DNA of 33,521 nucleotides from a virus: positions 1 through 33,521 of the IMG/VR virus record IMGVR_UViG_3300030331_002250. One strand, written 5' to 3'. Of the stretch, positions 1-33,521 are shown in pieces; positions within the stretch are counted from its first letter, which is position 1, and every line of letters begins with the position of its first letter. The notes under the pieces were generated by a model. It saw only the letters and a list, made by a program, of their open reading frames with translations. It had not been told where the DNA came from and did not search any database. The position numbers were made by a program, and so were the translations under genes.

Positions 1-16
1 AACTAATATAATTAGA

Positions 17-34
17 GTGCCCCTTCGGGGGCAC
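17..34 (+). terminator. Intrinsic terminator-like hairpin with TTCG tetraloop
   Basis: A perfect 7-bp stem (GTGCCCC / GGGGCAC) closes a TTCG loop and is followed by a short, imperfect T-rich tract (CTTTAATTT). UUCG loops closed by C-G are exceptionally stable. The hairpin sits just before the first gene of the window, so it probably ends or attenuates the transcript of an upstream, highly expressed gene. In this phage type that gene would often be the major capsid gene, but this is inferred because it lies outside the window. Confidence 0.8.
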
Positions 35-59
35 CTTTAATTTACTAAGGAGAAAATAA

Positions 60-383
60 ATGGCAGCAAAAACTGATATACAGGCTACTAGATCTGATGC
101 CGCTGCAGGCGCAACAGCTATTATAGAGCCACCAGTAAGATTAAGAGGTATAATTATTGCTTCTGATGGTGGTGGTGCAGGTGTTTTAGAACTTACAACA
201 ACATCAAATTCAGGAACAACTTTATTTCTTGCAGATGTTCCAACAGGTGATGTAATTAATTTTAATTTTCCTGAAGACGGAATTTTATTTCCAAAAGGAA
301 TTTTTTGTAAAACCAAAACAAACGTTGCAGCTTATACTTTACTTACAGATAAATTTTCTGGTCCAAATTTAACAGCTGGATAG
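60..383 (+). CDS. Small virion-associated protein, function unknown
   Basis: This 107-residue protein is rich in Gly, Thr and Ala. It looks like a single all-beta domain: a central stretch predicted as strands (RLRGIIIAS, GVLELTTT, TTLFLADVP) ends in a hydrophobic strand near residue 90. A good Shine-Dalgarno site (AAGGAG) precedes the ATG. It resembles in style the 112-residue protein at 14180 and the 129-residue protein at 5382, each a small beta protein lying among structural genes. That suggests a decoration, head-completion or fibre-associated role. I do not recognise a named family. The position just after a terminator, and nine bases before the connector gene, supports a structural role. 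Confidence 0.7.
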   Translation: MAAKTDIQATRSDAAAGATAIIEPPVRLRGIIIASDGGGAGVLELTTTSNSGTTLFLADVPTGDVINFNFPEDGILFPKGIFCKTKTNVAAYTLLTDKFSGPNLTAG

Positions 384-392
384 GAGGTTTAA

Positions 393-1337
393 GTGGCTAA
401 CGTTACTTCGGGTTCTTACATTTTTGGAAAGACCCTTCCAGTTGAAGAGATTATTGAGGAGGCATACGAAAGAATTGGTATGCAGGGAGTTTCTGGCTAT
501 CAACTAAAAACAGCCAGAAGATCTTTAAATATTCTTTTTTCTGAATGGGGTAACAGAGGTCTACACTATTGGGAAGTTAAAAATCAAAGTATTAAAATGG
601 TGGATGGACAAGCAGAATATATTTTGTTTAGAGCACCAAGTGATGGCACAAGCGCAGGTATCACAACAACTTTATCTGCAGGTATAAATGCAACAGTCAC
701 AACTATTGGTTTAGCTTCTGTCGCTAATCTTGCTTCATCAGGAATTGTAAAAATAAATGATGAAGAGATAACTTATTCAGCAATATCTTCTTCAAATTTA
801 ACTGGATGTGTTAGAGGTGTTAATGGTACAACTGCAGCTACCCATACTTCTGGTGATAGTGTTTTACAATTTGCTCCTGGTGTTAATGATGTATTAGAAG
901 CTAATTATCGAAACGATCAAAATGTAGATGCGCCACTCACAAAAATTAGTAGATCGCAATATCAAGCTTTTTCAAATAAGACAGATAAAGGAACACCGAG
1001 TCAATATTTTGTACAAAGATTTATAGATAGAGTCACTATAACTTTATATTTAACTCCCGGTAGCACACAAGCTCAAACTGGATATTGTATAAATTTTTAT
1101 TACACACAAAGAATACAGGATGTTGGTGCTTATACTAACGCTACAGATGTGCCGTTTAGATTTGTCCCTTGCATGACTTCAGGCTTAGCCTATTATCTTG
1201 CAATTAAATATGCTCCACAAAGAGTGCAAGAGTTAAAACTATTGTATGAGGATGAACTTGCTAGAGCTCTTGCAGAAGACGGATCTCCAGTAAGCACATT
1301 TATTAGTCCAAAAGTATATTATCCGGAGGTAGGCTAG
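393..1337 (+). CDS. Head-to-tail connector / tail-tube-like structural protein with inserted beta domain
   Basis: A 314-residue protein starting at GTG, set by an AGGAGG site five bases upstream. Residues 16-62 carry a helical motif (EEIIEEAYERIGM, ARRSLNILFSEWGNRG) that I recall from connector or tail-tubular-A-like proteins of marine podoviruses, comparable in role to P22 gp4 or T7 gp11. Residues about 91-160 form a separate beta-rich insert ending in GCVRGVNGTTAATH. The same insert recurs in the next gene and in the tail hub. The C-terminal part (residues 225-300) resumes the host fold with a helix (YYLAIKYAPQRVQELKLLYE). It probably sits between portal and tail. The stop codon overlaps the next start by one base. 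Confidence 0.75.
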   Translation: MANVTSGSYIFGKTLPVEEIIEEAYERIGMQGVSGYQLKTARRSLNILFSEWGNRGLHYWEVKNQSIKMVDGQAEYILFRAPSDGTSAGITTTLSAGINATVTTIGLASVANLASSGIVKINDEEITYSAISSSNLTGCVRGVNGTTAATHTSGDSVLQFAPGVNDVLEANYRNDQNVDAPLTKISRSQYQAFSNKTDKGTPSQYFVQRFIDRVTITLYLTPGSTQAQTGYCINFYYTQRIQDVGAYTNATDVPFRFVPCMTSGLAYYLAIKYAPQRVQELKLLYEDELARALAEDGSPVSTFISPKVYYPEVG

Positions 1338-2167
1338 TGGGAAGTTTTGCATCTGGAAAATATGCATACATGATTTCAGACCGATCTGGTCTAAGATTTC
1401 CATATACCGAAATGGTTCAAGAATGGAATGGTTCTTGGGTTCACATATCTGAGTTTGAACCAAAACAACCACAGCTACAACCATTACCTACTAGCGCTGA
1501 CCCACAAGCTTTACAACATCCAAAACCAAGTAGAACAGCTTTTCCTACACCTATTGTTTTAAGAAATAATCCGTTTGTCATGACGGCTGCATCTAAAACT
1601 GTAACAGTTTTTACGGGTGAGAATGAGGTATTACAGGATAGTAATCCTTGGTCCACGGGAGATGCTCTAAGATTCACTGAAGTTAAAAAACCAGTTGGAG
1701 GTGTAGCTATCAACACACTTCAATTAGAGACTACCTTAAACGGTAATATTACGTCAGACGCTACAACAATAACTTTAACGGATGCAAGTGAGTTTCCAAC
1801 TAGTGGTTTTATTGTTATTAAAAAAACAAATACTGATTCTAGTTCACCAAATTTTGGAGATATTGAGGACGAAACTATTGAATATACTGGTAGATCTAGC
1901 AATAATTTAACAGGGTGTGTTAGAGGAACTTCGGCCCCTGCATATGGTAGAACTTATTCAAATACCACAGCATCTAGTCATAATTCAGGTGCAAAAGTTT
2001 TTGGATCGTATATAATAACAAAAGTTTCTGAGACAGCTACAAATGATGCAAATTCAACTCAGAGCTATAGTAATAAATTTACTATTAGTTTAGTATCGAA
2101 TGCAGCGAGCACGGAAACAGGAGGAGGATTCTTTGCATTTGCAGGACCTGTAAATCAAAGAGCATAA
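1337..2167 (+). CDS. Conserved marine-phage structural protein with inserted beta domain
   Basis: A 276-residue protein starting at GTG, which shares its G with the preceding TAG, so translation is probably coupled. The N-terminus (residues 4-45: FASGKYAYMISDRSGLRFPY, MVQEWNGSWVHISEFEPK) is a motif I recall from many uncultured marine phages, without a known function. Residues about 132-222 hold a second copy of the beta insert seen in the preceding gene (FPTSGFIVI, IEYTGRSSNNLTGCVRG, SSHNSGAKV). Its position between two connector-type genes suggests a component of the neck or tail. The exact role is unknown. Confidence 0.72.
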   Translation: MGSFASGKYAYMISDRSGLRFPYTEMVQEWNGSWVHISEFEPKQPQLQPLPTSADPQALQHPKPSRTAFPTPIVLRNNPFVMTAASKTVTVFTGENEVLQDSNPWSTGDALRFTEVKKPVGGVAINTLQLETTLNGNITSDATTITLTDASEFPTSGFIVIKKTNTDSSSPNFGDIEDETIEYTGRSSNNLTGCVRGTSAPAYGRTYSNTTASSHNSGAKVFGSYIITKVSETATNDANSTQSYSNKFTISLVSNAASTETGGGFFAFAGPVNQRA

Positions 2168-2170
2168 ATT

Positions 2171-2923
2171 ATGTCAGGATTTAATTACGCAAATTTAGTA
2201 ACCGATATTAGAAACTACACAGAAGTAGGAGATAGTGTATTAACAGCAGCTATTATAAATAGGTTTATTGAAGATGCTGAATTTAGAATTTTTTATGATG
2301 TTCCAATTGATGCTTATAGATTTGTAAGTGAAGGCCAATTGGTGGCAGATGATAATAATATAAACGTCCCTGGTAAAGGCACTAAAGGTGCTACAGGTGC
2401 AGTATTTGTTAGAGGAATTGAAGTGTTCAACTCAACCTCAGCTACCACTGGTCAGGGTGTTTGGTTAGAAAAGAAAGATCAAACATATTTATCAGAGTAT
2501 GTAGGACGTTTAACTGGCACAGAGGGTGATTTAACAAATCAAGATACTACTGGTTTACCTAAATATTACGCCATGTTTGGTGGAGCAACTGGAACAACTA
2601 GCACGACATCTGGTGGCATGTATGTAGCTCCTACCCCTGATCAAAATTATAAGTTTAGAATCTACTATACAATGATGCCCAAAAGCTTGGTTACAGAAAC
2701 AAGTGGAACATATATTAGCCAGTATTTTCCAAGTGGGCTATTATATGCATGTTTAGTCGAGGCATATGGCTTTTTAAAAGGTCCCGCAGACATGTTGACA
2801 TTATACGAAAATAAATATAAACAAGAGGTACAGAAGTTTGCAGGAGTGCAAATCGGAAGACGTAGAAGAGATGATTACACTGATGGAACAGTAAGAATAC
2901 CAGTGCAGTCACCTTCACCGTAA
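2171..2923 (+). CDS. Head-tail adaptor-like structural protein
   Basis: A 250-residue protein. The N-terminal helices (residues 5-45, including DSVLTAAIINRFIEDAEFRI) and the C-terminal helical block (LLYACLVEAYGFLKGPADML, then TLYENKYKQEVQKFA and QIGRRRRDDY) match the pattern of gp6/gp11-type adaptor proteins of short-tailed phages as I remember them. The conserved basic RRRRDDYTDGT segment near the end is typical of marine podovirus homologues. The start lies three bases after the preceding stop. No strong Shine-Dalgarno is visible, so translational coupling is likely. It is probably a ring component below the portal. Confidence 0.72.
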   Translation: MSGFNYANLVTDIRNYTEVGDSVLTAAIINRFIEDAEFRIFYDVPIDAYRFVSEGQLVADDNNINVPGKGTKGATGAVFVRGIEVFNSTSATTGQGVWLEKKDQTYLSEYVGRLTGTEGDLTNQDTTGLPKYYAMFGGATGTTSTTSGGMYVAPTPDQNYKFRIYYTMMPKSLVTETSGTYISQYFPSGLLYACLVEAYGFLKGPADMLTLYENKYKQEVQKFAGVQIGRRRRDDYTDGTVRIPVQSPSP

Positions 2924-2936
2924 CAGGAGAACAACT

Positions 2937-3368
2937 ATGGCAATAACATCGGCAATATGCACAAGTTTTAAAGTAGAAATTTTAAAAGGAGTTCACAACT
3001 TCACAGCTTCTACTGGTAATACATTTAGATTAGCTCTTTACACAAGTTCTGCAACTTTAGGCGCAGGAACAACTGCATACACAACATCTGAAGAAATCAC
3101 AGGTACTGGATACACTGCAAAAGGAAACACCTTAACAAGTGTTACACCTGTAGCAGATGGCACAACAGCAGTTTGTGATTTTGCAGATACTAGTTTTACG
3201 TCTGCAACGTTTACAGCTAATGGATGTTTAATATTTAATGATTCTGCAACTGGAGACCCTGCAGTTTGTGCAGTAGCTTTTGGAGGGGACAAAACAGTTT
3301 CTTCAGGAACGTTTACGATCCAGTTTCCAAACGCAGCAGCCACAACAGCTATAGTTCGAATAGCATAA
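2937..3368 (+). CDS. Minor virion protein, conserved phage family
   Basis: A 143-residue Thr/Ala/Gly-rich beta protein. The opening (MAITSAICTSFKVEILKGVH), the middle strand FRLALYTSSATLGAGTT and the TGYTAKGNTLT segment belong to a family common next to tail genes in many phages and prophages. Its function is not established, and it is probably part of the tail or a fibre-associated trimeric protein. An AGGAG site lies upstream of the ATG. The gene ends inside the left arm of the inverted repeat that covers the next start codon. Confidence 0.72.
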   Translation: MAITSAICTSFKVEILKGVHNFTASTGNTFRLALYTSSATLGAGTTAYTTSEEITGTGYTAKGNTLTSVTPVADGTTAVCDFADTSFTSATFTANGCLIFNDSATGDPAVCAVAFGGDKTVSSGTFTIQFPNAAATTAIVRIA

Positions 3369-3384
3369 GGGGTAAATCCTTATG
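3364..3384 (+). promoter_or_regulatory. Hairpin enclosing the ribosome-binding site and start codon of the cupredoxin fibre gene
   Basis: CATAAGG (3364-3370) and CCTTATG (3378-3384) form a perfect 7-bp inverted repeat around a 7-nt loop. The right arm contains the ATG of the next gene and the left arm and loop contain its purine-rich AAGGGG. A second small dyad, TCGGA-AA-TCCGA (3385-3396), follows immediately. In mRNA this could mask the start unless ribosomes finishing the upstream gene open it, giving translational coupling. The pairing is read directly; the function is inferred. Confidence 0.5.
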
Positions 3385-4707
3385 TCGGAAATCCGAACAT
3401 TTGCAGTCACGGTTGTTGGCGGTAATCCATCAAATCACCCATATCACAACTTTGGTTCATCTAATAAGTATGCAATAAATGGTTCAACTGCGACTGCAGA
3501 TGTAACTTTATATCTTGCGGAAGGTTATACATATAAATTTGATCTCTCTGATAGCTCAGTAGATGGGCATCCATTATTATTTTCTGCAACCGCAAATGGA
3601 ACACATGGCGGAGGCACCACTTATGAGACCGGAGTTGTTTATAAACTAGATGGTGTTACAAAAACAAAAAGTGAATATGTAAATTTATCTAATTTTAATG
3701 GAGCAACTACAAGAGAAATAAGTATTACTGTTGCTTCATCTGCACCAACTCTTTATTATTATTGTAACTACCACTCTGGAATGGGATGGACTGCAAACAC
3801 CGTAGATGCAAATGCATGGGGAATGTTGCAATGGGGTCAAAATGAATGGGGCGATCAAAATTCTGTTGATCTTACATTAACAGCACCTTCTAGTTTATCA
3901 TCTGCAGTAGGTTCAGTAGATGCATTTTCTGAAACAGGTTGGGGATCTGATTCTTGGGGTGTGGAAAACTGGGGGGCTAGTGGACTTACTCTAGAATTAA
4001 CAGCACCAACTCAAATGACTGCAGAAGTGGGTGAGTTTGAAAATGCAGGAACATTAGTTGGATGGGGTAGAAACGGTTGGGGTGAAGAACCTTATGGAGA
4101 TTCATTTAATGATTTAGTTCAACCTGCTGGAGTAGGTGCATCAGTAAGTGTTGGTTCTTTAACAACAGTTCAAATGGCTGTTGGACTTACAGCTCCAAGT
4201 GAAGCAACTTCAAGTGTAGGGTCTATAACTACACAAATAACAGTTCCTATAACAGCTCCAAGTGGAGCAACAGCATCAGTTGGATCATTCGTAGAAGAAA
4301 TAGTGGTTCCTATAACAGCTCCAAGTGGAGCAACGGCTAGTGCTGGTGGTATAATTCTTGATGCAGTAGAAATTGGATTAACTGCTCCAAGTGGTTTAAC
4401 AGCTAGTGTAGGATCTATAGGAGAAACAATAGGTCAAGTTCTATCGGGTCAAGTAGCTACAAGTAGCGTGGGCTCAATTGTTCCTGAAATAGTGGTGCCA
4501 ATAAGCACAGCTGGAGTAGGAACTTCTGCTGTAGGAGCTATTTCGCCAGATCAAATTACTGTAGGATTACCTAGTTTAGAAGCAACATCTAGTGTTGGAC
4601 AATTAGGAATTAGAGCATATGTTAATGTTGATATTGACGGAAATACAAGTTATAATAATGTTGACCTTGAAGGAAATACATCATATACAGATGTTAACGC
4701 AGCGTAG
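3382..4707 (+). CDS. Repeat-containing tail/fibre protein with N-terminal cupredoxin-like domain
   Basis: A 441-residue protein. Residues 1-140 look like a cupredoxin: H63 in DGHPLLF, then C128, H131 and M134 in YYYCNYHSGMG. These match the His-Cys-His-Met ligand set of type-1 copper proteins, with the C-x2-H-x2-M spacing of amicyanin. Residues about 145-240 contain three WG-rich segments (WGxxxWGxxxWG). Residues about 269-410 form seven or so tandem repeats of 20-22 residues (core LTAPSGATASVGS), with looser copies upstream. The end has two copies of a GNTSY-containing segment. Ala/Thr/Ser/Val-rich repeats suggest an elongated fibre or spike. It lies among tail genes, so a surface location is likely. 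Whether copper is bound is inference. Confidence 0.75.
   Translation: MSEIRTFAVTVVGGNPSNHPYHNFGSSNKYAINGSTATADVTLYLAEGYTYKFDLSDSSVDGHPLLFSATANGTHGGGTTYETGVVYKLDGVTKTKSEYVNLSNFNGATTREISITVASSAPTLYYYCNYHSGMGWTANTVDANAWGMLQWGQNEWGDQNSVDLTLTAPSSLSSAVGSVDAFSETGWGSDSWGVENWGASGLTLELTAPTQMTAEVGEFENAGTLVGWGRNGWGEEPYGDSFNDLVQPAGVGASVSVGSLTTVQMAVGLTAPSEATSSVGSITTQITVPITAPSGATASVGSFVEEIVVPITAPSGATASAGGIILDAVEIGLTAPSGLTASVGSIGETIGQVLSGQVATSSVGSIVPEIVVPISTAGVGTSAVGAISPDQITVGLPSLEATSSVGQLGIRAYVNVDIDGNTSYNNVDLEGNTSYTDVNAA
4186..4611 (+). repeat. Coding tandem repeats of about 63 bp (LTAPSGATASVGS type)
   Basis: About seven head-to-tail copies of a 20-22-residue unit lie in the C-terminal half of the cupredoxin fibre protein. 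The two most similar neighbouring copies share an identical 29-bp stretch (4243-4271 and 4306-4334), offset by exactly 63 bases, or 21 codons. Earlier degenerate copies occur around residues 165-180, 207-219 and 246-262. The pattern suggests expansion by recombination or slippage in a fibre shaft. Confidence 0.8.
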
Positions 4708-4715
4708 GAGAAATT

Positions 4716-5369
4716 ATGGCATCAAGTTTTACGAATTTAGGTATTGAACTAATGGCTACTGGTGAAAACGCCGGTACATGGGGAAATAAAACAAACACTA
4801 ATTTACAAATAGTACAACAAATTTCAGGTGGATATCAAGAACAAGCTTTAACAAGTGGTGGTACAGTTACTTTGGCAAAAACAGATGGTGGAACTGGTGC
4901 AACTATTGCAAATAGAGTTTGGAAATTAACAGGTTCATTAACAGGATCAGCTGTGGTTACTGTTACTGACGGCGTAGAAAATTTTTATATAGCTCACAAT
5001 GGTTCAACAGGGGCTCAAACAGTTCAATTAAAAACTGTAACAGGAACTGGAACTACTTGGGCAACAACAGATAAAGGACACAAAATAGTATATTCTGATG
5101 GAACTAATATTGTAGACGTATTAGCTGATTCCTCAGAAATAGGATTATCTAATCAAAACCCTTTAAAATTTAAGGATGCAGATGATTCTAATTTCTTTGC
5201 TTTAAAAGCGCCAGCAACCATTGGTTCTAGCGTAACATTAACCCTACCTAGTGCAGATGCTACAGCGTCTGGTCAAGCCTTAGTTTCTGATGGAGCTGGG
5301 ACACTATCTTTTGCTAGTGCAGGAATAACAACAGGAAAAGCTATTGCAATGGCTTTAATTTTCGGATAA
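4716..5369 (+). CDS. Tail fibre-like structural protein
   Basis: A 217-residue beta-rich protein. Its opening (FTNLGIELMATGENAGTWG, KTNTNLQIVQQI) and its ending (TTGKAIAMALIFG) are hallmarks of a family I recall from cyanophages and other marine phages, annotated as tail fibre or virion structural protein. Repeated short Thr/Gly/Val strands fit a trimeric fibre. An AGGAG site precedes the ATG, eight bases after the previous stop. It probably forms part of the host-recognition apparatus together with the Gly-rich proteins downstream. Confidence 0.75.
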   Translation: MASSFTNLGIELMATGENAGTWGNKTNTNLQIVQQISGGYQEQALTSGGTVTLAKTDGGTGATIANRVWKLTGSLTGSAVVTVTDGVENFYIAHNGSTGAQTVQLKTVTGTGTTWATTDKGHKIVYSDGTNIVDVLADSSEIGLSNQNPLKFKDADDSNFFALKAPATIGSSVTLTLPSADATASGQALVSDGAGTLSFASAGITTGKAIAMALIFG

Positions 5370-5381
5370 AAGGAGACAATT

Positions 5382-5771
5382 ATGGCAAATCCAAATCTAG
5401 TAAATGTAGCAACAATTAGTGGCGGTAATTTAGGTTTTAATTTATCTAACACAACTACTGCAACTTTATTAACGGTTGCTTCTGATAAAATTTTAAAAAT
5501 AAACAGAATAACAGTTGCAAACGTAGATGGAAGTTCTGCAGCTAACGTCGATTTATTTGTTGATGGTTTAGGTAATGGAGCAGCAGGAATCACTGCTACA
5601 GGATCTGCAACCGTTTACTTAGCAAAAACAGTTTCCGTTCCGGCTGACGCAACGTTAGTCATTGCGGATACACCTATCTATCTTATGGAAGGTGATATCT
5701 TAAAAGGTGGAGCAAGTGCTTCAGGAGACTTAGATTTATTCTTATCATATGAAGTATTAGACGACGCGTAG
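5382..5771 (+). CDS. Small beta-sandwich virion protein
   Basis: A 129-residue protein with alternating hydrophobic strands (TATLLTVASDKILKINRITVAN, split by polar turns) and an acidic C-terminus (YEVLDDA). It has the same general look as the proteins at 60 and 14180, with a central strand of the type ILKINRITVANVDGSSAANV. A strong AAGGAG site lies upstream. It sits between a fibre gene and a polyglycine adhesin-like gene, so it is probably a virion component. No specific family was recognised. Confidence 0.65.
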   Translation: MANPNLVNVATISGGNLGFNLSNTTTATLLTVASDKILKINRITVANVDGSSAANVDLFVDGLGNGAAGITATGSATVYLAKTVSVPADATLVIADTPIYLMEGDILKGGASASGDLDLFLSYEVLDDA

Positions 5772-5783
5772 GAGGTTTAAATT

Positions 5784-6710
5784 ATGGCTGGAAATGGCGG
5801 AGTAATTGGACCAACACAAAGTGTTACACCTAGCACTTCTGATATTATTACAACTGTAACTTCAAGTACACCCTCAGCTGTTACAACTAATCCAGTAACT
5901 TCAAAAATAGATTTTATTGTAGTTGCAGGAGGAGCTGGCGGTTCAGGAAAAAGAGGCGGCGGCGGTGGAGCTGGTGGCTATAGATCATTTACATGTGTTT
6001 CAGTTAGCGGCGGTGCTGCTTTGGGAGCTGTCACTATTGGTGGTGGAGGTAGTGGAGTTGGAGGAAATAACGTTGGTAATTCAGGAAGCAACTCATCATT
6101 TGTTGTTTCATGCACAACATATACTTCCCATGGCGGTGGAGGTGGTGGATCACAAGAGCCCGGAGGAAGAGCTGGAAATGCCGGCGGTTCTGGTGGTGGA
6201 GGTGGAGGAAGCTCTGCTTGCGCTGCAGGAGGAGCAGGAAATACCCCTCCGGTGAGTCCTCCTCAAGGAAATCCAGGTGGAGGTGTAAGTGGTGGCGATC
6301 ACGGCGGTGGTGGTGGCGGTGGTGCTACTCAAGCAGGATTTAATTATACTAGTGCTCCAGCTGCTGGTGGAGCAGGTGTTGACATAAGTTCAACTTTTCC
6401 AGGTTCACCTATACCTGCAGTTGCAGGTGGTGGTGGCGGTGGAAATAAAGGATGTTCTGGAGCCCCTGGAGGAACAGGTGGTGGTGGAGCAGGATCTAGA
6501 TCTTATCCTGGAACTGGCGGTGGTAATGGTTCGACTAACACTGGTGGTGGAGGTGGTGGAGACGGAGATGCTAACCCAGGATCTGGCGGTAATGGTGGAT
6601 CTGGTGTTGTTGTTGTAAAACAACAGGGTCGAGCGGCGGCTGCACCAGGAATTTGGGATTTAAACACAGTATATGACTTTGTAAAAGCTGGTAATTGGAC
6701 TAACACTTAA
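5784..6710 (+). CDS. Polyglycine adhesin-like tail protein (single module)
   Basis: A 308-residue protein, extremely rich in glycine. After a Ser/Thr-rich N-terminus (residues 1-40), the strand IDFIVVAGGAGG opens a domain with many runs of four to seven glycines. It ends with VVVVKQQG and a short tail (residues 288-308, GIWDLNTVYDFVKAGNW). The arrangement matches the glycine-rich domain family used by phage adhesins such as Salmonella phage S16 gp38, where polyglycine-II helices pack in a sandwich and the loops bind the receptor. Cysteines and prolines occur in the predicted loops (CTTYTS, ACAAGG, NTPPVSPPQGNPGG). It is paralogous to the longer protein at 7260. A receptor-binding role is inferred. 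Confidence 0.78.
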   Translation: MAGNGGVIGPTQSVTPSTSDIITTVTSSTPSAVTTNPVTSKIDFIVVAGGAGGSGKRGGGGGAGGYRSFTCVSVSGGAALGAVTIGGGGSGVGGNNVGNSGSNSSFVVSCTTYTSHGGGGGGSQEPGGRAGNAGGSGGGGGGSSACAAGGAGNTPPVSPPQGNPGGGVSGGDHGGGGGGGATQAGFNYTSAPAAGGAGVDISSTFPGSPIPAVAGGGGGGNKGCSGAPGGTGGGGAGSRSYPGTGGGNGSTNTGGGGGGDGDANPGSGGNGGSGVVVVKQQGRAAAAPGIWDLNTVYDFVKAGNWTNT

Positions 6711-6739
6711 TTGACTATAACAAAATTATTTTGTATATA
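6711..6739 (+). promoter_or_regulatory. Sigma-70-type promoter with palindromic spacer
   Basis: TTGACT (6711-6716), a 17-bp spacer and TATATA (6734-6739) stand in the 48-bp gap before the gene at 6759. A perfect short palindrome (ACAAAAT-T-ATTTTGT, 6720-6734) fills the spacer and touches the -10 box, so it could be an operator. Transcription would start near 6746, just before an AAAGGAG ribosome site. It uses the same element layout as the promoters at 9111, 24148 and 33216. Confidence 0.6.
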
Positions 6740-6758
6740 AGATAAAAGGAGTATAAAT

Positions 6759-7250
6759 ATGGCACATTTCGCAGAATTAAAAACAATGACAGATCCTACT
6801 GGATTTACATCAGATTCACATCAAGTAGTACAAAGAGTTGTAGTTGTTGGAAACGACTGTGTTCCTTCAGACATGCACCCTGACGGAGAAACTTGGTGTG
6901 TTAATTTTTTCAAAGGTGGTGATTGGAAACAAACTTCTTACAATAATAATTTTAGAAAAAAATATGCAGGCATTGGAGATATTTATGATCCTGTAAAAGA
7001 CAAATTTTTAGAACCACAACCTTTTGCTTCATGGTCTTTAGATGATAACGACGATTGGCAAGCACCAATAACATATCCATCTATAGAAAATGACGGCGAA
7101 TCTCCACCAACTTGGTTTTATATAATTAAGTGGAACGAAACAAAATACGAAGCTGACAACACTAAAGGTTGGGAAGCAACTAAATCAGACGATACAGCGG
7201 AAACCAAAACAATTTACGATTGGAACGGCACAGCTTGGGTGTCCGCATAG
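6759..7250 (+). CDS. Conserved virion protein of the MAHFAE type known from marine phages
   Basis: A 163-residue, Trp- and Asp-rich protein. The opening MAHFAELKTM, the segment VQRVVVVGNDC, KGGDWKQTSYNNNFRKKYAG and the PQPFASWSLDDNDDWQAP block match a small protein family common in cyanomyoviruses and other marine phages. Its usual annotation is structural or hypothetical. An AAAGGAG site and a promoter-like sequence precede it. It lies between two paralogous polyglycine genes, which suggests it is made with, and perhaps works with, the adhesins, for example as a cap or assembly factor. That role is inference. Confidence 0.75.
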   Translation: MAHFAELKTMTDPTGFTSDSHQVVQRVVVVGNDCVPSDMHPDGETWCVNFFKGGDWKQTSYNNNFRKKYAGIGDIYDPVKDKFLEPQPFASWSLDDNDDWQAPITYPSIENDGESPPTWFYIIKWNETKYEADNTKGWEATKSDDTAETKTIYDWNGTAWVSA

Positions 7251-7259
7251 GAGGACACA

Positions 7260-9125
7260 ATGCCTAGAAATAAATCTGGCTCAGCAAATGGTGGTGTAAT
7301 AGGAGTTTCTAATAAAACTTCTTTTGGAAAATGCACTGTTCAAACAAGAACCTCAAGTGGAGATTTTTCAAATGTTACACAGCCAGGAACTAGAGAAATA
7401 ACTGCATTATTAGTTGCAGGTGGTGGCGGAGGTCCAGGTCAAAGAGGCGGTGGTGGTGGAGCTGGCGGTGTAAGAGAATTTAATTTACCTACAACTGGTG
7501 GAGCAACAATTGCAACCACAATTGGTGGTGGTGGAGCTGCTGGACCAAGTAGTGGTGGCGGAGCTTCAGGAACAGATTCAACAATAGTTGCATGCGGAAC
7601 TACATACACTTCAGAAGGTGGTGGTAGAGGTGGTTATGAAGCAACATGCACTGCACAAGCAGGTGGCTCGGGTGGTGGTGGAGCTTCAACAGCTAACGCT
7701 TGTGGCGCATCAGGTAATACTCCCCCTCAACCAGGAAATTTTGGTAACCCAGGTGGTAAAGGTAATTGTTCATCACCCAACATCCAAGGTGGTGGCGGAG
7801 GTGGTGGTGCGGGAGGTGCCGGTGGAAATGCATCTACTACACCTGGAGGTAATGCTGGAGCCGGTGGTGTTGGAATAGCCCCAACAGCTTTTCCAGGTCA
7901 ACCCTTTTTATCAAGTTGTAAAGTCGGTGGTGGTGGCGGTGGTTCAGGTTCTTATGGAACACCCACTTACCAAAACACAAGAGGTGGTTTAGGCGGAGCC
8001 GGTGGCGGAGGTCCCGCTGGTAATGCACCTGATGGCCCTATAACAGGAGAAGCTGGAACAGCAGGCACAGCCAACACTGGTGGTGGAGGTGGTGGAGGAA
8101 GTGTATTTTATCCTGGTAGTGGACCACCAGGAAATATTAATAGTTATGCAGGAGCAGCCGGAGGATCTGGTGTTGCAGCAATTAAAGAATTAGATAAAGC
8201 AACTGGTGTATGGTCAATGCAATCACAGTTTCAAGCAGTAAAATGTGGAACTTGGCCAGCAAAAGGTTTTGATGTAAGTTTCTTAGTAATCGCCGGCGGA
8301 GGCGGAGGTGGAACTCCAGGCGGTGGAGGTGGTGCTGGAGGATATAGAAATTCTTTTGGAAGTGAAACTCCAGGTGGACCAAGTGCAAGCACAGAAGCAC
8401 AAATTTTTTTAGGTGCTGGTACTCATGATATTACAGTCGGAGCTGGTGGTGCAGCAGGTCCAGATTCTGCGCCAGGCGCAGATGGCGGTAGCGGTACTAA
8501 TTCAGTATTTTCAACTATAACTTCAACCGGTGGTGGTGGAGGTGGTGGAGGAGCCCCTCCTCGTACTGGTGTTGCTGGAGGTTCTGGTGGTGGAGCTGGT
8601 AGATGTGAAACCTCAGCACCTGCTGTTGGTGCTGGAACTGCAAATCAAGGTTTTCCAGGAGGTGTTGCTTCTGGTACACCAGAAGGCACAGCTGGAGGCG
8701 GTGGTGGTGCCGGTGCAGCTGGAGGACCGGGACCAAGTGGTTCTGGAGGAAATGGTTTAGCATCATCTATTACAGGCTCATCAGTCACTAGAGGTGGTGG
8801 AGGTGGTGGTACAAAAGACCACCCAGGAAGTCCCCCACAACCATTACCAACTCAAGGTGGTTCTGGTGGTGGAGGTAATGGATCAGCTAATGACCCTGGA
8901 GTTGCCGCACAAGCTGGAAGCGCTAACACTGGCGGTGGTGGTGGAGGTGGCGGTGCTGCCTCTGGAAGATGTGCTGGAGCTGGTGGATCAGGAATAGTTG
9001 TAGTAAGGGGTCCGAGTTCAGTTACTTTTGAGGTAACACCTGGTACTAATTCATCTACAACTCATAGTCCTACGGGAGAGAAAATAGCTACATTTACAGT
9101 AACTGGAACATTGACAGTCTCATAA
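7260..9125 (+). CDS. Polyglycine adhesin-like tail protein (double module)
   Basis: A 621-residue protein with two successive glycine-rich modules. Module 1 runs from ITALLVAGGGGG (near residue 48) to VAAIKELDKATGVWSMQSQF (near residue 310-325). Module 2 starts at VSFLVIAGGGGGG near residue 340 and ends at GIVVVRG near residue 585. The linker (GVWSMQSQFQAVKCGTWP) is homologous to the C-terminal tail of the single-module protein at 5784, so the gene looks like a fusion of two such units. Module 1 shares loop motifs with 5784 (CGTTYTSEGGG, GNTPPQPGNFGNPGG). A plain beta C-terminus follows (residues 590-621). GGAGG precedes the ATG. The likely role is receptor-binding tail adhesin. Confidence 0.78.
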   Translation: MPRNKSGSANGGVIGVSNKTSFGKCTVQTRTSSGDFSNVTQPGTREITALLVAGGGGGPGQRGGGGGAGGVREFNLPTTGGATIATTIGGGGAAGPSSGGGASGTDSTIVACGTTYTSEGGGRGGYEATCTAQAGGSGGGGASTANACGASGNTPPQPGNFGNPGGKGNCSSPNIQGGGGGGGAGGAGGNASTTPGGNAGAGGVGIAPTAFPGQPFLSSCKVGGGGGGSGSYGTPTYQNTRGGLGGAGGGGPAGNAPDGPITGEAGTAGTANTGGGGGGGSVFYPGSGPPGNINSYAGAAGGSGVAAIKELDKATGVWSMQSQFQAVKCGTWPAKGFDVSFLVIAGGGGGGTPGGGGGAGGYRNSFGSETPGGPSASTEAQIFLGAGTHDITVGAGGAAGPDSAPGADGGSGTNSVFSTITSTGGGGGGGGAPPRTGVAGGSGGGAGRCETSAPAVGAGTANQGFPGGVASGTPEGTAGGGGGAGAAGGPGPSGSGGNGLASSITGSSVTRGGGGGGTKDHPGSPPQPLPTQGGSGGGGNGSANDPGVAAQAGSANTGGGGGGGGAASGRCAGAGGSGIVVVRGPSSVTFEVTPGTNSSTTHSPTGEKIATFTVTGTLTVS

Positions 9126-9138
9126 CAAATGTTATATT
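9111..9138 (+). promoter_or_regulatory. Consensus sigma-70-type promoter of the oxygenase cluster
   Basis: A perfect -35 box TTGACA (9111-9116), a 16-bp spacer and a -10 box TATATT (9133-9138) overlap the end of the preceding adhesin gene. Predicted transcription starts near 9145, about ten bases before the ATG at 9155. The same hexamers and the same spacer length recur at 24148 and 33216, which supports a real phage promoter class read by the host polymerase. Confidence 0.72.
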
Positions 9139-9164
9139 AAGTTCATAAAGATATATGAACTTAA
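9137..9164. promoter_or_regulatory. Perfect 11-bp inverted repeat over -10 box, transcription start and start codon
   Basis: TTAAGTTCATA (9137-9147) and TATGAACTTAA (9154-9164) are exact reverse complements separated by AAGATA. The repeat overlaps the last bases of the -10 box, the predicted start site and the ATG (9155-9157). It could be an operator for a repressor. In read-through mRNA from the adhesin genes it could instead be a hairpin hiding the start codon; mRNA begun at the local promoter would lack most of the left arm. The symmetry is certain, the role inferred. Confidence 0.65.
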
Positions 9165-9787
9165 CAAATTACTACTGGTATTATAAATCTGCAATACCTG
9201 AAAGAATATGTGATGAAATAGTTAGATATGGTAAATCTATTTCTGATGAAATAGCCGTTACAGGTGGTTTTAATAATTCTAAAAAATTAAATAAAAAACA
9301 AATTAAAGATTTAAAACAAAAAAGAGATTCTAATATTGTGTGGATGAGTGATAGGTGGATTTACAATGAAATACAACCATATATTAATCTAGCAAATACA
9401 GAAGCAGGTTGGAATTTTACTTGGGATTTTTCTGAGGCTTGTCAATTTACAAAATATGAAAAGGGTCAATTTTATGATTGGCATTGTGATAGTTGGGAAA
9501 AACCTTACCAAGTACAAAACACACAAGATCCTTACCATGGTAAGATAAGAAAATTATCTGTAACAGCTTCTTTGTCAGATCCAAAAGACTACAAAGGTGG
9601 TGAGTTAGAATTTGATTTTAGAAACACAGATCCAGATAAAAAACGAAACATAAAAAAATGCACAGAAATATTACCTAAAGGTTCTTTAGTGGTTTTTCCA
9701 AGTTTCGTGTGGCACAGAGTATGTCCTGTTAAAAAAGGATCAAGATATAGTTTAGTTATATGGAATTTAGGATGGCCGTTTAGATGA
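9155..9787 (+). CDS. 2-oxoglutarate/Fe(II)-dependent oxygenase (PKHD/PiuC-like)
   Basis: A 210-residue protein with the expected iron and cosubstrate residues: H110 and D112 in YDWHCDSW, distal H187 in FPSFVWHRV, and R197 in GSRYSLVIW. The strand LSVTASLSDPKDYKGGELEF is typical of PKHD-type hydroxylases. Such enzymes couple decarboxylation of 2-oxoglutarate to hydroxylation of a substrate. Phage members have been linked to protein (prolyl or lysyl) or nucleic-acid targets, but the substrate cannot be told here. It is the first gene of a three-oxygenase cluster with its own promoter. It overlaps the next gene by four bases (ATGA). Conspicuously Lys/Asn-rich and AT-rich. Confidence 0.88.
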   Translation: MNLTNYYWYYKSAIPERICDEIVRYGKSISDEIAVTGGFNNSKKLNKKQIKDLKQKRDSNIVWMSDRWIYNEIQPYINLANTEAGWNFTWDFSEACQFTKYEKGQFYDWHCDSWEKPYQVQNTQDPYHGKIRKLSVTASLSDPKDYKGGELEFDFRNTDPDKKRNIKKCTEILPKGSLVVFPSFVWHRVCPVKKGSRYSLVIWNLGWPFR

Positions 9788-10467
9788 GCATGACTTTTCC
9801 AAAACAATTACACTTAGAAGAATATTTTAAATGTCCTATTTGGTGGGCAGATCAACCTAAATTTGTAAACAAATTAAATAAAGCCTCTGATATTTATATT
9901 AAAAAGGCTCAGAAAAATTTAAAAAAAGAAATAGATGAAAGAAACAAAAAACTTGGTAATAAAGAAGATATGGGCCATGTGTTTCATTCTACAACTTTAA
10001 TTAACGATCCTAAATTTAAAGATTTACAAAACTATATTGGTGCAACATCACATAATTTATTAAATGAAATGGGTTTTGATTTAACTAATTATCAAGTATT
10101 TACGACTGAAATGTGGGTTCAAGAATTTGCAAAAAAAGGTGGTGGACACCACACTTTACATACACATTGGAATGGACATATGTCTGGATTTTATTTTTTA
10201 AAAGCTAGTGAAAAAACATCTATGCCGGTCTTTGAAGATCCAAGAGCGGGTAACGTAATGAATCTTTTACCAGAAAAAGATAAAACAAAATTAACTCAAG
10301 CAACCTCACAAGTTTTTTTTAAAGTTCAGCCTGGTCGTATAATGTTTTTTCCATCTTACATGCCACATTTATATAGTGTTGATTTAGGGTATGAACCATT
10401 TAGATTTATACATTGGAACTGTCAAGCAATACCGAAAGGAGTACTTAATGTCGTTCAAAAAAAATAA
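9784..10467 (+). CDS. 2-oxoglutarate/Fe(II) oxygenase, TIGR02466-like (2OG-FeII_Oxy_5)
   Basis: A 227-residue protein. The core HTLHTHWNGHMSGFYFLKAS (residues 123-142) corresponds to the H-x-H...SGVYYL signature of this family. EDPR (151-154) and PGRIMFFPSYMPH (183-195) follow, with H195 as distal iron ligand and R207 (EPFRFIHWN) as the likely 2-oxoglutarate-binding arginine. The substrate is unknown. The family is frequent in marine phages and cyanobacteria. It starts inside the preceding stop codon (ATGA), so it is co-translated. It belongs to a different subfamily from its two neighbours, so the cluster was not made by recent tandem duplication. Confidence 0.85.
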   Translation: MSMTFPKQLHLEEYFKCPIWWADQPKFVNKLNKASDIYIKKAQKNLKKEIDERNKKLGNKEDMGHVFHSTTLINDPKFKDLQNYIGATSHNLLNEMGFDLTNYQVFTTEMWVQEFAKKGGGHHTLHTHWNGHMSGFYFLKASEKTSMPVFEDPRAGNVMNLLPEKDKTKLTQATSQVFFKVQPGRIMFFPSYMPHLYSVDLGYEPFRFIHWNCQAIPKGVLNVVQKK

Positions 10468-11080
10468 ATATAGTGTTTTAAAAAAAGCAATAAATAGAGA
10501 AATGGCTGATTTTTGTTATGCCTATTTCTTAAACAAAAGAAGGGTAGCAAGATTTTTGTTTGACCAAAAATTTATATCACCATTTACAGAGTACTTCGGA
10601 GTTTGGAATGATACTCAAGTGCCAAATACATACTCACATTATGGTGACATGGTTATGGAAACTTTACTACAAAAAGTAAAACCTATTATGGAAAAACATA
10701 CAGGTTTAAAATTATCAGAAACATATTCTTATTCTAGGATATATAAAAAAGGAGATGAATTAAAAAGACATAAGGATAGATTTAGTTGTGAGATATCTAC
10801 AACTTTAAATTTAGGTGGTGATGAGTGGCCTATATATTTAGACCCAACGGGTAAAGAAAGACAAGCTGGTATTGAAATTAAACTAGAACCAGGTGATATG
10901 CTTATATACTCTGGATGTGATTTAGAACATTGGAGAGAAGAATTTAAAGGTGACCATTGTGGTCAGGTATTTCTACACTACAATAAAAAAGGCTCTAAGA
11001 TGGCTAAAGAAAATGAATTTGATAAACGGCCTTTCGTAGGGCTACCTGCATGGTTTAAGGGCTTTAAATTACCAAAATAA
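10448..11080 (+). CDS. 2-oxoglutarate/Fe(II) oxygenase, third of the cluster
   Basis: A 210-residue protein counted from the ATG at 10448, chosen because AAAGGAG lies six bases upstream; an in-frame start at 10391 would have none and would overlap the previous gene by 77 bases. Iron ligands are H108 and D110 (KRHKDRFSCE) and H161 (DLEHWREEF), followed by CGQVFLHYNK. This is the pattern of a phage hydroxylase family ending in HWRE...QVFLHY. Here the usual C-terminal Arg that binds 2-oxoglutarate is not in its standard place; R163 may take over. EIKLEPGDMLIYSG forms the strand before the distal His. The C-terminus is basic (PAWFKGFKLPK). Substrate unknown. Confidence 0.85.
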   Translation: MSFKKNKYSVLKKAINREMADFCYAYFLNKRRVARFLFDQKFISPFTEYFGVWNDTQVPNTYSHYGDMVMETLLQKVKPIMEKHTGLKLSETYSYSRIYKKGDELKRHKDRFSCEISTTLNLGGDEWPIYLDPTGKERQAGIEIKLEPGDMLIYSGCDLEHWREEFKGDHCGQVFLHYNKKGSKMAKENEFDKRPFVGLPAWFKGFKLPK

Positions 11081-11089
11081 TATAGTAGA

Positions 11090-11155
11090 ATACTAATCTG
11101 GCGAGAGATACACCACCACACCATCTCTCGCCTGATTAATATATGGGATTAGTAT
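11090..11155 (+). promoter_or_regulatory. Long stem-loop with two alternative outer stems, reaching the tail-hub start codon
   Basis: GGCGAGAGAT (11100-11109) pairs perfectly with ATCTCTCGCC (11123-11132) around a 13-nt C/A loop. Beyond a T-T mismatch, TAATC (11094-11098) pairs with GATTA (11134-11138). Alternatively ATACTAATC (11090-11098) pairs perfectly with GATTAGTAT (11147-11155), which contains the first two bases of the ATG at 11154. No T tract follows, so it is not a typical terminator. It may be an RNA-processing site or a translational control element between the oxygenase cluster and the tail-hub gene. Confidence 0.6.
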
Positions 11156-13325
11156 GTTACAGAAATTAGGTTTTGCACCAGGGTTTAATAAACAAGTTAC
11201 GGAGACCGGGGCCGAGGGCCAATGGTTTGATGGTGACAATGTTAGATTTAGATATGGGACTCCTGAAAAAATAGGAGGTTGGCAACAATTAGGTGAAAAT
11301 AAATTAACTGGAGCAGCCAGAGCTCTACACCATTTTGATGATAATGCTGGTATTAAATATGCTGCCATAGGCACTAATAGAATTCTATACGTTTATTCAG
11401 GTGGTATTTTTTATGATATCCACCCTATACGAACAACAATATCAGGAGCTAACTTTACCAGCACATCTTCTTCAAATACTGTTACCATAACCGTAGGTTC
11501 ATCTCATGGATTAAATGAAAACGACATTGTTTTATTTGACAACGTCACTGGATTAAGTGGGTCTACTTTTAGTAACTCTACTTTTGAAGACGAAAAATTT
11601 ATGGTGACATCGATTCCAAGCGCTACAACATTTACTATAACGATGGCAAGTGTAGAGTCCGGTTCAGCTTTAACAAATGCAGGTTCTGCAGATGTTAAAA
11701 TATATTACACTGTGGGACCATCACAACAATTAGGTGGTTTTGGTTGGGGCACAGGTTTATGGTCTGGTACTGCTTTAGGTGCATCTACAACAACTTTAGC
11801 CTCTACAATTAACGACACCGTAACCGATATACCTTTAACCAATAGCGCAGCTTTTCCAGCGTCTGGTGAAATAAGAATAGGATCAGAGGATATAAGTTTT
11901 ACAAGCAATAACACTACAACTAATATTTTAAGTGGTGGTTCGAGAGAAGTTAATGGAACAGCTAAAGCAGGACATAGTGCAGGTGCAACTGTAACAGACA
12001 TTTCTAAATTTGTTGCTTGGGGTGATCCATCATCTGCTGACTTTACGATTGATCCAGGTTTATGGGTATTAGACAACTTTGGAACAAAGTTAATAGCATT
12101 AATATATAATGGTGCATGTTTTGAATGGGATGCTGCAGCAGCAAATGCTACAGGTAATAGAGCAACAATTATTGCAAACGCTCCTACAAAATCAAGACAC
12201 GTTTTAGTTTCTACACCAGATCGTCACTTAGTTTTCTTTGGAACAGAAACAACAGTTGGTGATACAACTACACAAGACGATATGTTTATTAGATTTTCTG
12301 ATCAAGAAAATATTTCTGGCACCAATGCGTATACTGTTACTGCAACCAACACAGCTGGAACACAAAGACTAGCTGACGGTTCTGAAATAATGGGTGCTAT
12401 TAGAGGTCGGGATGCAATTTATATTTGGACTGATACAGCACTATTTCTTATGAAATTTGTTGGCCAACCTTTTACTTTCTCGTTTGAACAAGTAGGAACA
12501 AACTGTGGATTATTTGGTAAGAATGCATGTATTGAGGTAGACGGCACAGCTTATTGGATGTCAGAGAACGGATTCTTTTCTTATGATGGTCAATTAAAAT
12601 CACTACCTAGTTTAGTTGAAGACCATGTGTATGATGATATTAACGCTACATCTAGAGACTTAATTAACGCTGGATTAAATAATTTATTTGGAGAAGTAAA
12701 CTGGTTTTATTGCACAGAGAACTCAGATCAAATTGATAGAGTTGTTACATACAATTATTTAGACTCTACACCTAGAAGACCGATATGGACTACGGGCACA
12801 TTACCTAGAGCAGCTTGGCAAGACTCCGCTGTTTTTGATAGACCTCATGCTACGTTCTATGATCCAGATAGTAACGCCTCGTATGATGTTACAGGTAACA
12901 CGGATGGATGCACAATCTACTATCAGCAGGAAACAGGGACCGATCAAGTAAATGCCGGTGGAGTTGTTACTGCAGTTATTGGAACTATAACGTCTGGTGA
13001 TTTTGATATTACTAGAAGAACAATTAGAGGAGATACTGTAGGCATGATGGATCTAAGAGGAGATGGTGAGTTTATAATGAGAATTAGTAGATTTATTCCT
13101 GACTTTATTTCTCAAACAGGCAACACACAGATTAGTTTTCAAACGAGAGATTTTCCAAACAGTACACCAACGACAACTAATTTTACAGCTACCCCAACCA
13201 CAACAAAAGTTGACACTAGATTAAGAGCTAGATCTATAGCGTTAAAGGTGGCAAATACAGCAACTAACCAAGATTGGAAACTTGGTACATTTAGATTAGA
13301 TATACACCCTGGAGGTAGAAGATAG
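11154..13325 (+). CDS. P22 gp10-like tail hub / DNA-stabilisation protein
   Basis: A 723-residue protein. The opening (LGFAPGFNKQVTETGAEGQW, FDGDNVRFRYGTPEKIGGWQ) and the ending (RARSIALKV, DWKLGTFRLDIHPGGRR) are those of the packaged-DNA stabilisation / tail-hub family related to P22 gp10, a ring under the neck that plugs DNA and holds the tail spikes. Two inserts interrupt it: a beta domain at about 105-165 (SSHGLNENDIVLFDN) and, at about 211-283, a third copy of the insert found in the genes at 393 and 1337 (FPASGEIRIGSEDISFTS, VNGTAKAGHSAGATV). There is only a weak GGGATT ribosome site, and the start lies in a possible RNA stem. It overlaps the next start by one base (TAGTG). Confidence 0.82.
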   Translation: MLQKLGFAPGFNKQVTETGAEGQWFDGDNVRFRYGTPEKIGGWQQLGENKLTGAARALHHFDDNAGIKYAAIGTNRILYVYSGGIFYDIHPIRTTISGANFTSTSSSNTVTITVGSSHGLNENDIVLFDNVTGLSGSTFSNSTFEDEKFMVTSIPSATTFTITMASVESGSALTNAGSADVKIYYTVGPSQQLGGFGWGTGLWSGTALGASTTTLASTINDTVTDIPLTNSAAFPASGEIRIGSEDISFTSNNTTTNILSGGSREVNGTAKAGHSAGATVTDISKFVAWGDPSSADFTIDPGLWVLDNFGTKLIALIYNGACFEWDAAAANATGNRATIIANAPTKSRHVLVSTPDRHLVFFGTETTVGDTTTQDDMFIRFSDQENISGTNAYTVTATNTAGTQRLADGSEIMGAIRGRDAIYIWTDTALFLMKFVGQPFTFSFEQVGTNCGLFGKNACIEVDGTAYWMSENGFFSYDGQLKSLPSLVEDHVYDDINATSRDLINAGLNNLFGEVNWFYCTENSDQIDRVVTYNYLDSTPRRPIWTTGTLPRAAWQDSAVFDRPHATFYDPDSNASYDVTGNTDGCTIYYQQETGTDQVNAGGVVTAVIGTITSGDFDITRRTIRGDTVGMMDLRGDGEFIMRISRFIPDFISQTGNTQISFQTRDFPNSTPTTTNFTATPTTTKVDTRLRARSIALKVANTATNQDWKLGTFRLDIHPGGRR

Positions 13326-14020
13326 TGGCAACTAGAATTGATGCTGAAAAGTTTAGAGATATGATAGCGTCTGGAGAGATTCAGTTACCTGATTCATATA
13401 AAACAGATTTTGGATTTGTAGATGAATTAGACGAAGATGATCCAAACTTTCAAGGATTGTTTAGCATGTATAATCGATTCATGGATCCGGTAAAACAGTT
13501 TGTAGGACCAGCCATTAACACTCTTACAGGAATAGCATCTGGAATACCTGGAGCAGGTTTTTTACTTAATGCTTTATCAAGAACATCACAGCCGAATGTT
13601 CCTAACCCATTAGCAATAGGTGTATTTAGAGACCCAAGCACAGGATTTTTTAGAGATAGATTTGGATACAATGTTGGACCAACAATACTGGAAAGTAATT
13701 TTTTAAAACCAGGAACAAGTTCTTTTAGATCGTACGCACTAGAAGGATTAAGAAGTTTAGATAAACAAAAAGCAGATGATTTTTATCGACAAAACTATGG
13801 ACTAACTTTTAATCAAGTTAAAGAGGCCATACAAGATAAACAAAATCCATTTGGGCGACCAGACCCTAATATTGGCACATCTGATTATCAAGGTGATGTT
13901 GGACCAACAGGAAGATCTACTAGTGGTCCAAATGTTGAAGGGTCCGTAAGTAGAGGAGGAACTGATGATACAGCAGGAACTCCATTTAAAAGAGGAGGTA
14001 TAGTAGACTTATATGGCTAA
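13325..14020 (+). CDS. Virion/internal protein with C-terminal GG motif
   Basis: A 231-residue protein starting at a GTG that overlaps the previous stop. The N-terminal third is acidic (VDELDEDDPN near residue 31-40). A glycine-rich hydrophobic patch lies at about 58-85 (INTLTGIASGIPGAGFLLNA). The C-terminal 45 residues are Gly/Ser-rich and end FKRGGIVDLYG. The final F-x-x-GG-(I/L) motif recurs in the proteins at 14712 (FEKGGLMDLGG) and 16510 (FRMGGPIKEG). I recall such motifs from marine phage proteins encoded near ejection proteins. The function is unknown, probably virion-associated. Confidence 0.65.
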   Translation: MATRIDAEKFRDMIASGEIQLPDSYKTDFGFVDELDEDDPNFQGLFSMYNRFMDPVKQFVGPAINTLTGIASGIPGAGFLLNALSRTSQPNVPNPLAIGVFRDPSTGFFRDRFGYNVGPTILESNFLKPGTSSFRSYALEGLRSLDKQKADDFYRQNYGLTFNQVKEAIQDKQNPFGRPDPNIGTSDYQGDVGPTGRSTSGPNVEGSVSRGGTDDTAGTPFKRGGIVDLYG

Positions 14021-14180
14021 AATTGTACAATCATTAACTAGAGCAGAAGAAGAATATAGTAGACAAAATTTACAATCGTTAATTAGAGATCTTGACGGTG
14101 TAATAACAAAATTAAACTCATCGTTTCAAGACGAAGTAAAACAGGAGATAGAAGCTAAAAGTTTCTTTTTAGATGCATAA
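14013..14180 (+). CDS. Short helical protein, marine-phage conserved
   Basis: A 55-residue protein starting at ATG 14013, overlapping the previous gene by eight bases. AGGAGG at 13992-13997 is about 15 bases upstream, unusually far. The sequence is almost entirely helix-forming and charged (TRAEEEYSRQNLQSLIRDLD, then SFQDEVKQEIEAKSFF), consistent with a coiled coil. The stop TAA overlaps the next ATG (TAATG). This fits a small assembly partner or minor virion protein. Length and frame are clear, the function is unknown. Confidence 0.7.
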   Translation: MAKIVQSLTRAEEEYSRQNLQSLIRDLDGVITKLNSSFQDEVKQEIEAKSFFLDA

Positions 14181-14518
14181 TGGCAATAGTAAACCAATAT
14201 AAATTTTATGCTAAAACTACAACTGCAGCTGAAACAGTAAACATGCTTTCTCCTGGAGTCAATGAAACAATAATTGTAAGATCGTTAAGAGTAACTAACA
14301 AATCTGGATCTAATACCCCAACAATAAGTATATTGAATGATAGTGTATTTATTGTTCACACCCAACAATTAGCCGTAAATACTAGTGTTGAAATATTAAC
14401 CCTACCTTTAATTTTAGAAGGCGGTAAGATATTGAAGTACACTACAGCAGGTACAGTGAGTGACGGTGTGGATATAGGTATTAGTTATCTAAACATACTA
14501 AAGGAGAAAACTGACTAA
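14180..14518 (+). CDS. Small beta virion protein
   Basis: A 112-residue protein with regular hydrophobic strands (ETIIVRSLRVTNKSG, TISILNDSVFIVHTQQLAVN, SVEILTLPLILEGGKILKYT). This is the pattern of a compact beta sandwich like those at 60 and 5382. It starts within the TAATG overlap and ends in another TAATG overlap, so it is translated together with the short genes on both sides. It is probably a decoration or tail-associated protein; no named family was recognised. Confidence 0.68.
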   Translation: MAIVNQYKFYAKTTTAAETVNMLSPGVNETIIVRSLRVTNKSGSNTPTISILNDSVFIVHTQQLAVNTSVEILTLPLILEGGKILKYTTAGTVSDGVDIGISYLNILKEKTD

Positions 14519-14688
14519 TGAAGATACTAAAACCAGCAAAAGTAGAAGAAACGTACAGACACAAGAAAACAGGAGAAGTTTTTAAGGAAAAAAGCGAGTG
14601 GGAGGCCAAAGGTTACAAGCCAGAAGACATGGCTCAAGACGTAAAAGTGATCATGCCACCTCTTGATTTGTTCGCTAAAACAAAGTAA
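14518..14688 (+). CDS. Short conserved phage protein, function unknown
   Basis: A 56-residue protein beginning at the ATG inside TAATG. AAGGAGA about ten bases upstream is a good ribosome site. It is basic and amphipathic: residues 1-35 (VEETYRHKKTGEVFKEKSEW) look like a small RHKKTG-turn beta hairpin, then a proline-rich tail VIMPPLDLFAKTK. I recall similar short proteins from marine phages, without assigned function. A gap of 23 bases follows before the next gene. Confidence 0.68.
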   Translation: MKILKPAKVEETYRHKKTGEVFKEKSEWEAKGYKPEDMAQDVKVIMPPLDLFAKTK

Positions 14689-14711
14689 AACCAATAAATT
14701 GAGGTAAAAAT

Positions 14712-15659
14712 ATGGCTATATCTAGAATGCAAGAACCCCGACAATTATATGGATTAGGTAGTTTAGTTAGAAAAATAACTAGACCTATTAAAAAAGCCGT
14801 TAGAGGTGTCAAGAAAGTAGCCAAAAGCCCCCTTGGAAGAACAGCTCTTACAGCAGCCTTAGCAGCTTATGGATTAGGTGCTTTAGGTGGAGCAGGTGGT
14901 ACAGGTTTTGCAAGATTTAATCCTTTAGCAAAAGGATTTTTTAGTGGAGAAAATTTAGCTTCGGGTTTAGGAACATTTTTTAGCAAACAAAATCCTTTGC
15001 TTTTTAAAGATAACAAATTTAATATTGCTAGAGCTGGTACGACAGCTAGTCTATTAGGTGGATTACTGCCTTTCGTAAAACCAGATTTACTTGCCCCTAA
15101 ATTTGAAGAAGTGGAAGAGGAGGATATAGATATTACTCAAACTCCTGAAACCATAGCTCTGTTAAACCAACGAGCAAGAGATTTTTATAATTTTGGTGAT
15201 CCAGATTTATTGTTCATGCCTCAAAAAGAATTTGTACAAAGAAGTTTTTTTGCAGCTGATGGTGGATCAGTTCCTGATTCAAAAGTAAAAGGTTATGATA
15301 CACCCGCAGGATTTAATAAATTTGACTATCCCACAGGAGGTGTAGAAGTTAGAACACCTAAAAAAGAAGGTGGAAAACTTACTCAATACGATAGAAGTAA
15401 AGCAGGATCTTTAATGAGACCTAAGTTTGAAAAAGGTGGACTTATGGATCTAGGTGGGTTAGAAATGGATTTCAGGGCAAATGGTGGCTTTGTTCCAATT
15501 GGATCAAAAGAAAAAGCAGACGACGTACCTGCACGATTAAGCAAAAATGAGTTTGTAATGACGGCTGATGCTGTTAGAGGTGCTGGCAATGGCAGCATAA
15601 AAGCTGGCGCACAAAAAATGTATGACACAATGAAACAATTAGAGAGTAGAGTAGTATAA
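14712..15659 (+). CDS. Internal virion / tape-measure-like protein with VPARLS-NEFV motif
   Basis: A 315-residue protein. The N-terminus is strongly basic (residues 18-40, VRKITRPIKKAVRGVKKVAK) and is followed by a hydrophobic Gly/Ala helix (45-65) that could insert in membrane. The C-terminal part has GG motifs (FAADGGSVP, FEKGGLMDLGG) and the conserved block NGGFVPIGSKEKADDVPARL then SKNEFVMTADAVRGAG. That block resembles the D-x-VPA-x-L-x-x-xEFV motif seen near the ends of many tape-measure and ejection-type proteins. It is probably part of the DNA-ejection apparatus in a short-tailed virion. It ends in a stop overlapping the next ATG. Confidence 0.7.
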   Translation: MAISRMQEPRQLYGLGSLVRKITRPIKKAVRGVKKVAKSPLGRTALTAALAAYGLGALGGAGGTGFARFNPLAKGFFSGENLASGLGTFFSKQNPLLFKDNKFNIARAGTTASLLGGLLPFVKPDLLAPKFEEVEEEDIDITQTPETIALLNQRARDFYNFGDPDLLFMPQKEFVQRSFFAADGGSVPDSKVKGYDTPAGFNKFDYPTGGVEVRTPKKEGGKLTQYDRSKAGSLMRPKFEKGGLMDLGGLEMDFRANGGFVPIGSKEKADDVPARLSKNEFVMTADAVRGAGNGSIKAGAQKMYDTMKQLESRVV

Positions 15660-16510
15660 TGGCAGTACCTGATTATTTACAAGATTTTGTAACCGATTTT
15701 GCTCAACAAGCTAAAACAGCTTATAGTGCACCGTTAGATCCATCTAAGTTCATGGGTCGACAGTTTGTTGAAGGCTTAGATCCTTTACAAACTCAAGCAA
15801 TAGGATTAGCACAACAAGGTGTAGGAAGTTTTCAACCGTTTCTATCTGCAGCACAAGCTGCTTTAGGAACACAAGCAGGATTAGCGGGACCGGGAACAGG
15901 GACCGGGCCTGGATCAATAGCAGCTTTTCAATCACCATTTCAACAACAAGTTATAGATGAAACACTAAGACAGTTTGATTTAGAAAGAGGCGCAGGCAGA
16001 CAATCTATTCAAGATGCAGCTGTTGGTTTAGGTGCTTTTGGTGGAGGTAGAGAGGGTGCCATGTTAGGTCAGTTTGATGCCGATACATTAGCAGGTAGAG
16101 CAGGAATTAGAGCTGGTTTATTACAACAAGGTTTTCAAGATGCAGCCGCAAGACGACAACAAGATTTTGCTAATCAAGCTCAACTAGCTGCAGGTCAATT
16201 AGGTTTATCTAATTTTGCAAGAGCAGGTCTAGGTCAAGATATTTCAGCACTAGGATCTCTTGGTGCATTAAGACAGGGACTTGGTCAAACACAATTAACA
16301 GCAGATCGACAATTAGCACAAGCTACTGCAATGGAACCATTTGGAAGATTGGAAAGATTTGGTCAAGCTTTGACTGGATTATCTGGTGGAGTTGGAGCAC
16401 CTTCTATACCACAACAATTACCAAATCCTGCAGCACAAGCATTATCTAATGCCCTTGGTATTGGTAACTTGTTTGCTAATATTTATGGAGCATTTAGACC
16501 GAGAACGTAA
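15659..16510 (+). CDS. Gln/Ala/Gly-rich internal virion protein
   Basis: A 283-residue protein. The N-terminal 60 residues (PDYLQDFVTDFAQQAKTAY, FMGRQFVEGLDPLQTQAIGL) are followed by long helical Gln- and Ala-rich segments (residues 95-245; DFANQAQLAAGQLGLSNFAR). A Gly/Pro spacer (GPGTGTGPGS, about residues 78-87) is encoded by unusually GC-rich DNA. The overall composition fits an ejected internal core protein, by analogy with the helical ejection proteins of T7-like and P22-like phages. It lies between genes with GG motifs and before the giant 1312-residue protein. No catalytic motif is seen. Confidence 0.68.
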   Translation: MAVPDYLQDFVTDFAQQAKTAYSAPLDPSKFMGRQFVEGLDPLQTQAIGLAQQGVGSFQPFLSAAQAALGTQAGLAGPGTGTGPGSIAAFQSPFQQQVIDETLRQFDLERGAGRQSIQDAAVGLGAFGGGREGAMLGQFDADTLAGRAGIRAGLLQQGFQDAAARRQQDFANQAQLAAGQLGLSNFARAGLGQDISALGSLGALRQGLGQTQLTADRQLAQATAMEPFGRLERFGQALTGLSGGVGAPSIPQQLPNPAAQALSNALGIGNLFANIYGAFRPRT

Positions 16511-17640
16511 TGAAAGTTTTAAATAGACCAATGTTTAGAATGGGTGGCCCTATCAAAGAAGGGATCATGGATGGTATTGAAGAACCAAGAGTAGGTTTTC
16601 AAAACGGAACTCCTCCTGGATTTTTTGGTTTTACGTTTGATAAACCTTTGAGTTCAGATGTGTTAAAAGGACCAAAATTATTAGAAAAACAATTAGAAAA
16701 AAATATTTCAATTGCAGGCGAACCAGATTTTAGCATGGTTGATTTATATAAAACACCTATTATAAGAGGAGATTTATTTGCCTCAACAAGTCCAGTAGTT
16801 CCTAAAAATAAAAACATAGAAATGGTAGATCAAGAAACTATTACTACTGCAGATATTGATCCCTTCAAAGATATACAGTTTAAACCTTCAGAGTTTGATA
16901 CCTCAGATGTTTTAAAAATTGTAGATGAAACTAAAACAGAAACAGTCCCGTCTAAAAGTAAAACAATAATACCTGATAGAAATAGAGGTAAAATACTATC
17001 TGATCCTGATAGAAAAATAAAAGCTCCAGAGGCAGACAGCGAGTTATTACAAAAGCTTGGCTATGATAGAGCCGTTAAAAAGGGCAATTACGCGCTCGTA
17101 GAGGCCATTAGAAAGGGTTTAACTGAAGGAGGGGTACAAGGTGCCCTAGATGCTGCATTTGCTGCAGGAGCTACAGATCCTTATGGTGAGGCTAGTAAAA
17201 TTAAACAAGCAGCTGCATTAAAAGAATACGAGAGAAAAACTGATCTAGAAGATTATGAGAAAAAATTAAAACTTAAAGCTAAAATTGATACAAAACAATA
17301 CTCTGATTCCGTAAGAACTAAAGATTATAATTTTGCTAAAAATGTATTAAAAATGACAGACGACGAAGCATTAGCATATGCTAATAAATCTAGCTCCGTA
17401 GCAGAAAACGTATTTAAAGTTACAAGTAAATCACAAGGTGGATATGTGGCACCAGCACAATTAGGAGATGCAATTAGAGCGTCTGGTGAAAAAGTAGATG
17501 CTGTATTTGAGAAAGATGATGCTGCAACTATTGAAGCATATTCTGCAAAAGATGGCGAGTATGTTGTATTTAATCAAAAAATATTTGTTGGTTATAAAGA
17601 TCCAAATAGCGATGAAGTTTTATTAAAACAAATAAGATAA
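16510..17640 (+). CDS. Internal virion protein with N-terminal RPMFRMGGP motif
   Basis: A 376-residue protein starting at an ATG that overlaps the previous TAA. The N-terminus (VLNRPMFRMGGPIKEGIMDG, IEEPRVGFQNGT) is a motif I recall from many uncultured marine phages. The middle (residues 25-170) is polar and probably flexible. Residues 175-300 are helical and strongly charged (ALKEYERKTDLEDYEKKLKL), and the last 60 form a mixed domain. It probably belongs to the ejection/internal protein set with its neighbours. The exact role is unknown. Confidence 0.68.
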   Translation: MKVLNRPMFRMGGPIKEGIMDGIEEPRVGFQNGTPPGFFGFTFDKPLSSDVLKGPKLLEKQLEKNISIAGEPDFSMVDLYKTPIIRGDLFASTSPVVPKNKNIEMVDQETITTADIDPFKDIQFKPSEFDTSDVLKIVDETKTETVPSKSKTIIPDRNRGKILSDPDRKIKAPEADSELLQKLGYDRAVKKGNYALVEAIRKGLTEGGVQGALDAAFAAGATDPYGEASKIKQAAALKEYERKTDLEDYEKKLKLKAKIDTKQYSDSVRTKDYNFAKNVLKMTDDEALAYANKSSSVAENVFKVTSKSQGGYVAPAQLGDAIRASGEKVDAVFEKDDAATIEAYSAKDGEYVVFNQKIFVGYKDPNSDEVLLKQIR

Positions 17641-17650
17641 GGAGGTAGCC

Positions 17651-20600
17651 ATGGCTAGAATATTAGGCGTAGACGATAACCTCACACTTCAAGAAAGCGA
17701 AGTAAATTTAAGACCAGATGCAGATAAATATTCTGATATTGGCACACTACAATCAATCTTTGCAGGTATGGGTTCAGGACTTATACAGATACCAAAAGGT
17801 GTCATGTCTTTGGGCGCAAGTGTATATGATCTTATAAACGATACAAATAAAGCAGCAGAAATAGAAAAATATTTTGATGATCTAACAGAATTAGACGAAA
17901 TGGCAGAGGCAACCACTGCTGGTAAAATTACAGAACTATTGGTTAATGTAGGTATACCTGGAGGTGTTGCTTTTAAAGTGGGATCTAGTTTAGCCAACAC
18001 TGCAATCAGAGCAAAAAAAGCTGGTAATTATTTTACGATAACAGGGGATGCCGGTAAAAAATTAAGAAAAGGTGCAGACGTTGCTGCAGAATTAAATAAA
18101 AAAGGTAAAGCTGCAAAATTTTTTGCAGGCACAACAGCAGGCGGTGTTGCAGAAGGTGTGTTTATTGGTGACGTAGAAAGTGCAGGAACGTTAGGAGAAT
18201 CTCTCGGTGGACCAACACAATTAGATAGAACAGAAGGCTTAGAAGGCGAAGAGGAAGCATTAAGAAATATTGTAAACAGAGTAAAGTTTGGAACAGAGGG
18301 TGCATTATTTACAGGCATACTTGGTGGCACAGGAGCTATAATAAGAAATCTTGCAAAGCGGGGCAATGAATTACAATACAGTAATGACCTATTAGATAAA
18401 TTTTATGATAAGATTGGTGGTGCACTAAGAGCAAGAGGTAAAAAAACAGAAGAATTTTTTAAATTAGAAAGAGCAGAAAAAGGTTTACGATCTGGTGATA
18501 CTGTTCTTGCAAAAAATATATCAAGAGATACAGATAGATTAATTGATGCCGTATTTCCTGCATGGAGAACTGTGGCTAATAATCAATCTGCAAAAAATAG
18601 AAATGTATTTTTAGAAGAAGTAAATGATCTTTTATTTACTGGTAAACCAACAATTGATAAAAAAGGTAGAGTTACCTTTGAATTTCTAGATCCTAGTAAG
18701 AAAAAATTTAAAGTATCTGATACTATTAGAAAACATTTAGATGGTAAAAAAGCAACTGAAGTAGAAACAGAATTATTTGCTAACATAAATGCAATAAGAA
18801 CAAGGTGGCAAGATTTATTTTCTAATTTAGGAAAGAGACTTGATGATAAGGAATTAGCTGAGTTTAAAAAATTATTTGGTACAAAATTTAAAACCTATCT
18901 TGGTTCAACGTACGAAGTATTTCAGAACAAATCTATTTTACCATTTTTATCTTACACACCATCAAGAGAAGCGATTGAGGCAGCAGAAAATTTATTTATG
19001 ACTACAGCTAGGCAACAAGGCAAACCAATAAGTAAAGAACAGGCACAAGGATATGTAAAACAAATTATTGATACTGCAAAAGTTCCTGGTGGTTTTAAAA
19101 TGAATAAACCAAATGATCCGTATTTTAAAATACCAACTTTCTTTGTTGGTAAAACTGCCATGAAAGATGTTGCTGATTTTAATGGCACTGTAAATATTGA
19201 TAACATTACTAAACAAGCAGACCGAGAGGTGTTTGAAAACTTATTAGGTAAAAATAAAAACCCAATGCAAACTATTTTAGCAGGGACATCTAAGTTATCT
19301 GTAATATCAAGACGTAATGTATTTTTTGATAATATTATAAACGAATCAAATGCATTAAGAAAAAATGGTAAAAAAGGTGTAGTATATGATACGTACGATG
19401 AAGCAGTCGATGCTCTTGGAACAGACGTAAAAGAAATTAGGATTGATCTTGGTAAAAAATTAGAGGCAGGAGTAGTCAATCCATTAAATGGTAAGTACGC
19501 ATTAAAAGGTGTTGCTGATGCATTAGAACAGACATCTACAGTAACTAAAGATCCTAGTTTTGGTATACAGGTTTATAATAATTTAATTTTATATCCAAAA
19601 GCTACATCACAAATTGCAAAAACAATTTTATCTCCAGTAACACACTTACGTAATTTTGTTAGTGCAGGTGCGTTTGCAGCAGCAAACGGCATACTGCCAC
19701 TTAACCCGCTAAAAGCAAAAGCGATTAAAAACGCGTATCAAGCATTACAAACTGGTTTAGTAGGAACAAGAAAACAAAATGAACTGTATGAAGAGTTATT
19801 AGAACTTGGTGTTGTAAATTCAAACGTTAGACTAGGAGATTTATCAAGACTTTTAGAAGATGTAAACTTTGGTGCAACCATGACAACTGACAAAGGTTTA
19901 AGAGCATTGTTAAAACCTCTATCTAAAATTAAATCTGTGTCACAAGATTTATACACAGCTGAGGATGACTTTTGGAAGATATATTCTTTTGCGGTAGAAA
20001 AAGATAGACTAGCTGCCGCTTTTGCTAGAAATTTAAAAGTAGGAGAAATATTTACAGATAGAAATGGTGTGCAAAGAGTATTTAGACCAAACAATAAAAA
20101 CTTTGAAAGATATTTAAAAGAAGAGGCAGCCGACATTGTTAAAAATAATATACCAAACTATGACTATGTATCTGAATTTATTCAAGGTCTTAGAAAATAT
20201 CCAATAGGAAACTTTGTATCTTTTCCAGCAGAAATATTAAGAACGGGTACAAATATTGTAAGAAGAGCATTAAGTGAAATAAATGGCACAATCACAAAAG
20301 CAGATGGCACTGTTATTAAACCTTTTCAAAGAATAGGGTACCAAAGATTATTTGGTTTTGGTGCAACGGTTGCAGCTGTGCCTGCAGGCGCAGTAGAACT
20401 TGGTAAAACATTATATGATGTAACAGATGATGAACTACAAGCTATAAGAAGATATGTAGCTGATTGGTCTAAAAATTCTACAATTATACCAATTAAAGAT
20501 AAAGAAACTGGTAAATTTAAATACATAGATTTTAGTCATGCTAATGCGTATGATACTTTAATTAGACCGATACAGTCGGTGATAAATGCTGTTGCAGCAG

Positions 20601-21589
20601 GTGAAAAAGATGACGATGGTATAGTAGATGATTTTATATTAGGTTCGTTTATTGGTATGAGAGAAATAGGTGAGCCATTTATCAGTGAATCTATTTGGAC
20701 TGAAGCCGTATTAGATATTATAGCGAGAGGTGGTAGAACAAGATCGGGATCCGAGGTATTTAATGATGAAAGTTTACCGGGAGACAAGGCTTCAGCTATC
20801 ATGAAACATTTAGTAGAGGCACAAATGCCATTTTCATTAAACCAATTAAAAAGAATTGATAGATCTATAAAATCAGTAGATGTTATTACAAAAGGTAGAT
20901 TTAATGAATACGGACAAGATTATGAGTTTGGTCCAGAATTTGGAGGATTATTTGGTTTTAGAGCTGTAGAACTAGATCCTGGTAAAAGTATACAATTTAA
21001 AATAGCAGATTATCAAGAAGGTGTTAGAGATTCTAGAAAACTTTTTACATCAACTGTTTTAAAAGGTGGTCCAATAGAACCCTATGAAGTTGTTGATGCA
21101 TACATAAATGCAAATAGGGCTTTGTTTGGTGTTAAAAAAGAAATGAAGTTTGATTTAGACGCTGCAAAATTATTAGGTTTAGAAGGTCAGGAGTTTTATA
21201 ACAATACAAAACGATTAACCAAAAGTGATCTAGCTAATCTAGAGGCTGAAAGATTTGTGCCATTATCTATTTCAGATGGAGTGATTGCTAAATTTGATGA
21301 GAATACTAGAAAATTACGAGAAAAAGATCCATCTTATACAAATCCATTTAGAGCTGCTGCTAATATAATTTTTAACATGAGAAACAATATGTTTAGAATT
21401 AGATTAACTGAAGGTAATTTTCCATTTTTTGAAAATCCATTATTACCTAAAGCTGGTGGGTCTGATGCGGCACAACTACCTGTTGGAGTCAATACAGCAC
21501 CAATTAACCCTAATATTTTATCTTCACAAGTACAAGGAACGGACTCGACAAACGCCGACCGTTTTGCTATTCTCTTTCCAAATGGCTAA
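17651..21589 (+). CDS. Giant internal/ejection virion protein (T7 gp16-sized)
   Basis: A 1312-residue protein, almost the length of T7 gp16 (1318). AAGGAGG precedes the ATG. Gly/Ala-rich hydrophobic stretches lie at about residues 36-62, 96-120, 157-172 and 213-234, suited to membrane insertion. The middle carries QIAKTILSPVTHLRNFVSAG and AEDDFWKIYSFAVEKDRLAA, and the segment IQGLRKYPIGNFVSFPAEIL follows, a combination I recall from large internal proteins of pelagiphages and cyanopodoviruses. No lytic transglycosylase signature was visible. The likely role is to form part of the channel that carries DNA through the cell envelope at infection. The last eight bases overlap the holin-like gene. 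Confidence 0.78.
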   Translation: MARILGVDDNLTLQESEVNLRPDADKYSDIGTLQSIFAGMGSGLIQIPKGVMSLGASVYDLINDTNKAAEIEKYFDDLTELDEMAEATTAGKITELLVNVGIPGGVAFKVGSSLANTAIRAKKAGNYFTITGDAGKKLRKGADVAAELNKKGKAAKFFAGTTAGGVAEGVFIGDVESAGTLGESLGGPTQLDRTEGLEGEEEALRNIVNRVKFGTEGALFTGILGGTGAIIRNLAKRGNELQYSNDLLDKFYDKIGGALRARGKKTEEFFKLERAEKGLRSGDTVLAKNISRDTDRLIDAVFPAWRTVANNQSAKNRNVFLEEVNDLLFTGKPTIDKKGRVTFEFLDPSKKKFKVSDTIRKHLDGKKATEVETELFANINAIRTRWQDLFSNLGKRLDDKELAEFKKLFGTKFKTYLGSTYEVFQNKSILPFLSYTPSREAIEAAENLFMTTARQQGKPISKEQAQGYVKQIIDTAKVPGGFKMNKPNDPYFKIPTFFVGKTAMKDVADFNGTVNIDNITKQADREVFENLLGKNKNPMQTILAGTSKLSVISRRNVFFDNIINESNALRKNGKKGVVYDTYDEAVDALGTDVKEIRIDLGKKLEAGVVNPLNGKYALKGVADALEQTSTVTKDPSFGIQVYNNLILYPKATSQIAKTILSPVTHLRNFVSAGAFAAANGILPLNPLKAKAIKNAYQALQTGLVGTRKQNELYEELLELGVVNSNVRLGDLSRLLEDVNFGATMTTDKGLRALLKPLSKIKSVSQDLYTAEDDFWKIYSFAVEKDRLAAAFARNLKVGEIFTDRNGVQRVFRPNNKNFERYLKEEAADIVKNNIPNYDYVSEFIQGLRKYPIGNFVSFPAEILRTGTNIVRRALSEINGTITKADGTVIKPFQRIGYQRLFGFGATVAAVPAGAVELGKTLYDVTDDELQAIRRYVADWSKNSTIIPIKDKETGKFKYIDFSHANAYDTLIRPIQSVINAVAAGEKDDDGIVDDFILGSFIGMREIGEPFISESIWTEAVLDIIARGGRTRSGSEVFNDESLPGDKASAIMKHLVEAQMPFSLNQLKRIDRSIKSVDVITKGRFNEYGQDYEFGPEFGGLFGFRAVELDPGKSIQFKIADYQEGVRDSRKLFTSTVLKGGPIEPYEVVDAYINANRALFGVKKEMKFDLDAAKLLGLEGQEFYNNTKRLTKSDLANLEAERFVPLSISDGVIAKFDENTRKLREKDPSYTNPFRAAANIIFNMRNNMFRIRLTEGNFPFFENPLLPKAGGSDAAQLPVGVNTAPINPNILSSQVQGTDSTNADRFAILFPNG

Positions 21590-21770
21590 AAACGCATTAC
21601 AAAAAATAGAAGATCATGAAAAGCTTTGCAGGATAATGCAAAAGCAAACGCATGATAAAATACATAAAATTGAGTCACAGATAAATAGACTTGAAAAAAT
21701 TGTATTGGTATCAGCAGGTATGCTAATAATGGGAATGGCCAATATGATATTTATGTTATTAACAAAATAA
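21582..21770 (+). CDS. Holin-like small membrane protein (XhlA-like architecture)
   Basis: A 62-residue protein from the ATG at 21582, inside the end of the giant gene; longer in-frame starts would overlap that gene extensively. Residues 1-40 are a charged coiled coil (KIHKIESQINRLEKI), and residues 41-60 form one membrane segment (VLVSAGMLIMGMANMIFMLL). This coiled-coil-then-TM layout resembles XhlA-type holin or lysis-associated proteins. The endolysin gene begins in its stop codon (AATAATG), the usual lysis-cassette order. Its identity as holin is inferred from context and shape. Confidence 0.68.
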   Translation: MAKNALQKIEDHEKLCRIMQKQTHDKIHKIESQINRLEKIVLVSAGMLIMGMANMIFMLLTK

Positions 21771-22246
21771 TGAATCTTTCACGTAACTTCAACCTCTCAG
21801 AGCTTATTAAATCAGACACAGCTATCAGGCTGGGTATTGATAACAATCCTAATGCAGATCAAATAGAAAAATTAAAACTACTTTGTGAAAATATTTTACA
21901 ACCGGTACGTGACCACTTCGGCAGAGTAACGGTGACCAGCTGCTTTCGTAGTCCTGAGTTATGTGTAAAAATTGGCAGCAGTTTAAATTCGCAACATACC
22001 CGTGCGGAGGCGGCGGACTTCGAATGTCTAGGCACAAGCAACGCTGAAGTCTTTGATTGGATCAAAGCAAACCTACCGTATGATCAAATGATATTAGAGT
22101 TTTTTACTCCGGGTGAACCAAACTCGGGGTGGATCCACTGCAGCTATGTATCTGATAAACCAAGAAAACAATTATTAAGAGCGTACAAAGAAGAAGGTAA
22201 AACTAAATACAAACCTGTTATTGGTAACGCTGTAGACTTAGTGTGA
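21770..22246 (+). CDS. Peptidase M15 family endolysin (peptidoglycan peptidase)
   Basis: A 158-residue protein matching the Peptidase_M15_3 family: NFNLSELIKSDTAIRLGI at the start, then ILQPVRDHFGRVTVTSCFRS. The zinc site SQHTRAEAADFE has H76 and D83, and H123 lies in SGWIHCSY. The usual SxHxxGxAxD signature is kept except that its Gly is Ala79. It would cut peptide bonds in peptidoglycan to lyse the host. No signal peptide is seen, so release needs the holin-like neighbour. The middle of the gene (about 21901-22020) is near 52% GC, far above the window, suggesting a different origin. It overlaps the next GTG start (GTGA). Confidence 0.87.
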   Translation: MNLSRNFNLSELIKSDTAIRLGIDNNPNADQIEKLKLLCENILQPVRDHFGRVTVTSCFRSPELCVKIGSSLNSQHTRAEAADFECLGTSNAEVFDWIKANLPYDQMILEFFTPGEPNSGWIHCSYVSDKPRKQLLRAYKEEGKTKYKPVIGNAVDLV

Positions 22247-22713
22247 AAACAATAATAATTGATAATTTTTTATCAAAGTCTGAGTGTAATTTTTTAATAC
22301 AGTTTTATAAAGATAATACAGATAAAGTTGAAAAATTTAATGATACTAAAATTTTAGTCTTAAATATAGCTAGTGAGGGCTTAGATTTTTTTACACCTAA
22401 ATTAAATAATGTTGTAAAAGAATATAATTCAACAATTGACTATATTCAAATAGTAGAGTGGCCCGTTGGGTCAAGAAAAAGTATTCACGTAGATAATGTG
22501 CACGACAACACAACTATTTCATCAATAACTTACTTAAATGACAACTACGAAGGTGGTCAAACTTTTTTTGAAGAGGGGACTATTTTCAAACCAAAGTTGG
22601 GTAGAACTTTATTTTTTGATGGCAGGCATTATAGACATGGAGTTAAAACTATTGAAAAAGAAACAAGGTACGTTGTTGCTACTTGGTATAAAAAATTAGA
22701 TCCAGGCCTTTAA
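22243..22713 (+). CDS. 2-oxoglutarate/Fe(II) oxygenase, prolyl 4-hydroxylase-like
   Basis: A 156-residue protein starting at a GTG inside the endolysin stop. Catalytic residues are H82 and D84 (KSIHVDNVHD), H132 (YRHGVKTI) and R142 (TRYVVATWY). The NYEGGQTFFEEG strand is the standard E/D-GG-x-T/L-x-F element of P4H-type enzymes. It is the shortest and fourth such enzyme in the window, in yet another subfamily. The substrate is unknown. The 3' end runs 18 bases into the 3' end of the opposing helicase gene with no terminator between. Late expression with lysis genes is suggested by its position. Confidence 0.85.
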   Translation: MKTIIIDNFLSKSECNFLIQFYKDNTDKVEKFNDTKILVLNIASEGLDFFTPKLNNVVKEYNSTIDYIQIVEWPVGSRKSIHVDNVHDNTTISSITYLNDNYEGGQTFFEEGTIFKPKLGRTLFFDGRHYRHGVKTIEKETRYVVATWYKKLDPGL

Positions 22714-24129
22714 TTCTTCACCCATAATTTGAGTTGCAATATCTACTTTTTTACGTAAAGCCTGTACAATTCTATCGTCAACAGTATCTTCACATATTAT
22801 ATCAACATAAGTCATAGGTTTTTCTTGACCAATACGATCTATTCTAGCCTCTGACTGTTGTCTTTTCTCTAAATCATAACCATTAGAATAATACACCATG
22901 GTTGATGCAGCGGTGAGCGTGATGCCATATCCACCGGTTTGTGTAGTGCCCACGAAGAATCTGACCGGGGACCGGGGATCTTGGAACTTTTTAATATTTT
23001 TCTGTCTGTCTTCTTGAAGTGTTTTACCATAGTAGTCTACGTAACTATTCTCACCATACTTTTTACTAATTTCTTTTATAATTCTATTCACATCTTTTTG
23101 AAAATGTGCCCAGATAACTACCTTACCCTCTACTTCATCTAATAAATCCATTAGCTCAGGTATTCTATTTGTATCCAAATCAACCATGGTGCCATCATCC
23201 GCTACAAAGTTACCACAAGTTATTTGTTGGAGTCTCATGAGTTGAGTTAAAACTGTAGCAGTGGTCATCATTTTACCATTAAAACTAGCAAGAGCCATCT
23301 CCTTCATTTGTCGATAGGCTTTTGATTGCTCTGTAGTCAAAGATACAGTTCGTTTCATATAAGTTTTTTTAGGTAAATCTAAACAATCATCTTTTAATAC
23401 ACGATAAGAAAATGGTTTTAATTTTTCTGATAGTTCATTCAAATTTCTATAACCAACTACAATTTGAACAGACCGTCCTCCAAAGTTAGCGGTTCGCATT
23501 ACAGCATACCTGGTTCTAAAAGAATAATAAGAAGAGTGGCCCAACAGTTCTGGCATTAAAAAATCACATTGTTTATATAAATCTAGTGGTGATTTAGTTA
23601 CAGGTGATCCAGTTAGTATTCTATTATATTTAGTAGATAACCCTAATTTACATATATTTTTTGTACGTTTGGCCTCTGGATTTTTTATCGTAGTAGATTC
23701 ATCAATAGCCATCATAGACCTGTGAGAAAGTAAAAATTTTTCTGCAAAGTCCACACCTTTTTTAGTTGATAAAGCCTCTACATTCATGATTAAAATATGT
23801 AAATCTTCACCAGTTTCAAACAAAGTGTTTAATTTTTTCTGTTGTGTTTGATTTATATTAGATTGCCATAACACCGTTTTGTGTTCAATATGATCTACCA
23901 AATGCGTAGGTATCTCAGATTCATACCAGTTTTTTACGACACCTTTTGGTGCCACAATTAAAACACCATTTATCTTACCATTGTCATAAAGCATGGATAT
24001 ATTATCTATTAGCACTTTGGATTTACCGGTACCCATTTCCATAAAATATGCAAAGTATGGTTTGTTCCAGGACATCTCCAATGCTTTAAGTTGATGCTCA
24101 TATGGCGTAGTCTTAAATTTATATTTCAT
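22696..24129 (-). CDS. SNF2-type superfamily 2 helicase/ATPase
   Basis: A 477-residue protein, the only minus-strand gene. Motifs in order: Walker A EMGTGKSKV (31-39), Ia IVAPKGVVKNW (58-68), DES box AIDESTTIKN (141-150), III LTGSP (172-176), V GGYGITLTAA (399-408), and VI QSEARIDRIGQ (425-435). The DES..IKN and QxxxRxxRxGQ forms are those of SNF2 proteins. These translocate on double-stranded DNA and remodel protein-DNA complexes. In phages a role in replication, recombination or clearing host proteins is likely. It has its own leftward promoter at 24184-24157. The coding sequence contains an unusual GC-rich patch near 22961-22980. A short leader precedes the ATG, without a clear Shine-Dalgarno. 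Confidence 0.88.
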   Translation of the reverse strand: MKYKFKTTPYEHQLKALEMSWNKPYFAYFMEMGTGKSKVLIDNISMLYDNGKINGVLIVAPKGVVKNWYESEIPTHLVDHIEHKTVLWQSNINQTQQKKLNTLFETGEDLHILIMNVEALSTKKGVDFAEKFLLSHRSMMAIDESTTIKNPEAKRTKNICKLGLSTKYNRILTGSPVTKSPLDLYKQCDFLMPELLGHSSYYSFRTRYAVMRTANFGGRSVQIVVGYRNLNELSEKLKPFSYRVLKDDCLDLPKKTYMKRTVSLTTEQSKAYRQMKEMALASFNGKMMTTATVLTQLMRLQQITCGNFVADDGTMVDLDTNRIPELMDLLDEVEGKVVIWAHFQKDVNRIIKEISKKYGENSYVDYYGKTLQEDRQKNIKKFQDPRSPVRFFVGTTQTGGYGITLTAASTMVYYSNGYDLEKRQQSEARIDRIGQEKPMTYVDIICEDTVDDRIVQALRKKVDIATQIMGEELKAWI

Positions 24130-24147
24130 AATATTTTCTACTTTCTA

Positions 24148-24175
24148 TTGACAAAGTATATAACATCTTTATATT
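24148..24175 (+). promoter_or_regulatory. Rightward promoter of the replication block
   Basis: TTGACA (24148-24153), a 16-bp spacer and TATATT (24170-24175), the same layout as at 9111 and 33216. The predicted start (about 24182) is two bases from the ATG at 24184, so the mRNA would be practically leaderless. RNA polymerase bound here would cover the leftward promoter, so the two should compete. Confidence 0.75.
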
Positions 24176-24184
24176 GTTTGTCAA
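24157..24184 (-). promoter_or_regulatory. Leftward promoter of the SNF2 helicase gene
   Basis: On the minus strand, TTGACA (24184-24179), a 16-bp spacer and TATATA (24162-24157); an 18-bp spacer would give TATACT instead. Predicted start is near 24150, about 20 bases before the ATG at 24129. It interleaves with the rightward promoter on the opposite strand in one imperfect inverted repeat (24148-24184, 14 of 16 arm positions matching). Confidence 0.7.
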
Positions 24185-24540
24185 TGTCAGAAAGAATAGT
24201 TTATGTGATACAGGAGGTGCCAGGCACAAAAGCAGGTAACCCTAAAATAAACATTATAGGTGCACAAAAATATGGCACTCTAAAATTTTTATTACCTGAA
24301 CTTTCACAGATGATATTTTCTCCTGGACCATTAATTTTTAAATTAAGAAAACTTTTAAAAAATTATAACTCAGAAGATTATTTATTATTGACAGGCGACC
24401 CTGCACTAATTGGTGTTGCATGTTCTATTGTATCTGATATTACAAATGGAAAATACAACTTATTAAAATGGGATAAGCAAGAAAGGCAATATTATCCTAT
24501 TGCAATAAACTTATACGAGAAAGGAGAAACTAATGAGTAG
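24184..24540 (+). CDS. Conserved phage protein at head of replication block, function unknown
   Basis: A 118-residue protein counted from ATG 24184. An in-frame start at 24091 would lie inside the opposing helicase gene and upstream of the promoter, so it is rejected. The sequence has blocks I recall from marine phages (IVYVIQEVPGTKAGNPKINI, then LLPELSQMIFSPGPLIFKLR and YLLLTGDPALIGVACSIVSD, followed by WDKQERQYYPIAINLY). No catalytic motif is evident. The start has no Shine-Dalgarno and nearly coincides with the predicted transcription start. Being first in the block suggests very early expression and perhaps a regulatory or host-takeover role (inference). Confidence 0.75.
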   Translation: MSERIVYVIQEVPGTKAGNPKINIIGAQKYGTLKFLLPELSQMIFSPGPLIFKLRKLLKNYNSEDYLLLTGDPALIGVACSIVSDITNGKYNLLKWDKQERQYYPIAINLYEKGETNE

Positions 24541-25087
24541 TATTAATTTTGAACAGGATCAAAGAGAAGATTTAAACTCAGTCAATGACGCTAAATCTTT
24601 GTCAGATCAAGTAGTGAAACTTAAAAAATTAGAAGATGAGTTTCAAGAAAAAGAAAAAGAATTGAAAGAACTAAAGAGGCATCTAGATCTATTATCTGGT
24701 GAGGTCATACCCACTATGATGCAAGAGATGAATATCTCTACGTTAAAATTAGCAGATGGTTCTTCAGTTGAAGTAAAACCAGTTTATGGTGCTTCTATTA
24801 CAGCAGCTAATAAAGAGGCAGCATTTAAATGGCTTCGAGAAAACGGCCTAGGTGATCTTATTAAAAATGAGATTACAGTTTCCTTTGGTCGTAACGAAGA
24901 TAACAAGGCACAGCAATACGCTGTCCTTGCGCAGGGTCAAGGATATCAACCCGTCCAGAAATTAAAGGTCGAGCCCATGACTCTCAAAGCATTGGTCAGG
25001 GAGCGTCTCGAGTCTGGACAAGAGATGCCCTCTGATCTATTTAACGTGTTCTCAGGAAACAGAACTAAAGTAACAAGGAGCAAATAA
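24533..25087 (+). CDS. Coiled-coil replication-associated protein, function unknown
   Basis: A 184-residue protein beginning in the previous gene's end, with AAGGAGA upstream. Residues about 18-55 form a coiled coil (VVKLKKLEDEFQEKEKELKE). Then comes a compact domain with TLKLADGSSVEVKPVYGASI and EAAFKWLRENGLGDLIKNEI, and a basic C-terminus (NRTKVTRSK). I recall this type from podovirus replication regions but not a function. It could be a DNA-binding accessory or nuclease-inhibitor-like protein. The segment 24890-25040 is noticeably richer in GC than its surroundings. Confidence 0.7.
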   Translation: MSSINFEQDQREDLNSVNDAKSLSDQVVKLKKLEDEFQEKEKELKELKRHLDLLSGEVIPTMMQEMNISTLKLADGSSVEVKPVYGASITAANKEAAFKWLRENGLGDLIKNEITVSFGRNEDNKAQQYAVLAQGQGYQPVQKLKVEPMTLKALVRERLESGQEMPSDLFNVFSGNRTKVTRSK

Positions 25088-25089
25088 AC

Positions 25090-25851
25090 ATGAACCAAGT
25101 AACAGAGAAAAAGTCTGCAGGTCTTCCAGCAAATGTGTTTGAAGAAGATGCAGCAAAAGGTTTGGGTAAAATAGGTCAAGAAGATCTAGCCCTTCCTTTT
25201 CTAAAAATCCTTGGACAGCTTTCACCAGAAGTTAATAAACGTGACGGTAAGTATGTCGAAGGTGCAGAACCAGGTATGATATTTAATTCAGTATCAGGTG
25301 AACTGCATGATGGAGTAAAAGGTATAGATGTAATTCCATGTTTTTATAAACTAGAGTACATCGAATGGAAAGATAGGGGAGAGGGATTAGGTGCACCAGT
25401 TGCAATTTATGATTCTTCATCTGATATCATGTCCAAGACAACACCAGATGCAAACTACAAAGATAGATTACCAAATGGTAATTATATTGAGAAGACTGCG
25501 TCTCACTTTGTCATAATCATGGGAGATAATCCATCAACAGCATTGATATCCATGAAATCTACTCAATTAAAAATTAGTAGAAAGTGGAATACAATGATGA
25601 ATGGTATAAGATTGAAAGGAGCAAAAGGTTTATTCACACCAGCATCTTTCAGCCACATTTACAAACTAAAAACCACACAAATGTCAAATGATAAAGGCAC
25701 ATGGTTTGGTTGGGAAGTTAGTAAAGTGGGCCCAATAACTGATCAATCCTTATACAGTCAAGCTAAATCGTTTTCAGAAAGCATCTCAAAAGGTGCTGTG
25801 AAAGCAAAACACGGTGAGACTGAAACAAAATCAAAGGATAGCATTATCTAA
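25090..25851 (+). CDS. Putative single-stranded DNA-binding or replication accessory protein
   Basis: A 253-residue protein, with AAGGAG before the ATG. Recognisable blocks are LALPFLKILGQLSPEVNKRD, VEGAEPGMIFNSVSGE, GIDVIPCFYKLEYIEWKDRG and STALISMKSTQLKISRKWN. The second half has alternating strands that would suit an OB-like fold, and the tail is charged and flexible (residues 225-253). Its place just before primase, helicase and polymerase matches that of T7 gp2.5. The assignment as an SSB is from context only; the family itself is conserved in many marine phages. The stop codon lies in a small hairpin. Confidence 0.6.
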   Translation: MNQVTEKKSAGLPANVFEEDAAKGLGKIGQEDLALPFLKILGQLSPEVNKRDGKYVEGAEPGMIFNSVSGELHDGVKGIDVIPCFYKLEYIEWKDRGEGLGAPVAIYDSSSDIMSKTTPDANYKDRLPNGNYIEKTASHFVIIMGDNPSTALISMKSTQLKISRKWNTMMNGIRLKGAKGLFTPASFSHIYKLKTTQMSNDKGTWFGWEVSKVGPITDQSLYSQAKSFSESISKGAVKAKHGETETKSKDSII

Positions 25852-25915
25852 TCCCTACGGGGTATGCGCAGCGTGGGCCGGGAAGCGAGAGTGGAAGGCC
25901 CACGTAACTCAGTTA
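25851..25915 (+). ncRNA. GC-rich structured leader before the primase gene (candidate cis-regulatory RNA)
   Basis: Three consecutive stem-loops fill this 65-nt segment: ATCCC-TAC-GGGGT (25851-25863), CGTGGGCC (25872-25879) with GGCCCACG (25897-25904) around a 17-nt purine-rich loop, and TAAC-TCA-GTTA (25905-25915), whose last base is the A of the start codon. GC is about 65% over 60 bases in a window near one third GC. The purine-rich loop contains two GGAA elements (25880-25896). The structure is read directly; a riboswitch-like or autoregulatory role is inference, and no known RNA class was recognised. Confidence 0.5.
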
Positions 25916-27549
25916 TGGATACTAGATATATAAAATTTTTTGATGGATATAGATCGGCATATGGATTAGCTGACTTTGATCATCCCGAGGCTTTTGTTGA
26001 TCCTGACAGCGGCAAGAAAAAACCAGTCTATCGTTGGAACTTTGAGAAGTTAACAGAATCTGTCTATAGCTCTCACTTGCAAGGCAAGGTGTCAATTGGT
26101 ATTCAACCATGTAATGAAAACAAAGAAGTTAAGTTTGGAGTCATAGACATTGATCCAAAAGAATATGATGATTTTGATAAAAAATTTTTTATAGATACAA
26201 TACAACAATACGATCTTCCTCTCATACCAATAGAATCTAAAAGCGGTGGTTTGCATTTATGTATTTTCATGGATGCATTTACGAATGCTAAAATTGTAAA
26301 ATCTTTTTTAACTAATTTATTACCCTTATTTAAATTAAAACAAGACACTGAAATATTTCCAAAGCAAACAGAATTAACTAGAGACGAGGAGACAGGTAAT
26401 TTAAAACCAGGTCAATTTATTAATTTACCTTACTACGGTGATAAAAGAAAAGCCATGAACTTAGATGGGACTAAGTTTGAGTTAGATCAATTTTTAAAAG
26501 TAGTTGAGTCAAATCTAGTATCTAAAAAAGATCTAGAAATTATTACTAACGAAATAGATTTAAAAATATACAGAGGCGTAGATGAAGATTTAATTGATGG
26601 TCCACCTTGTCTTGCAGACATTTCCAAGATTTCTAACCAAAAAGGTTTCGATGGCAAAGATCGATTTATGTATAATTATCATGTGTTTGTGAAGATGAAG
26701 TACCCCGACGATTGGGAACGCAAGGTTAAAAATGCACCAGTAAAATTTTTTGAAGAATCACATGCTAATGCATGGGACGATAAAAAATTAAGCGCTAAAT
26801 TAAAATCTTGGAAGAGATCAGAAAAAGGATACACCTGTAATGAAAGTCCGATAAGTGATTTTTGTAAAAAAGGTATTTGTGTTAAGAAAAAATTTGGAGT
26901 GTTGGCAGGATCTAAAGGAGCGTATCCTGTATTAACCAATTTAAGAAAGATAGAAATATTTGAAGAACCTGAGTATGAGTTTGATGTGACTAAACCTGAT
27001 GGTATCGGAACAGCAACAGTGCACTGTAAATCAATAGAACATTTAAACGATCAACGTAAGCGTAGAAATGCCATAGCAAAGGCTGCAGGTTTTTTACCAC
27101 CTCTAATAAAAGGAGATCAAGAACAAACAGTAATGGACGCTCTTTACTCTACACAGAAAACAGTGCAACCACCAATAGGAACTTCACCAAAAGAAAAACT
27201 ACACGATGTTCTACATGCAAAAATAAATGGACCAAAAGCGACTAACGATGCTGCCTTTAAAACTGGGTCAGTGTTAATTGAAGGTGACTATGCATTTTTT
27301 AAATTTGATAAATTTTTTGAAAGATTGAAAGCAAAAGATTGGAAATATAAAGAAGAAAAAACAGGTCGTATCATGGAGTTAGCCTATAGAGAATGTGAGA
27401 TAGAGTTTTTAGAACAAAAAAGATTTCCTACAAAAGAAAAAGGAAAATATAATGCATCTGTAAAAAATGTGGTGCAAATTAATTTAAAATCTTTTGAGGA
27501 GATACCAATCAATCATAAACCATTGAAACATAAAACGGAGATAATGTGA
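25915..27549 (+). CDS. Archaeo-eukaryotic-type primase (AEP, TOTE-like)
   Basis: A 544-residue protein from ATG 25915. An alternative ATG at 25864 would add 17 residues translated from the structured leader, and neither has a clear Shine-Dalgarno. Primase motifs are FGVIDIDPKEY with D78 and D80, SKSGGLHLCIF with H114, and EIFPKQTEL...GQFINLPYYG (146-175). These are the DxD, sGGxH and FPKQ...INLP features of AEP/TOTE-type primases. The catalytic domain spans about residues 1-190. Residues about 260-330 hold a Cys cluster (YTCNESPISDFCKKGICVKK) that may bind zinc, and the rest is helical. It makes primers for the phage polymerase. It overlaps the helicase start by four bases. Confidence 0.82.
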   Translation: MDTRYIKFFDGYRSAYGLADFDHPEAFVDPDSGKKKPVYRWNFEKLTESVYSSHLQGKVSIGIQPCNENKEVKFGVIDIDPKEYDDFDKKFFIDTIQQYDLPLIPIESKSGGLHLCIFMDAFTNAKIVKSFLTNLLPLFKLKQDTEIFPKQTELTRDEETGNLKPGQFINLPYYGDKRKAMNLDGTKFELDQFLKVVESNLVSKKDLEIITNEIDLKIYRGVDEDLIDGPPCLADISKISNQKGFDGKDRFMYNYHVFVKMKYPDDWERKVKNAPVKFFEESHANAWDDKKLSAKLKSWKRSEKGYTCNESPISDFCKKGICVKKKFGVLAGSKGAYPVLTNLRKIEIFEEPEYEFDVTKPDGIGTATVHCKSIEHLNDQRKRRNAIAKAAGFLPPLIKGDQEQTVMDALYSTQKTVQPPIGTSPKEKLHDVLHAKINGPKATNDAAFKTGSVLIEGDYAFFKFDKFFERLKAKDWKYKEEKTGRIMELAYRECEIEFLEQKRFPTKEKGKYNASVKNVVQINLKSFEEIPINHKPLKHKTEIM

Positions 27550-29039
27550 TTAGTAGAAAATTATTTGGACCCCCAGGCACTGGCAAGACAACCAAACTTT
27601 TAAAATATGTGAAGACATTTTTAAAATTAGGCACGCCCATAGATAAGATAGGGTACTTTGCTTTTACTAAAAAAGCTGCAGAGGAAGCGATTGATAGAAT
27701 GTTAGAACAATATCCAAGATACAATAGAAAAGACTTAAAACATTTTAGAACTCTACACTCTCTAGCGTTTACAAGATTAGGATTAAAAAAATCTGAGGTC
27801 ATGCAGGATGAGCACTATGAAGACATAGGTAGAAAATTAGGTATTGAAGTTACGGTCTACTCTGAGGGTCAAGAAAAAACTGGGTTTGTAGATTCTGATA
27901 GTGAATATTTTAATTTAATAAATGCAGCGAGGATAAAAGAAATATCCGTTGAAGATGAATATAATACAGGCATGTATTCAGAAACACTGGATAAACGATT
28001 GTTATCTATACTTCAAACAGAAGTTATTAATTATAAAGACTCGTTTAAACTGGTAGATTTTACTGACATGATTGAAAAATTTATTGTGTCAGAAATGTGT
28101 CCAAAATTAGACATAGCTTTTATAGACGAGGCTCAAGATTTATCTCCGATACAATGGAAGATGTGTAAAGAAATAATAAAAAATAGTAAGTACGTAATTT
28201 TAGCAGGCGACGATGACCAAGCAATTTATGGTTGGGCGGGTGCAGATGTTAAAATGTTTCAAAATATTACAGCAAAGAAAGACATTATTTTGCCACAATC
28301 TTATCGAGTGCCAAGCATGGTGCAACATATAGCTGATCAAATTTTAAATCGTATACCAGACGAAAGGAGAATAAAAAAACAATGGTCACCTAGACCAGAC
28401 ATGGGATCCGTTCACCACATAACTTCTATTGAAGATGTTCCGTTACACACCGGACAATGGTTAGTGTTAGCCAGGTATAACGATAGACTGAACAAACTTA
28501 TGCCAATATTAAAAGATATGGCTATTTACTACGAATACAAAGGACGTAAAAGCTATGGAAAAAGATTGTACACATCTATTAAAAATTACACCAGGTGGAC
28601 AAACGGAGATAAATTATCTCTCTCAGAGTGCAGAGATTTGTTTGAATTTTTACAGGAAGATACAGAAATATCAGAAGAAAGAATGTACGATCTTTACGAG
28701 TTTGGGTATTTTACACATCAAGAATGGTATGAAGTATTTAAATCTAATCCTGAAGAAAATTTATACATACGTGAAATGTTAAGAAACGGAGAAGAATTAT
28801 CAAAAGATGCTAGAGTTAAATTATCCACTATACATTCTGCGAAAGGTGGAGAGGCAGAAAATGTATTATTAATTTTAGACAACACAAAAACAATCAGAGA
28901 ATCAGCAGAAAAAAATGATGACAAGTCAGATGAAGAAAATAGAGTTTGGTATGTGGGTGTGACTAGAACAAAACAAAATCTTTATATACTAGCCGCAAAA
29001 AAGGAGGACAGGGGATATGACATCGAAAGTTTGGGATAA
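27546..29039 (+). CDS. UvrD/Rep-like superfamily 1 DNA helicase
   Basis: A 497-residue protein starting at GTG (GTGA overlap; GGAG upstream). SF1A motifs: I GPPGTGKTT (8-16), Ia GYFAFTKKAAEEA (36-48), II FIDEAQDLSPIQ (192-203), III AGDDDQAIYGWAGA (220-233), IV QSYRVP (251-256), V STIHSAKGGEAENVLL (427-442), VI RVWYVGVTRTKQNLYI (466-481). This is shorter than bacterial UvrD (about 720), lacking much of the accessory subdomains, as in phage helicases. It should unwind DNA at the phage fork with the primase and polymerase next to it. It overlaps the DUF3310 gene by 23 bases. Confidence 0.9.
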   Translation: MISRKLFGPPGTGKTTKLLKYVKTFLKLGTPIDKIGYFAFTKKAAEEAIDRMLEQYPRYNRKDLKHFRTLHSLAFTRLGLKKSEVMQDEHYEDIGRKLGIEVTVYSEGQEKTGFVDSDSEYFNLINAARIKEISVEDEYNTGMYSETLDKRLLSILQTEVINYKDSFKLVDFTDMIEKFIVSEMCPKLDIAFIDEAQDLSPIQWKMCKEIIKNSKYVILAGDDDQAIYGWAGADVKMFQNITAKKDIILPQSYRVPSMVQHIADQILNRIPDERRIKKQWSPRPDMGSVHHITSIEDVPLHTGQWLVLARYNDRLNKLMPILKDMAIYYEYKGRKSYGKRLYTSIKNYTRWTNGDKLSLSECRDLFEFLQEDTEISEERMYDLYEFGYFTHQEWYEVFKSNPEENLYIREMLRNGEELSKDARVKLSTIHSAKGGEAENVLLILDNTKTIRESAEKNDDKSDEENRVWYVGVTRTKQNLYILAAKKEDRGYDIESLG

Positions 29040-29238
29040 ACAACACGGAGGATCTCATTATAAAAAATATAAAATACAGCCAAGCAAGTTTGTAGTAGAG
29101 AATAAATTGCTATATCCTGAAGGTTGTGCTATAAAATACATAATCCGTCATCAAGATAAGAACGGAAAGGAAGATATATTGAAGGCCATACATTTCTTAG
29201 AGATGATTATTGAGAGGGATTATAGTGAAAATTCCTAA
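29017..29238 (+). CDS. DUF3310 family protein
   Basis: A 73-residue protein. The whole length fits the DUF3310 pattern: HYKKYKIQPSKFVVENKLLY, GCAIKYIIRHQDKNGKEDIL and KAIHFLEMIIERDY. The family is widespread in phages, sometimes labelled nucleotide-kinase-like, but its activity is not established to my knowledge. AAGGAGG lies upstream within the helicase gene, and the two overlap by 23 bases. The 3' end overlaps the polymerase start by 14 bases. Tight packing with replication genes implies a role in nucleotide or DNA metabolism. Confidence 0.85.
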   Translation: MTSKVWDKQHGGSHYKKYKIQPSKFVVENKLLYPEGCAIKYIIRHQDKNGKEDILKAIHFLEMIIERDYSENS

Positions 29239-31081
29239 GTTTGAAGCGCAAACGGAGTGGGTAAAACCCACAGAGTTTCCTGACTTACGTCATGTAGATG
29301 AAATAGCAATTGACCTAGAAACAAAAGATCCTGACTTATTAAAAAAGGGGTCTGGTTCTGTTATTGGTAATGGTGAAGTCATAGGTATTGCTGTTGCAAC
29401 AAAACATTTTAAAGGATATTTTCCAATAGCACATGAAGGTGGTGGTAACATGGATAGGACCAGAGTTCTATCTTGGTTAAAAGATATACTCGAAACATCA
29501 TCAACAAAAATTTTTCACAATGCGATCTATGACGTTTGTTGGTTGCGAGCAATGGGGTTTAAAATTAACGGCGACATTGCATGCACGATGATAGCTGCAG
29601 CGTTGACTGATGAGAACAGATTTAGATATGATCTCAATAGTTTATCATGGCACTATCTTGGTTATGGTAAAAACGAAGCTGCACTTGCAGAGGCTGCAGA
29701 AGAATGGGGCATAGATCCAAAATCAGAAATGTACAAACTACCTGCAATGCACGTTGGTGCATATGCAGAACGTGATGCTGAAGTTACACTAGGGCTTTGG
29801 CAAGAAATGAAAAAAGAAATTATGAGCCAAGACCTGGAGGATATATTTGATCTAGAGTCTGACCTATTTCACTGCCTGGTTGACATGAGATTCAAAGGTG
29901 TACGTGTAGATATAGAAAAAGCACATGCAATGAAAAAAGAATTAATCTCACAAGAAAAAGAGTTACTACATAAAATAAAAGGTGAAACTAATATTGATAC
30001 ACAGATCTGGGCAGCAAGATCTATTGCAAATGTATTTGACATATTAAGATTAGAATATCCACGCACAGAAAAAACAGCAGCGCCAAGTTTTACTAAAAAT
30101 TTTTTACAAGAACATAATCATCCCGTTGTTAAAATGATAGCGCAGGCAAGAGAAATAAATAAAGCACATACAACTTTTATAGATTCTATCATACGATATG
30201 AACATGAAGGTAGGATACATGCAGAGATAAACCAACTAAGAAACGCAGGTGGTGGCACAGTCACTGGTAGATTTAGTTATCAAAATCCAAATCTACAACA
30301 GATACCTGCACGTAACAAAGATCTTGGTCCTAAAATTAGATCGTTGTTTATTCCAGAAAAAGACTGTAAGTGGGGTGTGTTTGACTATTCACAACAAGAA
30401 CCTAGATTAGTTGTTCACTATGCATCTCTGTATAAATTACCATCAGTATATGATGTTGTTGAGTCTTATAGCAATGACTCAAGCGCAGACTTTCACCAGA
30501 CTGTAGCAGACATGGCTCAGATACCCAGGTCCCAGGCTAAAACAATTAACCTTGGATTATTTTATGGTATGGGTAAGGCTAAACTTCAGGCTGAGCTAGG
30601 TGTAACAAAAGATAAGGCTGCAGATTTATTTAATACTTATCATTCACGTGTACCATTTGTTAAACAGCTTATGGAAAAAGCGTCGAATAGAGCACAGGAT
30701 CGGGGGCAAATAAGAACGTTGCTAGGTAGGTTGTGTAGGTTTCATCTTTGGGAACCGAACCAGTTCGGGATGCATAAGGCATTACCTCATGAGGAAGCAC
30801 TCAGGGAACATGGACCGGGGATCAGGAGAGCCTACACATACAAAGCACTAAACAAGTTAATTCAAGGAAGCGCTGCGGACATGACTAAAAAAGCAATGTT
30901 AGAATTATATAAAGAGGGTATTGTACCACATATACAAATACACGACGAGTTAGATCTATCCATAGAAGATGACGCACAGGCTAAAAAAATTATTGAGATT
31001 ATGGAGCAGGCTGTTACACTAGAGGTTCCAAATAAAGTAGATTATGAGTTTGGAAATAACTGGGGAGAAATAAATGGTTAA
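29225..31081 (+). CDS. Family A DNA polymerase with 3'-5' exonuclease domain (Leu at the 762 position)
   Basis: A 618-residue protein from GTG 29225, chosen for the GAGAGG site seven bases upstream; TTG 29210 is a weaker option. Exonuclease motifs are AIDLET (D30, E32), HNAIYD (D103) and YAERDAE (D184). Polymerase motifs are GRFSYQNPNLQQIP, A FDYSQQEPR (D387), B RSQAKTINLGLFYG (R435, K439, Y447) and C HDE (573-575). The residue equivalent to E. coli Pol I F762 is Leu (codon 30551-30553), a variant common in marine phages. No 5'-3' nuclease domain, and no DnaJ-like zinc insert as reported in phage HMO-2011, was seen. It replicates the phage genome. The last eight bases overlap a small membrane-protein gene. 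Confidence 0.93.
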   Translation: MKIPKFEAQTEWVKPTEFPDLRHVDEIAIDLETKDPDLLKKGSGSVIGNGEVIGIAVATKHFKGYFPIAHEGGGNMDRTRVLSWLKDILETSSTKIFHNAIYDVCWLRAMGFKINGDIACTMIAAALTDENRFRYDLNSLSWHYLGYGKNEAALAEAAEEWGIDPKSEMYKLPAMHVGAYAERDAEVTLGLWQEMKKEIMSQDLEDIFDLESDLFHCLVDMRFKGVRVDIEKAHAMKKELISQEKELLHKIKGETNIDTQIWAARSIANVFDILRLEYPRTEKTAAPSFTKNFLQEHNHPVVKMIAQAREINKAHTTFIDSIIRYEHEGRIHAEINQLRNAGGGTVTGRFSYQNPNLQQIPARNKDLGPKIRSLFIPEKDCKWGVFDYSQQEPRLVVHYASLYKLPSVYDVVESYSNDSSADFHQTVADMAQIPRSQAKTINLGLFYGMGKAKLQAELGVTKDKAADLFNTYHSRVPFVKQLMEKASNRAQDRGQIRTLLGRLCRFHLWEPNQFGMHKALPHEEALREHGPGIRRAYTYKALNKLIQGSAADMTKKAMLELYKEGIVPHIQIHDELDLSIEDDAQAKKIIEIMEQAVTLEVPNKVDYEFGNNWGEING

Positions 31082-31178
31082 AAAATATTATGATAAATTT
31101 TTGGTATGGCAACTATACTACAGAAGAGAAATAGTGTGTTTTATAGCTGGTCTTATTATTGGGGCAATACTATTGTAA
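31074..31178 (+). CDS. Tiny single-pass membrane protein
   Basis: A 34-residue protein beginning at ATG 31074, eight bases before the polymerase gene ends, with GGGAGA upstream inside that gene. The N-terminal half is basic and aromatic (VKKYYDKFLVWQLYYRRE), the C-terminal half one membrane segment (residues 20-34, IVCFIAGLIIGAILL). The positive N-terminus suggests it stays cytoplasmic. The function is unknown. It is one of several tiny membrane or amphipathic proteins in this region. Confidence 0.6.
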   Translation: MVKKYYDKFLVWQLYYRREIVCFIAGLIIGAILL

Positions 31179-31184
31179 TGACCT

Positions 31185-31829
31185 ATGGCTTATTTAAATG
31201 CAAACATACCAGCGACTTACGCACAAATAAGAAGAGAATATTTATTCGATTGTAAAAAACATCATGGAGAAGTTGAAGACTGTATTGTATTCGGTGTTAC
31301 GTCGATTGCGGGAAGTGCTTTACTCTTCCACGCCATTATGGAAAATGGTGCAATCTTTTACAGACTACCTATCACAGCTTTTATTCAACGCGGATTTAAG
31401 ATTGAGAACGTACCTAAACGTAGACTTGATGAGCTTCAGCTTTGGAATTGTTTTAGTTATTATCCTGCTGTTACTTCTTGGGATATAATTCAAGGAACAT
31501 CTGGTAAATATATAGGTAAAGACCGTAAGTGGCACCCAGGAAAATATCTATTTACTATTGATTTTGCCCACCCAGAGAGTAATATACTAGATACTGAACA
31601 TTCAGAGATACCGCACGAACACAAGTGCGCTCACATTATTGCCCTAGATGATGGCAATTTTGCAGCACAACCAAACAATAGAATAATTTGGGATCTTCCT
31701 TCATTTACAGTTAAGGACGAAATACCAAAATGGAAAGTGCAAACAACTGAGTGGAATGTAGAAGATACTGGTAAATGGAAAACGGCAGACACTGACGATT
31801 TCTTTTACGAAATTGAGGAGAAAAAATGA
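31185..31829 (+). CDS. Conserved phage protein, function unknown
   Basis: A 214-residue protein with a conserved N-terminal half: ATYAQIRREYLFDCKKHHGE, DCIVFGVTSIAGSALLFHAI, RLPITAFIQRGF, LQLWNCFSYYPAVTSW. The C-terminal half contains HKCAHIIALDDGNFAAQPNN and an acidic end. I recall this protein as hypothetical in marine podoviruses next to polymerase. Several His and Asp residues are conserved-looking, but no known catalytic signature was recognised. The start lacks a clear Shine-Dalgarno. It ends in an overlap with a short basic peptide gene. Confidence 0.72.
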   Translation: MAYLNANIPATYAQIRREYLFDCKKHHGEVEDCIVFGVTSIAGSALLFHAIMENGAIFYRLPITAFIQRGFKIENVPKRRLDELQLWNCFSYYPAVTSWDIIQGTSGKYIGKDRKWHPGKYLFTIDFAHPESNILDTEHSEIPHEHKCAHIIALDDGNFAAQPNNRIIWDLPSFTVKDEIPKWKVQTTEWNVEDTGKWKTADTDDFFYEIEEKK

Positions 31830-31918
31830 AAAGAAGTAATACTCAAAAAATTTGGGACCGATGGGTTTATAAAATAAAAAACATCTGGAATAAAATAAAA
31901 AGCAGGTTTTTAAAATAA
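31826..31918 (+). CDS. 30-residue basic, Trp-rich amphipathic peptide
   Basis: A 30-residue product starting at ATG 31826 (ATGA overlap), with GAGGAG six bases before. It contains nine Lys/Arg, three Trp and regularly spaced Ile/Val/Trp/Phe (KIWDRWVYKIKNIWNKIKSR), as in a cationic amphipathic helix. It has no membrane-length hydrophobic run. The good ribosome site and clean fit between genes support translation. It might act at the membrane surface or bind nucleic acid; no family was recognised. Confidence 0.55.
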   Translation: MKRSNTQKIWDRWVYKIKNIWNKIKSRFLK

Positions 31919-31920
31919 AT

Positions 31921-32019
31921 ATGTCACCAGAGGTAGCCAGGATGAATTATTATTTTACAGGAATATTAATTATTCTTATTACATTGCTAGCTTTGTTTGG
32001 AGGTCCAAGTGGCTACTAA
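31921..32019 (+). CDS. Tiny single-pass membrane protein
   Basis: A 32-residue protein from ATG 31921, two bases after the previous stop. A short polar start (SPEVARMN) precedes one membrane helix (residues 10-27: YFTGILIILITLLALFGG). There is no strong Shine-Dalgarno, so coupling with the preceding peptide gene is likely. Its 3' end contains the GGAGG ribosome site of the next gene and overlaps it by 11 bases. The function is unknown; lysis or superinfection functions are typical for such proteins, but this is a guess. Confidence 0.55.
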   Translation: MSPEVARMNYYFTGILIILITLLALFGGPSGY

Positions 32020-32437
32020 AAAACCACTAAACATTTCTGAAGAAGCGGCAGTGCAAATGCCGATGAAGACGGTTGCGTCTTTGATTATAATCGTAGCACT
32101 CGGCACTATGGGCTACTTTCAGATTGTAGAGAGGTTAAATGTTGCGGACACTAGACTACAACTAATGGAAAAAGATTTAGAAGAGAACACAGAGTTTAGA
32201 ATTAAATGGCCACGTGGACAACTAGGTTCATTGCCCGCCGATTCTGAGCAATTCATGATGATCGAGGATCTTTATAAGTCGACCGACCGTATTAATAAAC
32301 ACATAGAAGACATGGCCCTAAACAAAGTTAACATTGAATTTTTACGTAAACAAATGGATAAAGTTTTGTCTGATATTGAAAAATTAAAAGATGCAAACAG
32401 AGAGTATAAATACAATGGCAACGGATCGAATAACTAA
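32009..32437 (+). CDS. Membrane-anchored coiled-coil protein
   Basis: A 142-residue protein from GTG 32009, chosen for the GGAGG five bases upstream; an upstream in-frame start at 31997 lacks one. Residues 1-18 are polar (KKPLNISEEAAVQMPM), about 19-38 form a membrane helix (VASLIIIVALGTMGYFQIVE), and the rest is mostly coiled coil with a conserved block FRIKWPRGQLGSLPADSEQF. I recall this family from many marine phages, function unknown. The coiled coil after a single anchor resembles spanin-like or envelope-spanning proteins, but no lipobox partner was found. Confidence 0.7.
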   Translation: MATKKPLNISEEAAVQMPMKTVASLIIIVALGTMGYFQIVERLNVADTRLQLMEKDLEENTEFRIKWPRGQLGSLPADSEQFMMIEDLYKSTDRINKHIEDMALNKVNIEFLRKQMDKVLSDIEKLKDANREYKYNGNGSNN

Positions 32438-32588
32438 ACAAGTAATAAAATACATTAACGACATGCAGAAGAAAGCAAAGCAGATGCAGTTTGTAAAACA
32501 TTTAAAAAAAGAAGTAAATATAAATGCAAATGGTTCTAGTAAATATAAAATTAAAGAAGGACCAAACAAAGGTAAGGTTTTAGGATGA
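32415..32588 (+). CDS. Short basic helical protein
   Basis: A 57-residue protein from ATG 32415, inside the end of the preceding gene (23-base overlap); an in-frame ATG at 32391 would deepen the overlap. It is very Lys-rich (TKQVIKYINDMQKKAKQMQF, KHLKKEVN), ending YKIKEGPNKGKVLG. A nucleic-acid-binding role would suit the charge, but there is no recognised motif. The stop overlaps the next ATG (ATGA). Confidence 0.6.
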   Translation: MATDRITKQVIKYINDMQKKAKQMQFVKHLKKEVNINANGSSKYKIKEGPNKGKVLG

Positions 32589-32794
32589 TCGAGACTGTAG
32601 TGGCCCTGCTGATGTTCTGGGACGGAGAGATCAAGGAACACAGAATACAACAATCAATGGCAGAATGTTTACGTGCACGTCGTGTAGCAGAACGTGAATT
32701 TAATCCAAACATATCTTACAAATGCATACGTAGTGAAGCAGAAACAGAAGTTTATATGGGTGAAAAGAGTATTAAGAAACTTCATCTCAAATGA
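32585..32794 (+). CDS. Small conserved marine-phage protein with hydrophobic N-terminus (WDG family)
   Basis: A 69-residue protein from ATG 32585 (ATGA overlap). It starts with a short hydrophobic run and WDG (VVALLMFWDGEIKEHRIQQS), then AECLRARRVAEREFN and YKCIRSEAETEVYMGEKSIK. I recall this pattern from many marine phages. Two cysteines (C28, C47) could pair if the protein is exported by the N-terminal segment. A truncated paralogue begins at 33450 (LLFDGTLIQER). The function is unknown. Confidence 0.7.
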   Translation: MIETVVALLMFWDGEIKEHRIQQSMAECLRARRVAEREFNPNISYKCIRSEAETEVYMGEKSIKKLHLK

Positions 32795-32907
32795 AAAAAA
32801 CCAATAAAAAAAGAAATCCAGTAGCAAAGCAGCTTAGACATTTCAAAAGAAAAGTGATAAAGAGTAAAAGGATATATGACAGAAAAAACAATAAGATTTC
32901 ATACTGA
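32791..32907 (+). CDS. Short Arg/Lys-rich protein (RNPVAKQLR family)
   Basis: A 38-residue, highly basic protein from ATG 32791 (ATGA overlap with the previous stop). The block RNPVAKQLRHFKRKVIKSKR followed by IYDRK matches a tiny basic protein family found in many phages. Such peptides may bind RNA or DNA, but the function is unknown. The 3' end overlaps the zinc-ribbon gene by 32 bases and contains its ribosome site. Confidence 0.68.
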   Translation: MKKTNKKRNPVAKQLRHFKRKVIKSKRIYDRKNNKISY

Positions 32908-33106
32908 GATAGTTAATGGCATTTGTCCAACTTGTGATGAGTACACAATGTTGGTAGGCCTAACTAGAGAATATTACAGATGCATTACATGTGGTGCAGA
33001 TTTAGAGCAACATGTAAACGGTTGTATAAGATACATACCAAGACTAGAAAAAGCAACACTACAATCTGTAGTTGACGGATACTTTGGCAATGGGAAAGAA
33101 AGCTAA
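32876..33106 (+). CDS. Zinc-ribbon protein
   Basis: A 76-residue protein from ATG 32876, preceded by a weak AAAAGG site. Two CxxC knuckles, CPTC (C17, C20) and CITC (C36, C39), are spaced like a zinc ribbon: GICPTCDEYTMLVGLTREYY, then RCITCGADLEQ. The remainder is a short mixed segment ending in VVDGYFGNGKES. Zinc ribbons of this size often act in transcription or as protein adaptors. I recall the PTCDEYTMLVGLTREY block from marine phages, function unknown. It overlaps the following basic gene by 17 bases. Confidence 0.72.
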   Translation: MTEKTIRFHTEIVNGICPTCDEYTMLVGLTREYYRCITCGADLEQHVNGCIRYIPRLEKATLQSVVDGYFGNGKES

Positions 33107-33215
33107 GTTTGGTCTAGTCACAGCCCCGCGTCAACGGCCTAGAAAAAGACCAGGCAGGCACAAGAAAAGTCCTAACAAGCACGAAAAAAGAATGGGTAAA
33201 TTTAGAAGAAAGTAG
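33090..33215 (+). CDS. Short Arg/Lys-rich protein (RPRKRPGRHKKSPNK type)
   Basis: A 41-residue protein from ATG 33090, with over 40% basic residues (PRQRPRKRPGRHKKSPNKHE, then KRMGKFRRK). The RKRPGRHKKSPNK block is known to me from small phage proteins without function. It was probably missed by many annotations because of its length. Its overlap with the zinc-ribbon gene suggests coupled translation. The stop codon abuts the next promoter directly. Confidence 0.65.
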   Translation: MGKKAKFGLVTAPRQRPRKRPGRHKKSPNKHEKRMGKFRRK

Positions 33216-33243
33216 TTGACATTATCCAACACTATCCTATATT
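33216..33243 (+). promoter_or_regulatory. Consensus sigma-70-type promoter before the 33250 gene
   Basis: TTGACA (33216-33221), a 16-bp spacer and TATATT (33238-33243), identical in hexamers and spacing to the promoters at 9111 and 24148. The predicted start is at about 33250, the A of the ATG, so the mRNA would be leaderless. An AT-only dyad (ATATTT-A-AAATAT, 33239-33251) overlaps the -10 box and start. Confidence 0.72.
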
Positions 33244-33249
33244 TAAAAT

Positions 33250-33438
33250 ATGAAAGAGAAAGTAATAACAATAAAACCAAAAGGTATATCAACCAAACAA
33301 TACTCTAGTTTATTGCTAGAATTAAACCTTGTAAAAAAAGCATGGAGACCATATGGTGTTGACTTACAAATAAATGCACCTGGTTTAAAAAATGTTTTAA
33401 AGTGGGGCACTAAATCTTATGACGCTAAAGAAGATTAG
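33250..33438 (+). CDS. Small conserved phage protein, function unknown
   Basis: A 62-residue protein beginning at the predicted transcription start, without a Shine-Dalgarno. The block KGISTKQYSSLLLELNLVKK followed by AWRPYGVDLQIN and LKWGTKSY is known to me from marine phages; no function is assigned. It is predicted alpha/beta, soluble and basic. Being first behind a strong promoter suggests early expression. Confidence 0.72.
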   Translation: MKEKVITIKPKGISTKQYSSLLLELNLVKKAWRPYGVDLQINAPGLKNVLKWGTKSYDAKED

Positions 33439-33449
33439 GAGATGGGCAT

Positions 33450-33521
33450 ATGGCAAAGACGCTAATAATATTAGTACTTCTATTCGACGGAACTCTAATA
33501 CAAGAAAGGTATGATCTTGCA
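33450..33521 (+). CDS. Partial gene: small protein with hydrophobic N-terminus, paralogue of the 32585 protein
   Basis: An open frame from ATG 33450 that runs off the window after 24 codons. The visible part (TLIILVLLFDGTLIQERYDL) has a hydrophobic start and an F/WDG-x-(I/L)-x-(E/Q)-x-R motif like the protein at 32585. AGGAG at 33437-33441 provides a ribosome site about eight bases upstream. The full length and function cannot be judged. Confidence 0.6.
   Translation, partial: MAKTLIILVLLFDGTLIQERYDLA

Follow-up and report, generated by a model that had tools for sequence, protein, structure and literature searches.

A cupredoxin-type domain with a putative type-1 copper site in virion proteins of marine phages

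Introduction

Amicyanin, plastocyanin, and pseudoazurin, collected in the Pfam family PF00127 (Copper-bind), hold a histidine and a C-x2-H-x2-M loop in a beta sandwich, and this loop has the amicyanin spacing. In the cupredoxin topology, one His precedes a strand, a Cys ends a later strand, and a second His and a Met lie in the next loop. Amicyanin and plastocyanin are free single-domain electron carriers, and a respiratory role belongs to rusticyanin and AcoP. The domain considered here resembles the PF00127 proteins in its His and C-x2-H-x2-M loop but forms residues 1–143 of a 441-residue phage protein.

Metal binding in phage tails is known in a different form. One report describes iron-carrying HxH motifs in tail fibres (T4 gp37, R22Y), with a proposed role in attachment (PMC11705849). 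In those proteins iron is bound on the His-x-His of a fibre trimer, whereas the phage domain has a putative four-ligand site inside one domain. Two baseplate proteins of cyanophages, gp7 and gp9 (PHROGs 708 and 677), also have a domain of this family, although as carriers they differ from the protein studied here; the gp7 and gp9 records examined are annotated by their baseplate role only and do not mention a copper site. No description of this domain was found among the open-licence PubMed Central papers searched.

Architecture of the domain-bearing protein

The window, that is, the whole analysed stretch of 33,521 bases and an entire IMG/VR virus record, carries a single copy of the domain, in the open reading frame (ORF) at 3382..4707 (plus strand, as are all features of this ORF), within a block of neck and tail genes. 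Its 441 residues comprise an N-terminal cupredoxin-type domain (residues 1–143; 3382..3810), supported by the AlphaFold2 (AF2) model, cupredoxin structural matches, and the alignment A2, followed by a WG-rich linker and tandem repeats. The initial annotation had proposed this 441-residue frame, the residues H63, C128, H131, and M134 with C-x2-H-x2-M spacing, and the fusion to WG motifs and repeats, and the sequence confirms each of these. The first ligand, H63 (3568..3570), lies in the loop preceding strand 65–68. The alignment and the AF2 model place the thiolate ligand C128 (3763..3765) at the end of strand 124–128, and the second His ligand H131 (3772..3774) and the axial Met ligand M134 (3781..3783) after it, both in the loop preceding strand 136–141. 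C128 is the sole cysteine of the whole protein. An extra conserved histidine, H75 (3604..3606), within NGTHGGG, is shared by all 90 copies of the first viral scan and by 70 of the 84 cellular ones. An insertion at about residues 87–113 (3640..3720) is missing in nearly all close viral relatives; residues 87–88 and 101–113 are gapped in 51 of 52 full rows, the remaining row being the window protein, and similarly lengthened forms of the domain occur at four loci (L084, L162, L136, and L109).

Eight WG motifs lie C-terminal to the domain. The WG-rich segment (3811..4120), modelled with low confidence, is followed by four direct repeats of the TAPSGATASVGS type (4172..4420; spacing 63–66 nt), diverged copies of which run on to the C-terminus; a low-confidence model shows strands every ~21 residues in the repeat region. 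The full-length model has a mean pLDDT of 53.9 and is poor past residue 150, and the fold of the stalk was not drawn from it, given its low confidence. Of 42 viral ORFs that begin with the domain, 41 likewise have WG motifs and repeats. The C-terminus (4640–4704) ends in two similar short segments, NTSYNNV and NTSYTDV, and the consensus of full-length relatives has a like ending, SNTSYTDV.

Shuffling the 143-residue domain 100,000 times produced the C-x2-H-x2-M motif in 0.035% of cases; a loose H...C...H...M pattern came up in 0.2%. Neither is present in the other six-frame open stretches of at least 60 aa (122 in the window). Conservation of the ligands among relatives is a stronger test of the site than shuffling.

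Predicted fold and relation to known cupredoxins

AlphaFold2 used with A2 on residues 1–146 gave an all-beta model besides short helices (pLDDT 92.2, pTM 0.87). The initial annotation had suggested predicting the structure of residues 1–140 as a check, with a fold other than a beta barrel counting against a copper site; the prediction came out as an all-beta model of cupredoxin type. Both the model and the VIA-align comparison point to the cupredoxin beta sandwich, and sequence and model agree on a His before a strand and a Cys-His-Met loop between the last two strands, so that the predicted placing of H63, C128, H131, and M134 follows the cupredoxin strand order.

The titles of the 50 best VIA-align rows all denote cupredoxin-fold proteins (nitrite reductases, laccases, other multicopper oxidases, rusticyanins, and factor VIII chains, which we take to share this fold), with middling Z values of 6.9–8.5, on a scale where Z under about 8 can reflect a common arrangement. 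The top row is the N-terminal cupredoxin domain of the Hyphomicrobium three-domain nitrite reductase (2dv6; Z 8.5, rmsd 2.8, 101 aligned, model residues 2–146), which is tethered to a catalytic nitrite reductase, whereas the window domain has no such partner. The best single-domain matches are rusticyanin of Acidithiobacillus (2cal; Z 7.8, rmsd 3.4, 108 aligned) and AcoP (7z3b), both cellular proteins with ~12–16% identity to the window domain. When the model was compared to the PDB with Foldseek, AcoP was the first match (E 1.5e-3, probability 1.00), no match fell under E 1e-3, and immunoglobulin (Ig) domains and antibodies ranked close behind. This proximity speaks for another reading, that the domain is a metal-free Ig-like or adhesin-like sandwich in which the conserved His, Cys, His, and Met contribute only to the stability of the fold. 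The 50 best VIA-align rows, being cupredoxins only, argue against it. Matches in BFVD are mostly cyanophage virion proteins where named; the “beta-sandwich” proteins of Pithovirus LCPAC302 and LCPAC304 and of Marseillevirus LCMAC201 and LCMAC202 are also found there, at E 3e-8 to 4e-4.

The relation to copper proteins at the sequence level is distant. The window protein has no Pfam match at E 0.1 and does not reach the PF00127 cut-off. Neither the window domain nor small alignments produced a significant match when searched against Pfam, NCBIfam, and PDB sequences, and Copper-bind was touched by 1 of 16 members of the A1 alignment, at E 0.11. The PDB profile ranking, with antibodies first via a shared YYC segment and plastocyanin and pseudoazurin at E 0.2–0.9, was taken as uninformative, and weak matches to Jun, CBM_4_9, ribosomal L31, and Filamin were put down to chance. 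Profile–profile comparison against 20 PF00127 domains gave a weak result (probability 14.5), in which the C, H, and M columns nevertheless match. Three relatives provide a bridge to Copper-bind, which is a further point against the Ig-like reading: the domain of a cellular A2 row (L224) scores 24.6 bits against PF00127 (cut-off 21.2), and two distant relatives also exceed it, L274 with 27.4 bits (A2 match at E 4.3e-7) and L275 with 26.7 bits (A2 match at E 2.3e-5). Since the window sequence stays under the cut-off while these three pass it, the domain is classed, by its sequence, as a distant cupredoxin and not as a PF00127 member.

Distribution and carrier proteins

Among 50,697 phage records, tblastn with residues 1–143 found matches in 169 at E 1e-3, all marine by name or source, and in 279 when the threshold was relaxed to E 10. 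By organism name, the matches comprise phages of Synechococcus, Prochlorococcus, Pelagibacter, and Methylophilales along with cyanophages, besides one uncultured, one unnamed, and one “Marine” entry (the last at E 10). The view that such a virion component would be unusual is thus mistaken insofar as the domain is common in marine phages (169 records). In IMG/VR, 207 relatives were confirmed in the first scan and at least 583 in the second. A scan of cellular genomes, one per species for 84,980 species, confirmed 109 stretches; the best 80 of these have marine-looking titles (SAR11, SAR86, SAR116, Gammaproteobacteria, Bacteroidetes, Marine Group II, and others). Some copies are surely cellular, because they lie on contigs of 0.3–1.2 Mb; other copies in the cellular collection are phage genes within single-cell assemblies. 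In proteins of marine bacteria and archaea, the domain comes after cadherin or Big_9 domains (L187, L224) or after repeats of collagen type (L222).

The viral copies occur in several kinds of virion gene, including relatives of genes that neighbour the domain-bearing ORF in the window. Among 128 distinct viral domain ORFs, 58 are relatives of the gene at 1337..2167 (plus strand) with the domain towards their C-terminus, and 42 are relatives of the C-terminal part of 3382–4707. One (L096) is a relative of the SU10-type adaptor gene (PF24175; 2171..2923, plus strand) with the domain inserted at residues 107–226, one (L151) is a relative of the gene at 393..1337 (plus strand), and 26 match none of the four window-gene queries. 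L151 and a named-phage locus, L083, judged by eye to be a fusion of the 393–1337 type, have the domain at the N-terminus; the window copy of that gene is without it, and the window gene 1337–2167 has a phrog_4406-type segment (residues 126–221) in place of the domain. In cyanophages, the copies are found in gp7, gp9, and proteins annotated as virion structural or fibre, and the window domain matches phrog_708 (E 3.5e-17) and phrog_677 (E 2.7e-9). One of the phage genes within single-cell assemblies, L170, titled Pelagibacteraceae, joins in a single ORF a T7 tail-fibre N-terminal domain (PF03906, E 1.7e-36) to a cupredoxin domain at 433–534. As the domain is carried by relatives of three neighbouring window genes and also by gp7, gp9, and T7-type fibres, these sequence contexts identify it as a mobile, interchangeable virion module. 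An origin from the photosynthetic auxiliary plastocyanin genes of cyanophages was considered but not adopted, as the carriers of the domain are structural proteins and the titles and opening abstract lines of the open-licence PubMed Central papers found held no pointer to such a structural protein.

Proteins of this kind have been seen in particles. The proteomic account of P-SS2 reports gp080 (9 peptides) and gp068 (6 peptides) in purified virions (PMC2784084), and for S-SM1 41 virion proteins are reported (PMC3037559). The domain copies of P-SS2 gp080 and gp068 are both without ligands, which fits a metal-free sandwich. The location in the virion proposed by the initial annotation therefore has indirect support, from the neck, baseplate, and fibre fusions and from the P-SS2 detection; the ligand-less state of the detected copies speaks against a copper-carrying module.

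Conservation and loss of the ligands

The first IMG/VR scan (best 80 of 207 relatives), where one of six search patterns (LYYYCNYH) overlapped the ligand site, gave 90 copies, and every one of them has the four ligands. The four are also present in 80 of 82 copies from the second (best 80 of at least 583 relatives) and in 84 of 84 cellular copies (best 80 of 109 relatives), the C, H, and M being conserved by construction in these two scans, whose patterns demanded YYCxxH[SA][GAL]M, and H63, outside every search pattern, being the unbiased column. The named-phage loci L081–L087 keep the set in 7 of 9 copies. The 109-row alignment A2, with 108 representatives at <85% identity drawn from 265 copies, leaves out L081–L087 and any row that was short, weak, or X-containing; in it H63, Y126, C128, H131, M134, and G135 do not vary. 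Ligands lacking in homologues would have spoken against a copper site, and these unvarying columns bear out their conservation.

A less biased test is a profile search of 21 whole phage records, picked from the 279 tblastn-matched records. It listed 70 places, which, after three without a locus were excluded and three fragments merged, gave 64 copies; the first-His calls for L315, L336, and L373 and a false Cys in L375 were settled by eye, and L381 is a doubtful match. The full set is kept in 39 of the 64. Two copies have partial sites, one without the Met (L372) and one with an altered C-x5-H loop (L346), six keep the first His alone, and 17 miss both the first His and the C-H-M motif, including L331 of P-SS2, which still has a Met at the axial place. 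Put differently, the whole site is present in 39 of 41 Cys-bearing copies and the C-x2-H motif in none of the 23 Cys-less ones. At least one intact copy occurs in 20 of the 21 records, P-SS2 having none. With 39 of 64 copies retaining the full set and 23 of 64 lacking C-H-M, the ligands appear to be mostly kept or lost as a unit, although many of these copies are orthologues and not independent, so that there were fewer loss events than copies. In a profile search of 22 cellular genomes, one copy (L272, genome G001) carries a Gln where the axial Met would be (C-x2-H-x2-Q), as in stellacyanin-type sites, and another (L273) has a lengthened His-to-Met loop.

These counts bear on the Ig-like reading in both directions. 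The 23 phage copies that have lost C-H-M are still recognisable as the domain, a point in its favour. However, a single Cys, two His, and a Met at cupredoxin positions are invariant in 109 diverse rows, and C-H-M is mostly retained or lost together. We consider a metal-free sandwich unlikely. Predicted fold, structural matches, conservation, and the Pfam bridge all support the initial annotation in reading a cupredoxin-type domain whose type-1 ligand set is complete and conserved.

Possible function of the domain

The explanation that we find rather probable is that the domain is a marine virion module of the cupredoxin superfamily with a type-1 site at H63, C128, H131, and M134, acting as a copper-pinned head for host contact or stabilisation. 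It is proposed that each exposed copy takes up one copper ion, copper being the expected metal for this ligand set, and that the ion would pin the His of the beta sandwich to its Cys-His-Met loop. The pinned domain may then form a rigid, resistant head that contacts the host surface, presented in the window protein at the tip of the WG/repeat stalk. The simplest assumption would be a use in adhesion or particle stability, given that the partners are of structural or surface type and no redox partner domain was seen among the fusion partners of the domain copies.

Electron transfer by the domain is possible. The complete type-1 ligand set and the presence of photosynthetic Synechococcus and Prochlorococcus among the hosts of the matching phages would suit a true blue-copper redox domain, which exchanges electrons with the host envelope, or senses it or the light-driven redox state, and gates adsorption or DNA release. 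However, the fusion partners are structural, with no redox partner domain seen, the hosts include the non-cyanobacterial Pelagibacter and Methylophilales, and several copies per genome, some of them ligand-less, better suit a structural module; such a redox function is quite improbable.

A third proposal is metal-baited attachment, in which a host protein of metal uptake or efflux recognises the copper, or another metal, that the domain carries; the report on iron HxH motifs in tail fibres puts forward such a Trojan Horse idea (PMC11705849), and the domain is present in fibres and baseplate connectors. This seems very unlikely. Type-1 sites bury the metal, which makes direct metal recognition less likely, and we know of no receptor for such attachment.

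One could speculate further, with considerable doubt, that tailed phages of the dominant marine bacteria bear arrays of copper-loaded blue-copper domains on neck, baseplate, and fibre proteins, that copper is thereby a determinant of adsorption or particle stability, and that viruses are an overlooked carrier of organically bound copper in sea water. A metal site of respiratory type in structural proteins, in phages of the most abundant marine bacteria, would tie the particles to copper chemistry. The copper content of purified particles would be a simple test of whether phages attach via bound metals. The domain assignment also puts a name to several stretches, so far uncharacterised, in the baseplate and fibre proteins of cyanophages.

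The source virus and other genes of the window

Short stretches of the window match the Pelagibacter phages HTVC033P, HTVC027P, and HTVC035P, and on the strength of these matches the source virus is likely pelagiphage-like. The ORFs 5784–6710 and 7260–9125 both match Gly_rich_2 (PF21722) and phrog_2295 and are probably related tail or fibre proteins. Three genes encode 2OG-Fe(II) oxygenases (9155–9787, PF13640; 9784–10467, PF13759; 22243–22713, PF13640). Adjoining two of them, the gene 10391–11080 matches ferrochelatase-labelled PHROGs (phrog_2954, E 2.4e-52) and is without a Pfam match; this label may be wrong. The SNF2-type helicase gene at 22696–24129 lies on the minus strand, opposite to the strand of its neighbours.

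Follow-up and report, generated by a model that had tools for sequence, protein, structure and literature searches.

An oxygenase-family gene cassette co-inherited with Gly-rich tail adhesins in pelagiphages

Ocean phage genomes are full of 2-oxoglutarate (2OG) oxygenases whose substrates are unassigned. Cyanophages carry many of them (PMC3037559), and Wittmers et al. 2022 (PMC9599517) describe HTVC023P-type pelagiphages as having eight non-orthologous 2OG genes, often beside 'ferrochelatases', and judge the 2OG proteins unsuitable for phylogeny or for tracing origins. In HTVC008M five such genes stand side by side, two of them annotated as phytanoyl-CoA dioxygenases, and Mosig has a similar oxygenase run near a tail-fibre gene. 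Since such clusters have already been reported, the presence of one is not new, and the initial annotation, which found this many such enzymes in one small phage striking, overstated the matter: the runs in HTVC008M and Mosig are comparable or longer, and eight families had already been counted in the phage group (PMC9599517). Among described receptor-binding proteins, the polyglycine-II sandwich adhesins (S16/PP01 gp38) sit at the tail tip, are rich in Gly and bear receptor-binding loops (PMC12892980); the adhesins considered here, which match PF21722, resemble them in this general description.

The locus and its predicted enzymes

The window (the whole 33.5 kb stretch of DNA analysed, virus record IMGVR_UViG_3300030331_002250) encodes a DNA polymerase with 63% identity to that of pelagiphage HTVC027P and 55–62% to those of HTVC023P and 023Pt_psg01, and its hub is about 44% identical to those of the same three phages. 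Judged by these identities, the window virus is a relative of HTVC023P-type pelagiphages, and its host is probably SAR11, the ocean's commonest bacteria. Three genes, OG1, OG2 and OG3, lie on the + strand, preceded by a Gly-rich adhesin gene whose end is at 9125 and followed by a tail-hub-like gene that starts at 11154, in the following arrangement:

5784..6710, + strand: Gly-rich adhesin 1 with GNTPPVSPPQGNPGG loop (PF21722)
6759..7250, + strand: s163, small protein accompanying Gly-rich adhesins (phrog_7759)
7260..9125, + strand: Gly-rich adhesin 2, two matched stretches (PF21722)
9111..9138, + strand: predicted sigma-70-type promoter, TTGACA-16-TATATT with TG before the -10 (consensus 11/12; enriched before OG1 in relatives)
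9155..9787, + strand: OG1, predicted 2OG-Fe(II) oxygenase, PKHD/P4H-like, 210 aa (PF13640; H110xD112, H187, R197)
9784..10467, + strand: OG2, putative 2OG-Fe(II) oxygenase, 227 aa (PF13759; H126xH128...H195)
10448..11080, + strand: OG3, predicted beta-helix oxygenase, 210 aa (phrog_2954; H108xD110, H161, Q173)
11100..11132, + strand: hairpin 3' of OG3, constant loop core CCACCAC, compensating stem variation (comparison of relatives)
11154..13325, + strand: tail-hub/stabilisation-like structural gene, backbone anchor A (phrog_3287)
22243..22713, + strand: OG4, separate P4H-like predicted 2OG oxygenase after the M15 endolysin (PF13640; H82xD84)

Much of what the initial annotation had described at this locus stands, namely three consecutive, non-identical oxygenase genes placed between the adhesins and the tail hub, and a fourth, P4H-like gene after the endolysin. 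The three ORFs overlap (an ATGA overlap at the OG1/OG2 junction and 20 nt at OG2/OG3) and belong to separate families (PF13640, PF13759 and phrog_2954), their neighbours are PF21722 Gly-rich genes and a phrog_3287 hub-like gene, and OG4 (22243–22713) matches PF13640. The recognisable iron triad that it saw in each holds for OG1, OG3 and OG4, and for OG2 only loosely (HxH, not HxD). Catalytic residues of OG1–3 are invariant in 156–190 sequences per family, and the median dN/dS (0.16 for OG1, 0.16 for OG2 and 0.13 for OG3, with 0.11 for the hub) indicates purifying selection, so these are real genes.

OG1 matches PF13640 (E 5e-17, 63 bits, cut-off 27), and its H110, D112, H187 and R197 show 100% conservation in 175 sequences; the family profile and the HxD...H...R/K motif together place it, as predicted from sequence, in the 2OG-Fe(II) oxygenase superfamily. 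Its profile matches PKHD-type hydroxylases and bacterial prolyl 4-hydroxylases with the catalytic motif in register (3dkq, Sbal_3634/PKHD type, 7.5e-10; PiuC 9ghl, 2.7e-8; P4H 5c5t, 4e-5), at low identity; the matches to PiuC, Sbal_3634 and P4H do not indicate a substrate. OG1 homologues in cyanophages adjoin uvsY/uvsW. OG2 matches PF13759 (E 5e-14, 53 bits, cut-off 27) and has invariant H126, H128, H195 and R207, in which HxH...H replaces HxD...H; no Asp or Glu was found two residues after H126 in 35 diverse members, so the canonical HxD/E...H triad is absent, and the site could possibly be a three-His one. Its structure model (pLDDT 93) matches 3bvc/2rg4, then PHD2, and the match to these PF13759 proteins, which are themselves uncharacterised, appears both by sequence (2.8e-9) and by fold (3bvc, 1.6e-11); profile and modelled fold thus assign OG2 to the same superfamily. 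OG4 matches PF13640 (E 1.5e-10), with HVD at 82–84 and a distal HGVK...R at 132–142, and we reject the PHROG label 'DNA endonuclease' of its best-matching family.

The true start of OG3 is the ATG at 10448, with AAAGGAG just upstream, and the longer start at 10391 in the ORF list is unnecessary. OG3 belongs to phrog_2954 (2e-52), which PHROG labels 'ferrochelatase'; it matched no Pfam family, and its sequence profile found no relative among PDB sequences, the matches coming from fold comparison alone. The AlphaFold (AF2) model (pLDDT 95) has the oxygenase double-stranded beta-helix and gives 687 Foldseek matches in the PDB at E<=0.001, prolyl hydroxylases first. The best is Pseudomonas putida P4H (4j25, 2.7e-9), and the HIF prolyl hydroxylase PHD2 scores about Z 15 across some 170 residues. 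Identity to these two is 11–15%, a Gln takes the place of the Arg that usually binds 2OG, and SnoN, another 2OG enzyme, scores as well (Z 16); the resemblance to prolyl hydroxylases is one of modelled fold. H108, D110 and H161 show 100% conservation in 190 sequences, and on the model OG3 has the beta-helix fold and HxD...H motif of the 2OG-Fe(II) oxygenase superfamily. The invariant Q173 sits where an Arg/Lys (eighth core strand) usually binds 2-oxoglutarate, leaving the expected basic residue absent; the invariant R97, R163 or H177 could replace it. Given the HxH of OG2, where HxD would be expected, and the Gln of OG3 at the position that normally binds 2-oxoglutarate, we only infer the activity and co-substrate of these two.

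We reject a ferrochelatase identity for OG3, given the lack of a Pfam match and that the Foldseek and VIA-align matches listed are 2OG oxygenases. Relatives of OG3 occur in 156 phage records, many of them named 'ferrochelatase', and entries under that name that are related to OG3 include UAW59367.1, QGZ17696.1, AGE60402.1, phrog_2954 and phrog_3531. Phage entries of this kind appear, from the modelled fold, to be misnamed oxygenase-fold proteins, and correcting the name bears on claims of viral haem and iron metabolism.

Promoter before OG1 and hairpin after OG3

The initial annotation had also given the cluster its own promoter, and this is borne out by a predicted site at 9111–9138 (TTGACA-16-TATATT, extended -10 with TG, 11/12 consensus). 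Such sites are enriched at this junction across relatives: of 180, 44% have a strong one (score >=11 of 13) ahead of OG1 vs. 1.2% of shuffles, and 0% have one ahead of OG2 or OG3. The -35 hexamer lies inside the end of the Gly-rich gene, and part of its conservation is therefore due to coding sequence. Enriched promoter sites are also seen for the hub and s163, and HTVC033P has its own site before OG1 (TTGAAT-16-TATAAT, judged by eye).

A hairpin with the constant loop CCACCAC is present in 68/105 OG3–hub junctions of the HTVC023P-like lineage (lineage A) and in 2/104 junctions without an adjacent OG3. Its stem has at least 7 Watson-Crick pairs in all 68 of the 68 junctions, vs. 1.5% after flank shuffling, and stems of widely differing sequence keep their pairing (e.g. 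L008, L027, L068 and L249); an Rfam search of the window, hairpin included, gave no match. The hairpin may be a terminator, but its T run is short, and none is present in HTVC033P, in which OG3 and the gene after it overlap. Set against the usual marks of a moron (own promoter and terminator), the promoter is conserved, while the hairpin, conserved in lineage A, has no long T run and is missing in HTVC033P.

Exchange of the cassette with the adhesin class

We sampled IMG/VR twice, each time choosing loci by a backbone gene and irrespective of oxygenase content: the hub defines set A, and the HTVC033P structural gene gp56 defines set B. The genes upstream of each anchor were clustered and labelled, with at least two OG genes counted as a cassette in set B. 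The cassette was present in 9/9 Gly-rich loci of set B and in 0/22 loci with other fibres (p=5e-8). On the set B anchor tree (one short-branched FastTree, built on a single protein from fragmentary contigs), each trait underwent 8 parsimony changes with 0 discordant loci, and 8 changes are as frequent as with shuffled labels; the module of adhesin and cassette is therefore freely exchanged, and in set B always jointly. Likewise, between the near-identical backbones L293/L294 and L292/L315/L334, adhesin and cassette differ together. Set A, which has the window's backbone, carries the cassette in 50/50 Gly-rich loci and in 0/4 LamG/DUF7483 loci; its Kelch loci have oxygenases in 11/11 cases, while the Kelch fibres of set B come without them. 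Co-occurrence of cluster and adhesins across relatives, the absence of which was to count against the initial annotation, is thus complete in two unrelated backbones. A first co-occurrence table, of short loci from a single backbone, is superseded by this comparison.

The HTVC033P backbone differs from that of the window, with no hub match and a polymerase of 22–24% identity over parts. Between the same two, OG1–3 share 78–80% identity and s163 75%, and cassettes of set B and set A reach up to 87–92%. With low-complexity sequence masked and Gly-rich genes not counted, set B counterparts are confined, apart from the cassette, to g08, s163, the M15 endolysin and g33; most of the window's remaining genes, among them the hub, match nothing in those loci.

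The slot between fibre and hub holds further genes in relatives, encoding a tryptophan halogenase (PF04820, L210:4118-5593), a sulfotransferase (PF00685, L210:2162-2956) and a NodU-type carbamoyltransferase (PF16861, L270:8440-9936). In this slot HTVC027P has three inverted genes before the hub (gp72–gp74, L609:10093-11754), one annotated as a 2OG oxygenase, and no Gly-rich fibre. A family of ~172 aa proteins (f12, e.g. L057:2108-2623) lies repeatedly between set A oxygenases, with up to four tandem copies in L414, and matched no Pfam family.

Residues 149–166 of adhesin 1, the GNTPPVSPPQGNPGG loop region, are identical to HTVC023P, and the loop recurs in adhesins that are otherwise hard to align, also in HTVC033P, HTVC023P and 023Pt_psg01; pattern scans show that the wider family often carries GNTPSTSPSQGN in its place. 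The Gly-rich proteins of HTVC033P are gp62/gp64, with the segment AGNTPPVSPPQGNAGG, and in HTVC023P and 023Pt_psg01 Gly-rich proteins bearing GNTPP are paired with OG1–3. Prolines in GNTPPVSPPQGNPGG-type loops had been suggested as the target of the enzymes. Among motif-anchored loci, those with GNTPPxxPPQGN have at least two oxygenases in 44/53 cases vs. 17/90 for GNTPSxxPSQGN (crude p=4e-14), but this association is lost on GC stratification (p=0.10–0.16, Mantel-Haenszel over three GC strata), nearly all loci with GC<0.40 having oxygenases regardless of motif. With the association confounded by GC/lineage, we do not claim a Pro-Pro substrate motif. Many higher-GC phages have Gly-rich adhesins with the same motif but without the oxygenase cluster. 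The small protein s163 accompanies Gly-rich adhesins with or without oxygenases, including in many higher-GC phages, and is perhaps an adhesin partner or chaperone.

Proposed role and comparison with known systems

We tentatively propose, as the best explanation and at somewhat less than an even chance, that the OG enzymes hydroxylate the adhesins with which they are co-inherited. Pelagiphages would carry a mobile late-gene module of one or more Gly-rich tail adhesins, s163 and three distinct iron-dependent oxygenases; the oxygenases would be made late in infection from their own promoter and by read-through, would act in the cytoplasm on freshly made adhesins, and would hydroxylate Pro, Lys, Asn or comparable side chains of the part that binds the receptor, which may tune adhesin stability or receptor choice. 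Hydroxylation of virion proteins was already the idea of the initial annotation, and the evidence divides. In its favour are co-inheritance, such that co-switching with the adhesin class lends real support, though not proof, to the adhesin as substrate, and the nearest folds, among them protein prolyl hydroxylases, of which one has a solved complex with EF-Tu. The halogenase, sulfotransferase and carbamoyltransferase of the same slot would suit decoration of proteins or glycans, and a chlorella virus, as cited in PMC9301287, is a precedent for viral hydroxyproline. Against it, adjacency alone could explain the co-transfer, as neighbouring genes can move together without acting on each other; and many higher-GC phages have such adhesins, motif included, but no cluster, so the adhesin fold does not need modification. 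Oxygenases also accompany the Kelch fibres of set A and occupy the slot of HTVC027P, where Gly-rich fibres are lacking, cyanophage homologues of OG1 have uvsY/uvsW as neighbours, the customary 2OG-binding Arg/Lys is missing from OG3, and the Pro-Pro link is confounded. The open-access literature covered holds no bacteriophage case of virion hydroxylation or of a tail-fibre hydroxylase, which is weak evidence of absence.

Alternatively, and as the main rival account, the slot may be a recombining cargo hotspot in which the oxygenases ride by adjacency and modify a host protein (e.g. EF-Tu or a ribosomal protein) to favour infection. The halogenase, sulfotransferase, carbamoyltransferase and other genes found there would fit such cargo, as would the moron-like pairing of a conserved promoter with the lineage A hairpin and the fact that OG3's top fold match, P. 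putida P4H, was solved with EF-Tu; yet the set B cassette never stands beside the LamG, Kelch or f2/f19 fibres of the same slot (0/22), which adjacency would permit, and we consider this account possible but doubtful. A metabolic role, in which use of 2-oxoglutarate or a small molecule alters the nitrogen, carbon or iron state of the host, has been put forward for cyanophages (PMC3037559), and a transcriptome study raises the consumption of iron and 2OG by a pelagiphage oxygenase (PMC12753301), but it leaves unexplained both the three non-orthologous enzymes and the restriction to one adhesin class in set B, and is in our view unlikely. More improbable still is modification or repair of nucleic acids by oxidation: the cyanophage neighbours uvsY/uvsW of OG1 homologues and the DNA repair suggested for cyanophage 2OG enzymes (PMC3037559) would agree with it, whereas no AlkB-type or TET/JBP family is found among the Pfam or PHROG matches, the genes lie in the tail region far from replication genes, and the chains matched by the OG1 profile are of PKHD and P4H type.

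For adhesin hydroxylation, the reading we prefer, co-inheritance with one adhesin class makes the substrate question directly testable in cultured HTVC033P (on HTCC1062). If it is true, host-range proteins of very abundant viruses bear modifications that are lacking in recombinant proteins and escape host prediction from sequence. Phages might more generally carry cognate oxygenase sets, joined in some by halogenases, sulfotransferases and carbamoyltransferases, with which they decorate the proteins that bind their receptors, and might inherit and exchange enzyme set and adhesin class as a unit; this wider proposal is speculative, and we would expect it to fail rather than hold.

The pelagimyophage host recognition cluster (PMC7029224) is, as here, a hypervariable island of tail-fibre genes with enzyme genes among them, but it was described for myophages, and the available text emphasises glycosyltransferases and does not describe an oxygenase–adhesin linkage. 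Closer still, the HTVC023P-type clusters (PMC9599517) have the same gene kinds and the same adjacency of 'ferrochelatase' and 2OG oxygenase in the same phage group as the window. There the ferrochelatase name is taken at face value, and the text consulted makes no connection with adhesin type, whereas here OG3 has a predicted oxygenase fold and the cassette co-switches with Gly-rich adhesins; the presence of the cluster was already known, and this co-switching is apparently the new part.
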